Below are positions 1 to 46,776 of a stretch of DNA of 46,776 nucleotides, one piece after another (position 1 is the first letter of the stretch; each line of letters begins with the position of its first letter). Source of the stretch: a virus; IMG/VR virus record IMGVR_UViG_3300037628_000466, positions 1 through 46,776 of that record. The stretch is one strand, 5' to 3'. The notes under the pieces were generated by a model. The model saw only the letters and a program-made list of their open reading frames with translations, ran no database searches and was not told the DNA's origin. A program made the translations under genes and the position numbers.

Positions 1-17
1 AACCCCTATTCCCCCAA
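1..17. repeat. Terminal 17-bp direct repeat, left copy
   Basis: The first 17 bases (AACCCCTATTCCCCCAA) are identical to bases 46760-46776. A gene reads across this overlap in frame, so the repeat is best explained as the overlap left when a circular or circularly permuted genome was opened by an assembler. It is too short to be a typical phage direct terminal repeat. Confidence 0.9.
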
Positions 18-406
18 TTTTTAACCGCGCAGGGCCGGATTCCCCACCCGACTACCTGCCTGCCGCTAACAGCGACGCGCCACCCCTTATTCCCACGTCC
101 TTTGGCTGACGTTTCCGCAACTCGTCGGCGATAAGTGAATGGCTTCATACCCCGGCGTCGCCACGCCGCCTGCGCGGTTATATTTTTACCCGTGGGGAGC
201 CAATGGGAACATTGTATATGGCATTCTTCCCTGACACCTTTATGTCCAGGGTGCACCATCCCCACGGGTTTATCATCAAATTCCCGCCGGATGGACGTCA
301 TCACCATACTTGACCCGGCGGGATAGTTAACAGAATCATTTTTTAGGCGCATCACACAGTCAAAAGCACCACCTCCTGATATTCGATTTGAGTTATTTGC
401 CCGCAT
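1..406 (-). CDS. Hypothetical protein spanning the circular junction (N-terminal part)
   Basis: The frame is open from the start codon to base 1 and, once the 17-bp overlap is collapsed, continues in frame into the ORF ending at 46425. The joined protein is about 246 residues. The preferred start is the ATG at 406, six bases after an AGGGA ribosome site; an ATG at 412 is the alternative. The leader (AACGGCAGGGAA) matches that of the upstream gene at 422-775, which supports this start. The product is basic and rich in Gly, Arg and Trp in its middle and ends in a charged helix. I do not recognise the family. It lies in the early operon between the small HTH-linked genes and the Gp157/SSB block. 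Confidence 0.7.
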   Translation of the reverse strand, partial: MRANNSNRISGGGAFDCVMRLKNDSVNYPAGSSMVMTSIRREFDDKPVGMVHPGHKGVREECHIQCSHWLPTGKNITAQAAWRRRGMKPFTYRRRVAETSAKGRGNKGWRVAVSGRQVVGWGIRPCAVKNWGNRG

Positions 407-421
407 AGTCATTCCCTGCCG

Positions 422-775
422 TTATTTGTCACCCTCAAGAGCATTATATCTTGCTGAAATAAGGTCTACTGCATTTGAAGCACTTGGAGATATAAATAAA
501 GAATCATGTGCGTGGATTTGAATAACTTGACCTTCCTCGGGTTTTCTCCGCACAGAGAATCCATTCCATCCACCGAACCTGAATTCAATTGTTTTATCAG
601 GTAATGGCAAATATTCATCTAACACATTTTTTGCAATCACTATGGGCGTATCGTTATTTATTTCACCCTTAATAATGCCCAAATCTTCCTTAAGTGATGT
701 AACAGTATTCTCCAATACTCGGATGTGATCCTGCACCCACTTAGGCAATTTAGATATGCGTTCATCTGGTTTCAT
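422..775 (-). CDS. Small phage hypothetical protein with N-terminal coiled-coil
   Basis: 117 residues. The N-terminus (KLPKWVQDHIRVLENTV) resembles a motif that recurs in small proteins of many tailed phages, usually followed by a short coiled coil; function unknown. The C-terminal half looks beta-rich. The start is preceded by GGCAGGAAAAGAA, a leader nearly repeated before the next gene. It is co-directional with the HTH gene at 1167-1364 and is part of the early minus-strand operon. Confidence 0.75.
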   Translation of the reverse strand: MKPDERISKLPKWVQDHIRVLENTVTSLKEDLGIIKGEINNDTPIVIAKNVLDEYLPLPDKTIEFRFGGWNGFSVRRKPEEGQVIQIHAHDSLFISPSASNAVDLISARYNALEGDK

Positions 776-789
776 TTCTTTTCCTGCCG

Positions 790-1170
790 TTATAATTCAC
801 CCAACGCCTTTTCTAAGAAAGCAATCATTGGTTCGGGGTTGCCTGAAACTGAAAAACATTGAAATGGTGCATTGTTTTTATCGTATTCGGAGTTAGGATC
901 GTCACAACGGCATTCATCGCGTGCCATATATAGAGGACACTTATTGCATTGACAAACAACACATAGCGCACAAGTACTTGAATCTATGTACATAAATCTG
1001 TTATTCCCTGATACAAGGCTCTTACCCCAGGCATAAATATTGTGCTTTTTGAGGTTTACTTTTCTCAGCCCTTCCCATTTCTGAATTGAATGCAATAATG
1101 CTGCCTTTGGTGTCTTCGGCACACTCGCATCAACCGGGTAAAATTCAGCCATCCAAGATTTTTTGCTCAT
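790..1170 (-). CDS. Cysteine-rich phage hypothetical protein
   Basis: 126 residues from the ATG at 1170, which overlaps the stop of the HTH gene (ATGA) and has a GGAGGAG ribosome site. The centre carries a cysteine cluster (CALCVVCQCNKCPLY, then CRC) and the C-terminus holds GNPEPMIAFLEKAL. This layout is typical of a widespread but uncharacterised phage/prophage family. Metal binding is likely from the cysteines; the role is unknown. The start codon overlap implies translational coupling to the regulator. Confidence 0.75.
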   Translation of the reverse strand: MSKKSWMAEFYPVDASVPKTPKAALLHSIQKWEGLRKVNLKKHNIYAWGKSLVSGNNRFMYIDSSTCALCVVCQCNKCPLYMARDECRCDDPNSEYDKNNAPFQCFSVSGNPEPMIAFLEKALGEL

Positions 1171-1364
1171 TTCTCCTCCACCGGCCAAAGTTCGTCAACG
1201 GTTTTTCCGAGAGCTTTGGCTATTTTAACTGCCCACTGACGGTCTGGCATAATATGACGATTTAAAATTCGACTCAAATGAGAATCCGGAATTCCTATTT
1301 CTAACGCCAGATTGCGATGAGTGACAAACTTTTCGAACGCTAAATTTGCCAAGTTGATCTGCAT
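1167..1364 (-). CDS. HTH transcriptional regulator, Cro/CI-like
   Basis: 65 residues. Residues about 10-60 fit a lambda-repressor-like helix-turn-helix: EKFVTHRNLALEIGIPDSHLSRILN followed by AVKIAKALGKTVDELW. That pattern (recognition helix around SHLSRILN, last helix with the KALG..VDELW signature) is characteristic of the XRE/HTH_3 family. There is no dimerisation or peptidase domain, so it resembles Cro more than a full CI repressor. It is the first gene after a sigma70-like promoter at 1408-1436 and is the likely regulator of the minus-strand early operon (inference). SD: AAGGAG. Confidence 0.85.
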   Translation of the reverse strand: MQINLANLAFEKFVTHRNLALEIGIPDSHLSRILNRHIMPDRQWAVKIAKALGKTVDELWPVEEK

Positions 1365-1407
1365 CTGCTTCTCCTTTTTATCCCCAATCTAACAAGTTAA
1401 ACGGCAA

Positions 1408-1436
1408 AGTAAAGTATTTGATTGCATTTATTTCAA
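1408..1436 (-). promoter_or_regulatory. Sigma70-like promoter for the minus-strand early operon
   Basis: On the minus strand a TTGAAA (-35, bases 1436-1431) is followed after 17 bases by TTTACT (-10, bases 1413-1408, 4 of 6 to consensus). The HTH gene starts about 45 bases downstream. The stretch is AT-rich relative to its surroundings and lies just beyond the late-operon terminator, where an independent promoter is needed. Confidence 0.5.
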
Positions 1437-1497
1437 TACAACTCAACTTTTCAATATTTGGTAGAATTTATATCAACTACCACAAGATAGGGTATAA

Positions 1498-1529
1498 GAA
1501 ACCCCGCAGATTGGGGTCAGCGGGGTTTC
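1498..1529 (-). terminator. Hairpin terminator at the end of the late operon
   Basis: GAAACCCCGC (1498-1507) and GCGGGGTTTC (1520-1529) form a perfect 10-bp stem with a 12-base loop. Read on the minus strand the GC-rich stem is followed by a T-rich stretch (TTTCTTAT). It lies in the gap between the last late gene (ends 1575) and the early promoter, so it probably stops late transcription from entering the early operon. Confidence 0.7.
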
Positions 1530-1553
1530 AGGTCTCCCACGGAGGTAGGAGAG

Positions 1554-1574
1554 TTATCGCAGTTAATGCGATAA
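1554..1574 (-). terminator. Small hairpin immediately after the last late gene
   Basis: TTATCGCA (1554-1561) and TGCGATAA (1567-1574) are perfect inverted repeats separated by five bases. The hairpin touches the stop codon of the gene ending at 1575. It may protect the 3' end or assist termination together with the stronger hairpin downstream. Confidence 0.4.
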
Positions 1575-2120
1575 TTATTTCTTCTGTAACAATGAAGTAT
1601 CCAAGGCGACACCCAATTTGAGTTCACTTTGGAACCGTGGCCCGCGATCTGACCAGCCGTACTCGCCAACAACGTGAAAGCCGGAACCAATGTGGAACGA
1701 CCCACCGACGTAGGCTGTGACTCCAGGCCCGTACTCGGACCCCTTCTCAGCAATGCGAGTATACCACCCGGTCGAAATCCAAGTAGTAGCTCGGCTCAAT
1801 ACTTTTCCTTCACCCCTAAACACTACCCGAGAATTACCGCCCCAGTTATCTTTCGGCCCCTCGTCAAAGGCTGAACCATATTGTATCCCGTTATACCACC
1901 ATACCTTACCCGGAATAAGCGTTTTTGTCTTAAACACAGAGAAGAAGCCCCACCAATCATAGGCAGTTTCTCCCTCGGGAACCTGACAGTCAAAGCCCCA
2001 AAAGGGACCACCAAGCACCAGGGCTGGCTCATAGATTTCCTTTTCCTGTGCCAAGCAGGTAGTTGCCATGCAAAGAATTGCACAGATCAAGCAGAGTTTT
2101 GTGAGAGAAAATGGTTTCAC
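1575..2120 (-). CDS. Exported beta-rich protein of the lysis region (possible outer-membrane barrel)
   Basis: 181 residues from a GTG at 2120 with SD AAGGAG, overlapping the holin stop (GTGA). Residues 1-25 form a clear Sec signal peptide: basic start, hydrophobic core CLICAILCMATTCLA, cleavage likely before QEKE. The mature part has alternating aromatic and polar strands (AYVGGSFHIGSGFHVVGEYG), as in small outer-membrane beta-barrels. It is the last gene of the late operon after M15 peptidase and holin. It could be a lysis accessory acting on the outer membrane or a surface protein blocking superinfection; neither is shown. No lipobox typical of an o-spanin is obvious. Confidence 0.75.
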   Translation of the reverse strand: MKPFSLTKLCLICAILCMATTCLAQEKEIYEPALVLGGPFWGFDCQVPEGETAYDWWGFFSVFKTKTLIPGKVWWYNGIQYGSAFDEGPKDNWGGNSRVVFRGEGKVLSRATTWISTGWYTRIAEKGSEYGPGVTAYVGGSFHIGSGFHVVGEYGWSDRGPRFQSELKLGVALDTSLLQKK

Positions 2121-2299
2121 GTTGACTCCTTGCCTTTGGTGAGAATACGCTCACCGCCAAGAAAGGCCATAATTGCTATAGCATAGCCTTTGTACTCAAC
2201 CAGAGCCTCTGGTGGCCCCCAGATTTGAATTGCCGCACCACCAATCAGTGCTACCAAAACAATGACCCCGTAGTGAATGCGAACATTAAATGCTGTCAC
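2117..2299 (-). CDS. Putative holin (two transmembrane segments)
   Basis: 60 residues from a GTG with SD AAGGAG. Two hydrophobic helices are visible, about residues 10-27 (HYGVIVLVALIGGAAIQIW) and 38-50 (YAIAIMAFLGG), followed by a short charged tail. Size, topology and position directly after an M15 endolysin gene fit a class II-type phage holin, which would permeabilise the inner membrane and time lysis. The assignment rests on context and topology, not on a recognised family. Confidence 0.65.
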   Translation of the reverse strand: MTAFNVRIHYGVIVLVALIGGAAIQIWGPPEALVEYKGYAIAIMAFLGGERILTKGKEST

Positions 2300-2302
2300 T
2301 TT

Positions 2303-2782
2303 TTACTCCTTTTCTTCTTTATTGCTTTCTTCGCTTTTTTCTTTATTGCCTTCCGTTCTGCTGGCGTGTGATGATGTAGAGCCACTGCCTACCTCCTTTT
2401 TCTGCGGCAGGTTGCCTTCGATCCACCGCGCTCTAAAGCCTCGAACATCTGCATGGAGATGTCCCTTCTCTGGATATACGCCAAGTCCTCCATGTCTGAA
2501 AGCCTCAATTCGCTCGGCGAGGACAAACGCCTCAGCCGAAGTGTGGTCCTCGATCACGAAGTCCCCGGCCCGGCCTTTTGGATGCTGACTGAGCTTCGCC
2601 CCGTCGACTTTCCTGTTGTATTCCTCGCATCGATAACCGCCGCCACGAGTTATGTGGATTGGTACTCCGGCCAGATTCCGTAATTCCTGCAGCGAATCGA
2701 TTAACAAATCCATACATTTAAGTCGACCACAGCACGGACAGCGGAACTCCCACTTCGAGAAATTTGAACTCAGATCACCCAT
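2303..2782 (-). CDS. Endolysin, M15A-type zinc D,D-carboxypeptidase/endopeptidase
   Basis: 159 residues. Residues 1-115 are a peptidase M15 domain: the N-terminal SSNFSKWEFRCPCCG, then SQHPKGRAGDF (the SxHxxGxAxD zinc-binding motif) and GHLHADVRG supplying the last zinc histidine. Such enzymes cut peptidoglycan stem peptides. The last 35 residues are a Ser/Glu/Lys-rich tail not needed for catalysis. There is no signal peptide, so release should need the adjacent holin. The ribosome site is weak; the start lies 3 bases after the fibre gene stop, suggesting coupled translation. Confidence 0.92.
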   Translation of the reverse strand: MGDLSSNFSKWEFRCPCCGRLKCMDLLIDSLQELRNLAGVPIHITRGGGYRCEEYNRKVDGAKLSQHPKGRAGDFVIEDHTSAEAFVLAERIEAFRHGGLGVYPEKGHLHADVRGFRARWIEGNLPQKKEVGSGSTSSHASRTEGNKEKSEESNKEEKE

Positions 2783-2785
2783 GAC

Positions 2786-5221
2786 TTACTTTAGCAAATC
2801 CCGTAAATGTGTGGTGGACCCATTGGCCGGGACAGTGACTTTCAAAAATTTGTTCGAGGCATCGGTCTGTCCTGGCTTGATAACTTCAATCGTTATCGTC
2901 TTAGCTCCAAAAGTTGAATCAGTACCAAAGACCAAAGCCGTCCAATAACCGTTAACATCAGCCCAAACGGTTTGTGTTGGACGAGTAATACTTCTTGTCG
3001 AGGTTCTCATGGGACCTGAACCGTTCATCGTGATCTTAATCTTAGCGTTGGCCAGCGTATCCCCGCGCAATCCATACGCATAGTCCCACAAAGTCGTCAT
3101 TTCCATGTTGTTAGACAGGGCAGTCGGTGAGAAAGGATAACCCATGATCGAATCTACGTCACTCGGAGCCGAGCAAGTGAAGCCCACACCAGTTTCCCAG
3201 ATAAAGAGAGGAGCAAATGCTTCAAACGTATAGGTGGTTACCCCATCAAGGCCATTAAATCTGGCAGTATCATTGGCGGTAAGTACACTTCCTAAATCTG
3301 ATCCTGCCTTGTACATAGTGATATTTACACCGTCGATGCGAACATCGTTAAGCGTATCTACTGCAAATATATAGATTGGTGTTGAACTTTCCCCTGCAAC
3401 CGATCCGCCCTTGAAATTTTCCTTATTGGCGTCAGCGATTGCATTTATCATTGAATCCATATAGGTTGAATCTGTCGGATGTCTGTTCCCCATCATACTA
3501 AGATAGTTATTCGCCGAATCGGGGAATGACCCCGCACCACCCGTCGTCCATGCCGCATCGCCTCGATCCCGAATTGATTGGAGTGCATCGTCACCGGGAG
3601 CAAACGTGCTCCAGTCCTCGCTGGTGGATACTATATGAGCAATGATTGACCCGTCTACTGGTGCATCATCATCGGCAGTCGAAATAAGGTGGTCGAGTCT
3701 TATGGCAACAAGAGCAGCAGCTGCACCGACCTGGGAAGAATCAGCCAGACCCAAATCTATAGTGGCCATACCTACTGCCGCTGAGTCTGCCAGACCCATT
3801 GCTGCCAATTTCTCTATCGCGTATTGCGCGGTAGCCGCATAAGTCAAATTATTCAGCCCTGCCGTACTATCAGCAAGAGTTATCATGCCACGTGCCGTGA
3901 TTTTAGCATTGACATTGACCCCAGCCCCTATCTGTAATTGTCCCCCGATACAATCGAAGGACAGTGAATCATTCGATCCCATTCCATATAAATGCAACCC
4001 GCCGGAATAGCCCCGGAATTGGACACTTTCAGAACCACCGCTGAATATAAGTGAAGGCGTTTTGTCACCTGGCTCACTTGAGACACACCCGATAAACACG
4101 TTGTCACGATCTCCCAGAAGGGTAATATCACCACGTAGGCTACAATCAAGAGCTATCGCATCAAGAGAGGCATCCTCTAAAGCACATCGAATAAATGCTG
4201 CACGATCTCCACCCTGTATTCCGGTAATATCTAAGTCGATGAACATCGACCCGCCAACATCTTGACTATTCAAATCGATTTTGTTCCTTGTTGGATCGCC
4301 GATTCCCATAAAAGTATATCCATTCATCGTTCCCCTTATTGCCTGGTCTCCGCCACCCAGCACACAGAGGGTGTGCACTCCTATTGCGTCAGCGATAGTC
4401 TTTGCATTAGGAAATCCTTTTACGGGTAGAGTAGGAATACCGTTTACTCCAACCACTGTACCAGCCGTGCCATTTGCGGTATCTACCCAAACTGCCCCAC
4501 CGTAATTGGCGAACTGGGCATCGTCGGCAAATTTGGAAGCAGAGATTACATCATCAGCCATTTCAGTAGTATTGACGGCCTTCAAGTTGTCTGCCCGTTC
4601 AATAATCAGACTGTCGTTCGCATCGAAATCCAATAGGTCAGTCTGGTCAGTAATCTTTTTTGCATCATGTCTCAGTAACCTTAGTTCAAGCGAGTCGGCT
4701 GCATCTGAGTCGCCACTGATCGAGGTTACGTCTGTGGTTGTCGCCGTCGCCCATGCCGCATCTCCACCATCGGTTTCGACCTTAATCGCCACCACATCGT
4801 CCTGTGTCCCATTGGTATTTGTTCCCGACAGATAGAAATTGTAATAGGTCGGGAAGCGCTGACCGTCAACAAATAAGTGGACGGCCACCGTATAGTTTCC
4901 GTCACCTGCGCCAGCGTCAATGTCCCCGGCCACATCACGAAACATAACAACATTTTTACCGCCTGCGTAAGCAACTTCCCCGATCCAGTCGGCGGTCATG
5001 TCGGAAGTACGCGCACTGTAAGTTATAGCGTTATCCCCGGCGTCTTCATGCCACACATGAACATGGGCCGAGTCAGAGTCCTCCGCGTAACCGTCCTCGT
5101 CTATGGACGTACAGGGAAACACCACCGGATCGGTGACAGTCAGAACGGGAACGCCTCCGGCTATGCTGAAGCACAAAATCAGGGCAAACCCCAATAATAT
5201 CGACAAACTCTTTTTCATCAT
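2786..5221 (-). CDS. Large fibre-like protein with Sec signal peptide
   Basis: 811 residues. Residues 1-22 are a signal peptide (MMKKSLSILLGFALILCFSI). Residues about 243-275 (VWVDTANGTAGTVVGVNGIP.TLPVKGFPNAKTIADAIG) match a repeat-rich domain seen in many environmental phage fibre proteins, followed by a beta-helix-like stretch (to about 430) of short hydrophobic strands. Next come helical D-S-A-A-rich repeats and a C-terminal beta domain (DVRIDGVNITMYKAG.DLGSVLTANDTARFNGL). Probably a virion fibre or receptor-binding protein; export is not expected for a tailed-phage fibre. SD GGAAGG fits the MM start. Confidence 0.75.
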   Translation of the reverse strand: MMKKSLSILLGFALILCFSIAGGVPVLTVTDPVVFPCTSIDEDGYAEDSDSAHVHVWHEDAGDNAITYSARTSDMTADWIGEVAYAGGKNVVMFRDVAGDIDAGAGDGNYTVAVHLFVDGQRFPTYYNFYLSGTNTNGTQDDVVAIKVETDGGDAAWATATTTDVTSISGDSDAADSLELRLLRHDAKKITDQTDLLDFDANDSLIIERADNLKAVNTTEMADDVISASKFADDAQFANYGGAVWVDTANGTAGTVVGVNGIPTLPVKGFPNAKTIADAIGVHTLCVLGGGDQAIRGTMNGYTFMGIGDPTRNKIDLNSQDVGGSMFIDLDITGIQGGDRAAFIRCALEDASLDAIALDCSLRGDITLLGDRDNVFIGCVSSEPGDKTPSLIFSGGSESVQFRGYSGGLHLYGMGSNDSLSFDCIGGQLQIGAGVNVNAKITARGMITLADSTAGLNNLTYAATAQYAIEKLAAMGLADSAAVGMATIDLGLADSSQVGAAAALVAIRLDHLISTADDDAPVDGSIIAHIVSTSEDWSTFAPGDDALQSIRDRGDAAWTTGGAGSFPDSANNYLSMMGNRHPTDSTYMDSMINAIADANKENFKGGSVAGESSTPIYIFAVDTLNDVRIDGVNITMYKAGSDLGSVLTANDTARFNGLDGVTTYTFEAFAPLFIWETGVGFTCSAPSDVDSIMGYPFSPTALSNNMEMTTLWDYAYGLRGDTLANAKIKITMNGSGPMRTSTRSITRPTQTVWADVNGYWTALVFGTDSTFGAKTITIEVIKPGQTDASNKFLKVTVPANGSTTHLRDLLK

Positions 5222-5222
5222 T

Positions 5223-6587
5223 TCACCTTCCTAATAGTTTTGCCACTCGCTTTCGGCGACCCGCAGCGGGTGCGCCCGCCTCAGTATATGTGCAATAAAT
5301 TGTCATAACAAGATTTGTATTCCATGTAGGGCTGACAATTGGGTCTGCCCATGTATTCTCAGCATAGATTTTCGGAGATTTTTGTGCTACAGTATCACCT
5401 GTAGAAGAACCAAAATGAACTTTAGAATCACCACTCCCACCATCTGACCAAGCCCAAAGGACATATCGATCACCCGACGTTATCGTTTGTGCGTTTTGAA
5501 GATCGAATGTCCACCATTGTTCGGCAACTGACAAGTTTATCTCTTGTGTTGTATCTATCTGATCGCTATTGCCTCCACTTGTTCTTTTATATAATGAACA
5601 TCGTGCATCTTTAGCTGCGGTAGTTACATTAGCATAAATAGTAATACTATCAGCTACGCCCGTTGATGGAGCGGCAAATACACCACCAGTATATGTATTT
5701 GTAATAGTTACTTCACTGCCTTCAATGTCCTGGTGCCCAAAGACTGCACCATGCCAAATGTCTCCAGCCGGTAATGACGCAGTAAACACCGGGTTGAATA
5801 ACTCAACCAAGTAGGGATTACCACTAAGTAAAACAATGCGCTTGTGCACTACGATAGATGTAGTTGAATCTTCGGTTTGGAGATATGATTGTGCTATTGT
5901 CCAGACCATTGTGTCTGCATCTATACCCTTGACCCAGCCATCAGTCATCCGGCCCGCACTGGTAATATCAAACAATCCAGCCGCATCCTTCCACGACAGG
6001 TTAAGCGAATCCACATTCAACCGCGTAGCCGTACCCAGCAAGTATCCGGTCCACGGCCCATAAGCGGTCGTAATCGTGTCTCGGGCCTGTTGGTGGAAAA
6101 TAAATGTCTCAGCATACCGCTGGAACACCTTGGCATTATTGACCAACCGTTTATCAATGCCGGGGAAGATGTTGTGAAATGTAATCGTCCGCCCCGACAT
6201 CGTAACACTATCCGGCATATTAGTTTTCAACGTTTGCCACGTCTTAGTCCCAATATTATATTTAATCAAATGCGTTGTCTGTGTACCGAGATAATGGTTC
6301 CCTTTGGCGTAGATCGCTGCCCCGGTCGAATCAGCAAAAACCCGATGGTTGCCCCGCACTGATTTCCATACTTGTCTGTTCCCGACTTGCACCCAATCGT
6401 CGACAATGAAGTCCCATGTCTGGTCGGATTTCTGATAATTCAGCGTTGGTGTACCGCCCATACCTATCGCCCGCGTAACACTACTATCTGAATTAATCCA
6501 AGAGGCGGGACCAATCGGCACCGGTTGACCCCATGCCGTCGCCCCCAGCAACAGCACAATCGCCAATAATACGAGTGTCGTTTTCAT
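5223..6587 (-). CDS. Fibre-like beta-sandwich protein with Sec signal peptide
   Basis: 454 residues. Residues 1-20 are a textbook signal peptide (MKTTLVLLAIVLLLGATAWG, then QPVP). The middle has WTGYLLGTATRLNVDSLNLSWK-like beta strands. The C-terminal about 150 residues look like a carbohydrate-binding or fibronectin-like sandwich (SITIYANVTTAA.ARCSLYKRTSGG...WWTFDL...GDRYVLWAWSDG). It sits between a one-TM protein and the 811-residue fibre and is co-transcribed with both. I infer a virion surface or glycan-binding role; no enzyme motif is visible. Confidence 0.7.
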   Translation of the reverse strand: MKTTLVLLAIVLLLGATAWGQPVPIGPASWINSDSSVTRAIGMGGTPTLNYQKSDQTWDFIVDDWVQVGNRQVWKSVRGNHRVFADSTGAAIYAKGNHYLGTQTTHLIKYNIGTKTWQTLKTNMPDSVTMSGRTITFHNIFPGIDKRLVNNAKVFQRYAETFIFHQQARDTITTAYGPWTGYLLGTATRLNVDSLNLSWKDAAGLFDITSAGRMTDGWVKGIDADTMVWTIAQSYLQTEDSTTSIVVHKRIVLLSGNPYLVELFNPVFTASLPAGDIWHGAVFGHQDIEGSEVTITNTYTGGVFAAPSTGVADSITIYANVTTAAKDARCSLYKRTSGGNSDQIDTTQEINLSVAEQWWTFDLQNAQTITSGDRYVLWAWSDGGSGDSKVHFGSSTGDTVAQKSPKIYAENTWADPIVSPTWNTNLVMTIYCTYTEAGAPAAGRRKRVAKLLGR

Positions 6588-6589
6588 GG

Positions 6590-6928
6590 TTAGCCCTTTG
6601 CCGTGTTCCCTTCGATCTTCCTTAGAATGACCAAACTTTCTTTCATGTCACCGCACATATCCGCCAAATATTTTTCCATGATTATTAGCTTGCTGCTATT
6701 GTCATTTGCTAATTGTTTTAATTGTTTTGGAACATACCAGCGCGGGGTTCCATCATCATCCGTTTTATCATGTATCTCCTTGATCCAAACAAGAAGACTT
6801 AATATTTGTTCATGTGTCTCGTCCGGTCGGCCATTCTTTTTCCTCATCACTAAAAACTGAATAGTTTTTGTCAACACCATTATCGCGCCGATTCCGGTGA
6901 TCAATACTGTATTTAGGTCTGGGGTCAT
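6590..6928 (-). CDS. Single-TM hypothetical protein in tail region
   Basis: 112 residues with one N-terminal hydrophobic helix (about 7-27, VLITGIGAIMVLTKTIQFLV) followed by a charged, helical cytoplasmic-type domain. SD AGGAG precedes the ATG. The topology recalls small membrane proteins of phage lysis or entry modules, so it could be a second holin-like or antiholin protein; position among fibre genes does not settle this. Confidence 0.6.
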   Translation of the reverse strand: MTPDLNTVLITGIGAIMVLTKTIQFLVMRKKNGRPDETHEQILSLLVWIKEIHDKTDDDGTPRWYVPKQLKQLANDNSSKLIIMEKYLADMCGDMKESLVILRKIEGNTAKG

Positions 6929-6937
6929 GTTGCACTC

Positions 6938-9900
6938 CTATTTCCCGTAGAGCTTTTTCAGTTTAGCTTCTGCACTTTCTTCGCCCTCAAGAAAGATGTC
7001 GGAGAGTACTGGGATTGAACCAACACCCGGAATATCATAAATTCCCGGTGGAATAACTTTCAATCCTCGGCGGAATTTCTTTGCCTTCTCTTGCCCAACC
7101 TCTGTTGTCCAAGCGCCAGCAAATGCTGACTGGATTTTACTCTTATTATCAGTTAGCGGAATGACCAATTCATCACCTTTGTACAGTCCACCCTTGCCAG
7201 CATTGATATAACCATCGATCAAGCGATTAATTTGTAGTCCACCAGGAATTGTACCTTTTCCAAAAGTTCCCATATTTAACAGAACGGTACTGTTCTTAGT
7301 CGTCCAACGACGCACTTGATCCCATTTGCCGGTTTCGATTAAGTGATAGAACGCCGCTCCGCCTTCGCCAATTATTCCAGCAGCGGGAGTTAGGCCTCTT
7401 GTCTTGGGGGGTGTATACCTTTTTGTTGCTATAGCAATAGTAGGTTCAACAAGATAACCATTCAGCATTGAATACACGGGAACAAACGATGACAACTCCC
7501 ACGGCTTACGCCCAGTCAGTTCCTGTGTCGCCATATTTCCAGCAGTCATCGCCGCAAAAAAGGTAAGGCCCTGCTTGGCACGTTTAGCAAAGGTAGCTTT
7601 TGGCGTTCCAGTTACTCCCCTTATTTCCATCCAGTTATTCCACATTTCAAAAGAGAAGGTATGAAAAGGGAAAGTCGTCTTGATGACTTGGTTTTGCAAA
7701 ATAGCTGGCATCCCCGGTAAATCATACATTGACTGAGACTTAGCAATACCGTCAGAAATAAAGTTACTGGCCGCATCACCTTTTAGTCCCAATCTTTTTG
7801 CTTCGTAATAAGCTGCCGAACCAGATATGCCACTTAATTGCCGCTCGACTTCATTGGTAAAATAATTAAACGCATCATAGGCTGTTTCCAGTGGTCGCTT
7901 AGAAACCTTCACTGCTTCATTCATTGCAGCTACATCTTGTCTCGTTAATTTACCACGTATCTTCGCGCCAAAAGCATAACTATCCTTCACCGCAGTTCTG
8001 ACTTTAGTATCGGCAAACCAACTAACGAAGCCCTTGGCGCTGTTCACAACTCCATGCCGAGCAATACTTGCCGCCGTAGACAATGGTTGAATAGTCAAAT
8101 TCCAGGCGATGTTGCCAGGGAAGATACCCATATTGAGACCCTGATTAAAACGCCTCATGTGCTGAGTGAGTCTTGGACCAACATGAAACGCCTGATCGAT
8201 TCCTCCGCGCACTCCCGCAAAGCTGCGACTTGTCCAATTACCAATTGTTTCAGCGGAATTGGGATAACCCAGAGCTTTTAATTCCCGTGCAAATGATCGA
8301 TTGTTGAAGATAATATCATTATGAAAAATATCCCGATAGGCAGCATTGGCATATCTCTCAGCCAAAACCATCGCGTCCTTTTCCAGCATTTCAATGGGGA
8401 TATTCCCCATCTTTTGTAATTCATGCGGAGTATATGTCTTACTGGGTTGAAAACCGTCCGGCAAAGGCGCAGGGCCCTTCAGTCCCATTACGTCTTCCGG
8501 TGTCTTATTCCAGGGCCATGCTTCCTCAAAGATCGTCGCATCACGAATCTTCTCCGGGCTGTAACTTTTACGATAGTCAATAATATCCTGACCCCGCCTT
8601 ATTCGAGCAGAGTTTTGCTCACTGAATACCCGGTCATACCACAGGCGCAAATCCTGTGCGGCCTGGGTTATTTTCGGGGTTTTACCCAACATCTTCGCTA
8701 CCTTACCGACATCCATCGTCACCATATCAGAACTAATGCCAGTCAGCGCTTCGGTAATCTGCTTCCGCTGATTTTTATTGAACCCCTTGAAAATTTCATT
8801 CTTTAATTGCACCGCTTGCTCGGCGCTCCAGCCAGCACCGTTCTGCAACATTTTCTGAGTGCGAAATTTAACGTGATATTCCACTGGCCCCATCTGATTC
8901 GGGAAATTCAGCTTCGCCCCAACCGGTAGCGCCCCATCCATCTCTGCTGCCCAGTAATGCACTGGCCGAGTCAAGGTCTGCACGTCTTTATAACCAGTGT
9001 ACTTTTTGAAAAAATCAGGAACAGGAACCCGAAAGCCTACCTTGGCCTCTCCTGCGAATGGTGCTTGAGCCAACGCTTCCGGCTGTTCGAAAATAACACT
9101 GCCAACCTCTTTTCTCATGTACATTTCATGGTTAGCCATTGACAGCCGGGGAATTCTGCCTGTCTTTCCACCAGAGGCAACAAAATTTACCTCCTCAATA
9201 GGCGCGGTGCGTAACCAATTCTCAGCCATCGCCTTGTCTCCAACAGCCTTAACAAAACCCTCATCCATATTCATTACACCGACAGCCCGGATTTCATCAT
9301 CCGACATGGCAATGATTTCTTTGAGACCCAGTTTCACCGGCGGTTTCGGTCCCAACCCCTTAATCTTGCCAACCGCCCATTTCCCACCAACAAACATTCC
9401 AAGACCGAGAGTTAAAATTTCCATCGGATATTGAGAGATAGTTTCAACTGGCTGAGAGTACAGTTCGGTTCCGAGATTATATAACCCCAACAACATTTCC
9501 TTACCCTGAGGCTTACCAGTGGGACTAACTAATGGAGTTATAGCTGCCAGGGCTGTATTTTTGATACTCTCCGGCAGGTTTTTCAATGTTTCTGACGCAA
9601 AAGTCGGCTGTCGCCCTTCACCCAATTTGGCACTTGGGGCCACAGCAGTCGTAGAAATGGGCAAATCTCCTGCCGTCGGCTCAGTCAAGCCCTGCATTAA
9701 ACCAGAGAGGTCTACCCCGGATGGAACATCGCCCTGAGGTCCAATAGCTTCCGCCCAAATACTCAACGGATCGACCCGCGTACTCGACGGCTTAACGAAA
9801 TCACCCATGCCAGTTTGGATCAGAACTGAATAAACACTATCTTGTAGCGCATCACCTTCGGCCAGCAAGGCACTGACATCAGGATCGTCTTCGTGCCGAC

Positions 9901-9964
9901 CATACCCATCAATGTTCAATTGACCCGGTGGGGATATTCCGTATTTGTCAATATTGATCGGCAC
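6938..9964 (-). CDS. Large internal/ejection protein (1008 aa)
   Basis: 1008 residues from a GTG at 9964 with SD AGGAG, overlapping the upstream gene by 17 bases. The protein is mostly helical with several amphipathic or hydrophobic stretches (about 183-200 ILTLGLGMFVGGKWAVG; 630-650 GIFPGNIAWNLTIQPLSTAA; 800-815 GLTFFAAMTAGNMA). Size, membrane-active segments and position between tail hub and fibres resemble podoviral ejection proteins (P22 gp16, T7 gp16) that enter the host envelope with DNA. The second half resembles the large polyvalent-protein-associated helical domains found in such proteins. No lytic transglycosylase motif is evident. Confidence 0.65.
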   Translation of the reverse strand: MPINIDKYGISPPGQLNIDGYGRHEDDPDVSALLAEGDALQDSVYSVLIQTGMGDFVKPSSTRVDPLSIWAEAIGPQGDVPSGVDLSGLMQGLTEPTAGDLPISTTAVAPSAKLGEGRQPTFASETLKNLPESIKNTALAAITPLVSPTGKPQGKEMLLGLYNLGTELYSQPVETISQYPMEILTLGLGMFVGGKWAVGKIKGLGPKPPVKLGLKEIIAMSDDEIRAVGVMNMDEGFVKAVGDKAMAENWLRTAPIEEVNFVASGGKTGRIPRLSMANHEMYMRKEVGSVIFEQPEALAQAPFAGEAKVGFRVPVPDFFKKYTGYKDVQTLTRPVHYWAAEMDGALPVGAKLNFPNQMGPVEYHVKFRTQKMLQNGAGWSAEQAVQLKNEIFKGFNKNQRKQITEALTGISSDMVTMDVGKVAKMLGKTPKITQAAQDLRLWYDRVFSEQNSARIRRGQDIIDYRKSYSPEKIRDATIFEEAWPWNKTPEDVMGLKGPAPLPDGFQPSKTYTPHELQKMGNIPIEMLEKDAMVLAERYANAAYRDIFHNDIIFNNRSFARELKALGYPNSAETIGNWTSRSFAGVRGGIDQAFHVGPRLTQHMRRFNQGLNMGIFPGNIAWNLTIQPLSTAASIARHGVVNSAKGFVSWFADTKVRTAVKDSYAFGAKIRGKLTRQDVAAMNEAVKVSKRPLETAYDAFNYFTNEVERQLSGISGSAAYYEAKRLGLKGDAASNFISDGIAKSQSMYDLPGMPAILQNQVIKTTFPFHTFSFEMWNNWMEIRGVTGTPKATFAKRAKQGLTFFAAMTAGNMATQELTGRKPWELSSFVPVYSMLNGYLVEPTIAIATKRYTPPKTRGLTPAAGIIGEGGAAFYHLIETGKWDQVRRWTTKNSTVLLNMGTFGKGTIPGGLQINRLIDGYINAGKGGLYKGDELVIPLTDNKSKIQSAFAGAWTTEVGQEKAKKFRRGLKVIPPGIYDIPGVGSIPVLSDIFLEGEESAEAKLKKLYGK

Positions 9965-11285
9965 TGATACCTACTCCTATAGCCTTCCATATATCAGGCC
10001 AATTATAATTCGGATAATCTTTTTCCAGTTCAGCTTGCTTTAATGGGGGATACCGAAAACCCTCTTTTCTCTTCTTCTTAATCAGCATCGCCATTTCCAA
10101 ATCATCGCCAGCCAACTCGGCCATTTCCGGCGGTATCTCCTCTTCTGCCGGAAGACCAACATTTGAACTATCTAAGCTCCCCGTAAGATCACTGTCCTGC
10201 AATCCAAAAACACTCTTGAGGGAAAAAGGCGGCTTAATCTTTGGCGCACCCAACAATTCGGCAAAAGCCTCTTTCTTTAACCGATTCAATTCATCAACAT
10301 GGATAGGAAATTCCTCTTTATCCTTATCAATTTTAACAATATGTCCCGATTCCTTAACTGTACCGCCGATTTCTCGCACTTTACGCTTGAAAATATTTTG
10401 CGCTTTTAAAGAATCGGCCATACCGACTACACTGGCTGCCGCTTGAACGTCAAAGCCAACCCTGACAGTATCCCTTCTTACCGTATCAGAGAAAAACCCT
10501 TTCTCTGTTACTGTCAAAGTCTCAGCGAAAGTACGTGGTGTTTCCCGACCTTCCTCAAGAATATCTGCCTGCTCACTTCTTGTCGGCCCTTCATCCGGCG
10601 GTGCCGCCATTTCCGCAATATCATCACGGAAAGTGTTGCTAAGTAATTCTTCTGGCTTGCTGGCTAAGGTTCCCTGAATAATGGCAATAGCTGGGTCTCC
10701 GGGTTGAAATAGTTTCATATATGCTTGCGCAACTTGTTCATAACCCTTTTGTTTTTGTGCTTCAGCAGCAGATTCTCGTTGTTCTGCCTCCATCTTGCGT
10801 TTCTTTTCTTCGGTACTAACATTATGCGTAATACGTTCGCGCTCCCATTTAGCCATATCCGCTTGTTGTTTAGCTTCCTCAAACGGAGTCAATTGTTCCG
10901 GTAAATCAGGTAGATCTAATCCATGCCGAACCTTCGCCAGCGCATCCTCTTCTGAGAAACCTCGACCAACCAGCGCATCAACTTGCTGCTTGACATCGAA
11001 ATTTTCCTGTGCCTCTTCAAACCGCTTGGTCTCGCGCTCCTTACCCCTTTTTGCCTTATCTGAAATCCAACTTGTCAACGCCAAAATCGTTGGCAGAGTT
11101 TTATCCATACCCTTCGGTGTCTTCAATAACAGGAGGGGGATTAGCTTCCTGAGACCACTAAGGATATCCTCTAATTCCAACCCAAAGCCGGTATCTGATG
11201 GCATCTCAGAGCGTGAAGCTAAACTATCAGGCCGATTTTCCGTCAGCCCAGGTGGCATCTTTTCGTCACCGAATACACTCGGCAT
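9948..11285 (-). CDS. Putative internal virion protein, coiled-coil rich
   Basis: 445 residues, highly charged. Residues about 85-190 form a long helical, coiled-coil segment (REKETKRFEEAQENFDVKQQVDALV... KKRKMEAEQRESAAEAQKQKGYEQVAQAYMKLF written here in parts). The C-terminus has EEIPPEMAELAGDDLEMAMLIKKKRKEGF. No family recognised. It lies between two other large structural candidates in the same operon and overlaps the 1008-residue gene, so it is likely an ejection or internal core component (context-based). SD GGGAGA. Confidence 0.6.
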   Translation of the reverse strand: MPSVFGDEKMPPGLTENRPDSLASRSEMPSDTGFGLELEDILSGLRKLIPLLLLKTPKGMDKTLPTILALTSWISDKAKRGKERETKRFEEAQENFDVKQQVDALVGRGFSEEDALAKVRHGLDLPDLPEQLTPFEEAKQQADMAKWERERITHNVSTEEKKRKMEAEQRESAAEAQKQKGYEQVAQAYMKLFQPGDPAIAIIQGTLASKPEELLSNTFRDDIAEMAAPPDEGPTRSEQADILEEGRETPRTFAETLTVTEKGFFSDTVRRDTVRVGFDVQAAASVVGMADSLKAQNIFKRKVREIGGTVKESGHIVKIDKDKEEFPIHVDELNRLKKEAFAELLGAPKIKPPFSLKSVFGLQDSDLTGSLDSSNVGLPAEEEIPPEMAELAGDDLEMAMLIKKKRKEGFRYPPLKQAELEKDYPNYNWPDIWKAIGVGISADQY

Positions 11286-11294
11286 AATATCTCC

Positions 11295-13490
11295 CTACGC
11301 CATAGAGGCGAATTGCATAAGCGTCATATACAACTGATAATCGTTCCGCGATTGCGCCTCCTCGCGTGACCTTTCTATATTTGCCGCCAATTCCTCACGG
11401 TCAAAATCAATACCCATCTGCGTCATCAACAACGAAAGCATTTGCGCCTCACGCTGAATACTGATGTATTCACCCTGAATAACCGCCCTCAACTCAAGCT
11501 CGGTCATCCCCAGCTTTTCTTTGAGCGCCAACCCCTCAGTACCCAAGAAAAAGTCGTGCAATTCCTTCCGTTCATTGATTGTGTTCCGCCACTTCATATC
11601 GATCATATCCATATCCAAGCGGCCAGTCTCAATAAACTTACGCAATGCCTGATCGGCTAACCGGATACCGAATTCGCGCTCGATAGTCTCCCGATAGAAC
11701 CTGAATTTGTCATCTTCAAGATCGGCGGTTCGCAACCCAAGTTCTTCCTTGAGCGCAACCATTCGCTCCTCAAGACCAAACCCCTGTTCATTTTTCAACT
11801 CATCCAATGACTGCGCACGTTCAGCTAAATTCCAATTCTTGTCTGACAAGTCCCAACGCTTCTGCATATCGCGCTCGACCTGATCTATCTGTTCAGCAGT
11901 AAATCCCTCAGCCACCATCTGAGCACGAATAGACTCATTAAATTTACGCTCACCCATTGAAATCTGCCACCGCTGCCAGTCACGGGCTAACACCATCTGT
12001 TCACGATTCAAATCCAAATTGGTCAAGGTTTCAAACGTATCCAATCGCAAAACTTTGTCGCGCCGATCAGCTTCCCACGCCGCCAAGATGACTTCAGCCT
12101 TAGACATATCCCGCACATCAATAGCTCGTTGAACATCAAGCATCGTCTTCGTTGCAGTCAAACCAGCACCCATCGCTGCCTGCTCTGCTCGTTGCTGGGA
12201 CTCTAATTCTGCCCGACCAATAGCAACTTCGCCAGCCGTGCCGATCTCGGCAGTTTTAGCAAACGTCTTAGAACCTTGGCCGATACCCTTAAATGCTGCC
12301 TGCGATAGGGCTTGCTTCATCTGGTTCTTAATATCCAGGCGACGCTGTGCCTTATCTTCATCGGACAACCCGGCAAATGGACCCTTCATTCCAGCCACAA
12401 TACCTTGCAAAGTTGCCAGGAGATCACGCTCAAGAGCGGTGGTTGTATCAATATCATTTTCTTCAAGGATATCCCAGATAGTTTTGTCCGGCTCTTCTTC
12501 CCACTTACTCATCCACTCATCAATTAAATCGAAATAATTGTAGTCGTCATCCGGAGGCACGTCAGGAGGCACGTCCGGCGGTACATCGGGAGGTACATCG
12601 GGAGGTACATCGGGAGGTACGTCTGGAGGTACGTCTGGAGGTACGTCTGGAGGTGTAGTAGGCGTTCCTGGCGGTGGCTCAAGTGGAACTTCTGGCGGCG
12701 TTTCTGTTCCATTCTTACCATCACCATCACCTTCAGTTCCAGAGCTTGCACCCCAGGTAGAAACATCAGCATTAAATTCCGCTAAACCCTCATCACCATA
12801 GACAGCCTGTACTACACCAGAGACTTTATCCCATATTTTACTTAAATCCTGAACCGTCATCGTTCCTGCAACCCATTGATCGTATGCTGCTCTAAAATCC
12901 AATTTAGCTTGATTCGCACCTTCCTCAGTAGAATTATATGGAATATCAGTATCCGGCGGAGTAACACCACCACCAGGAAGAAGTGGTGCGTCGGGGTCAA
13001 CAATCCCACCAGGAAGATCAGTAAAAGTTGTTCCCGTTTCATCCTCGTCGCCTGGAATAGTAATGTCAGTCTGGGTCCGTCCAGACCTATCTCGTCGAGC
13101 AGTTAAATTAGCCATTTTTGCACGATACGTTGAGAGGGTATTTAGATAATCAGCGGGCTTCTCTTTATCTCGCCAGTAATCAACAAATCCCGTATATTGT
13201 CTTTGAATTTCTTCAATTTGCTGATTATAATCACTCCAAATATCCCCGAGAAATTGGGCTGATCCAGTATACTCAGGTAAAGGATCAAATACACCAGTTT
13301 CCCACTGTGACCCTGGGGCCCACCATGCCTCATTCCATTGTTGCCCGAGATAGTCGGTTGGATTACGCAGATCACTATATGTAGCTCCGTATTTATCAGT
13401 AGATTCATAAGATGGTAATGTCTCCCACCACGATTGCCACGGGTCAAAAGGAACTTCGGTCTGATTTCCACCTGCCAATATGTCCGCCAT
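11295..13490 (-). CDS. Putative internal/ejection protein with PPDV tandem repeats
   Basis: 731 residues in three parts. The N-terminal about 250 residues are Trp/Tyr/Asp-rich (DPWQSWWETL, QWNEAWWAPG). A proline linker contains eight tandem PPDV units (DNA 12552-12655). The last about 400 residues are a long helical, coiled-coil region (FNESIRAQMVAEGFTAEQI, LGLRTADLEDDKFRFYRETI). This combination of a rigid proline spacer and coiled coil suits an ejected or tail-core protein, but no family was recognised. It is co-transcribed with the 445- and 1008-residue candidates. Confidence 0.6.
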   Translation of the reverse strand: MADILAGGNQTEVPFDPWQSWWETLPSYESTDKYGATYSDLRNPTDYLGQQWNEAWWAPGSQWETGVFDPLPEYTGSAQFLGDIWSDYNQQIEEIQRQYTGFVDYWRDKEKPADYLNTLSTYRAKMANLTARRDRSGRTQTDITIPGDEDETGTTFTDLPGGIVDPDAPLLPGGGVTPPDTDIPYNSTEEGANQAKLDFRAAYDQWVAGTMTVQDLSKIWDKVSGVVQAVYGDEGLAEFNADVSTWGASSGTEGDGDGKNGTETPPEVPLEPPPGTPTTPPDVPPDVPPDVPPDVPPDVPPDVPPDVPPDVPPDDDYNYFDLIDEWMSKWEEEPDKTIWDILEENDIDTTTALERDLLATLQGIVAGMKGPFAGLSDEDKAQRRLDIKNQMKQALSQAAFKGIGQGSKTFAKTAEIGTAGEVAIGRAELESQQRAEQAAMGAGLTATKTMLDVQRAIDVRDMSKAEVILAAWEADRRDKVLRLDTFETLTNLDLNREQMVLARDWQRWQISMGERKFNESIRAQMVAEGFTAEQIDQVERDMQKRWDLSDKNWNLAERAQSLDELKNEQGFGLEERMVALKEELGLRTADLEDDKFRFYRETIEREFGIRLADQALRKFIETGRLDMDMIDMKWRNTINERKELHDFFLGTEGLALKEKLGMTELELRAVIQGEYISIQREAQMLSLLMTQMGIDFDREELAANIERSREEAQSRNDYQLYMTLMQFASMA
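12552..12655. repeat. Twelve-base tandem repeat encoding PPDV units
   Basis: Eight copies of a 12-base unit (for example GGAGGTACGTCT on the plus strand) lie in frame inside the 731-residue gene. Copies differ at third codon positions (ACGTC/ACATC, TCT/TCG/TCC), which shows the peptide repeat is kept while DNA drifts; copy number may vary between isolates. Confidence 0.9.
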
Positions 13491-13506
13491 CTCTCTATCT
13501 CCCTAT

Positions 13507-14178
13507 TTAATACCCTACCGCTATCCAATCCAAATACCGATTATCGCCTGCATTCTTAAGAACCTCACAATATGCAGTTGTTCTAACACCAGGATTAATA
13601 GATACCTCCGTACCAGAAGCATGAGGTGTTATTGTAATTGCGTAAGTAGAATCACTGGTAAATGCTATCGGAAAATCAATCGTATCTCGCACATCACCGT
13701 TAGCCATACTGATTGTTCCTGATTGAAATATTCCATGACCGATTGTAAAACTACGAGATATTGGTATTCCCCCAGCACTAACATAAGTAGAATCAAGATT
13801 GGCCCATAAAGTATCGTGAGCCGCAGCACGATATGCCGTCACTGTATCATTATTGCGCAAAACCAACGCTGCATTAATTGCTGTTCCTAATGTATCTACA
13901 TCACCTGCAATCAATGCCGAGTCAACAATACCCGGTGCATTACCACCCGAACTATCCTCCCAATTCCACGAACTACCAAAAGCCACGGCATACAACGCCG
14001 AATCCACCCATCGTGGCCCATTAGCTGCATGGAGCGCATAGTAATCGATCATATGCCGCTGGGTAACGTAATCAATACGGCTTCGCCGAATGTCGCGTTG
14101 ATTCTCCTGCGGTATTGCTGAACCGATTAAAATAAAACTAATCGTCAGCGCGACCATAATCTTCAAAAAAGACTTCAA
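13507..14178 (-). CDS. Exported tail-associated protein with beta C-terminal domain
   Basis: 223 residues from a TTG at 14178 with GGAGG nine bases upstream; it overlaps the tail gene by 41 bases. Residues 1-24 form a signal peptide (KSFLKIMVALTISFILIGSA, then IPQ). The C-terminal about 75 residues (FQSGTISMANGDVRDTIDF.PIAFTSDSTYAITITPHAS) resemble the sugar-binding tip or lectin-like domains at the end of phage fibres. An internal ATG (about 14157) is possible but would shorten the signal. Probable fibre or tail-tip protein. Confidence 0.65.
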   Translation of the reverse strand: MKSFLKIMVALTISFILIGSAIPQENQRDIRRSRIDYVTQRHMIDYYALHAANGPRWVDSALYAVAFGSSWNWEDSSGGNAPGIVDSALIAGDVDTLGTAINAALVLRNNDTVTAYRAAAHDTLWANLDSTYVSAGGIPISRSFTIGHGIFQSGTISMANGDVRDTIDFPIAFTSDSTYAITITPHASGTEVSINPGVRTTAYCEVLKNAGDNRYLDWIAVGY

Positions 14179-16543
14179 CTCCTAATACCTCCACGCCAGT
14201 AGATTTTTTCGTTTCGATCATCAACGCCATACTCCGGCCCTGCATCGCTGCAAGTCCGCGTCGTGATGTTTGCCAACCCGACGACGACGCAAAAGAATCG
14301 ATGAACGTCGCACTCGCCGACCAGTCCAAATACCAGTGCGTTCGCAACGATCCCGCCGCTGCCATAGTATAAATTGGCGCATATTCAAGCCACGCCTTAT
14401 TGTGCAACAAACCCCCGAAAGTATCGAACCCGGTTTTGATTTGCATGGTGATGAACTCAGCCGTGTCTTTGGAACCTGAAGGAAATTTAAGCACGTATGA
14501 ATCACCATCGACCGGAGTACCGATAAGTAGTGTATCACCATAACCCGAACCTCCACGCATTATTGCAAAGGCGGAGGCACCGAAATTCGTGTACTTACTC
14601 CATTGCCTCGTCGTCAGATCAAATCTCAAGGTGCGATCATTCTCGGTGCCTCCGCGACTGGTATACGAAATATATAAAGCCGGTGTACCGATGGTCACGT
14701 CTATCGCTGCAATCATCCTGATTGCCGCTTCTGTTCCGGCGGCAATAGAGTCGGCGAAATAGAACTGTGCTGGACCAGAGATATTGATAGCCCGCGATCC
14801 GTCGAAAGCAAATAAGCCGTGCGGTGGCGAGACAAAATAAATTAATCCACCATATTTCCAGACTGCCTCTTGTGACGGTGCACCAGTGGGCGATTCAGCC
14901 AAAATGATTTCATCTATTTCATTGTCATAGGCTGAGACTATCGCAAGATAGACATACCGTCGTTTAAACACAACCATATTGCGATTATAGGGAATGAGTG
15001 CAGTAATGACATCCCCGTCATCACGGTTTATATAGATGGCTCCATCGGAAGCACCGCTACCACAAATTTCAAATTCCGCGCAATACCACAACTCGCTGGG
15101 ATCACTACCAGTATAGTAAAGCCGATTATTCAATAACGCTTGAATACCATCACCGAAACCGGAATGAAGCACCGTATCTGTCGCTACCGTGGCATCCACG
15201 CTGTCCATGCGATATATTTCAATGGTATCACCAGATTTAAAGTGATGACCAGCAGGAGCAGGCCCAGTTGCATAGCCGTAATCGTAAATAACAATACCCG
15301 TTGAATCACCATTCGTCACCAAGTTGATCGGATAATCCGGGTAGTTTGCCACCGTTGCCCGATATGTTCCCCAATCAAGGGTATCACTCGGCCAATCATG
15401 GGGTGCGTCTGCATCATTTGTTCTCCAAATAGTATATGTATATAAATGCCATGCTGCGGTTGGTGCCCACAAATCTTGAATCGAATCACGGGCCACATCC
15501 TGTATCCTGTTGGCAAAAAATAAAGTGGGAACGATGTCATCCTGAGAAACCCAATCTACTCGATATGTCTCAGTGGGATCGGCGCTTAACCAAACTTCCG
15601 TGGCGGTATCCGCATACATATAATAGTCGCCGCTATAATAAGCAAAACAAGTCAACATTTGATTTCGCAACGAAGTACCGGGAACATTCGCATTATGAAA
15701 CATCAGATAGTCACCGACAACAAATCCATCTATGGGAGAACCGGAAAACGAAATGCGCTGTTTACTCTCCCGAAATTGTAGCCCTCCCGACCGCATCTTG
15801 ACAACATAGGAAGCCCCCGCCGGTAAGCCACCCAAACCACCATATCTAAACCGCTCAGTCCCATCAACCACAATAAGCGTATCGGTAAACATGACACCGC
15901 GTTTGGGTGCGAGCGGATTTTTAATAACATCTTCCGCTCCGGCATCGTAACTGATTTGTATAGTACAAGCCACACCGTTCGCCGAAGAACCACTCCATAC
16001 GGTGTCCAATACCAATGTAATATCTGTTAATATCGCCTTAATTAAATGATCTTTTTGGTCATCACCAATGCGAATAAATTGTGGTCGATATTTCGATAAT
16101 TCCCACCAACGAACACCACTCCCCCGCACCGTGTCTCCGCCAGCCTCAACACTACACACCCCTGCCGTTGGATTACTTCCAGTAAGCAATTCAAAATCCG
16201 ATAAACTATGATTATACCGATAAATGCTGTTATTAGAGAATGCCAATAATTCATTCCCGCCAGAAGACGGATCAAAACGAAATATTCCGGTAATCGGCCC
16301 ATCCTCCAAGGTGCCACCTAACTTCGTAAACCCTGCCCGCTGCTTGATAATTTGACTTCCGGTACGAACAATGATGTCGGCATTAACCAACTCTCGCACC
16401 GTGGAGAGCGCATTCGCCGGTGCCCGGTCGCCCATGATCCCGGTGAAATTATAGACCGGCATCACCTCGTATGGGTCTATCGCAGCAGCAATCAGAACTA
16501 CCGCGAAGGCCAAGGCCAATACTATATTAATTTTGCGGCGCAT
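14138..16543 (-). CDS. P22 gp10-like tail/packaged-DNA stabilisation protein with signal peptide
   Basis: 801 residues. Repeated beta-blade segments are visible: ITGIFRFDPSSGGNELLAFS, RDDGDVITALIPYNRNMVVF followed by KRRYVYLAI, and GGLIYFVSPPHGLFAFDG. These resemble the beta-propeller-type tail proteins of short-tailed phages (P22 gp10-like stabilisation proteins). Such proteins cap the portal-adaptor ring inside the cytoplasm. Here residues 1-21 (MRRKINIVLALAFAVVLIAAA) form an apparent Sec signal, which is unexpected for this family. SD GGGGATA precedes the ATG. The order adaptor-adaptor-tail hub follows podovirus convention. Confidence 0.75.
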   Translation of the reverse strand: MRRKINIVLALAFAVVLIAAAIDPYEVMPVYNFTGIMGDRAPANALSTVRELVNADIIVRTGSQIIKQRAGFTKLGGTLEDGPITGIFRFDPSSGGNELLAFSNNSIYRYNHSLSDFELLTGSNPTAGVCSVEAGGDTVRGSGVRWWELSKYRPQFIRIGDDQKDHLIKAILTDITLVLDTVWSGSSANGVACTIQISYDAGAEDVIKNPLAPKRGVMFTDTLIVVDGTERFRYGGLGGLPAGASYVVKMRSGGLQFRESKQRISFSGSPIDGFVVGDYLMFHNANVPGTSLRNQMLTCFAYYSGDYYMYADTATEVWLSADPTETYRVDWVSQDDIVPTLFFANRIQDVARDSIQDLWAPTAAWHLYTYTIWRTNDADAPHDWPSDTLDWGTYRATVANYPDYPINLVTNGDSTGIVIYDYGYATGPAPAGHHFKSGDTIEIYRMDSVDATVATDTVLHSGFGDGIQALLNNRLYYTGSDPSELWYCAEFEICGSGASDGAIYINRDDGDVITALIPYNRNMVVFKRRYVYLAIVSAYDNEIDEIILAESPTGAPSQEAVWKYGGLIYFVSPPHGLFAFDGSRAINISGPAQFYFADSIAAGTEAAIRMIAAIDVTIGTPALYISYTSRGGTENDRTLRFDLTTRQWSKYTNFGASAFAIMRGGSGYGDTLLIGTPVDGDSYVLKFPSGSKDTAEFITMQIKTGFDTFGGLLHNKAWLEYAPIYTMAAAGSLRTHWYLDWSASATFIDSFASSSGWQTSRRGLAAMQGRSMALMIETKKSTGVEVLGVEVFFEDYGRADD

Positions 16544-17210
16544 CGACTATCCCCAATTTTGCTCGTTTGTATCCCTGATACACTGCCCACCAAAACGCCT
16601 GATTCTGATAGTCCTTACGATTGGCACTAATGAAGGCCGCCGTCAAATAAGCTACTGCCACCGCATCAGTCTCGTCGATTCCCGCCGCATCACTGACAGC
16701 CGTCATTCGCGTAGCCATCGGCACATAATAAACAATCAACGAATCAGCGGCCACCGACTGATTGTGAATTGTCAGCGTTCGTTTTAAGATCGTGTAATAA
16801 TACGGCCCTGACTTATTCATCGGCTTACCAATCATTTCGGGCGGTAACAACTGTAAGGCATATTCTTCCCTGCTTTCTAACTTCTTCCAGATAACCATCA
16901 CCACCTGATTACTTATCATCGTAGAATCTAATCCATAAGTCAGTTTCCGCGCCGTCATCGAAATTCTCTTAGTGGTAACCTGAGACTTCAAATCCGCCTG
17001 CACAAATCCCGCCGCCAGATTAATTACATAATCCAAAACACTGTCGGGAAAAGTGCCCACCGTAAAATTCGTCGCCGCCCGGCCTAAAGCCCGATAAGCC
17101 GCCAAACTATCATAATCCGCCGCCTGGACTGCGCTACTAATAATACCCATGCTGAGGATTATGCTGACGACCGCGACCACCAAAATCATTAAGGTCTTTG
17201 ACTTCTGCAA
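16527..17210 (-). CDS. Head-tail adaptor-like protein with Sec signal peptide
   Basis: 227 residues from a TTG at 17210, chosen because GGGGAGG lies seven bases upstream; the frame is open further but lacks a ribosome site. Residues 2-32 are QKSK, then a hydrophobic core (LMILVVAVVSIILSMGIIS) and VQA cleavage site. The mature part (YRALGRAATNFTVGTFPDSV, LDYVINLAAGFVQADL; later LTIHNQSVAADSLIVYYVP) resembles connector proteins that begin with an alpha-helical adaptor bundle and a beta segment. It overlaps the 801-residue gene by 17 bases and the upstream adaptor by 74. Confidence 0.65.
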   Translation of the reverse strand: MQKSKTLMILVVAVVSIILSMGIISSAVQAADYDSLAAYRALGRAATNFTVGTFPDSVLDYVINLAAGFVQADLKSQVTTKRISMTARKLTYGLDSTMISNQVVMVIWKKLESREEYALQLLPPEMIGKPMNKSGPYYYTILKRTLTIHNQSVAADSLIVYYVPMATRMTAVSDAAGIDETDAVAVAYLTAAFISANRKDYQNQAFWWAVYQGYKRAKLGIVDAPQN

Positions 17211-17826
17211 GTTTGTGCCTCCCCGGTGGAAAAATAAAACCACCAGCCTTTTCTCGTGCCATTTCCAATAAACTCTCAGCGTCAGCATGACTCATATACC
17301 CAATTAGAGCCTTCGCCTCGGCAATTACCGCCGAAACAAAATATCCCGGCATATTCCCTAAATCACCAATGCTGCTGCCAATCAAATAAATCAACGGCAA
17401 GGTATGCGCTTCCGCTGCTATCGGCCAAAGATAAAGCCGATAGAATTTTTCCACCTCGATAGCATCGTCCCAAGTCTCATTATAAAGCAACGTCGCCTGT
17501 GAGGGCAATCCAGTGGGATCACCTTCGGGATAAGGGTGATCGTCGTAAAATTGCGATGGTGACACAACTTCAATTTTCTTTCCCGTCGAACCTTCACGGC
17601 CTAAGTGTATCCCCTGCTCAAAATTATCCGGGCAAGACACAAAGGGCTGACTGGCCACCGTCGTTAATTCGGTCCGAGACATCCTAAAATTCCACCAATG
17701 CGCCACCCAAACCTTCTCGAAAGCTGCCTCGATTGCCGGATCAAGTACCCCATCTAAATTCGGCTTCTGCATTCCCTCCGGCGGGGTCAAGGCAACCAGA
17801 AATTCCTTTAACTCATCTTGTGTCAT
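17137..17826 (-). CDS. Putative head-tail adaptor/connector
   Basis: 229 residues. The segment AFEKVWVAHWWNFRMSRTEL followed by TTVASQPFVSCPDNFEQGI resembles the helix plus beta-arm of podoviral adaptor proteins (aromatic WW followed by a strand and an LP.DF-like turn). It lies directly downstream of the capsid gene, the usual place for a connector. The C-terminus is helical, then a Gly/His-rich tail. ATG at 17826; ribosome site GAGGGCAC is distant, so initiation may depend on coupling. No signal peptide. Confidence 0.6.
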   Translation of the reverse strand: MTQDELKEFLVALTPPEGMQKPNLDGVLDPAIEAAFEKVWVAHWWNFRMSRTELTTVASQPFVSCPDNFEQGIHLGREGSTGKKIEVVSPSQFYDDHPYPEGDPTGLPSQATLLYNETWDDAIEVEKFYRLYLWPIAAEAHTLPLIYLIGSSIGDLGNMPGYFVSAVIAEAKALIGYMSHADAESLLEMAREKAGGFIFPPGRHKLAEVKDLNDFGGRGRQHNPQHGYY

Positions 17827-17872
17827 CACTTTAGTGCCCTCCGGGGGAATCGCACCCCCGGAAGGACTTAGT

Positions 17873-19165
17873 TTAGGCGAAATACGTGAACAAAGCCACG
17901 CACCAGTTCGCGTTTAACGGTTTGATCTTCCAGATGATTTTCCAAGCCATCGTGGCAAAAGATTCGGTCGGGTTAGCGACTCCACCCGTGTCCAGGCCCT
18001 TAAAAATCAACTTCGGATCGTTTAACCCACTGCCGCCGATTGTCACCTTCCCAAACGAGTTGGTCCCCATGATTAACGTAGTGCGCATCTCTCCAGTGGA
18101 GAACGAAATCGCGTTGGCCGTACTCGCTACAATCGGGTAGCGGGCAGTAATGTTTGACTCATAAAACGAAATACCAGCCCAGGTGCCGACATATCCGCCT
18201 TCACCCTTTTCTACCCGAACTTGCGTCATCTGGCTGACCCAGGTAGTATCAATGGTCATCAATTGCGTAACAACCTCAGGGGGAATAATGGCATGATACG
18301 TCCCATCAGGAAACCGCTTGGCCTTATTCTTCTGCAAAATTTCCTTGGCCTTCAACAGAATCCCGGTGTTGATCGTGTCGTTAGCATCCAATGGCCGCCC
18401 AGTATGATTCGGGATAGCAATAGTGATATTTGTAATCGCCCCGACCTCACTGGTCAATGCTTCCGCTGCCGCCGGAGTAAACAAGAAAGACGGCACCCCA
18501 GCGCCACCACCATCAGAGTCATACGATGTAATACGAAAAGCCGACCCATATCCTCGACCCTTGGCAACACAGCCAAATCCACCAATTAACACGTCATTGG
18601 ATAAATTGGCTTCAATCAGCGAGGCCAAGTTAGTCGACTTAAACGTCGTAGTCGTTCCGGTTAACGTCGCCGCTACATTCTCCTGATAGAACGAAGCAAC
18701 CATAATTCCAGTTGTTGCATTGTAGGCATTACGAGGCAACGGCCAACAGCCGGATTCAGCCATCAGCTTAACCGTTTCTTGTTCGACCGATTCCCCACCT
18801 TGCTCAGAGAGAACCTCGATGCCTTTCGTCATCCCGCCATCTCGACCGGAATACCACAGCAATTCCGAAAAAGTAACAACAGAATCCCAAATCTCGACTT
18901 GAGCTGTTACCGTCATCGCCTTCAAGGCTTGCGCGGTATAGGTGGTCTTACCTTCAGAACGCCCGGCGGTCTTACGAGCAAGCGGATGATACCTGAACCA
19001 ATCCACGGTGGAACCGGCATTCATCGGTATTGATTCACCTAACTGAGCTGAACCGTGATTATAGAGCACCGTAGGATCGAAAAAGTGCTCCAAAAACACA
19101 GACTCGTAAAAAATCTTGTCTGCCTCAGTCAGCGTGGTTTTTAACAGTGTTGCGGCTTGACCCAT
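17873..19165 (-). CDS. Major capsid protein, N4-gp56 family
   Basis: 430 residues from the ATG at 19165, nine bases after GGAGG (a TTG two codons upstream is possible). Family hallmarks include GESIPMNAGSTVDWFRYHPL, the following EGKTTYTAQ loop, the strand VTAQVEIWDSVVTFSELL, and the C-terminal PDGTYHAIIPPEVV plus GEGGYVGTWAGISFYES. This is the HK97-fold capsid class named after phage N4 gp56. It follows the scaffold gene and precedes the adaptors. Residues about 269-303 are closely mirrored in the Tat-signal protein at 29450-29743. Confidence 0.92.
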   Translation of the reverse strand: MGQAATLLKTTLTEADKIFYESVFLEHFFDPTVLYNHGSAQLGESIPMNAGSTVDWFRYHPLARKTAGRSEGKTTYTAQALKAMTVTAQVEIWDSVVTFSELLWYSGRDGGMTKGIEVLSEQGGESVEQETVKLMAESGCWPLPRNAYNATTGIMVASFYQENVAATLTGTTTTFKSTNLASLIEANLSNDVLIGGFGCVAKGRGYGSAFRITSYDSDGGGAGVPSFLFTPAAAEALTSEVGAITNITIAIPNHTGRPLDANDTINTGILLKAKEILQKNKAKRFPDGTYHAIIPPEVVTQLMTIDTTWVSQMTQVRVEKGEGGYVGTWAGISFYESNITARYPIVASTANAISFSTGEMRTTLIMGTNSFGKVTIGGSGLNDPKLIFKGLDTGGVANPTESFATMAWKIIWKIKPLNANWCVALFTYFA

Positions 19166-19214
19166 AGACAATCACCTCCAGTTGTCGTTGTCTATGCGTG
19201 AGCGCCGCGCTAAT

Positions 19215-19913
19215 CTAAGCCGTACCGAAATTCTTGCGAATCTTCTCAAATTCCACGTCGTACTTACTCGCAATTTGTTTCTTTTCGGCTATGTCCCCCT
19301 TGGCTGCCGCCAATTCAGCTTTCATTTTTTCTGTAGCCTCAGCGATCTTGGTCTCATAATCCTGACCAGCACCGGCAAAGCCGGGCGGCACCCCGGAAGC
19401 ACCTGTCGCAACGTGCGCTCCACGCGGTAAATGGTGTCCGCCCGCTTCTTCGGGTGCCCCGGAGGGCGAGCCAGCGTTCGCCCGAGCCTGCTTCATCGCC
19501 AGATTAAGCTGGACCCGAGAATCACTGACCATCATCACATCAGGATCGGATGCGATAATTTCTTCCACTTCATCCCTGAGTTTCTCGTAATCAGGATTGC
19601 GGATTAGCCAAAGCTCCATACTATTTTTGGCTCCATCTCGCTTCAATTCCTGATTTTCACGCGCCATCTTTTGCATCTTGGGGTCGTCCGGAAACTCCGC
19701 ATTGATGCTCTCATCTTCTTCCTTGGTGTGTTTTTCCCTTAAGGCCCGCTCTAACTTACGCTCTTTGCGATCTTGAGCCTTGATCTTTCTTTTGGAAGAA
19801 CCGAGTTCTTCAGCCAACGCTTCTGGAGTCCGATACTTCTCCGGGTCCAATCCCTGTGCCTTTAACAACGCCTGAAATTCAACGGATTGCGTATTGGACT
19901 GTGTTTCTGTCAT
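19215..19913 (-). CDS. Putative capsid scaffolding protein
   Basis: 232 residues, very hydrophilic. Residues 38-95 are rich in Lys/Arg/Glu helix (KRKIKAQDRKERKLERALRE), the centre has a Gly/Ala/His-rich linker (about 150-185), and the C-terminus is a coiled coil (EATEKMKAELAAAKGDIAEK) ending with a basic helix. This is the usual make-up of a scaffold, with the C-terminal helix contacting the capsid. It lies immediately upstream of the capsid gene. No protease domain is present. Confidence 0.75.
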   Translation of the reverse strand: MTETQSNTQSVEFQALLKAQGLDPEKYRTPEALAEELGSSKRKIKAQDRKERKLERALREKHTKEEDESINAEFPDDPKMQKMARENQELKRDGAKNSMELWLIRNPDYEKLRDEVEEIIASDPDVMMVSDSRVQLNLAMKQARANAGSPSGAPEEAGGHHLPRGAHVATGASGVPPGFAGAGQDYETKIAEATEKMKAELAAAKGDIAEKKQIASKYDVEFEKIRKNFGTA

Positions 19914-19920
19914 GTTTCCT

Positions 19921-20151
19921 CTAATTTCCGTAATCCTGCCTATGTCTCGGCGGGATTGTTATTTTTCTTTGGTCAGAGTCCACCAGCGGATACAACTCAT
20001 CATAAACTATTTCATAAATCTCAATCCGATGAGCCATGTGTATCACCTTCTCCATATTCCCTGATAACGCATACCGATACAGCGCATCTTTGGTTTCCCA
20101 AATAAATTTATGCGCCGCTTCTTCCGATTTCGACAACCGATCCACGCTCAT
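19921..20151 (-). CDS. Small hypothetical protein upstream of scaffold
   Basis: 76 residues from the ATG at 20151, overlapping the glycosyltransferase stop. Mostly helical (SKSEEAAHKFIWETKDALYR, VIHMAHRIEIYEIVYDELY). Not recognised. Its place between the glycan cassette and the scaffold in a tight operon suggests a head-assembly accessory, but there is no direct evidence. Confidence 0.6.
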   Translation of the reverse strand: MSVDRLSKSEEAAHKFIWETKDALYRYALSGNMEKVIHMAHRIEIYEIVYDELYPLVDSDQRKITIPPRHRQDYGN

Positions 20152-21158
20152 AACGAGAACCCCGGCCACTGTTTCTTCAGCAATTCGTTCATACGCTCTT
20201 TGTACTTTTTGGGATCGAGATTGTCAAGATACCACCCCCTCGTTTTTTCAGAAACTTCCAACCTGCATTTCTTTATTTTCTCAGAAATATGTTTAGCATC
20301 CTGCTTGCCACTGCCGATTTTCTCATTATCAAAAACGGCTGGCCATTCCGGCATATCATGACAGGTTAACACCGGACGACCAGCCATCAGAAAATCACCC
20401 GCACCACCAGACAGCCCCTCATGGCGCGTCAAGCGCAGAGAGTACCATGATTGCGCAATAATTTCTTTATATTCCCCAAACGAGCAAGCGTACTTATATT
20501 GCGCGTTCGGAACCCCCGATTCATCGACAACACCCTTTGGCCCTACCGGAAGCATCCAGTGATAGAAAATAAATGTCGCCTCCGGCATTAACCGTGCCAC
20601 TTCCAGGCAAACATCATACCGATACATATCCAGATTATAGGTCGGCATATAGACAGCGATGGTAAATTTATGCGGCATTGGTTGCAAGTCAAACAATTCC
20701 CGCGCTGGAGTGGGCAGTGGATCGGTCGCATCGATCCCCAGCAACTTATCCAACTCATACTTTTGCTTGGTCGAAACCGGGACGTGCATAAAACGATCCG
20801 TACGCAGATCGCGAAACATCTGCGGCTCATAGTGGCCTGCCCTGGCCCGCCACTTGGCGCACTCTAAAATATCGGAACCCGCCCAAAGAATAACGATCTT
20901 CTCCGCTTTCTTGCAACGCTCATTATATTTATAGCTCAGATCGCCGGTAATCCGCTGCATCCGACTCAAAGCACAATAATCAGGAACAAACCAGCCCTTA
21001 ACAAACAAAACTTCTGGATTTGATCCCTCCTCGGGTCGCAAGGCATTGCCCCAAAGTTTTTTAAAACCAAAGAGCGTATACCAATCAACCCCCAGTGCAG
21101 GAGCCAAATTGTTAATCGCCAGATGTTCACAGCCATCCGATGTTATCGCTGCCTTCAC
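20148..21158 (-). CDS. GT4-like (GT-B fold) glycosyltransferase
   Basis: 336 residues from a GTG with SD AAGGGGG. The C-terminal half has the GT-B nucleotide-sugar signature: YSLRLTRHEGLSGGAGDFL then MAGRPVLTCHDMPEW, equivalent to the E-x7-E/G-x-PV motif of family GT4. KFTIAVYMPTYNLDMYRYD begins the C-terminal Rossmann domain, with VARLMPEATFIFYHW next. It would transfer a sugar from a nucleotide donor in the cytoplasm. It is the last gene of a glycan cassette interposed between portal and scaffold. Confidence 0.75.
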   Translation of the reverse strand: MKAAITSDGCEHLAINNLAPALGVDWYTLFGFKKLWGNALRPEEGSNPEVLFVKGWFVPDYCALSRMQRITGDLSYKYNERCKKAEKIVILWAGSDILECAKWRARAGHYEPQMFRDLRTDRFMHVPVSTKQKYELDKLLGIDATDPLPTPARELFDLQPMPHKFTIAVYMPTYNLDMYRYDVCLEVARLMPEATFIFYHWMLPVGPKGVVDESGVPNAQYKYACSFGEYKEIIAQSWYSLRLTRHEGLSGGAGDFLMAGRPVLTCHDMPEWPAVFDNEKIGSGKQDAKHISEKIKKCRLEVSEKTRGWYLDNLDPKKYKERMNELLKKQWPGFSL

Positions 21159-21167
21159 AAAACCCCC

Positions 21168-21506
21168 TTATGGCGTGGCTTCAAATGCCAGTATGCTTAC
21201 CGCTGCTGGACTCTCAAAAGCCTCAACGGTTACATCGTCACCATTGGCCCAGGCAAAAGTAGCGCCATTGCCAGAATTCCACTGGAACGAAGCATCACCC
21301 ACAGTTATGTCCAGCACTTCAGTACCATCAATTGAAATTAGTACCCTGGATCGCTTCACGACGGCATCTTGCTTAGTAACAACAATACTACTGACAAAAC
21401 GAGTTGCCCCACCCCCATTATTTATCGTCGTCGTCGTTCCCGGTATAACCTTACTCTTGGCGGCATAAAGCGTTGTGACAATTGGACTTGTTTCTGTTGA
21501 AGCCAT
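21168..21506 (-). CDS. Small beta-rich protein, possible head decoration protein
   Basis: 112 residues with Thr/Val/Gly-rich alternating strands (VIPGTTTTINNGGGATRFVS, VLISIDGTEVLDITVGDA, FAWANGDDVTVEAFES). No cysteines, no signal peptide. It looks like a compact beta-sandwich of the sort used for capsid decoration or head fibres. It lies between two glycosyltransferase genes; being itself a glycosylation target is an attractive but untested idea. SD GAGGG eight bases before ATG. Confidence 0.6.
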   Translation of the reverse strand: MASTETSPIVTTLYAAKSKVIPGTTTTINNGGGATRFVSSIVVTKQDAVVKRSRVLISIDGTEVLDITVGDASFQWNSGNGATFAWANGDDVTVEAFESPAAVSILAFEATP

Positions 21507-22589
21507 TTATGCTACCCTCGTTTCTTTTTCTTTTCCCGCCACTTGCTGTAGGCTACCGCCACCCGCTGCTTCGAGTCTGGGTAATCCCGCTTCGCTTCTT
21601 TGCTCGACATGAACCGGGACACGAATTGTTTCCTTGTCTCCCTCGCCTTCGGCTGCGGCATGGGTCATCATCTCCTTTTCCTCGCGCTCAAGCTCCTCAC
21701 GCTGACGTTCGTTTTGCTTATGTAATTCAACGACATCCTGCACCGACTTCTCGTTAATCCCAGCATTGTTCAGCGCATGAATCTCCGCCATCCAATGATT
21801 CGGACTTTGATTGCAATGCTGAATGTAACGCCCAATACTAATCGCCTGCATCTCATAATGATCGAAAACAACGCCGAGGTGAATCGCTGAACCAAGCCCA
21901 AAGCGATGCGCGTCAACACACAACCGAATATCAGGACCATAGTTACCAAGGTCTTCCAAATTAACTCCGGCATCAAACCACGGATAAGGCACAGCATCGA
22001 AAACTGAGCGATGATATAGGCAAAAACCCGACCCACAGGCAATGTCCATACCACCACCGGCACCACCGTAAGGCTTATCGATTACCGCTCCGGCCATACA
22101 TTGCGTTTCATTAAAGTCAAGACCAGGTCGAAAAGGCATCCAGTTAAATCCCGTTTCGTCACGCCGATAAGCAATGGGTCGCCAGGGCTTTGACCGCGAG
22201 GGGCAAATCCCAGAAATGATCGGGCGAATCACCTTGCCGTCCTTATCCATAGCAGCATCCAAAAGCATACATAGGGAGGCGGGATGAAAATCGTGATCCG
22301 AACCAACAGTCAACAACCACTCACCGACCATCGCATTAGCCAGTGCCGTATGGTTACGCGCTACGTGAAGGCCACGCCCGACATCCTTAGGGATTATCTG
22401 CACCCGAACATCGCGATCCTCACTGAACTTCACCAGTTCATTGAGTGCACTTTTGCATACTGGCATAACGTCAACTTCAAAGCCAGAAAAGCGCGGTAAT
22501 GGAATGCCGATGGAAACATTGTGCTTCCAGACTTTAAGCTTTAGTTTTCTTTTTCCAATACCCGGCTCTATTGTCTTCTTTTTTCCCAA
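21507..22589 (-). CDS. GT2-like (GT-A fold) glycosyltransferase
   Basis: 360 residues from a TTG at 22589 with GGAGGA five bases upstream, overlapping the previous gene by about 200 bases' worth of shared C-terminal region in another frame (22534-22589 is double-coding). Motifs: VSIGIPLPRFSGFEVDVM at the first strand, GEWLLTVGSDHDFHP containing the D-x-D metal site, and YGPDIRLCVDAHRFGLG near the catalytic acid. The last 80 residues are a charged Glu/Lys/Gln-rich tail. Likely uses a nucleotide-sugar donor. Confidence 0.75.
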   Translation of the reverse strand: MGKKKTIEPGIGKRKLKLKVWKHNVSIGIPLPRFSGFEVDVMPVCKSALNELVKFSEDRDVRVQIIPKDVGRGLHVARNHTALANAMVGEWLLTVGSDHDFHPASLCMLLDAAMDKDGKVIRPIISGICPSRSKPWRPIAYRRDETGFNWMPFRPGLDFNETQCMAGAVIDKPYGGAGGGMDIACGSGFCLYHRSVFDAVPYPWFDAGVNLEDLGNYGPDIRLCVDAHRFGLGSAIHLGVVFDHYEMQAISIGRYIQHCNQSPNHWMAEIHALNNAGINEKSVQDVVELHKQNERQREELEREEKEMMTHAAAEGEGDKETIRVPVHVEQRSEAGLPRLEAAGGGSLQQVAGKEKETRVA

Positions 22590-22791
22590 TCTTCTCCTCC
22601 GCTTTTGGTTTCGGCTCCTCCGCCGCCTTCGGTTCCCTTACCAGGAATGGACCAAGTGAATCCTTGAAATACTTGGCCAACATACCATCCCACCGCCGCC
22701 GCTCAAATGTACCACCAACAATATTATGAAACTCATTCATAAATGAGGCAGCGGTTTCATCACAGGTTTTCTCAAATTTAACCTTGTCCAT
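22534..22791 (-). CDS. Small hypothetical protein with charged C-terminus
   Basis: 85 residues from the ATG at 22791. The N-terminal 55 residues are amphipathic helices (FEKTCDETAASFMNEFHNIV, RRRWDGMLAKYFKDSLGPFL); the remainder is a Pro/Glu/Lys tail (REPKAAEEPKPKAEEKIGKK). The 3' end overlaps the start of the glycosyltransferase gene, and the 5' end overlaps the GT8-like gene. Not recognised. It may be an accessory of the glycan cassette. Confidence 0.6.
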   Translation of the reverse strand: MDKVKFEKTCDETAASFMNEFHNIVGGTFERRRWDGMLAKYFKDSLGPFLVREPKAAEEPKPKAEEKIGKKEDNRAGYWKKKTKA

Positions 22792-23530
22792 TTTCGACCC
22801 CCGCAATACGCAATATGCGTTTAACTAACTCTTTATCTTTCCACCTGCCACCCTTGAAATGAAAACCGTAAATTGGAATATCGTCCTCAACACGCTTAGC
22901 GATGTCTTCTTCCCAAGCGTCAATATTGTCACATTCACTTAATATTTGCATATAGTCAAGAGGTAAGACTATATCCTTAAACTCCTCATTATATCCGATC
23001 AACAAGGTGTATGACAGTTGATCGTAGGCTTGTTTACCCTGCGTCGTCATAACACCACAGTGACACAATGAATTAGACAAGTAAGCCCATAGACGAATAA
23101 ATTCTACCATCTCGGAGGTGTTTATGCCAAAAAAGTGATTTGTCGGGAACTTGCCGCAGGGACCAAGACGAATACCACCAAGGCATTTCTTTTGTTCATA
23201 CAAAGCGCGAAACCATGCCGAAACATTTTTAACGATCAAGCAATCAGTACCGATAAAAAAGAACTTTTGATCGGGAGATGCCTGCAAATTATAGTGTTCC
23301 AATGCCCGAGGCAACCGTCCAACATTTACCACCCAATCATTGCTGGACTTAAATACAGGCCGATAAGAAATAAGTACATCGGTTTTAATCTCGATCTCCG
23401 GGCGATTCCAAATACCATCAGTATAGACAACCACCTTTTCACAACCGGATTTATTGACCCACCCCGGCAGACAAAAACGAAGACTGTCCGCGTAATTCTC
23501 GGAACAATATGTCACAATGTCAAAACCCAT
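22778..23530 (-). CDS. GT8-like glycosyltransferase, tandem paralogue 2
   Basis: 250 residues. It is clearly paralogous to the next gene upstream (23530-24255): both start with an aspartate/tyrosine strand then NY.D.L.FCLP, share SGCEKVVVYTDG, SNDWVVNVGRLPRA, an F-x-G-x-D-C metal-site strand (FFFIGTDCLIVKNV), and a C-terminal HFKGGRWKDKELVKRIL. The DC motif plus the late H-x-x-G...K element recall family GT8/GT-A enzymes. The exact family and sugar are unknown. Starts right at the stop of its paralogue. Confidence 0.65.
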   Translation of the reverse strand: MGFDIVTYCSENYADSLRFCLPGWVNKSGCEKVVVYTDGIWNRPEIEIKTDVLISYRPVFKSSNDWVVNVGRLPRALEHYNLQASPDQKFFFIGTDCLIVKNVSAWFRALYEQKKCLGGIRLGPCGKFPTNHFFGINTSEMVEFIRLWAYLSNSLCHCGVMTTQGKQAYDQLSYTLLIGYNEEFKDIVLPLDYMQILSECDNIDAWEEDIAKRVEDDIPIYGFHFKGGRWKDKELVKRILRIAGVENGQG

Positions 23531-24255
23531 TACACTACCTTAGCTAATGCCAATATTTCCTTGACCAGTTTCTCGTCTTTCCAACGTCCACCCTTAAAAT
23601 GCAAACCGTAAACCCCTTCACCAAGTCGACCAACCGAAGATTTCCAATTATCGAGATCATCCGTCTCATTCATTAAAACTTTATCTTTTAGCCCAAATAC
23701 CTCGGGCAAATAAACCGAGAGAACAAGGAAATCAAATGAAATTTGGTCATAGGCGACATAACCTTCCATTGTACCAATATTACACTCCTGCATACACGCA
23801 CTTAAAGGCATCCAGGCATCAACCATCTCCCGACAGCGATCATTGACTATGGCAAAAAATATATTAGGAATTGTTTTTTTAAGACTGTCAAGTCGGTACA
23901 AACCCAACCATCGCTTATTAGACATTTCATCAAATACCATCGAAACATCGCGGACAAAGATACAATCAGCACCATTAAGAACAAATTTCTGACCCTCCTT
24001 TGCCCGATGAACATAATCATTAGCGGTCAAAGGCAAGCGCCCTACATTCTCCAGCCAATCCGAAGATTTATTAAAGTGAGGCCGATACTCCACCGGAATT
24101 GACATTTGCACATCGGGTCGATGAGAATAATCACCAGAATCTTCATCAGTATAAATAATAACCCGCTCTGCCCCGGAATAGTTTCCAACCCACGGCAGAC
24201 AAAACTTCAAAGCATCCATATAATTCTGAGAACAGTACATGACCAAATCAAACAT
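23530..24255 (-). CDS. GT8-like glycosyltransferase, tandem paralogue 1
   Basis: 241 residues. Shared blocks with its neighbour: YCSQNYMDALKFCLPW, SGAERVIIYTDE, SSDWLENVGRLPL, FVLNGADCIFVRDV (candidate metal-binding strand) and LHFKGGRWKDEKLVKEIL. The start overlaps the 3' end of the N-formyltransferase gene by eight bases. Duplication within the cassette suggests two related transfer steps on one glycan (inference). Confidence 0.65.
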   Translation of the reverse strand: MFDLVMYCSQNYMDALKFCLPWVGNYSGAERVIIYTDEDSGDYSHRPDVQMSIPVEYRPHFNKSSDWLENVGRLPLTANDYVHRAKEGQKFVLNGADCIFVRDVSMVFDEMSNKRWLGLYRLDSLKKTIPNIFFAIVNDRCREMVDAWMPLSACMQECNIGTMEGYVAYDQISFDFLVLSVYLPEVFGLKDKVLMNETDDLDNWKSSVGRLGEGVYGLHFKGGRWKDEKLVKEILALAKVV

Positions 24256-24985
24256 CTTCTTTTATCTCCGTGATATGAAAGCGCACCCCATCGAGCAAGA
24301 TATAGGGTGTCTGGAATTTGGGAAAGATCATCGCCCGGAGCCAGTCGGCGGCACCTTTGTCGTCAACGAAATCCTCAAACTTAAATTCGTTTTTAGAAAA
24401 GTCCAGGTCGTCCTTGGTGTAGTACCTGGCCTCCCCCTTGTCTTGAGCTTTCGCGACAAGTTTGTTTTCGCGAATGCGCGGCCACAACGCCTTAAACATA
24501 TCAACAGCCATTTTACAAACTGCGCGATAAACATCGGCGGCAGTGTCGATAGAACGGGGCGAATAAGGACAAAAAGCAATTATCCCGCCGGTATCAATTC
24601 CCTCATCCATGTAATGCAATGTCGCGCAAATTTCTTCTTCCCCGTTAATCATCGCATGAGCAATGGGAGCCATACCCCGATAATTAGGCAACAAGCCGAA
24701 ATGCAGGTTGATACAACCCTTCGGCGGAATTTTGACAACTTCCGGCTTCAGAATTTTATGATACTGAAAGGAAAGGATATAATCCGGGGCCAATTCCTTG
24801 ATGTAATCGACACATAGATTAATATCTTCGGTGATGACCTCCTTAATTCCCAACCATTCAGCAAAATGAGGAATTTCCCGTTCTTCCTTACTGGTAAAAA
24901 CCACCGGGACATGAACACCATTGCCCCGCAAATAGAGCAATAACTCCCGACAAACATCACCTTTCCCAGCCACAATTACCTTCAT
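24248..24985 (-). CDS. Sugar N-formyltransferase-like enzyme
   Basis: 245 residues with a complete formyltransferase catalytic triad: N93 and H95 in GCINLHFGLLPNYRG and D131 in MDEGIDTGGII. This is the N10-formyl-tetrahydrofolate binding fold shared by Fmt, PurN and the sugar N-formyltransferases (ArnA N-domain, FdtF). The C-terminal FPKFQTPYILLDGVRFHI following an ...WLRAM helix fits the amino-sugar enzymes better than Fmt or PurN. It would formylate an amino sugar. It is flanked by the portal gene (ATGA overlap) and glycosyltransferases, which supports a glycan substrate. Confidence 0.8.
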   Translation of the reverse strand: MKVIVAGKGDVCRELLLYLRGNGVHVPVVFTSKEEREIPHFAEWLGIKEVITEDINLCVDYIKELAPDYILSFQYHKILKPEVVKIPPKGCINLHFGLLPNYRGMAPIAHAMINGEEEICATLHYMDEGIDTGGIIAFCPYSPRSIDTAADVYRAVCKMAVDMFKALWPRIRENKLVAKAQDKGEARYYTKDDLDFSKNEFKFEDFVDDKGAADWLRAMIFPKFQTPYILLDGVRFHITEIKEDV

Positions 24986-26886
24986 CGCATCCCCGCTCGA
25001 CGACCACTCTGCGAACGAACCATTTCAGCAAACCTGTTCGGCGCAGCCTGACGGTTCTCACTACGCCCTGGAGCTGCCTGTCCACGCGGACCACCCTGAC
25101 CACCCTGACCACCCTCAACCTGCTCCTGTCCCACATATGGGGTATCCAGTATTGCCTGAATTTTATCCATATTCCGATATTGCATTTCCTCGAAGAACTG
25201 CTTCATTAATTCATCGACAATCTTGGCATATTTCCCGCTGGCATCCATCCCAACCAACGGAATAGTATTGCGAATGCCCAACTGGAGCCGGTTAAGCACC
25301 AACTCCGTGTCCGCCTCACGCTTAGAGGCCATGCAAATATAATTCGGATCGATAACCAATTGCGCTGGCGTAATCTGGGGATAATAAACCGCGTCCTTAT
25401 CCAGTATTTCAAAAAACCGCTCGGGATCGAGGAACTGCCGATCAAGATGATGAATCTTCCGCGAAGCCGGAATAATGCCGGTATCCTCGATATTCATCAA
25501 CGGCAGAATAAACCGCTGAGCAATATTCTGACTGATCTGAGCAGTCTCAAAAGCCGTCTGCTCACCAGAAGGTGAAGCCCCAGCCTTAATATCTTTGGCG
25601 GCGCTACCGGAACGGACCCGCTCCATCGCAAAACCCATCAAATTTATTACATCATTCCGCGCCGGGGCCTGCCGAACCTCCTTAACCGCGTTGTCAAGGT
25701 CAAACTTCTGCTTAATCAATAAATTACCACCCGGCGGATTATCAAGCTCCTGCGGATAATACAGGGCATCCAATTTGACCATCCGCAAACCCCGAATAGC
25801 CTGTGCTGCCTGAGTCAAAGCCATGTTAAACATCACGTTAGCCGCGTGAAGCTGAGGCATATTCTTTTGGAGCACCCCCTGACCGTAACCCTGACCAGGA
25901 ACCCAATCCATCCGAGTCATAATCATCGAATTCTCACGGCTCCAGAAAGGCGTCGGCTCAACCCGGACACAAACACCATTGGCTGCAGTAATAATCGAAG
26001 GCACAGGCATTGAGGTTGGCGTGGGCCGAAATAAACCCTCCCACTCCACCGTCATAATCCCATCCTGATCCATTCGACTATCATTAGTGAATCCCAACTC
26101 TTCCCGCTGCTCCGACTCAAAAGAACGATTCTGCACCGCACTCTTAACTACCTGCGGCAACTCCTTGAATTCCACAATCTTAGCTACTTGGCCGGGAAAA
26201 TAAAGCGACGGCTGACCGTCCTCACGAGTCTTAGAATTCTGAATAAAATGATCGATGGAATTCCAGGAAACCCGACACTTCGGATAATCATCCTCAATAT
26301 CCTGAAATCGAGGATCGGGGTAAAAATCAAAAATGAACCAGTTAGTCATCCAACCACCACGATAACCCAACTTATTCTCAAAACCAGCATAGCCGCCCTT
26401 GGAATCAGTAACCGGCGTATGAATCATCCGTTCAGCCATATGAACTACTGCCGGACCATTACCATAAATCACCGTAGACTTAATATTGTTATACCACTTT
26501 TGTCGCCCCTTCATATAATCCCAATTATACTGAACAACTCCCTCCACCGCTCGGGCACCATCAATTTCATTGGGGGTACGCGGTTCCATATTGCACAATG
26601 GACGACTCTTGAATGTCCGCGCCATCATCTCGGCAGTAGTAATGTCAGCAATCTCCATCCCCTGCCCGGTCGGCACCTGTGAACCGTATGTCGTTGAAAG
26701 GTTTAGCTTTTGATTGGTGTAAATGCGGAAACAGTCGCCCCAAAGTTCCCTGATCGGGATAAAAGCATTGGCGGAAAGGACTAAAGTGTAAAGCGCCTGC
26801 CCGGATGCGCGACCTAAAAGCGTGTCATCAATATCAAAGGTATGTGGTTCGCCGATGTAAAGACTGCCTTCAGCCTGATCTAACAT
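24982..26886 (-). CDS. Portal protein
   Basis: 634 residues. The C-terminal third has the portal-typical stretch SAAKDIKAGASPSGEQTAFE followed by TAQISQNIAQRFILPLMNIE, a helix resembling the long portal stem/crown helices, with RQFLDPERFFEIL after it. The final 50 residues are Gly/Gln/Arg-rich. Position between terminase and scaffold/capsid is canonical. Length suits podovirus portals. A strong promoter (26938-26967) lies just upstream. SD is weak (AGAGGGGG). Confidence 0.85.
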   Translation of the reverse strand: MLDQAEGSLYIGEPHTFDIDDTLLGRASGQALYTLVLSANAFIPIRELWGDCFRIYTNQKLNLSTTYGSQVPTGQGMEIADITTAEMMARTFKSRPLCNMEPRTPNEIDGARAVEGVVQYNWDYMKGRQKWYNNIKSTVIYGNGPAVVHMAERMIHTPVTDSKGGYAGFENKLGYRGGWMTNWFIFDFYPDPRFQDIEDDYPKCRVSWNSIDHFIQNSKTREDGQPSLYFPGQVAKIVEFKELPQVVKSAVQNRSFESEQREELGFTNDSRMDQDGIMTVEWEGLFRPTPTSMPVPSIITAANGVCVRVEPTPFWSRENSMIMTRMDWVPGQGYGQGVLQKNMPQLHAANVMFNMALTQAAQAIRGLRMVKLDALYYPQELDNPPGGNLLIKQKFDLDNAVKEVRQAPARNDVINLMGFAMERVRSGSAAKDIKAGASPSGEQTAFETAQISQNIAQRFILPLMNIEDTGIIPASRKIHHLDRQFLDPERFFEILDKDAVYYPQITPAQLVIDPNYICMASKREADTELVLNRLQLGIRNTIPLVGMDASGKYAKIVDELMKQFFEEMQYRNMDKIQAILDTPYVGQEQVEGGQGGQGGPRGQAAPGRSENRQAAPNRFAEMVRSQSGRRAGMR

Positions 26887-26937
26887 TTATACCCCCTCTA
26901 ACACCTTGAAGGGCATACAAATAACCCTTTCCGATAA

Positions 26938-26967
26938 TTTATACGATATTATGTAAACATTTGTCAA
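26938..26967 (-). promoter_or_regulatory. Strong sigma70-like promoter upstream of portal
   Basis: On the minus strand a perfect TTGACA (26967-26962) is followed after 18 bases by TATAAA (26943-26938) in a TATAAATTAT context. The portal start lies about 50 bases downstream. The -35 is embedded in a 19-base sequence (26958-26976) repeated exactly at 29782-29800. This promoter would drive head and tail genes separately from the terminase genes. Confidence 0.7.
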
Positions 26968-26976
26968 GAAAAAAAT

Positions 26977-27186
26977 TCAGAATCTATTCAAGTTATTGCG
27001 CCGCAATGAGTAAGGAAGGACATAGGGTAAAGACGTTGAACAACAAGAAGATACGCGCTTCTCTGAATAAGGCACAGTCATCCTCTTAGGTCTATGTCGG
27101 ACAGGGACTTGCGGAATTTCATTTTTAAACTCTTTTTCAATTTTTTCGTCAAAATTCTGACCGTGAAATAACTCTTTCCAGTTCAT
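26977..27186 (-). CDS. Small basic hypothetical protein between terminase and portal
   Basis: 69 residues from the ATG at 27186, 17 bases after the terminase stop and preceded by GGAAGG. Charged N-terminal half (ELFHGQNFDEKIEKEFKNEI), basic C-terminal half with a CC pair. Not recognised. It fills the gap before the portal promoter. A longer upstream extension of the frame overlaps the terminase gene and has no ribosome site. Confidence 0.6.
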   Translation of the reverse strand: MNWKELFHGQNFDEKIEKEFKNEIPQVPVRHRPKRMTVPYSEKRVSSCCSTSLPYVLPYSLRRNNLNRF

Positions 27187-27202
27187 TGGGTTATACCTTC
27201 CA

Positions 27203-28966
27203 TCAGAAACTCGGTGCACCCCAGTTATCCTGCTGGGGTGGACGCTGTTGACGACTGCGGTATAACAGTTCAGCATTATCCGTCTCGGCAGCTTCTTCTT
27301 TTTGCTTTCGCGCCCGAAGAAAAGCGTGACAGAGAGCATCAGCGGGATGCGAGTAAATATTTTTAACCATACTATCCGAATAAGTACCGTCATGATGACT
27401 GCCAAAAACACAATGACCGGAGAGGCCGTCAATCAAGATCGTCGTCCCCACCCGAACCTGAGTGTCCGGCAGGAGACGACAGATAACATGAGTATCAGTT
27501 CTTTGAACCAGAAACGGCTCTTGACTATCCGAGTCAGCCGGACTCAGCAACATCTCTCGACGCAACAAATCCTGCATATCGCGAGGATCGACATACTGCC
27601 AATCCACGTCAAGATTATGTTTATTTTCCATATAATCTTTCGGCGTTTCCGATTGAGTATTGCGGTCGATCATACCACCCTGCGGATTCCGCCAAGCCCC
27701 CTGCGGATCGATTCCCTCCATCCACATCGCACCCGGCCAGCGCTGCTTACAATGCTTAATTACTTCATCGCAAAACACCAGAAAATCAATATCATAACCC
27801 AAAAACGTCTCAATGATCTGAAAACTCTTAAAAGTCGAATTGTCATAACAAACGACAACCGCCGGGTAATGTCGGCCAAAGTCCCAACCACGATACAGAA
27901 GCGGTCGCGGTGGCACCTGACAGACACCGATATGTCGTCCATCGCGAAAATTGGGGAACACCCTTTTACCTTTAGGACTGGCAAAACTGATCTCCTGCTC
28001 CTGTAACCAATCCGCATCAGTCATCCCCCGCTTCGTTTTAGCTTTCCAGCGTTTACCAAACTCCCGCAACACACCACCGCACTTCGGACATTTCTTTCCG
28101 CTCGCCCCACGAATATCCCGATGATAACCACAATCCTTGCAAACCACACGATTGGGGTCTCTATACTTATCCACCGTATAATGCACCCTACAAACAGTAT
28201 AACCATTATCCGAGTTTTCCCAAATCTTGAGTCCACGCATTATTTCAGGAACTACCGCTCCTTTGTCAGTAACGGAATCCGCCGTTTCCTCACGATCATT
28301 AACCCGATAATAAAAATGGTTCTTGCCATTCGGCGAAGATACATCATAAACCGCCCCAATCTCACCTAAAGCAGAGATGAGCGCCCGATGTCCTTCCGGT
28401 GACTTCGGCGAAAAAGCATCCTCATCATAAACAACATAAGTCGCAGTATTCATGCGAATCTCATCCGGGTCTTGTGATAAGCCCTCGATAATGCTCATCT
28501 TATCGCGAGCACCCTTCTTAAGCTCATCTAACGGCGGATAGAAAGGAAAGGTATTAGAAGTACCGATATCCCCCCGGACCCGCTGGGTTGTATGAATTTC
28601 ATTAAGCGCTCCCACACTAAAACCCTGGCAACGGTAAATAAACTTGGCCCGATCAACCAACTTAGAGGCATGACTCTTTTTCAGTGAAATATAAAATGTC
28701 CAAATATTACGATGGAACTGCGTCGCCCATAAAGTATAAGCTACCACCAGCCAGGACAACATCAGCTGCCGTGACTTAGGGGCGATAACACGAGTACAAG
28801 TATGGAGCTTTTCAGCGATTGCATAAAGATACGGCTGATCTTTTTCTTTAGGAAAAGGCCGTGACCGCAAATCGGGGCGATGCTGATCCTGGGTCCGACA
28901 ACGAGTTTCAAGCCAATAATACGGATCATCCATACACCGACCGAGTTCCTTCTCCTCAAGACTCAA
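27203..28966 (-). CDS. terL: Terminase large subunit with zinc-ribbon insertion
   Basis: 587 residues from a TTG at 28966 (GAGGAGG upstream, TTGA overlap with the small subunit). ATPase part: Walker A-like APKSRQLMLSW (about 62-72), Walker B TYVVYDEDAF (177-185, D181/E182). Nuclease part: YRGWDFGRHYPAVV (D362) and the late SHPADALCHAFLRA supplying another acidic ligand. Between the two sits a four-cysteine zinc ribbon, C276, C279, C293, C296, an insertion also seen in some other phage large terminases. It packages DNA through the portal. Confidence 0.93.
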   Translation of the reverse strand: MSLEEKELGRCMDDPYYWLETRCRTQDQHRPDLRSRPFPKEKDQPYLYAIAEKLHTCTRVIAPKSRQLMLSWLVVAYTLWATQFHRNIWTFYISLKKSHASKLVDRAKFIYRCQGFSVGALNEIHTTQRVRGDIGTSNTFPFYPPLDELKKGARDKMSIIEGLSQDPDEIRMNTATYVVYDEDAFSPKSPEGHRALISALGEIGAVYDVSSPNGKNHFYYRVNDREETADSVTDKGAVVPEIMRGLKIWENSDNGYTVCRVHYTVDKYRDPNRVVCKDCGYHRDIRGASGKKCPKCGGVLREFGKRWKAKTKRGMTDADWLQEQEISFASPKGKRVFPNFRDGRHIGVCQVPPRPLLYRGWDFGRHYPAVVVCYDNSTFKSFQIIETFLGYDIDFLVFCDEVIKHCKQRWPGAMWMEGIDPQGAWRNPQGGMIDRNTQSETPKDYMENKHNLDVDWQYVDPRDMQDLLRREMLLSPADSDSQEPFLVQRTDTHVICRLLPDTQVRVGTTILIDGLSGHCVFGSHHDGTYSDSMVKNIYSHPADALCHAFLRARKQKEEAAETDNAELLYRSRQQRPPQQDNWGAPSF

Positions 28967-29445
28967 GACTCCTCCTCAAGCTCAATATTCTCATCTCCGT
29001 CGGGATCGAGATTATGAAAGTCCAACTTGGGCCGCTTGGATATTTTGCTTATTTTGCCCATTTTTTCCTTAAGATCATGCTTGTCAGACTTCTCCGGTTT
29101 TTCGGGAACATCATCAAGTTTAAGCATTTTTCTCATTTCAACCTTATTATCACTGTAGGCAACCTTGAAGACCTCCAACGCAATTTTATCATCACCGGCA
29201 GCAATCTTCATCAGCAAATGCTTGGTCGCAACCACCGCCAAAACACGAAGATAACCGGCTATCCGAATCGGGTCTTTGCGACGCATCGCCGCATGATCGA
29301 CCTTAGCGTTAGACCTTGTTTCCGACTCAACCTTCTTCAGTATCTTAATTACAGTAGTTGGATCATCGAGGTCAATATCCCAAATACCTTTTGGCATACT
29401 CCGAAATAATAAATCTTCGTCATCGGAAATTGATTTACGACCCAT
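28963..29445 (-). CDS. Putative terminase small subunit
   Basis: 160 residues from the ATG at 29445, eight bases after GGGAGG. Assigned by position directly upstream of and overlapping TerL. The sequence is helical with a basic/acidic central region (RRKDPIRIAGYLRVLAVVAT) and a Lys-rich segment (EKPEKSDKHDLKEKMGKISK), ending in a very acidic tail. I cannot point to a family signature, so a non-terminase DNA-binding role remains possible. Confidence 0.6.
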   Translation of the reverse strand: MGRKSISDDEDLLFRSMPKGIWDIDLDDPTTVIKILKKVESETRSNAKVDHAAMRRKDPIRIAGYLRVLAVVATKHLLMKIAAGDDKIALEVFKVAYSDNKVEMRKMLKLDDVPEKPEKSDKHDLKEKMGKISKISKRPKLDFHNLDPDGDENIELEEES

Positions 29446-29449
29446 CTTA

Positions 29450-29743
29450 TCAGACCTCCCTGCCATCCAGGTCATACACAACGTAACCGCCGGAACCATA
29501 TTGCTCTTGCCATCCCCTAATAAGTTTCACCTTTTCTTTAGGCACAAGAACATGATAATTGCCATCCTCAAACGTGGGAACTTTATTTTTCCTTAAGAGC
29601 TCCACGGCTTTTTGTAACATATCAGACATCAGAACATCGGATGGTGCCCCTACAGATATGCCCTCAGCAAAGATCGTTGGAGCCACGACACAACCAATAG
29701 CCAAAATCGAGGCAGTACGCAAAAATGAACGACGGTCAGACAT
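29450..29743 (-). CDS. Tat-signal miniprotein carrying an N4-gp56 capsid-like fragment
   Basis: 97 residues. Residues 3-26 form a twin-arginine signal: DRRSFLRTASILAIGCVVAP, then TIFA before EG. Residues 43-76 (LQKAVELLRKNKVPTFEDG then NYHVLVPKEKV) align with capsid residues about 271-303 (LLKAKEILQKNKAKRFPDG then TYHAIIPPEVV), roughly 16 identities in 34 positions, and GSGGYV near the end mirrors the capsid GEGGYV. The gene is first in the late operon, before the terminase genes, with a GGAGGAAG ribosome site. No function is known for such a fusion; see findings. Confidence 0.75.
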   Translation of the reverse strand: MSDRRSFLRTASILAIGCVVAPTIFAEGISVGAPSDVLMSDMLQKAVELLRKNKVPTFEDGNYHVLVPKEKVKLIRGWQEQYGSGGYVVYDLDGREV

Positions 29744-29865
29744 TTACTTCCTCCCCTCTCCTTAAAACGTCACAAATTAACCATTTGTCAAGAAAAAAAT
29801 GAGTTTATTGTAAAAAAGTCTTACTTTTTACAATAAAATGACGTTTATACTTAAACGGAGGGATT
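29744..29865. promoter_or_regulatory. Divergent control region between late and plus-strand early operons
   Basis: This 122-bp AT-rich gap holds two nested inverted repeats. ATTGTAAAAA (29807-29816) pairs with TTTTTACAAT (29825-29834), and AAACGTCA (29765-29772) pairs with TGACGTTT (29839-29846). It also contains the second exact copy of the 19-base promoter element (29782-29800) with a minus-strand TTGACA, although its -10 (TTTTAA) is weak. The palindromes are good operator candidates for a regulator acting on both operons. No single promoter can be fixed with confidence. Confidence 0.6.
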
Positions 29866-31338
29866 ATGAAAAAGGGATCAAAGTATTGGCGCGATTTATT
29901 CAAGAAAGAAAACGATGAATGTTACCACCTCCGCACCAAGAATAGGCAACTGGAATCGGAAAACAACCAACGAAAAGACGTAATTCATGATTTCTGCAAG
30001 TACAGTATGAAAATGGGAGATAGACCCTGGGATGCATTGGCAATGGATAACACCCTCCTCCGCACCGAAAACGAGCGGCTGAAGGAAAAGATGGTAAATG
30101 TTAATCGTAATGCCAGTCTGAATTACGATGTTGTCAAAATAGCCGAGGGAAAACTTGCAGAGGCCGAATCCCAATTGCGGGACATGGAGAAAGTTGCAGC
30201 CGCTTGGCACAAAAGGAGATGGGATGTTGCGGAGCATAAGGACAAATATATCGCAACCCTCCAATCCCGCCTGCGAGACATACATAAACTCACCAACAAG
30301 CTGATGCCGATTGTTTGGGATATGCCCGTGATTCGTGAAATTGCAAATTTGTCCTATCCCGCTGAACCCGCCGAGAAGGATAGCTATTGTCTCAATCATC
30401 TATGGGAGTACGATAAGGAGAGCAGTGGCTATGTTTGTGTGAAATGTAATGATTTCATGGACCCACCCGCCGAGAAGGCTTGTGTTGCAACTACCGAAGA
30501 ATCTGCGTCACAAGAAGGTTTGAGTCGCACAGACGAGACACAAACCCTCAAGCCGTGCAAAAAGTGCGGGAGTTCCGATGGTACGACTTATGAAATAGGG
30601 GAGGTATGTGACAGCCGTAGTGGGGCATTTCACATTGTATATCAGCGAAAATGCTCATGTGGTCACAGCGGCCCCAGGGAGGCGACCCGGGAAGCCGCAA
30701 ATAAAGCATGGGATGAAGAACGACCGGACGAAGACACCCTCAAGCCATGCCCGAGTTGTGGGAGTACCAATATTACTGAGCATTATTGCCTATGTCCAGG
30801 TGCAAAGGAATGGGATGTTCGTTTTGCATGTGAATGTGGAGTAAGTGGTCCGTGGAAAAAGGGTAAGACAGGCGAATTGGTTGCCCGTCCCGCCCATAAG
30901 GGCTGGAATGCGATGCCGAAGAATAGTGATAACAGCAAACCTGCGCCCTTTAATTTAAAACCATGCCCTCGGCATTGTGACGGCGGGCGACTGCGAATAG
31001 GTAGCAGACATCCCGATGGATGCTCTGAAGACAGGGAAGCTATCAGCCCATACGTTTACTGCGCAAATTGTGGATTGAGAGGGCCGGAGGGTTTAAACGA
31101 ACAAATAGCCTGTGATATTTGGGATAAGCTGCCGAGGAAGGATACCGTTGTCTGGGAAGCCGCCTGGGGCGACGACCACAAGATCGTCCGAGCCGTAAAA
31201 GAGTTGTTCGATGATATGTGGATATTTTACAAACCAGATGTCCATCCTAAGCAATATCCACTAACTCGATTAACTGCGGCTGAAACGAGAAAATATGGCA
31301 CTAATTGCTATACCAGTGTCGAGGAGTTGATGAAATGA
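29866..31338 (+). CDS. Coiled-coil protein with three tandem Lar-type zinc ribbons
   Basis: 490 residues, first gene of the plus-strand early operon (SD GGAGGG). Residues 1-145 are coiled coil (ENDECYHLRTKNRQLESEN, LRTENERLKEKMVNV). A four-Cys/His patch lies at 175-194. Three Lar_restr_allev-like ribbons follow: C231/C234-C263/C265, C295/C298-C322/C324 and C367/C371-C399/C402, each with LKPC at the start, CG..GP in the middle and an A..W element at the end. Lar from the Rac prophage moderates type I restriction by favouring methylation. A triple-Lar protein expressed first would suit anti-restriction, but this is inference; single-Lar proteins of unknown function are common in phages. Confidence 0.75.
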   Translation: MKKGSKYWRDLFKKENDECYHLRTKNRQLESENNQRKDVIHDFCKYSMKMGDRPWDALAMDNTLLRTENERLKEKMVNVNRNASLNYDVVKIAEGKLAEAESQLRDMEKVAAAWHKRRWDVAEHKDKYIATLQSRLRDIHKLTNKLMPIVWDMPVIREIANLSYPAEPAEKDSYCLNHLWEYDKESSGYVCVKCNDFMDPPAEKACVATTEESASQEGLSRTDETQTLKPCKKCGSSDGTTYEIGEVCDSRSGAFHIVYQRKCSCGHSGPREATREAANKAWDEERPDEDTLKPCPSCGSTNITEHYCLCPGAKEWDVRFACECGVSGPWKKGKTGELVARPAHKGWNAMPKNSDNSKPAPFNLKPCPRHCDGGRLRIGSRHPDGCSEDREAISPYVYCANCGLRGPEGLNEQIACDIWDKLPRKDTVVWEAAWGDDHKIVRAVKELFDDMWIFYKPDVHPKQYPLTRLTAAETRKYGTNCYTSVEELMK

Positions 31339-31616
31339 AAAAATGTGCCCTAATTCCACTGGAGGGGCCAGTTCTAAAACTCCTCGAAAAAGAAATCCTC
31401 TGTGAGAATTGCCAGTTTTGGCAGAACATTGACCACCGAGGGTTCATGGGCGAATGCCGAAAGAATTCCCCAGTCAGAGCCCCGGAATACCAGTCAGGCT
31501 TTCCACGGGCCTACTTCAGGCATTGGTGCGGAGAACATAAATTCTCCGACGAGGCAATCAGTCAATGGGAAAAAGAAGAACAGGCAATATTAGATGACGT
31601 TTCACGTGAAACATAA
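31335..31616 (+). CDS. Small cysteine-rich phage protein; 3' end contains a parS-like site
   Basis: 93 residues from the ATG at 31335 (ATGA overlap with the Lar gene, GAGGAG upstream). Pattern ILCENCQFWQ, GECRKNSPV, FPRAYFRHWCGEHK is a four-cysteine family (C-x2-C...C...WCGE) found as small proteins in many phages and bacteria; function unknown, metal binding likely. Its last five codons and stop are part of the palindrome GTTTCACGTGAAAC described separately. Confidence 0.75.
   Translation: MKKCALIPLEGPVLKLLEKEILCENCQFWQNIDHRGFMGECRKNSPVRAPEYQSGFPRAYFRHWCGEHKFSDEAISQWEKEEQAILDDVSRET
31598..31613. promoter_or_regulatory. parS-like centromere site
   Basis: CGTTTCACGTGAAACA matches the bacterial parS consensus TGTTTCACGTGAAACA at 15 of 16 positions and contains the full 14-base palindrome. 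parS is bound by ParB in chromosome segregation across most bacterial phyla. No ParA or ParB gene is recognisable in the window, so host ParB would have to act. It overlaps the end of a coding region. An exact 14-base palindrome of this type is not expected by chance in 47 kb. Confidence 0.65.
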
Positions 31617-31660
31617 AAAAATAGAAAAAAATTCCAAGAAGGAAAAGCCGGGAAAATTTA

Positions 31661-31680
31661 GTGTGTATGTACAAGAGGGG
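31661..31680 (+). repeat. Leader repeat family C, copy 1
   Basis: GTGTGTATGTACAAGAGGGG just before the 45-residue membrane protein gene. Related copies at 31855-31873 and 32153-32170 share GTGTGT, a TAYACRAGAGG-like core and a following start codon; the AGAGG part serves as ribosome site. Confidence 0.75.
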
Positions 31681-31685
31681 GAAAA

Positions 31686-31823
31686 ATGGAAATCGACCGC
31701 TATGACGTAGAAAAATGGGCCTGGATAATAGGGGGAGTCATCGTTGTGCCTTGGATAGCCGGAGCTCTCCTTTATTACATTGCCATTGTCGCCAAAGAGG
31801 TTAATAAGTGGCTCCCTACTTAA
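31686..31823 (+). CDS. Small single-TM protein
   Basis: 45 residues, MEIDRYDVEKWAWIIGGVIV and so on, with one hydrophobic helix at about 13-37 and a short lysine-containing tail. A GAGGGGG ribosome site within the family C leader precedes the ATG. Not recognised; probably inner-membrane. Confidence 0.65.
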   Translation: MEIDRYDVEKWAWIIGGVIVVPWIAGALLYYIAIVAKEVNKWLPT

Positions 31824-31854
31824 AAAATTAAAGAAATAAATTCAGAAAATTAGA

Positions 31855-31873
31855 TGTGTGTATACGAGAGGAG
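31855..31873 (+). repeat. Leader repeat family C, copy 2
   Basis: GTGTGTATACGAGAGGAGG precedes the ATG at 31879 and provides its ribosome site. Confidence 0.75.
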
Positions 31874-31878
31874 GAGAA

Positions 31879-32148
31879 ATGAAGTGCAATATCGGAGAAT
31901 TTGTCGTCGTCGGCTTCAGGAATCATCGAGGAGTATGGCATGCCGTCAAACTCACAGACGGGTATTGGATGCTACCGGGAGGGCAACCCTCCTTGAAAAA
32001 TATTCGCGTAAGTTCAACCTGCCAAAGAACATGGGCATACGTCAATAAAATGGAAATTGGCTGCATGTCCTCTATCACTTGTAAAAATTGTAAAAAAATT
32101 CTTAATCGTAAATGGTTCAAAAATTATCCTAAATTATTAGATGATTAA
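31879..32148 (+). CDS. Hypothetical protein, small, cysteine-containing
   Basis: 89 residues from the ATG at 31879 after GAGGAGG. The first half is beta-rich (GEFVVVGFRNHRGVWHAVKL, DGYWMLPGG), the second half has C-x2-C (TCKNCKKIL) and is basic. Not recognised. It is the last well-supported gene before the repeat-rich, gene-poor stretch. Confidence 0.65.
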   Translation: MKCNIGEFVVVGFRNHRGVWHAVKLTDGYWMLPGGQPSLKNIRVSSTCQRTWAYVNKMEIGCMSSITCKNCKKILNRKWFKNYPKLLDD

Positions 32149-32152
32149 TTTG

Positions 32153-32170
32153 GTGTGTGTGCACGAGAGG
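32153..32170 (+). repeat. Leader repeat family C, copy 3
   Basis: GTGTGTGTGCACGAGAGG. It is followed by an ATG at 32175 that opens only a 20-codon frame. Confidence 0.7.
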
Positions 32171-32174
32171 CTAT

Positions 32175-32237
32175 ATGTGTGAGTGCCTTACTTCATATAT
32201 ATTACAGGGTCCCTCGCCCCCTTGCCCGAACAAATAA
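32175..32237 (+). CDS. Possible 20-residue leader peptide or gene remnant
   Basis: A 20-codon frame (MCECLTSYILQGPSPPCPNK) lies behind the third family C leader. It may be a real micropeptide or the remnant of a third cassette gene whose body was lost. Support is the leader only. Confidence 0.3.
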   Translation: MCECLTSYILQGPSPPCPNK

Positions 32238-32576
32238 CAAGGTATGACAGGGTGGTATGCCATAATGGCAGGGTGGCCGATAGGTGGCCGAACATCCGGC
32301 CTAATTGACTAAACAATGAGGTGTCCGATATCGGACAGTTTACTAATTGAGCTAACTCGCGTAATTCTGCGAATATAATCAAAGGTTATACAGTTTAATG
32401 GGTTAGCTCAACAAACTACTTTAGTGATTACTGGAATACGTATGAATTACGTATGTACGATAACGGACAGTTATCCCATTTATTCGCGTATTCCCGCGAC
32501 TTTGTACCAACGACTTACACTATGACCAATTCCCTACAATTGCCCCTTTATTTGCCTATATTGTGGGAACACATCA

Positions 32577-32741
32577 TCAATTCACCTGTTTTTTACCCCC
32601 GAACATGGGCAGCCCCCCCACCTGGCCCCCCTCTTGCTGCCTTGTTTTTCCGCTTTCACTCTTTGATACTTTCAAACGTTCTAATTTCCCATCCTTTTCC
32701 GCTTGCACATACTCATAGAATTGCTTTAATCTATCATCCAT
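32577..32741 (-). CDS. Small antisense-oriented hypothetical protein in the repeat region
   Basis: 54 residues, MDDRLKQFYEYVQAEKDGKL then a Lys/Ser/Gln-rich stretch and a Gly-rich end (GGQVGGLPMFGGKK). It is supported by a strong AAAGGAG seven bases before the ATG and by its hydrophilic composition. It runs against all neighbouring genes, which are plus-strand, so it must have its own promoter; the TGCAAACCTTTGCA inverted repeat about 30 bases upstream is an operator candidate. Not recognised. Confidence 0.6.
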   Translation of the reverse strand: MDDRLKQFYEYVQAEKDGKLERLKVSKSESGKTRQQEGGQVGGLPMFGGKKQVN

Positions 32742-32900
32742 GTTTCGTCTCCTTTACCTTCCCCAAAAGTATGCAAACCTTTGCACATAAGACAAAAAAC
32801 CGGCAAGAACTTCCTAACAGGACAAAAAAGGTCTTCGCTGTGATAGATAAAGATAGAGAGAGAAAAGACCCCCATAAGCATCACTGTCAAGTTCATGATC

Positions 32901-32930
32901 CTTGAGTTATACTATGTAAGCTAACTCAAG
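32901..32930. repeat. Nine-bp inverted repeat, hairpin or operator
   Basis: CTTGAGTTA (32901-32909) and TAACTCAAG (32922-32930) are perfect inverted repeats with a 12-base loop that itself contains GTAAGC. The right arm overlaps the recurring GCTAACTCAA element of this region. There is no T-run, so an operator or origin element is as likely as a terminator. Confidence 0.55.
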
Positions 32931-33253
32931 ACAAATATTAACTAACTACTATGTTTTTACAAGTGATACGTGTCAAAACTGGTTTTGTAAGTCAATTTGA
33001 TTTGTTTTTGGCTTTTTGTCTTATTAGAGATTCTTTTTTCTTTTTGTTCTTGCTTTGCTTTAATTTTACGCGGCGCTTGTGAATTAAATAACTTGCTCCC
33101 GTATCTCGGTATTTGATAACAGCTTACCCCACTGTTTGCATTTATTTTGCTGTTTTGCCATTTATTTTCAAATATCATTCAACAAACTACATTTAATGCC
33201 GTATACATTAATAGAGCGGGTCAATGAAGGCTCGCCAAATAAGAGGTTGCGCA

Positions 33254-33442
33254 ATGAATTTCAAATCGTTTGGAAACCTGCGGCGGCATCTGGCCAGCAA
33301 AATGATGTTTACCGATGCCGAATTGCGGGAAATTATGCGTTGCTGTGGTCGGGCAACGGTAGGTAATGCCGTAATTGCTTGTGAGATTTTGGGCATTGAA
33401 TTGATCGGCAGTGACGTTGACTTGATGTATAACTGTAAGTAA
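33254..33442 (+). CDS. Small hypothetical protein (cassette gene 1)
   Basis: 62 residues from the ATG at 33254, fixed by the family A leader AGAGGTTGCGCA directly before it. Sequence MNFKSFGNLRRHLASKMMFT continues with a predicted helix-turn-helix-like segment (RATVGNAVIACEILGIELIG), which might bind DNA. Not recognised. Confidence 0.65.
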   Translation: MNFKSFGNLRRHLASKMMFTDAELREIMRCCGRATVGNAVIACEILGIELIGSDVDLMYNCK

Positions 33443-33459
33443 ACCAAGAGGTTGCGCAC

Positions 33460-33705
33460 ATGAATTATCCAATCAATCAACTAATCCAAACGCCTAAGGG
33501 CGGATGGATATTTGTCGGTCGGACATTCGTTCGACTATGCTACACTCAGATTGACGGTCAGCCGTTGACTGACGAACAATGCGGGAACATTATCCATGTT
33601 GGCCCCGGCCTGTATTTAGGGGACACGATCCGGGCCATTTCCTACAAAACCAAGCAAGCGGCCATCGATGCCGCTAACGAATTGGACGTTGAATATAGTC
33701 TTTAA
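33460..33705 (+). CDS. Hypothetical protein (cassette gene 2)
   Basis: 81 residues after the leader AAGAGGTTGCGCACA. Beta-rich and neutral (GGWIFVGRTFVRLCYTQID, LYLGDTIRAISYKTKQAA). No family recognised. Co-directional with the other leader-tagged cassettes. Confidence 0.65.
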   Translation: MNYPINQLIQTPKGGWIFVGRTFVRLCYTQIDGQPLTDEQCGNIIHVGPGLYLGDTIRAISYKTKQAAIDAANELDVEYSL

Positions 33706-33732
33706 CCGTATCACAATTAAGGGGTTGCACAC

Positions 33733-33957
33733 ATGAGACTTAAATTCACCGTAGAACTTGAAGCGGACGAGTTAGACCTCGACCTAACTGACGCTGAAAA
33801 GCGAGAAATTGCCGATTTAATAGCCCATCATCTTGAGGATTCCCGCAGTTCATTACAGGTTTTTCGCCAGATGAAAATGGGCGGAGTATCTTATGGCCCA
33901 AACGTAACAACATTTTGGGAAAACGGCTATTCTGTCGATGCCGAAATTATTAACTAA
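33733..33957 (+). CDS. Acidic small hypothetical protein (cassette gene 3)
   Basis: 74 residues following the leader GGGGTTGCACAC. The N-terminus is an acidic helix-forming stretch (ELEADELDLDLTDAEKREIA). Acidic small early proteins sometimes mimic DNA, but nothing specific supports that here. Not recognised. Confidence 0.65.
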   Translation: MRLKFTVELEADELDLDLTDAEKREIADLIAHHLEDSRSSLQVFRQMKMGGVSYGPNVTTFWENGYSVDAEIIN

Positions 33958-33992
33958 CCGTATCAAATTTAAGGGGTTGCGCAAAATGAATA
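33955..33992 (+). repeat. Family A leader, long form, copy 1
   Basis: A 38-base sequence beginning TAACCGTATCAAATTTAAGG and ending in the first codons of the next gene (ATGAATA) is identical at 34331-34368. It contains the stop-proximal TAACCG, the ribosome site AAGGGG and the family core GGTTGCGCA. Shorter versions occur before the genes at 33254, 33460, 33733 and 35503. Confidence 0.9.
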
Positions 33993-34333
33993 CCAAAGGA
34001 AATACTCCTGAACATTGCTGGGAATGTGAGCAATTCAAGGATTGCAAACAAGCCCAAAATATGACCGCTGATACCAAAGCGGTTAATGGATTGGTCGTCT
34101 TTATCGACAATGACAGTGAACATTATTGCGATAATTGTACGCCAGACAAAGAAACTGCCTCATATCCAATTGGTGAATCGGACACGCCGGAACATTGTTG
34201 TGATTGCGGCGTACCACTTGACCACCAATTAACCGATTATGGTGTTGAATACGTCAAGGAAGAATTGGCCTTTAATAGTGGCGGTTGCTGCCGGGAATTG
34301 TGGCCCGTTGTCTGGGCTGAGTATTTGAGTTAA
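33986..34333 (+). CDS. Cysteine-rich protein with duplicated TPEHC motif
   Basis: 115 residues after the long family A leader. TPEHCWECEQFKDC near the start and TPEHCCDCGVPLDH in the middle are internal repeats of a small zinc-finger-like motif; the C-terminus ends CCRELWPVVWAEYL. The TPEHC..CG segment resembles small uncharacterised phage proteins. Metal binding is likely; function unknown. Confidence 0.7.
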   Translation: MNTKGNTPEHCWECEQFKDCKQAQNMTADTKAVNGLVVFIDNDSEHYCDNCTPDKETASYPIGESDTPEHCCDCGVPLDHQLTDYGVEYVKEELAFNSGGCCRELWPVVWAEYLS

Positions 34334-34368
34334 CCGTATCAAATTTAAGGGGTTGCGCAAAATGAATA
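34331..34368 (+). repeat. Family A leader, long form, copy 2
   Basis: Exact 38-base copy of 33955-33992, including the first codons of the downstream gene. This level of identity between non-coding leaders of unrelated genes implies recent duplication, gene conversion or strong selection. Confidence 0.9.
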
Positions 34369-34619
34369 AAAAACAAATCCTTTCCGTCCATCAACGCCGG
34401 AAACTATTTGCCGCCGCAGTTATTAAGGGTGAGCTTTGGGCGTTTACGGGATGGGAAATTGAGGATGTCCGGGTGGCTGTCCATAACCTTAAGGGCCAAG
34501 ACTGGGACAATACCCGTTGCCTTGAATTTTTATGGAAACATGAAGAAACGATCCTCGATACTATGATTTTAGCCGGGAACGAAATGATTGAAGGATTGAT
34601 TTCCGAAGAAATAGATTGA
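34362..34619 (+). CDS. Hypothetical helical protein (cassette gene 5)
   Basis: 85 residues from the ATG at 34362. Helical with two tryptophans in GELWAFTGWEIEDVRVAVHN and acidic C-terminus. Not recognised. Followed by an unusual structured non-coding gap. Confidence 0.65.
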   Translation: MNKKQILSVHQRRKLFAAAVIKGELWAFTGWEIEDVRVAVHNLKGQDWDNTRCLEFLWKHEETILDTMILAGNEMIEGLISEEID

Positions 34620-34740
34620 CCGTCATGGTTGCGCACACTAAAAATTACCCGGTCGGGTCGGTCATAGATTCCGCGCTCTTTGCGGAACGCCAGGTTAGGC
34701 GCAACCGCCTGGCGATCCAATGTCGGCCCGGTCGGGGTTA
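34620..34740 (+). other. Structured non-coding element with orphan leader motif
   Basis: This gap carries GGTTGCGC (34627-34634) of the family A leader without a start codon after it, and its exact complement GCGCAACC at 34699-34706. Two further perfect stems are present: TTCCGC/GCGGAA (34669-34674, 34682-34687) and CGCCAGG/CCTGGCG (34688-34694, 34708-34714). The transcript could fold compactly and could also pair with other leaders. It may be a small regulatory RNA, an attenuator or a decayed cassette. Confidence 0.45.
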
Positions 34741-34749
34741 AATTGGAGG
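34726..34749 (+). repeat. Leader repeat family B, copy 1
   Basis: A 24-base leader starting GCCCGGTCGGGGTTAAA and ending TTGGAGG is identical at 34961-34984. Each copy supplies the ribosome site of the next gene. Confidence 0.85.
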
Positions 34750-34754
34750 ATAAA

Positions 34755-34958
34755 ATGCTGGTAAAAGAATCGCCTAAGTACGATGTCGAATTTCCCGAGG
34801 ATTTTGGGTTATGGGCATCAATCGACAACGTGGGTCTCGATGTTGTGTGTACTGAAATAGTGGAGGAAATTAGGGCCGATCTAAAAACAATTGACAGGAA
34901 TTTAGCACCAGGGCTGCGGTCGGCATTAAACAAAATAGCCAATATCGCCCGAATATAA
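34755..34958 (+). CDS. Small hypothetical protein (family B cassette)
   Basis: 67 residues from the ATG at 34755 after TTGGAGG. Acidic N-terminus (ESPKYDVEFPEDFGLWASI) and helical C-terminus (LAPGLRSALNKIANIARI). Not recognised. Confidence 0.65.
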   Translation: MLVKESPKYDVEFPEDFGLWASIDNVGLDVVCTEIVEEIRADLKTIDRNLAPGLRSALNKIANIARI

Positions 34959-34960
34959 CC

Positions 34961-34984
34961 GCCCGGTCGGGGTTAAATTGGAGG
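34961..34984 (+). repeat. Leader repeat family B, copy 2
   Basis: Identical to 34726-34749. A weaker relative (GGCCCCGGCCGCATTGGAGG) lies before the gene at 35228. Confidence 0.85.
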
Positions 34985-34989
34985 TAGAA

Positions 34990-35196
34990 ATGAGACAAGT
35001 TTCCCACATAACATGGTTTGAGGAACCGCTTTGTGAATGCTGGTATATGGGCTTTCGGTTGCGAATGAAAAAAATAGGTCTAAAGATACAATGTGAATTT
35101 GTGTCTTTTGCGGCAGCCACAAGATATGCGAACGACATGAAACGCGGTGGATTTACCGCTGTCAAGGTTATGAAGGGTGAATGCCCGTCACATTAA
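34990..35196 (+). CDS. Small hypothetical protein (family B cassette)
   Basis: 68 residues after TTGGAGG. Alternating beta and helix (FRLRMKKIGLKIQCEFVSFA, AATRYANDMKRGGFTAVKVM), compact and basic. Not recognised. Confidence 0.65.
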   Translation: MRQVSHITWFEEPLCECWYMGFRLRMKKIGLKIQCEFVSFAAATRYANDMKRGGFTAVKVMKGECPSH

Positions 35197-35227
35197 CCAC
35201 TCAGCGGCCCCGGCCGCATTGGAGGAA

Positions 35228-35470
35228 ATGATGCCAAATAGTTATCCAAATACTAAGTGCAGCAATTGTGGAGTTGAAGGCGAAACCACGCAAGTTATGC
35301 CGTATGGCCAGGTTTGCGGATATTGTGTTGTGTTGATCGGCAAAGGCTCTTTTGATGCAAAAGAGGCAAAACGACAATACAACCGCCAGCTTAAAAAGGC
35401 CGGAGTTACCCAGGCCGATCTTGACTTTGTTCGCAAAATAGATAGGAAAATCAGAAAATCTTTACAATAA
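35228..35470 (+). CDS. Zinc-ribbon miniprotein
   Basis: 80 residues from the ATG at 35228 (35231 also possible) after GGAGG. CSNCGVEGET near the start and CGYC later form a C-x2-C...C-x2-C ribbon; the rest is a basic helix (EAKRQYNRQLKKAGVTQADL). Function unknown. Confidence 0.7.
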   Translation: MMPNSYPNTKCSNCGVEGETTQVMPYGQVCGYCVVLIGKGSFDAKEAKRQYNRQLKKAGVTQADLDFVRKIDRKIRKSLQ

Positions 35471-35502
35471 CCGCCTCACGTGGACAGGAAAGAGGTTGCG
35501 TA

Positions 35503-35691
35503 ATGACTAAGCGACAATTAGCACTCGAAACAATTCGCATTGAGTGGGCCTTGAACGGTAAAGATACCCAACAAAGTATTCGCGCCTTTGTCGAAAATCG
35601 AATTAGTATGGAGGCCAGAAATAAAGTGGCAGCCATAGGGTTAAAGCAATATTACTTTAAAAACCGTTTCAAGATAAAACAGGAGGCCTAA
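35503..35691 (+). CDS. Small basic hypothetical protein
   Basis: 62 residues after the family A leader AGAGGTTGCGTA. Helical and basic. The gene ends with AGGAGGCCTAA, which contains the ribosome site of the next gene. Not recognised. Confidence 0.65.
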   Translation: MTKRQLALETIRIEWALNGKDTQQSIRAFVENRISMEARNKVAAIGLKQYYFKNRFKIKQEA

Positions 35692-35934
35692 ATGTGCATC
35701 CACGGTAACGCCCCGGTACACAAGGGGCAAAAGACCAAAAAGGAACTGATTGAATTTATCGGTTACGAAAAACGCGGCGGCAATAACGTGGCTATGTTTA
35801 AGTCGGGCTTCAACAATAGTTTTTGCTTAGATAAGAGAAGTTTGAAGCTGCGGATTAAAAATTTGAAAGCTGGCGGTTTCCCCAGTGATATTTCGGGGAT
35901 AGCTCTCGAAAACTGGCCAAAGGAGACCACATGA
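35692..35934 (+). CDS. Small hypothetical protein
   Basis: 80 residues starting at the base after the previous stop, with AGGAGG upstream. Contains a lysine-rich beta segment (KKELIEFIGYEKRGGNNVAM). Its stop overlaps the start of the next gene by four bases. Not recognised. Confidence 0.65.
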   Translation: MCIHGNAPVHKGQKTKKELIEFIGYEKRGGNNVAMFKSGFNNSFCLDKRSLKLRIKNLKAGGFPSDISGIALENWPKETT

Positions 35935-36674
35935 ACATCCATAAAGGTACGGACGGCAAAGACTTAGAGGCCCCGAAAGCAGGGTTAGAAGCCACCGAGC
36001 ATACACCAGGGCCATTAGGAGTTATTAAAAGACCACTCAGCGCAAAAGCTACAACCAATATAAAGGGGTGGTATATGATTCACTCCTACGACAACAGATA
36101 CCCCTTAGAAACAGATCAGCCAGTTATAGCCTTCACTATCAACAAAGCAGACGCCGACTTATTCGCCTCCGCCCCTGCCTTAGCCGCCGAGAATGTGGAA
36201 ATGAAAGTTGAAATTGCCAGATTGCGTGGGGCTGGTCAAAACGCATATCGTGGTTGGCGTAAAGGTGATGACGTTATTGGGCCAATGAAGGAATTGGCTG
36301 TTGTTCTTAAAATGACACCGGGAACCATTACGGTCAACGATGCCCTCCTGACCGAGAATGCGCGGCTGAGAGATAAGCTCGAATGGTTCATTAATAAACT
36401 CACTGAGGAAATCGCGCTGTCTATTTGGTGGACTAAGCGGACGATACAAGTGGATGCCGAGAATGCGCGGCTTGTTCTGAGGAACGAAGGGCTGCGGAAG
36501 GCGTTGAGAGGACTAATTCAAGCCCTGCCAGTCTATCAGAGCACAGATGATGGCGGTGAACCCACGGGGAAATACTTTATCTGCGCCAACCAGGATATCG
36601 AAATCGACGAAATCCTTTACTCGGCGATAACTAAAGCTGATTCCACCCTCAGTGGCGGAAAGGAGCCGAAATGA
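35931..36674 (+). CDS. Phage hypothetical protein of the HTPGP...SAPAL type with coiled coils
   Basis: 247 residues. The N-terminal part has EHTPGPLGVIK and, about 65 residues later, ADADLFASAPALAAENVEMK. This pairing is a hallmark of a large, functionally uncharacterised family of small phage early proteins. Coiled-coil segments follow (LLTENARLRDKLEWFINKLT; NARLVLRNEGLRKALRGLIQ). Overlaps both neighbours by four bases, so it is translationally coupled. Confidence 0.7.
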   Translation: MNIHKGTDGKDLEAPKAGLEATEHTPGPLGVIKRPLSAKATTNIKGWYMIHSYDNRYPLETDQPVIAFTINKADADLFASAPALAAENVEMKVEIARLRGAGQNAYRGWRKGDDVIGPMKELAVVLKMTPGTITVNDALLTENARLRDKLEWFINKLTEEIALSIWWTKRTIQVDAENARLVLRNEGLRKALRGLIQALPVYQSTDDGGEPTGKYFICANQDIEIDEILYSAITKADSTLSGGKEPK

Positions 36675-36886
36675 AAATCAAGAGAATCATCGACCAAAAC
36701 CGGCGTGATTTTACCGCTATCTATGAGTGTGAACACTGTGGTCATGAGCATGAGGACAGTGGCTACGATGATAGTTATTTCCATCAACAAGTGATTCCCA
36801 AAAAGAAATGCCCGAAATGTGGCAAATATGCACCGGAGGATTATCGACCCCTGACCACCAAATTTCCCGACGGCGAGCAACACTGA
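36671..36886 (+). CDS. Zinc-ribbon phage protein
   Basis: 71 residues. YECEHCGHEHEDSGYDDSYF and VIPKKKCPKCGKYAPEDYRP give two C-x2-C knuckles around a GYDD.YFH segment, a pattern common in small phage proteins of unknown function. ATGA-type overlaps on both sides. Confidence 0.75.
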   Translation: MKIKRIIDQNRRDFTAIYECEHCGHEHEDSGYDDSYFHQQVIPKKKCPKCGKYAPEDYRPLTTKFPDGEQH

Positions 36887-37152
36887 TGAGTCACACCCTT
36901 GATCTAATCGCTTACCTGTTTTGCTGGCATACGCGCCCGATTCGCCGATTTCGTCGCTGGTTCGGCCGTAATTGGTGGAAATTGGCCGTCCTGTTCGCCT
37001 GGAGCGTGTTTATGTTTCATCTGGGCCGATTGTATGCCGTACCCGAGAAATGGCCGCTACCGTCAATTGAGCGGCATTCAGAGCTACGGAAGATGTTGTT
37101 TACCGATCAATTAAGCTGGGACGAATATTACCGGCTGACTACCGGGAATTGA
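36886..37152 (+). CDS. Small membrane protein
   Basis: 88 residues. Basic, aromatic N-terminus (RPIRRFRRWFGRNWWK) then one TM helix (LAVLFAWSVFMFHLGRLYAV) and a soluble C-terminus. The positive-inside rule places the N-terminus in the cytoplasm. Last codons lie within leader family F. Not recognised. Confidence 0.65.
   Translation: MSHTLDLIAYLFCWHTRPIRRFRRWFGRNWWKLAVLFAWSVFMFHLGRLYAVPEKWPLPSIERHSELRKMLFTDQLSWDEYYRLTTGN
37131..37152 (+). repeat. Leader repeat family F, copy 1
   Basis: A 22-base sequence CCGGCTGACTACCGGGAATT followed by GA is identical at 37407-37428. Here it encodes the C-terminal RLTTGN and stop of the membrane protein; in the second copy it lies in another frame. It directly precedes a ribosome site in both cases. 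Confidence 0.85.
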
Positions 37153-37159
37153 GGAAAGT

Positions 37160-37414
37160 ATGGCCTATTGGGATAGTAAAAAAGAAAGAATCGTCTATTT
37201 CCCCGACCAAGATTGTGAATTTCACTCTGGCTGGATAGAAGAAGATTGCGGATGCTGCGGTGGGATAGAATGGGGTGGAGAATCTCCCGTAGAATGCCGC
37301 GAATGTAATGGTGGTGGAATAATATATCGACATAAGAAATCGGGAGTTTACGCAATGTATCCAGGTGGGCCATTTCTTGGTCGGGTCGAAAAGTCCAAGC
37401 GATCCCCCGGCTGA
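37160..37414 (+). CDS. Zinc-binding miniprotein with DnaJ-like CxxCxG elements
   Basis: 84 residues. CGCCGGIEWGG and CRECNGGG form a C-x2-C-x-G type pair as in the zinc centre of DnaJ. No J domain is present. Function unknown. GGAAAG precedes the start. Confidence 0.65.
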   Translation: MAYWDSKKERIVYFPDQDCEFHSGWIEEDCGCCGGIEWGGESPVECRECNGGGIIYRHKKSGVYAMYPGGPFLGRVEKSKRSPG

Positions 37415-37428
37415 CTACCGGGAATTGA
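37407..37428 (+). repeat. Leader repeat family F, copy 2
   Basis: Identical to 37131-37152 and followed by AAAGGAGAG before the ATG at 37442. Confidence 0.85.
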
Positions 37429-37441
37429 AAGGAGAGAGAAA

Positions 37442-37672
37442 ATGGATAAAGCTGAGAAACTAAAGCATTGCTCAGGGTGCGAAGACAACTTCTATAACAG
37501 GAATAATAATCTTGGAGTATTGCAATGCTGGTGTTTGGATGATGCAAAGCTGGTACTAAAAAAACAGGTGCCAATTCACCAAGTGCCACCCTGGAACCAA
37601 AAAGCCGAAAAGTTTTTAAGTTGTTACCACCGTAAAGGTTTTGTTAATGTTGGGCCTGAGCAGACGTGTTGA
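37442..37672 (+). CDS. Cysteine-rich hypothetical protein, end of plus-strand operon
   Basis: 76 residues after AAGGAGAG. Cysteines at HCSGCEDNF, QCWCLDD and LSCYHRKGF suggest metal binding. Last plus-strand gene; it converges with the minus-strand gene at 37696 with 23 bases between stops, and no strong shared terminator was seen there. Confidence 0.65.
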   Translation: MDKAEKLKHCSGCEDNFYNRNNNLGVLQCWCLDDAKLVLKKQVPIHQVPPWNQKAEKFLSCYHRKGFVNVGPEQTC

Positions 37673-37695
37673 CCCCCACTTGCCCCTGGTTGGGA

Positions 37696-38001
37696 TCAAT
37701 CAGCGGAAGCAGGGCCAAGAGTGGCTACAGGTTCATAAGTTTTAATGAAGATGTTAGGCTTACAGGGGTAATGTTCACCAGCAACCCCAGTAATAATCCA
37801 ATCACCCTGACATACGTGATAGCCACCCTCAAGAGTTCCTATCCATCCATGAGTATCTGATTCACACCCACATTCACCGCAAGTCCATATCTTCCCAAAA
37901 TCATGAGGAAACTCCACTAATTCACAATCCATGCCCTGTACAATCGGCGACCACTGCACCGCTTCAATAACCACTGGCTTTTTCCGATACTTCGCCATCA
38001 T
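37696..38001 (-). CDS. Conserved phage protein (KYRKKPVVIEAVQW family)
   Basis: 101 residues. The start MAKYRKKPVVIEAVQW and the later GDWIITGVAGEHYPCKPNIF followed by KTYEPV are the signature of a small protein carried by a very large number of phages and prophages; function unknown. A C-x2-C pair (TCGECGCE) sits in the middle. Last gene of the minus-strand early operon. Either of the first two ATG codons could be the start. Confidence 0.8.
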   Translation of the reverse strand: MMAKYRKKPVVIEAVQWSPIVQGMDCELVEFPHDFGKIWTCGECGCESDTHGWIGTLEGGYHVCQGDWIITGVAGEHYPCKPNIFIKTYEPVATLGPASAD

Positions 38002-38049
38002 TCACTTTCCCAAATAACCGTTATCTTCAAATTCACAATCTTCCCTCCT

Positions 38050-38253
38050 TCATTCCGCGCTTACCGTGCCATTGGACCAAACTATAAAACACGGTGAATT
38101 TATATGAAGTGAACCATAGCCGGGCTTCCCATATGCCCGATGCCACTCATCCAAAATGTACTTCATATCATTTTCGTGACCACGATAAAACTCAATACCA
38201 AACTTCACTTTTACCGGCCACGCTGCCCCGCTGCGGTTGTGCTCAGTTGGCAT
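38050..38253 (-). CDS. Small hypothetical protein with family D leader
   Basis: 67 residues from the ATG at 38253, fixed by AGGAGTGCCGCG directly before it. Middle segment GIEFYRGHENDMKYILDEWH. Not recognised. Confidence 0.65.
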   Translation of the reverse strand: MPTEHNRSGAAWPVKVKFGIEFYRGHENDMKYILDEWHRAYGKPGYGSLHINSPCFIVWSNGTVSAE

Positions 38254-38263
38254 CGCGGCACTC

Positions 38264-38365
38264 CTATCCAAACAAAAACATGATAACCATCAATATGGCA
38301 TAAATTACATAAATTATTCCGGCTATGCCAGCTACCAACGCTAACATCTCACCTACCTCATCCAT
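38264..38365 (-). CDS. 33-residue membrane peptide
   Basis: MDEVGEMLALVAGIAGIIYV continues as one long hydrophobic helix to the C-terminus. The start is fixed by the family D leader AGGAGCGCCGCG. Such tiny phage membrane proteins may affect host envelope or act as antiholins; no direct evidence here. Confidence 0.6.
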   Translation of the reverse strand: MDEVGEMLALVAGIAGIIYVIYAILMVIMFLFG

Positions 38366-38375
38366 CGCGGCGCTC

Positions 38376-38416
38376 CTACTCCTGCTCCTGCTCCCGCTCC
38401 TGCTCTCGCTCCTGTG
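38376..38416. repeat. Six-base tandem repeat (CTCCTG type)
   Basis: About seven imperfect CTCCTG/CTCCCG/CTCGCT units. They encode the EREQEQE tail and on the minus strand read as repeated CAGGAG, that is, tandem ribosome-binding-like motifs leading into the 33-residue gene. Slippage here could tune initiation. Confidence 0.75.
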
Positions 38417-38576
38417 ATAAGTATACAAATAATGCCACAAAAAATAAGTCAAGTATAATTCCAAACCAATCCGATTGTACTAAGTCAACCATCGCCATTG
38501 CAATAAAAAAACCAGCCATAAGCGATCTCCATGACCGACCAAACCATTTATCACTGATTCTCCGCTCACTTCGCAT
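38376..38576 (-). CDS. Small membrane protein with E/Q/R repeat tail
   Basis: 66 residues, two hydrophobic helices (SLMAGFFIAMAMVDLV and IILDLFFVALFVYL) then a tail of QERE-type repeats encoded by a six-base tandem repeat at 38376-38416. The repeat also places several GGAG ribosome-like sites before the next gene. Start overlaps the 44-residue gene upstream. Confidence 0.65.
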   Translation of the reverse strand: MRSERRISDKWFGRSWRSLMAGFFIAMAMVDLVQSDWFGIILDLFFVALFVYLSQEREQEREQEQE

Positions 38577-38700
38577 CGCGGCCTCTGGGGTGAATGTGAG
38601 TCCAATAATGCCACATCCTTATAAGCCAATCTGTCACATAATTTCGACGATGAAATTCGGGAATATCTTTGTCTGGGATTTTACCGCTACAATTCATCAT
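38566..38700 (-). CDS. 44-residue hypothetical protein
   Basis: MMNCSGKIPDKDIPEFHRRN and a Trp/His-rich second half (WLIRMWHYWTHIHPRG). GGAGG lies eight bases before the ATG at 38700, and the gene overlaps both neighbours, supporting a real coupled gene despite its length. Not recognised. Confidence 0.55.
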   Translation of the reverse strand: MMNCSGKIPDKDIPEFHRRNYVTDWLIRMWHYWTHIHPRGRDAK

Positions 38701-39031
38701 TCATCCTCCGGCGGGGCGGGTGTAAGACATCGCGGCGCTCCTCGAATAGATCATTAAATCGCATTCGACCATTAGTATTATATCTATCCCAATCAACTGG
38801 CTGAACACCATGTCGTTGATATTCAGCAACCGACTCGATCAAACGCTTTCGCAATTCAGACTTCATATATTGAAGTTCGCTGGAATGACACTGGGTCGTA
38901 AGAATGAATGGCGGCAAATTTCTATCGTGCTGGCCATTAATATTCCAATGAACACTAACAATAAAATAAAGTGGGTTTTCGTATAACCAGCACTTACCCA
39001 ATATATGAGTTATTATTTGTTCACTTTGCAT
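38687..39031 (-). CDS. Hypothetical protein
   Basis: 114 residues from the ATG at 39031, with GGAGGCCGCG (family D leader) directly upstream. Contains a beta-rich N-terminal half (NPLYFIVSVHWNINGQHDRN) and a helical second half with ELQYMKSELRKRLIESVAEY. The embedded leader-like AGGAGCGCCGCGATG at about 38730-38744 opens only nine codons in another frame. Not recognised. Confidence 0.6.
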   Translation of the reverse strand: MQSEQIITHILGKCWLYENPLYFIVSVHWNINGQHDRNLPPFILTTQCHSSELQYMKSELRKRLIESVAEYQRHGVQPVDWDRYNTNGRMRFNDLFEERRDVLHPPRRRMNDEL

Positions 39032-39111
39032 CGCGGCCTCCTTCATCCTTATGCCCCCTCTTGGCTTTTACTAATCGCTACGGATGGGAACGGAATTTGT
39101 CAAGTCTTTTT

Positions 39112-39297
39112 TCACTTTGGCGGCCATCTACGATTTATTTCGTTTTGGGCTATCAGAGTGCAAAGGATTCCCGCCCCGAGATAGGCCATTGCCAGAAGCG
39201 CCAACCCAATGGAATTTATTTCGATACTTCCAATAAATGCTATAGCTGAAACCACAAAAAGCATTCCAGCCCCAAATCCTGCTATAAGAATTCTCAT
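39112..39297 (-). CDS. Small membrane protein downstream of RusA
   Basis: 61 residues with two hydrophobic helices (LIAGFGAGMLFVVSAIAFIG; LALLAMAYLGAGILCTLIA). GGAGG within the end of rusA is its ribosome site. Function unknown. Confidence 0.65.
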   Translation of the reverse strand: MRILIAGFGAGMLFVVSAIAFIGSIEINSIGLALLAMAYLGAGILCTLIAQNEINRRWPPK

Positions 39298-39298
39298 T

Positions 39299-39682
39299 TC
39301 ATACCTCCCTCACGGTTATCTCAACGCGAGGATTGTCGCGGTCGATCTTGAATTCGGTCGGCTCGTGGGATAAATGTTCCCGATCATCATCAACTATGAC
39401 TCCGGCATCTTTTAGGCCATCATAAAACGGCTTCATGCGCTGCTCAAAATTGCGATAATCTCGTTTCCGCTTATCAGGGAAATAGAAAACCTCCCAAGCG
39501 ATAGCCTTTTGCCAGGGCATCCCTTTGGAATCAAATTCCTTCCATGCGATAACTTGTCGCGCCCTCAAGCATGAACCTTCCCGATAAATTGCAGTTGCCC
39601 TTGCTTTAACTCTCCAGTGAACCCGCGCATTTGGGCTTAATTCCTTTGGCGGCAGCGGCCGGGTTATCGTCAACTCTCTCAT
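39299..39682 (-). CDS. rusA: RusA-like Holliday junction resolvase
   Basis: 127 residues. RDYRNFEQRMKPFYDGLKDA then GVIVDDDREH reproduces the RusA active-site layout: an aspartate in R-D-x-x-N, then D-G-L, then a D-D-D cluster that bind Mg2+. RusA enzymes cut branched recombination and replication intermediates, often before packaging. ATGA overlap with the zinc-ribbon gene upstream. Length matches the family. Confidence 0.9.
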   Translation of the reverse strand: MRELTITRPLPPKELSPNARVHWRVKARATAIYREGSCLRARQVIAWKEFDSKGMPWQKAIAWEVFYFPDKRKRDYRNFEQRMKPFYDGLKDAGVIVDDDREHLSHEPTEFKIDRDNPRVEITVREV

Positions 39683-39933
39683 TTCACTCCCTTCCTGCGC
39701 CTAAGTGCCGCCCGATTTATTTCGCTGACTTTTGATTCCTTTTTTGGTTTGGGTAGCAATCCCAAATACTTCAACAACGATTCCCGGATAGTCAGCAATT
39801 GCAGCCGAGAGGTCTCGCCACACGTCGGGCAAGTGGCATCTCGGCCACATTGGGATGGAACCACATTCTTAGCGCCGCATTCCGGGCAAGTCCATATCAA
39901 TTGTATAGTTACGGGTGTGGTAACTGGTTTCAT
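39679..39933 (-). CDS. Zinc-ribbon protein
   Basis: 84 residues. WTCPECGAKNVVPSQCG and TCPTCGETSRL form a four-cysteine ribbon; C-terminus is basic (NRAALRRRKGVK), so nucleic-acid binding is plausible. Overlaps rusA. Confidence 0.7.
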   Translation of the reverse strand: MKPVTTPVTIQLIWTCPECGAKNVVPSQCGRDATCPTCGETSRLQLLTIRESLLKYLGLLPKPKKESKVSEINRAALRRRKGVK

Positions 39934-40193
39934 TTATTCTTCCTTTTTCGTTTTGGCACCTCGTGGATATAATTACCCTTTTTGTCACGGGCAAACCAAT
40001 TTCTTGTTTTTCGGTTTACAATTTTCTCGCATTCAGTGCAAATGTATGGGCTGCCGAGTTTTATATTTTGGCATGGTTTCATTTCTCCGCCACATTCCGG
40101 GCATTCAAGCGGCATTCCTCTCTCTTTCAAGACCTTTTTAGTTAGTCTTCGTCTTATTCTTTGGCACCACTCTACAGCTTCCCTATTTTTCAA
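39930..40193 (-). CDS. Zinc-ribbon protein, basic
   Basis: 87 residues from a TTG at 40193 overlapping the upstream stop; an ATG at 40115 is an alternative start. LECPECGGEMKPCQNI and YICTECEKIV give the ribbon. The C-terminus is strongly basic (HEVPKRKRKNK). Unknown role. Confidence 0.6.
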   Translation of the reverse strand: MKNREAVEWCQRIRRRLTKKVLKERGMPLECPECGGEMKPCQNIKLGSPYICTECEKIVNRKTRNWFARDKKGNYIHEVPKRKRKNK

Positions 40194-40540
40194 AACCCCC
40201 TGTCCTTCAATAGCTTAGCCAAACTTTCTACCGATTTGTCCGCTGGCCAAACCCGTTCGACAAACTTACTCCACGGCTCAATCATATCATATTTCCCCGG
40301 CGCATTGCAAGCCGCCAGGATAAATCCTTGAGGATTGTCGATCTTTTTAGTTGGATTATAGGCATAGCGGATCAAGTCTACTGGGTTAATTTCGCCTCGG
40401 CATCGCTTAAGTATCTTTTGAGCAAGTTTATATACCTTTTTATGTCCAATATCTTTTTCCAAAATATCGACGATATCAATACGCCTGATCAGCTCATCGT
40501 ATACCGCATCGATGTCCAAGCGTCGGGGTCGGTTAGTCAT
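40190..40540 (-). CDS. Hypothetical protein, possible replication accessory
   Basis: 116 residues from the ATG at 40540, overlapping the upstream gene by eight bases. NPQGFILAACNAPGKYDM resembles the short NP.G motif in some phage and plasmid replication proteins; the rest is helical with DIGHKKVYKLAQKILKRCRG. The similarity is weak, so function is open. Confidence 0.55.
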   Translation of the reverse strand: MTNRPRRLDIDAVYDELIRRIDIVDILEKDIGHKKVYKLAQKILKRCRGEINPVDLIRYAYNPTKKIDNPQGFILAACNAPGKYDMIEPWSKFVERVWPADKSVESLAKLLKDRGF

Positions 40541-40721
40541 TTTTATTGGGGGGTTCAGGGTTATAATTGGGACTGGGAATAATTGGGCGAGTATCTTTAA
40601 CCACGATTTTATCAGCCACAAAAACGACATTTATTGTTACTTGATCGTCACTCATAATTTGAATATAATCGTGTGTCAACGTGCTCGTTTTTGTGATGGT
40701 TACTTCAAGGTTCAACATCAT
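40533..40721 (-). CDS. Small beta-rich hypothetical protein
   Basis: 62 residues after GGAGG. Alternating strands (LNLEVTITKTSTLTHDYIQI; VTINVVFVADKIVVKD) and a proline-rich end. Overlaps both neighbours. Confidence 0.6.
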   Translation of the reverse strand: MMLNLEVTITKTSTLTHDYIQIMSDDQVTINVVFVADKIVVKDTRPIIPSPNYNPEPPNKND

Positions 40722-40963
40722 TTCTCCTCCATTAAATAATGTTTCGGACACCAATACTTTGCCGATCCTGGTGGGGCCGTGTACCGAGAAACCACCTCAC
40801 AACCCGGATGACAGCATTTAACTGGCTTACGGCCAACACCTTCCCGCATTTCTTTTGACATCTTTTTACCGGAAAATAATCGATAAATACCATGCTCAGG
40901 TTTAGCTTTAACTAAACGATCCGATGAGTTTTTTGTAAAATTTCTTTTAGGGTTTAGAGTCAT
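40718..40963 (-). CDS. Zinc-finger-like small protein
   Basis: 81 residues from the ATG at 40963 (ATGA overlap). KCCHPGCEVVSRYTAPPGSA then KYWCPKHY gives a C-x4-C...C-x2-H centre typical of small phage zinc proteins. Basic N-terminus. Unknown role. Confidence 0.65.
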   Translation of the reverse strand: MTLNPKRNFTKNSSDRLVKAKPEHGIYRLFSGKKMSKEMREGVGRKPVKCCHPGCEVVSRYTAPPGSAKYWCPKHYLMEEK

Positions 40964-41211
40964 GGTAGCAACCACATTTGAGTACGGCGGACATGCCGTC
41001 CTTCCGGGCCAATTTCAATATCTCTCTGGTCACGAAGTTCGTAAAGGGCTTTCGTGTAATCCGCTTCACTGCCCCCAAAACCACGCATCATGACTTCGGC
41101 GTGTAAGGCAAATCGCCCAATCCACATTCCATCCCTGGGAATCAAATTGAATATCTTCCTCTGATTGCCTCGTGGTTTTTGTCGTTTTTCATCGTCAATT
41201 GGCTTAATCAC
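40960..41211 (-). CDS. Putative winged-helix-like small protein
   Basis: 83 residues from a GTG with AAGGAGG. The order helix (NQRKIFNLI), helix (ADYTKALYELRDQRDIEIG) and beta wing (RHVRRTQMWLL) resembles a winged helix. DNA binding is suggested, not shown. Confidence 0.55.
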   Translation of the reverse strand: MIKPIDDEKRQKPRGNQRKIFNLIPRDGMWIGRFALHAEVMMRGFGGSEADYTKALYELRDQRDIEIGPEGRHVRRTQMWLLP

Positions 41212-41243
41212 ACCGTCCTCCTTGATCCCCCGGCGTCAGAGGG

Positions 41244-41528
41244 TTATGCTTTGCCTTTGCATCTCCCGATACAATTACAATCTACATTATTACCGCTGGA
41301 GCTATGAAAGCTCACATCTACCGATGGACAACGAAGCAACTCAGTGCAAGAAAATTGACTACCTAATTGTAATGCTGGCCTTTCTGGATCATAAACAAAC
41401 CAAGACCATGCTCCCGCTGCTCTTTGATGACGACCAGCGTAAACACGCCGGATGACAGCTTCGGAAGATAATTTCACACCCAAGGATCGTAATTTATCTA
41501 ACATTTTTCTTGTTGTTCTTCCCTTCAT
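41244..41528 (-). CDS. Hypothetical protein, basic, possible HTH
   Basis: 94 residues from the ATG at 41528 (ATGA overlap, GGAGGGG). N-terminal TTRKMLDKLRSLGVKLSSEA then VIRRVYAG looks helical with a DNA-binding feel; C-terminal CNCIGRCKGKA is cysteine-rich. Confidence 0.55.
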   Translation of the reverse strand: MKGRTTRKMLDKLRSLGVKLSSEAVIRRVYAGRHQRAAGAWSWFVYDPERPALQLGSQFSCTELLRCPSVDVSFHSSSGNNVDCNCIGRCKGKA

Positions 41529-41713
41529 CCTTTCCCCTCCTTTTCGATAAACGCCGCGATGGCCAGCCATCGTTTAGGGGTAATCCAGTCGTCACAAATC
41601 TCTATAAGATTGCTGTAAATATTAACATAGAGACGCTCATCGACTGTGCTCCTGATGGCGATACAATTATCCCCCTTGATTGCCTTTAACCCTTCACCGA
41701 TCTTTTCCATCAT
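41525..41713 (-). CDS. Small hypothetical protein
   Basis: 62 residues after CGGAGAGGG. Alpha-beta pattern (CIAIRSTVDERLYVNIYSNL, CDDWITPKRWLAIAAFIEKE). Not recognised. Confidence 0.6.
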   Translation of the reverse strand: MMEKIGEGLKAIKGDNCIAIRSTVDERLYVNIYSNLIEICDDWITPKRWLAIAAFIEKEGKG

Positions 41714-41759
41714 CCCTCTCCGTTTAGAGTCCGGAAAGTCCTTACGGACCCGCGTGAGG

Positions 41760-41993
41760 CTATGCTTCAATGTACGGCAATAAATCACCGAGCGCGTATT
41801 CGGTGTTTATCCGTACTTTCGCTTCTCTCAGGGCAAGTTCTTCATAATACTTAGCATTGAATCGCAGGCGATCTAATTTGATTTGGCGAATATCTTTTTG
41901 TAGCCGCTGAGATTCTTTGTGCCTTCCCCAATAGTAACCCATGAAAAATGTCGTTACTATAACCAGACTAAATGTTGTAGCGTTGTCCATCAT
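41760..41993 (-). CDS. Small membrane-anchored protein
   Basis: 77 residues after GGAGGG. One N-terminal hydrophobic helix (TTFSLVIVTTFFMGYYWG) then a charged helical domain. Unknown. Confidence 0.6.
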   Translation of the reverse strand: MMDNATTFSLVIVTTFFMGYYWGRHKESQRLQKDIRQIKLDRLRFNAKYYEELALREAKVRINTEYALGDLLPYIEA

Positions 41994-42232
41994 CCCTCCT
42001 CCAGCGCCGCCTTGATGAGGGCGGCTGTTGTTCTAATGTGTTGCGGTCTTGTTATTATGCGCTTATCATATAGCATACACGCCACCCTCTCGGCCTGCTT
42101 GGCGATGTCGGGCTTAGGGATTACGCAATCGCAGCAGTAGTCAGTGTCGCCTATTGTGATTAGGTGACCTTTTTGGCCACAGCGATGACACGAGTACGTT
42201 TCTACATTTTCTGTTAAAGGGCATTTATTCAC
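41990..42232 (-). CDS. Zinc-ribbon protein
   Basis: 80 residues from a GTG at 42232 (GTGA overlap, AAAGGAGGG). CHRCGQKGHLITIGDTDYCC then DC forms a ribbon; helical C-terminus. Unknown. Confidence 0.65.
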   Translation of the reverse strand: MNKCPLTENVETYSCHRCGQKGHLITIGDTDYCCDCVIPKPDIAKQAERVACMLYDKRIITRPQHIRTTAALIKAALEEG

Positions 42233-42411
42233 GGCCGCCCTCCTTTTCGACTTCTCCGTTGTAATACAGAATGGCAATGAGGACAATTTGCGGCTGAGAC
42301 ATGGGGCGTTGTTTGTGCTTCCCACGGATCAATAACCCCTTCACACGACGGGCACCACCAGTATGATGTGTCGTAATACCAAGTTTGGTCACTGTCAAAT
42401 ATTCTTGTCAT
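42229..42411 (-). CDS. Zinc-ribbon protein
   Basis: 60 residues. WWCPSCEGVIDPW and NCPHCHSVLQRRSRKGG give C-x2-C knuckles; basic end. Unknown. Confidence 0.65.
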   Translation of the reverse strand: MTRIFDSDQTWYYDTSYWWCPSCEGVIDPWEAQTTPHVSAANCPHCHSVLQRRSRKGGRP

Positions 42412-42412
42412 C

Positions 42413-42691
42413 TCATCCCTCCTCGGCCTGGATGGCCTTGGCTATATTTCGTGTTGTCGGAGTAATCCCATATTCTTTCACATATTCATTGGCAAATACT
42501 TTAATTGTCGCCCTATGCTTCCACAACTTCATCGCCGCGACAACCTGCCGGTGGGCGGCGAGAGAGGGTTGACGGTAAGCGCAGCCTTCACATGTTATAT
42601 ATTTGCAATACTCAAGCTCTACACATTTACCCCCGCATATTGGGCACGGCGGGATCGGCAGCTCCTTTAGCGCTGATTTAGTCCTGGGCAT
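42413..42691 (-). CDS. Zinc-ribbon protein with Lar-like layout
   Basis: 92 residues from the ATG at 42691 with GGAGG. LPIPPCPICGGKCVELEYCK then CEGC, followed by a helix with LAAHRQVVAAMKLWKHRA, resembles a compact Lar-type ribbon (CPxCG...C..C...W). Possibly related to the triple-Lar protein; not certain. Confidence 0.6.
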   Translation of the reverse strand: MPRTKSALKELPIPPCPICGGKCVELEYCKYITCEGCAYRQPSLAAHRQVVAAMKLWKHRATIKVFANEYVKEYGITPTTRNIAKAIQAEEG

Positions 42692-42860
42692 TAGGGACCT
42701 CCAGGGTTGATGTAACACATTCCACGTGTGCCCGGCGATTATAGCCACCGTCATAATATTTTTGCCCAGCATATATGTTTAGCCTACAAATTTCGCAGCC
42801 GTGGCAAGAATGACAAACTCTAATTGGATACTTCTGATAATCAATTTCCTTTTTAGCCAT
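42678..42860 (-). CDS. Cysteine/histidine-rich small protein
   Basis: 60 residues. RVCHSCHGCEICRLNIYAGQ has a dense C/H cluster, then YNRRAHVEC. A metal site is likely. Unknown. Confidence 0.65.
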   Translation of the reverse strand: MAKKEIDYQKYPIRVCHSCHGCEICRLNIYAGQKYYDGGYNRRAHVECVTSTLEVPNAQD

Positions 42861-42861
42861 C

Positions 42862-43221
42862 TCATTCCTCCTTACCCGTCCTGACGCAGGAAGGGCAAAT
42901 CGCCCGCCACGTCGCCGTCAGCAGGGCTTGGGCGAGTTTTTCGGTAGTTGGAAAATCTTTTTCGTTTATATCGCAATCTTCCAAAATATTTAGCATTATC
43001 TCGTTTGCTCTGAAAATATTATCAAGCTCAAGTTTTGGCCACACCCATTTAATATGCGCATCGACCGAGGTGGCGAGGAGGGTATGAAACGTACTAAAGC
43101 ACTGCTTATTCTGTGTTTCGTAGTTACTTAACAGTTCCCCTGTTTTGGGATCATTCATGAACTCAACCTCACACTTCTCCAGCACCTCTCGCACCATTTG
43201 TTCCGTCGTCGGCTCAGGCAT
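42862..43221 (-). CDS. Hypothetical protein
   Basis: 119 residues, starting MPEPTTEQMVREVLEKCEVE, helical and acidic, with a CPSC near the C-terminus. Starts inside the zinc-finger gene upstream (eight-base overlap). Not recognised. Confidence 0.6.
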   Translation of the reverse strand: MPEPTTEQMVREVLEKCEVEFMNDPKTGELLSNYETQNKQCFSTFHTLLATSVDAHIKWVWPKLELDNIFRANEIMLNILEDCDINEKDFPTTEKLAQALLTATWRAICPSCVRTGKEE

Positions 43222-43393
43222 CGGGCTGCTCCTTTATTCTGTAATCCCACGAATAAGTATCACCGTGAGTAAATGTTATCTTGCATTTCTCGTGACGATC
43301 TCTGTGCATTGCCCGGTGTCTTGTTATACCTAAATAATGGAAATATTTATCGCACGTATGGCAATAACATTCCTTTGCCCGAGTTACTCTCAC
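43214..43393 (-). CDS. C2H2-like zinc-finger miniprotein
   Basis: 59 residues from a GTG at 43393 six bases after AAGGAG. CYCHTCDKYFHYLGITRHRA then MHRDRHEKC reproduces the C-x2-C-x12-H-x3-H spacing of a classical C2H2 finger (C11, C14, H26, H30). Prokaryotic C2H2 fingers are rare (the Ros/MucR type). Nucleic-acid binding is plausible. A 14-codon frame (43390-43434) lies just upstream and may be a leader. Confidence 0.6.
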   Translation of the reverse strand: MRVTRAKECYCHTCDKYFHYLGITRHRAMHRDRHEKCKITFTHGDTYSWDYRIKEQPDA

Positions 43394-43443
43394 TTCATCT
43401 CCTTACCTACCGTTATCTTCTCGTCTTTCGCCATTACTGTCCC

Positions 43444-43677
43444 CTATTCATTACCCATTTCTGATCCGTCTGTTATCCAACAGTCCGGGTCGTGTAATAA
43501 TCTAATTACTTCCCCTACCGGGAGCTTGTCCCTTTCCGCCGCCCCCTGGACCGCAAGGTGGGATGGGCAATGTAGGTCGTGGCTGGAGACTAATGCCTTT
43601 GTTAACGTTGCGATAAGACGTTGATCAAGAGGAAAGCCGTTCAATATTATAACAATACTGTCATGTAAATCATTCAT
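43444..43677 (-). CDS. Hypothetical protein
   Basis: 77 residues after GGAGGGG. Helical with ALVSSHDLHCPSHLAVQGAA. Eight-base overlap with the upstream gene. Not recognised. Confidence 0.6.
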   Translation of the reverse strand: MNDLHDSIVIILNGFPLDQRLIATLTKALVSSHDLHCPSHLAVQGAAERDKLPVGEVIRLLHDPDCWITDGSEMGNE

Positions 43678-43990
43678 CGTGTGGCCCCTCCTGCCCGATC
43701 AGCTTGCGGGCGGCGGCAAGTTTTACCATCACTTCCCACGGATACCCAGATTTAGACGGGTAGAACCCCTTTTTTGCCAGAATCAATTGAGCAAACAGCA
43801 TATCCATTGCAGTATGAGCCTCACTAATTAACTTCATTTCCGGCGACTCGGCGCGGGCGGTCGCGATGAATTTGATGATGTAATCCTTGTTGTCCCCCAG
43901 TGCAGATGAGAGATATTCTTTCTTGTCCCGGTGAGCAGCATAAGATAACTCACGCCAGACATTTTCCGCAAACAACTTGTCATTTGGCAT
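43670..43990 (-). CDS. Hypothetical helical protein
   Basis: 106 residues, all helical (YIIKFIATARAESPEMKLIS; MDMLFAQLILAKKGF). AGGAG precedes the ATG. Not recognised. Confidence 0.6.
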   Translation of the reverse strand: MPNDKLFAENVWRELSYAAHRDKKEYLSSALGDNKDYIIKFIATARAESPEMKLISEAHTAMDMLFAQLILAKKGFYPSKSGYPWEVMVKLAAARKLIGQEGPHDE

Positions 43991-44231
43991 CAGGCTCGCT
44001 CCTGTGAATCATTATTTCGCGAGATTTCTCGTTCCATTTGGTTGTTTCGGGTGGATTTTCCGTAGAATATGTCCAATTAGGCTTAATGTCTGCCCACGAC
44101 CACGATTCCTTGCCATTCACATGCAATTGGAAATCCGGCTTTTCTTCCGGCATTTCTGGGTGATCCAAGGCTAATAATATTTTCTCAATTCCAGCGGCGA
44201 TCAGTTGCTTCTCTTTTAAGCTAAACATCAT
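43980..44231 (-). CDS. Hypothetical protein
   Basis: 83 residues after GGAGGG. Helix then Trp-rich middle (SWSWADIKPNWTYSTE). Not recognised. Confidence 0.6.
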   Translation of the reverse strand: MMFSLKEKQLIAAGIEKILLALDHPEMPEEKPDFQLHVNGKESWSWADIKPNWTYSTENPPETTKWNEKSREIMIHRSEPDAK

Positions 44232-44275
44232 TCCCTCCTTCCCCCGACACAGCGCCGGGGGTGTGCGTGGGTCGG

Positions 44276-44455
44276 TTAGTTGGGTTTGGACATATTCTCA
44301 ACAAATTCCGCAATCAACTTGCCGATGATGTCATCCTGTACCAATCCATCCGGCACCAAGTGGTCAAAGTCATTTTTGACCTTTACGGGAATACGCACGT
44401 AAAACCTTTTAACTGGTGCCGGTGTTGAATCCGCCAATAATTTTCTTGCGTCCAT
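44276..44455 (-). CDS. Possible ribbon-helix-helix protein
   Basis: 59 residues from the ATG at 44455 after GGAGG. RFYVRIPVKVKNDFDHL (strand then helix) and VQDDIIGKLIAEFVENM (helix) fit a ribbon-helix-helix fold, common in small regulators. Tentative. Confidence 0.55.
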   Translation of the reverse strand: MDARKLLADSTPAPVKRFYVRIPVKVKNDFDHLVPDGLVQDDIIGKLIAEFVENMSKPN

Positions 44456-44456
44456 T

Positions 44457-44663
44457 TCACTCCTCCGTTTTGATGGGCTGCATTCTCCTATCAATTTCTG
44501 TGGCTTTACCCGCAACGATCAATTGGCTGAGGGCTTTGTCTATTTGCTCATACGAGCCAAACGATACTGCCAGTGCAGCAGTAACTATTACTTTTCGGCT
44601 GACCGGTTTCTTAATTCGGCGCAAGGCTCTGAGCAGGTTTTTTTGTCGTGGGGTGAGTTTCAT
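44457..44663 (-). CDS. Small winged-helix-like DNA-binding protein
   Basis: 68 residues. LTPRQKNLLRALRRIKKPVS then KVIVTAALAVSFGSYEQIDK and ALSQLIVAGKATEID form the helix-helix-helix-wing order of a winged HTH. Located between the SSB-like gene and the RHH-like gene. AGGAG ribosome site. Confidence 0.6.
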   Translation of the reverse strand: MKLTPRQKNLLRALRRIKKPVSRKVIVTAALAVSFGSYEQIDKALSQLIVAGKATEIDRRMQPIKTEE

Positions 44664-44672
44664 GGCTTACTC

Positions 44673-45308
44673 CTAAAATGGCAAGTCGTCGTCACCCGGT
44701 GGCGGTGTGCTTGGTTTTGCCGGCGCATCGTTCTTATTCTCCCTTTCCGGCCATTGGATTGGTGATTCGACTTGGATAGGATCAATTCCCTTAAACCGCT
44801 TTTGAATCTCTTTCACAGCAGCAAACAGATGACCTTTCTTTGTCGGCTTGGTTTCAACCACAATAAATGCCGACATTCCGACAAGATCATCCCACTCGAT
44901 ATCTTTAGCCCCGTTCTTGGGGTTAATTGCCACAAACGGATCACCGTCTTTTTTAATGTCCAGGTAGTCATCGATTGTAATACCCATCAAGCGGAAGAAA
45001 TATTTGTACATATTACTTTTCATCCCACGTGACAAGCGGTCCTGTTTGGTTAGTTCATATCGTTTTCCCTCAAAGATTTCATGCCCCTCTTTAATTTCGC
45101 CGGTTTCAACATCAAGCAACTCATCTCTGGGGATCGTGGCATCGAGTTGCCAATATGTAGTAATGGCCCAATCTTTATCACTCTCAGAGTTGAACATATT
45201 TTGTCCAAATTCAACATCTTTTTCGTAAGTGACCTTGAGACATACAGCATTATATGTCTCGCTCGGCGGCTTGGGCTGATAAACACCTTTTGGCTCCGGT
45301 GCAAACAT
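44673..45308 (-). CDS. Single-stranded DNA-binding-like phage protein (SSB-type acidic tail)
   Basis: 211 residues. The C-terminus is PPPGDDDLPF, the acidic tip with terminal Phe by which bacterial SSB proteins recruit partner enzymes. The first 150 residues look like a beta-barrel OB-type domain (YNAVCLKVTYEKDVEFGQNM; WAITTYWQLDATIPRDEL; DDLVGMSAFIVVETKPTKKG), consistent with the DUF669-like recombination proteins often next to Gp157. It would protect ssDNA during recombination or replication. ATG at 45308, AGGAGG upstream. Confidence 0.75.
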   Translation of the reverse strand: MFAPEPKGVYQPKPPSETYNAVCLKVTYEKDVEFGQNMFNSESDKDWAITTYWQLDATIPRDELLDVETGEIKEGHEIFEGKRYELTKQDRLSRGMKSNMYKYFFRLMGITIDDYLDIKKDGDPFVAINPKNGAKDIEWDDLVGMSAFIVVETKPTKKGHLFAAVKEIQKRFKGIDPIQVESPIQWPERENKNDAPAKPSTPPPGDDDLPF

Positions 45309-45319
45309 TGAAATACCTC

Positions 45320-45823
45320 CTACTTAATGAGTACCGCCCGCTCACCGTTAACCAGCGTAGCGTTAGGTACATGAGTGCCTTCGGTTAAGTGTTTTTTCAT
45401 TAATTGTTTATCCAGTTTTGGTTCTTGTGGTATCCAATAGATACTATCCTTGGGCACCATAGCCACATCAACCCATATTCGCTTGCTTGGTTTTCGCAAG
45501 GTGATCGTTAACAATTCGCCTTTGATCTTGTCTATCTTTTGCCCGGCCATATAATCCTTCATATGGTTTTTTAATGATGTTACATTGCTGTCAATGGTTT
45601 TCGCCCGATCAGTCAGCCGTTGCGCCTCGTTTTTGAGAGCGTCGATCTCGGCTTTCTTACTCAGAATGATTTTGGCATAATTTTCAAACTCGGCCTCGAT
45701 ATCATGTTCTGCCGCTTCAAGTTCTGCCGTTAAATAGGTGCTGATTTCTCCGGTATCGGCAGCTTCTTCATCGATCATTTCCATCAATCGATTGTGCCGC
45801 CCTTCTAATTCATAAAGATTCAC
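45320..45823 (-). CDS. Gp157-family phage protein
   Basis: 167 residues. MNLYELEGRHNRLMEMIDE, then ISTYLTAELEAAEHDIEAEF, a central coiled coil, and SLKNHMKDYMAGQKIDKIKG followed by TLRKPSKRIWV are the hallmarks of the Siphovirus Gp157 family. A streptococcal member was linked to phage resistance, but the biochemical role is unknown. Its constant pairing with SSB and recombinases suggests DNA metabolism. AGGAGG precedes the start. Confidence 0.85.
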   Translation of the reverse strand: MNLYELEGRHNRLMEMIDEEAADTGEISTYLTAELEAAEHDIEAEFENYAKIILSKKAEIDALKNEAQRLTDRAKTIDSNVTSLKNHMKDYMAGQKIDKIKGELLTITLRKPSKRIWVDVAMVPKDSIYWIPQEPKLDKQLMKKHLTEGTHVPNATLVNGERAVLIK

Positions 45824-46025
45824 GACCTACCTCCTTACATCGTGGTGCGTTATCACAATGTCTTGCAATTGCGGCTTCCCGTTCCTCATCATCTTCATGT
45901 TGGGCAAGGAGGTGGGCTATATCCTGAGGATCGCGCCCAACTTCATCGGCAAACTGTTCAAGGCATTGCCGCTGAACTCGTGCCCCGGCCCGTAGACTAT
46001 GCCACCACAACTTCGCATTCCTCAT
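45810..46025 (-). CDS. Small hypothetical protein
   Basis: 71 residues from the ATG at 46025, six bases after AGGAGG. Helical with Gln/Glu/His-rich middle (DIAHLLAQHEDDEEREAAIA). Overlaps genes on both sides. Not recognised. Confidence 0.6.
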   Translation of the reverse strand: MRNAKLWWHSLRAGARVQRQCLEQFADEVGRDPQDIAHLLAQHEDDEEREAAIARHCDNAPRCKEVGRESL

Positions 46026-46173
46026 AACGATCCTCCTCATCGTGAAGTTCAAGCAATTTATGTTCCAGCCCATGCCGTCGTACATAATCCCGGCGAATCA
46101 GCACAATACTTTCCTGGGGTGTCAAGCCTTTGACCCAGTATTGTCGCACTTCACTTATTGGTCGCCAAGTCAC
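45997..46173 (-). CDS. Small hypothetical protein
   Basis: 58 residues from a GTG at 46173 overlapping the upstream stop (GTGA), AGGA seven bases upstream. Reads (V)TWRPISEVRQYWVKGLTPQE then a helix with two charged clusters and an acidic end (ELHDEEDRYEECEVVV). The segment PQESIVLIRRDYVRRHGLE fits a compact helical regulator. Not recognised. Confidence 0.6.
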   Translation of the reverse strand: MTWRPISEVRQYWVKGLTPQESIVLIRRDYVRRHGLEHKLLELHDEEDRYEECEVVVA

Positions 46174-46412
46174 CACTTAATCCTATTTTCTTTTTCCCGC
46201 ATACAATGGGCGTCGGCGCAATAAGCGGCAGCGTAGCGTAGCTCGCCCTTTGACAACATTTTTATTGCCAACAAGATATATTTATTTGAGCTTTGTTTGG
46301 ATTCCGCCGGGACTGACCTCGCCCTATCCCAAAACTTCTCCCGTACATCCTCAGCCGGGGATAGTTTACGCTCGATCTTGATGTTGTCACCTTTGATTGT
46401 TACTGTGTCCAT
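46170..46412 (-). CDS. Small hypothetical protein
   Basis: 80 residues from the ATG at 46412 after AAAAGGAG. MDTVTIKGDNIKIERKLSPA opens with a beta hairpin, the rest is helical with one CADAHC. Not recognised. Confidence 0.6.
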   Translation of the reverse strand: MDTVTIKGDNIKIERKLSPAEDVREKFWDRARSVPAESKQSSNKYILLAIKMLSKGELRYAAAYCADAHCMREKENRIKW

Positions 46413-46424
46413 CACTCACTCCTT

Positions 46425-46776
46425 TTATTTGCCCAACAAGCCCCGCATAACCGCGATGTATCGGGCCATTTCCTTTTCTTGCTTAGATAAACCCCGGCCA
46501 TCGAAATCTGTGCGGGATGACCGGGGCCTTCTTGTACCATCCACCCGGAACGGAGAAGAAGTTTTAGGGGACGGCCCCATACCTGGAAAGTCGTCAATGG
46601 ATATGGGTGTCAATGGCCGCCCCTTGAAATTGTCGGGGAATATCCATCGAGGCGGTCTTGCCCCCATGGCTCTGACGCCCAGCATTCGACCACCTTCAAA
46701 TAGGGTGTGCACACTCTGGCCGTCGCCCCTATTCTCATTCGGTATCTGGGTGCGGAATGAACCCCTATTCCCCCAA
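46425..46776 (-). CDS. Hypothetical protein spanning the circular junction (C-terminal part)
   Basis: This frame is open from the right edge to the stop at 46425 and is the in-frame continuation of the ORF that leaves the window at base 1. It ends GRGLSKQEKEMARYIAVMRG followed by LLGK. A GTG at 46712 could start a shorter 95-residue protein, but no good ribosome site is present there, and the join restores a complete gene with a proper leader. Not recognised. Confidence 0.7.
   Translation of the reverse strand, partial: WGNRGSFRTQIPNENRGDGQSVHTLFEGGRMLGVRAMGARPPRWIFPDNFKGRPLTPISIDDFPGMGPSPKTSSPFRVDGTRRPRSSRTDFDGRGLSKQEKEMARYIAVMRGLLGK
46760..46776. repeat. Terminal 17-bp direct repeat, right copy
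   Basis: Identical to bases 1-17; see the left copy. Related CCCCTATTC and CCCTTATTCC strings at 46726-46734 and 83-92 belong to the Asn-Arg-Gly/Asn-Lys-Gly codons of the junction gene. Confidence 0.9.

Follow-up and report, generated by a model that had tools for sequence, protein, structure and literature searches.

A small late phage gene joins a twin-arginine-like signal to a segment related to N4-gp56 capsid proteins

Several described phage systems resemble the gene analyzed here in some of their parts. The N4-gp56/HK97-fold capsid proteins, which are about 310-480 aa long, have one contiguous segment in common with the 97-aa product of this gene (called the miniprotein below), in the order helix, KN-x-VP-x-F-x-DG-x-YH strand, helix and GGYV strand. 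However, the miniprotein lacks the rest of the capsid fold and carries a signal peptide. Ltp of phage TP-J34 is a small phage lipoprotein that blocks DNA injection, and its gene belongs to the lysogeny module (PMC3952083). The miniprotein is like the Ltp-type superinfection-exclusion lipoproteins in being small, in having an export signal and in its possible action outside the cytoplasmic membrane, but no sequence similarity to Ltp was found (no Pfam family, E up to 10). In contrast to the ltp gene, the miniprotein gene leads a packaging operon, and its lipobox is suggestive only. The Tab/anti-Tab genes are also accessory genes beside terS, one of which is part of the late operon and overlaps by a single base (PMC10884400), but they are not exported as far as described, are not derived from a capsid, and Tab targets the tape measure protein. 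In the T4 gp23 Gol segment and in the capsids that activate CapRel, part of a capsid affects host defence: CapRel is triggered by capsid proteins, the contacts involving loops of the P and A domains, and Lit is triggered by the T4 capsid's Gol segment (PMC9712102). These activating regions are parts of full capsid proteins, whereas the miniprotein is the product of a separate gene with predicted export. An 85-aa protein encoded directly after terL in one other phage locus (L091, 10036-10293) and also found in L089 has no PHROG match. Like the miniprotein it is short, has a lipoprotein-like signal and belongs to a packaging cluster, but its sequence is unrelated, its signal is of Sec type and it lacks a capsid segment. 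Phage proteins that are small and exported are known already, and so is immunity that senses capsids. The new part would be the coupling of a capsid segment with a twin-arginine (Tat) signal in one gene. In the open-access literature searched, no separate gene was described in which such a signal is fused to a segment of the capsid fold.

The window, that is the whole stretch of DNA that was analyzed, comprises 46,776 bases and covers the whole virus record in IMG/VR. The coordinates of its features are collected in Table 1. The product of the miniprotein ORF is MSDRRSFLRTASILAIGCVVAPTIFAEGISVGAPSDVLMSDMLQKAVELLRKNKVPTFEDGNYHVLVPKEKVKLIRGWQEQYGSGGYVVYDLDGREV. This gene leads the late operon, as the original prediction had proposed. 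Left of the divergent intergenic region it comes first among the minus-strand genes, and it stands directly before the gene in the position of the small terminase subunit (TerS), which is followed by the genes for the large subunit (TerL), the portal and the capsid. The portal, encoded in the same minus-strand block, matched phrog_332 'head-tail adaptor' (E=5e-13), phrog_1216 portal (5e-6) and SU10_portal (1.1e-6), and the TerS-position gene matched no family in Pfam or PHROG. The TerS-position gene starts 4 bases past the stop codon of the miniprotein gene, whose final codons, GGC AGG GAG GTC TGA, contain the ribosome site of this next gene. With the codon usage of the late genes, the coding log-odds of the miniprotein gene were 0.078 in the correct frame against -0.151 and -0.122 in the other frames, and 0.037 for the core alone. 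The GC content by codon position was also skewed, as in coding DNA. The coding statistics, the strong Shine-Dalgarno sequence and a gene end that suits the ribosome site of the neighbouring gene suggest that this is a working gene. The inverted repeat of the intergenic region could be an operator placed between early and late transcription.

Table 1. Features of the window discussed in the text
Feature	Position	Strand	Basis
Miniprotein gene, 97 aa, ATG start: Tat-like signal and capsid-type segment	29450..29743	-	ORF, frame-specific coding log-odds
Miniprotein residues 1-27, twin-arginine signal MSDRRSFLRTASILAIGCVVAPTIFAE	29663..29743	-	TIGR01409 14.1 bits, h-region score
Miniprotein residues 35-88, HK97/N4-gp56 capsid-type segment	29480..29641	-	BLASTP, HMM, hhalign, AF2
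Shine-Dalgarno sequence GGGGAGG of the miniprotein gene, strong	29750..29756	-	direct sequence reading
AGGGAGG in the last miniprotein codons (..GREV), Shine-Dalgarno sequence of the next gene	29455..29461	-	direct sequence reading
Next gene, 160 aa, small terminase subunit (TerS) position	28963..29445	-	ORF, place before TerL
Large terminase subunit (TerL)	27203..28966	-	phrog_2 E=8e-15
Imperfect inverted repeat, 22 nt, divergent intergenic region	29795..29846	.	repeat search
Major capsid protein, N4-gp56 family, 432 aa	17873..19171	-	TIGR04387 E=3.3e-18; phrog_1357 E=4.1e-18
Capsid residues 264-328, counterpart of the miniprotein segment	18188..18382	-	BLASTP alignment
Late proteins with Sec-type signals	1575-2120, 2786-5221, 5223-6587, 13507-14178, 14138-16543, 16527-17210	-	signal prediction
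Tandem paralogues between portal and capsid	22778-23530, 23530-24255	-	
Family-2 glycosyltransferase (PF00535) and formyltransferase (PF00551)	21507-22589, 24248-24985	-	
731-aa protein	11295-13490	-	

The likeness of the miniprotein to capsid proteins was examined by several comparisons. Its residues 43-76 had been said to match capsid residues 271-303 at about 16 of 34 positions, and 16 identities were found over 32 ungapped positions (43-74 against 272-303). The GSGGYV motif, described as mirroring GEGGYV of the capsid, lay with its counterpart in the same alignment, past an 11-residue gap. BLASTP of miniprotein residues 35-88 against residues 264-328 of the phage's own capsid gave 42.4 bits (E=3e-10; 24 of 65 residues identical); when the mature part of the miniprotein was shuffled 20,000 times, no score exceeded 26.9 bits. 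In the late protein set, this pair and one pair of tandem paralogues were the only significant cross-matches. The top PHROG match of the miniprotein was 'major head protein' (phrog_1357, E=0.0042, positions 176-226 of 356), and the TIGR04387 family model did not match it. A hidden Markov model of 29 foreign capsid segments, made without window sequences, matched only the capsid (1.4e-13) and the miniprotein (3.7e-10) among 574 window ORFs; these segments had been collected by a motif shared with the miniprotein, which makes the E-values flattering. The PHROG match, the BLASTP result and the shuffle null are unaffected by this choice of segments. The alignment A6, which contains capsid rows together with the miniprotein, was compared with the capsid alignment A1 by hhalign, which gave 99.2%.

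The miniprotein also keeps F-x-D-G-x-Y-H, residues that are invariant across the aligned capsid segments. The pattern N-[VIM]-P-x-F-x-D-G-x-Y-H was found at 37 loci in IMG/VR, all in capsid-type ORFs except one (a 1195-codon ORF in L022), and N-K-[VIM]-P-x-F-x-D-G-x-Y was found at four further loci, of which three were capsids and one an 18-codon frame (L129). These scans rule out a generic motif, and the conserved block appears close to capsid-specific. Two doubts about the original prediction, that the match might be a generic motif or that similarity to capsids might be missing at the HMM level, were thus dispelled: the similarity is significant, the motif pointed to capsids specifically in almost every scan, and homology to the N4-gp56 (HK97-fold) capsids is supported. 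A complete capsid fold takes about 300 aa or more, and the 97 aa of the miniprotein include its signal, so that a full capsid paralogue is ruled out by length. The capsid resemblance is real, and the observation is sound and unusual.

The AF2 model of the miniprotein was made from an alignment of 27 capsid segments and hence provides no independent evidence for a capsid fold. It contained a helix (residues 40-52), a strand (63-66), a second helix (69-82) and a second strand (87-90). The pLDDT was 55-84 in the block from residue 31 on and under 50 in the signal, with a mean of 57.6. The phage's own capsid, modelled from its single sequence, had a mean pLDDT of 32.6. When the miniprotein model was searched with Foldseek, BFVD gave an N4-gp56 capsid as its most probable match (probability 0.72 and rmsd 2.2 across 44 columns, with E=0.5); in the PDB list, the Sf6 capsid complex ranked low. 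No match was significant in PDB or BFVD, and the capsid matches lend support but no more. With a profile of the segment, solved capsids were matched weakly, the best being 8e16 (E=0.0024).

The phage's own capsid had been taken as the immediate source of the segment, and this part of the original prediction was not supported. Foreign capsids were equally close to the miniprotein (41.6 and 41.2 bits), and no DNA similarity was found between its gene and the own capsid gene, which rules out a recent tandem copy. Among the aligned codons, 11 of 40 third positions matched, which is near-random, against 24 first and 23 second positions. The stretch N-K-V-P-T-F-E-D-G of the miniprotein is nearer the family consensus than N-K-A-K-R-F-P-D-G of the own capsid. 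Because foreign capsids score equally and DNA similarity is absent, the segment would therefore be the product of an old split or a piece from another capsid lineage; it is too short for a deciding tree.

The N-terminus of the miniprotein reads MSDRRSFLRT and continues into a hydrophobic stretch. The twin-arginine signal proposed for it was confirmed as Tat-like, with RRSFLRT and an h-region milder than those of Sec signals (Kyte-Doolittle mean 2.61, against 2.90-3.75 in six Sec-type signals of the same phage). Tat signals are usually less hydrophobic than Sec signals. The NCBIfam Tat signal model TIGR01409 gave 14.1 bits (E=0.045), which is below its cut-off of 16.7. Among 3,963 ORF starts preceded by a Shine-Dalgarno sequence in the fetched phage loci, that of the miniprotein was the only one to pass the Tat filter. 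By eye, LAIGC resembles a loose lipobox, and a putative signal peptidase I site between TIFA and EG is an alternative place of cleavage. The miniprotein is thus a possible Tat lipoprotein. We infer that it is exported; Tat takes folded substrates, which would require the 60-residue capsid-domain piece to fold by itself.

The same fusion beside terminase genes was also sought in other phages, and it was absent from every related phage examined. In the fetched loci, 69 capsid-profile matches were obtained, and short ORFs occurred among them only where a contig end cuts the capsid. In 39 loci of TerL-related phages, whose best segments were 22-41% identical, there were 16 capsid-profile matches, counting L005, and no short fragment. 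When 30 other viral records were searched whole with the miniprotein, 14 of them had one match each, and the matching ORF was 312-481 aa long in every case. The present phage had two matches and was the only one with a second, short match. In IMG/VR, no close relatives of the miniprotein, the capsid or the gp10-like protein were found, and TerL had a single distant fragment (L003) as relative. The tblastn search of INPHARED with the miniprotein gave only chance-level matches (E of 4 or worse), including the phiKX1 coat protein. A profile scan of prokaryote genomes gave no match, and the prokaryote genome scans overall gave nothing credible. The searches relied on near-exact short words or on a known host, so that distant orthologues could be missed. 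The fusion is a single example, with no orthologue in any scan.

A scan with the single protein found one ORF of a Flavobacteriales MAG (L075, 5998-6249), which had been selected by an exact 8-mer, shares TFEDGNYH with the miniprotein and has a signal peptide. It is cut by the contig end, is not capsid-like and looks CotH-like by eye, and was rejected as an orthologue; the resemblance was taken as one of chance. Among 396 genomes sampled from the phylum of this MAG, which may not be that of the phage's host, there was no match at E≤0.001.

Six other late proteins of this phage, several of them virion-type, start with Sec-type signal peptides behind Shine-Dalgarno sequences. Among them are the gp10-like tail protein and a fibre-like protein. 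No Sec-type signal was found on the capsid, the portal, the terminases, the 1008-, 445- and 731-aa proteins or the M15 peptidase. For genes of at least 150 aa, the proportion with Sec-type signals was 6 of 30 here against 10 of 479 and 7 of 286 (17 of 765) in other phage loci (Fisher p=1e-4, obtained with a home-made predictor and with loci that are not independent). The 801-aa protein can be placed near phrog_3287, and part of it matches a protein annotated as phage stabilization protein. Those of its phrog_3287 relatives that have a readable start (in L115, L116, L117, L120, L122/L123 and L124) were without a signal peptide; those in L118, L119, L121 and L126, whose start is not callable with confidence, were outside this comparison. 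Because Sec-type signals stand on six other late proteins, envelope targeting would be a theme of this genome and the setting of the miniprotein. Signal-peptide-like N-termini were also seen on late-type proteins of other environmental phages (L005 25580-26113, L099 2540-3544 and L103 4697-5746), and the pattern of signal-bearing late proteins may be wider than this genome. Such signals on late virion-type proteins could prove a more important lead than the miniprotein.

The best explanation overall, which we hold tentatively and at somewhat less than even chances, is that the gene encodes a genuine late protein, combining a Tat signal (perhaps of the Tat-lipoprotein kind) with an alpha-beta-alpha-beta piece that is a relative of part of the HK97-fold capsid. 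This piece would have been exapted as a small export-competent domain. The miniprotein would be made together with the packaging genes, would go to the inner membrane or be anchored there, and would act at the cell envelope late in infection, where it might interfere with entering or re-adsorbing particles or DNA in an exclusion-like manner. Its expression, translocation, independent folding and function are all predicted from the features of the gene. An exclusion-like envelope protein is weakly favoured, since a small compact segment behind a Tat-type signal points outwards, and since phages are known to make small exported proteins that block entry, such as Ltp (PMC3952083). The capsid homology, the Tat motif with its milder hydrophobic core, the coding score, the strong Shine-Dalgarno sequence, the close spacing to the TerS-position gene, the F-x-D-G-x-Y-H kept despite near-random third codon positions, the AF2 model with its BFVD match and the six Sec signals were counted for this explanation, and the sub-cut-off TIGR01409 score, the single example and the low model confidence against it. 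The late, packaging-linked position argues against a classical exclusion gene. If the miniprotein is functional, a capsid piece has been reused outside the virion, at the envelope or against capsid-sensing defence. The fusion was found in one genome only and the coding score of its core is rather weak, which would also fit a relic or accidental fusion, in which a capsid fragment that recombination left close to the packaging genes, behind a start and a signal-like sequence, is translated without a selected role; phage head genes recombine often. We consider this unlikely, though clearly worth keeping in mind, as there is no close source capsid and hence no fresh copy, the intact ORF keeps the family-invariant residues, and the gene has a canonical RR-x-F-L motif, a strong Shine-Dalgarno sequence and an end that matches the ribosome site of its neighbour exactly. 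Resemblance by chance, without common ancestry, is barely credible. The segment is short, and the unrelated MAG protein shares TFEDGNYH with it (a string for which that protein had been hunted by 8-mer), but the score of 42.4 bits lies far above that of the best shuffle, the second block GGYV is collinear, and the PHROG match is independent.

Other explanations give the exported or capsid-like part a different task. As a counter-defence decoy, the capsid-like piece would bind a cytoplasmic capsid sensor and the Tat signal would park the complex at the membrane; this agrees with the triggering of CapRel by capsid proteins and of Lit by the Gol segment (PMC9712102) and with the defence and anti-defence genes that adjoin terS in Tab/anti-Tab (PMC10884400). 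Such a decoy is improbable, however, since PADLOC gave no match and action in the cytoplasm needs no signal peptide. To our knowledge, no sensor is tied to the capsid segment present in the miniprotein. T4 heads start on the inner membrane, and the miniprotein, with its capsid-type segment, is encoded by the first gene of the packaging operon. It might accordingly serve as a membrane tether or nucleator, held in the inner membrane by its signal while the capsid-like surface docks capsomers or the portal, with packaging at the membrane. We give little credence to this possibility, because the capsid-like part of a Tat substrate would be periplasmic, away from the cytoplasmic heads, and related phages package without a miniprotein. 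The six late proteins with Sec-type signals, including the gp10-like tail and fibre-like proteins, and the lack of a detected signal on capsid, portal, terminase or M15 peptidase could also be read as a periplasmic virion-finishing set, which the miniprotein joins and whose parts are added to the heads at lysis. This seems very unlikely, as the signals may be uncleaved or serve secreted copies, and the virion roles of most of the signal-bearing proteins rest on position or weak matches; we know of no phage that assembles in this way. Just as hard to credit is a wider reading, in which phages are able to convert part of the capsid fold into an exported envelope protein and this phage stands for a lineage that uses Sec for tail-type proteins and Tat for a capsid-type piece to cross the inner membrane, with part of virion function or assembly being periplasmic.

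Some further observations were made among the late genes. The tandem paralogues between the portal and the capsid are 39% identical and had no Pfam match. The head gene cluster also holds a glycosyltransferase and a formyltransferase gene, suggesting that sugar or surface modification genes lie among the structural genes. The 731-aa protein contains a run of PPDV repeats.
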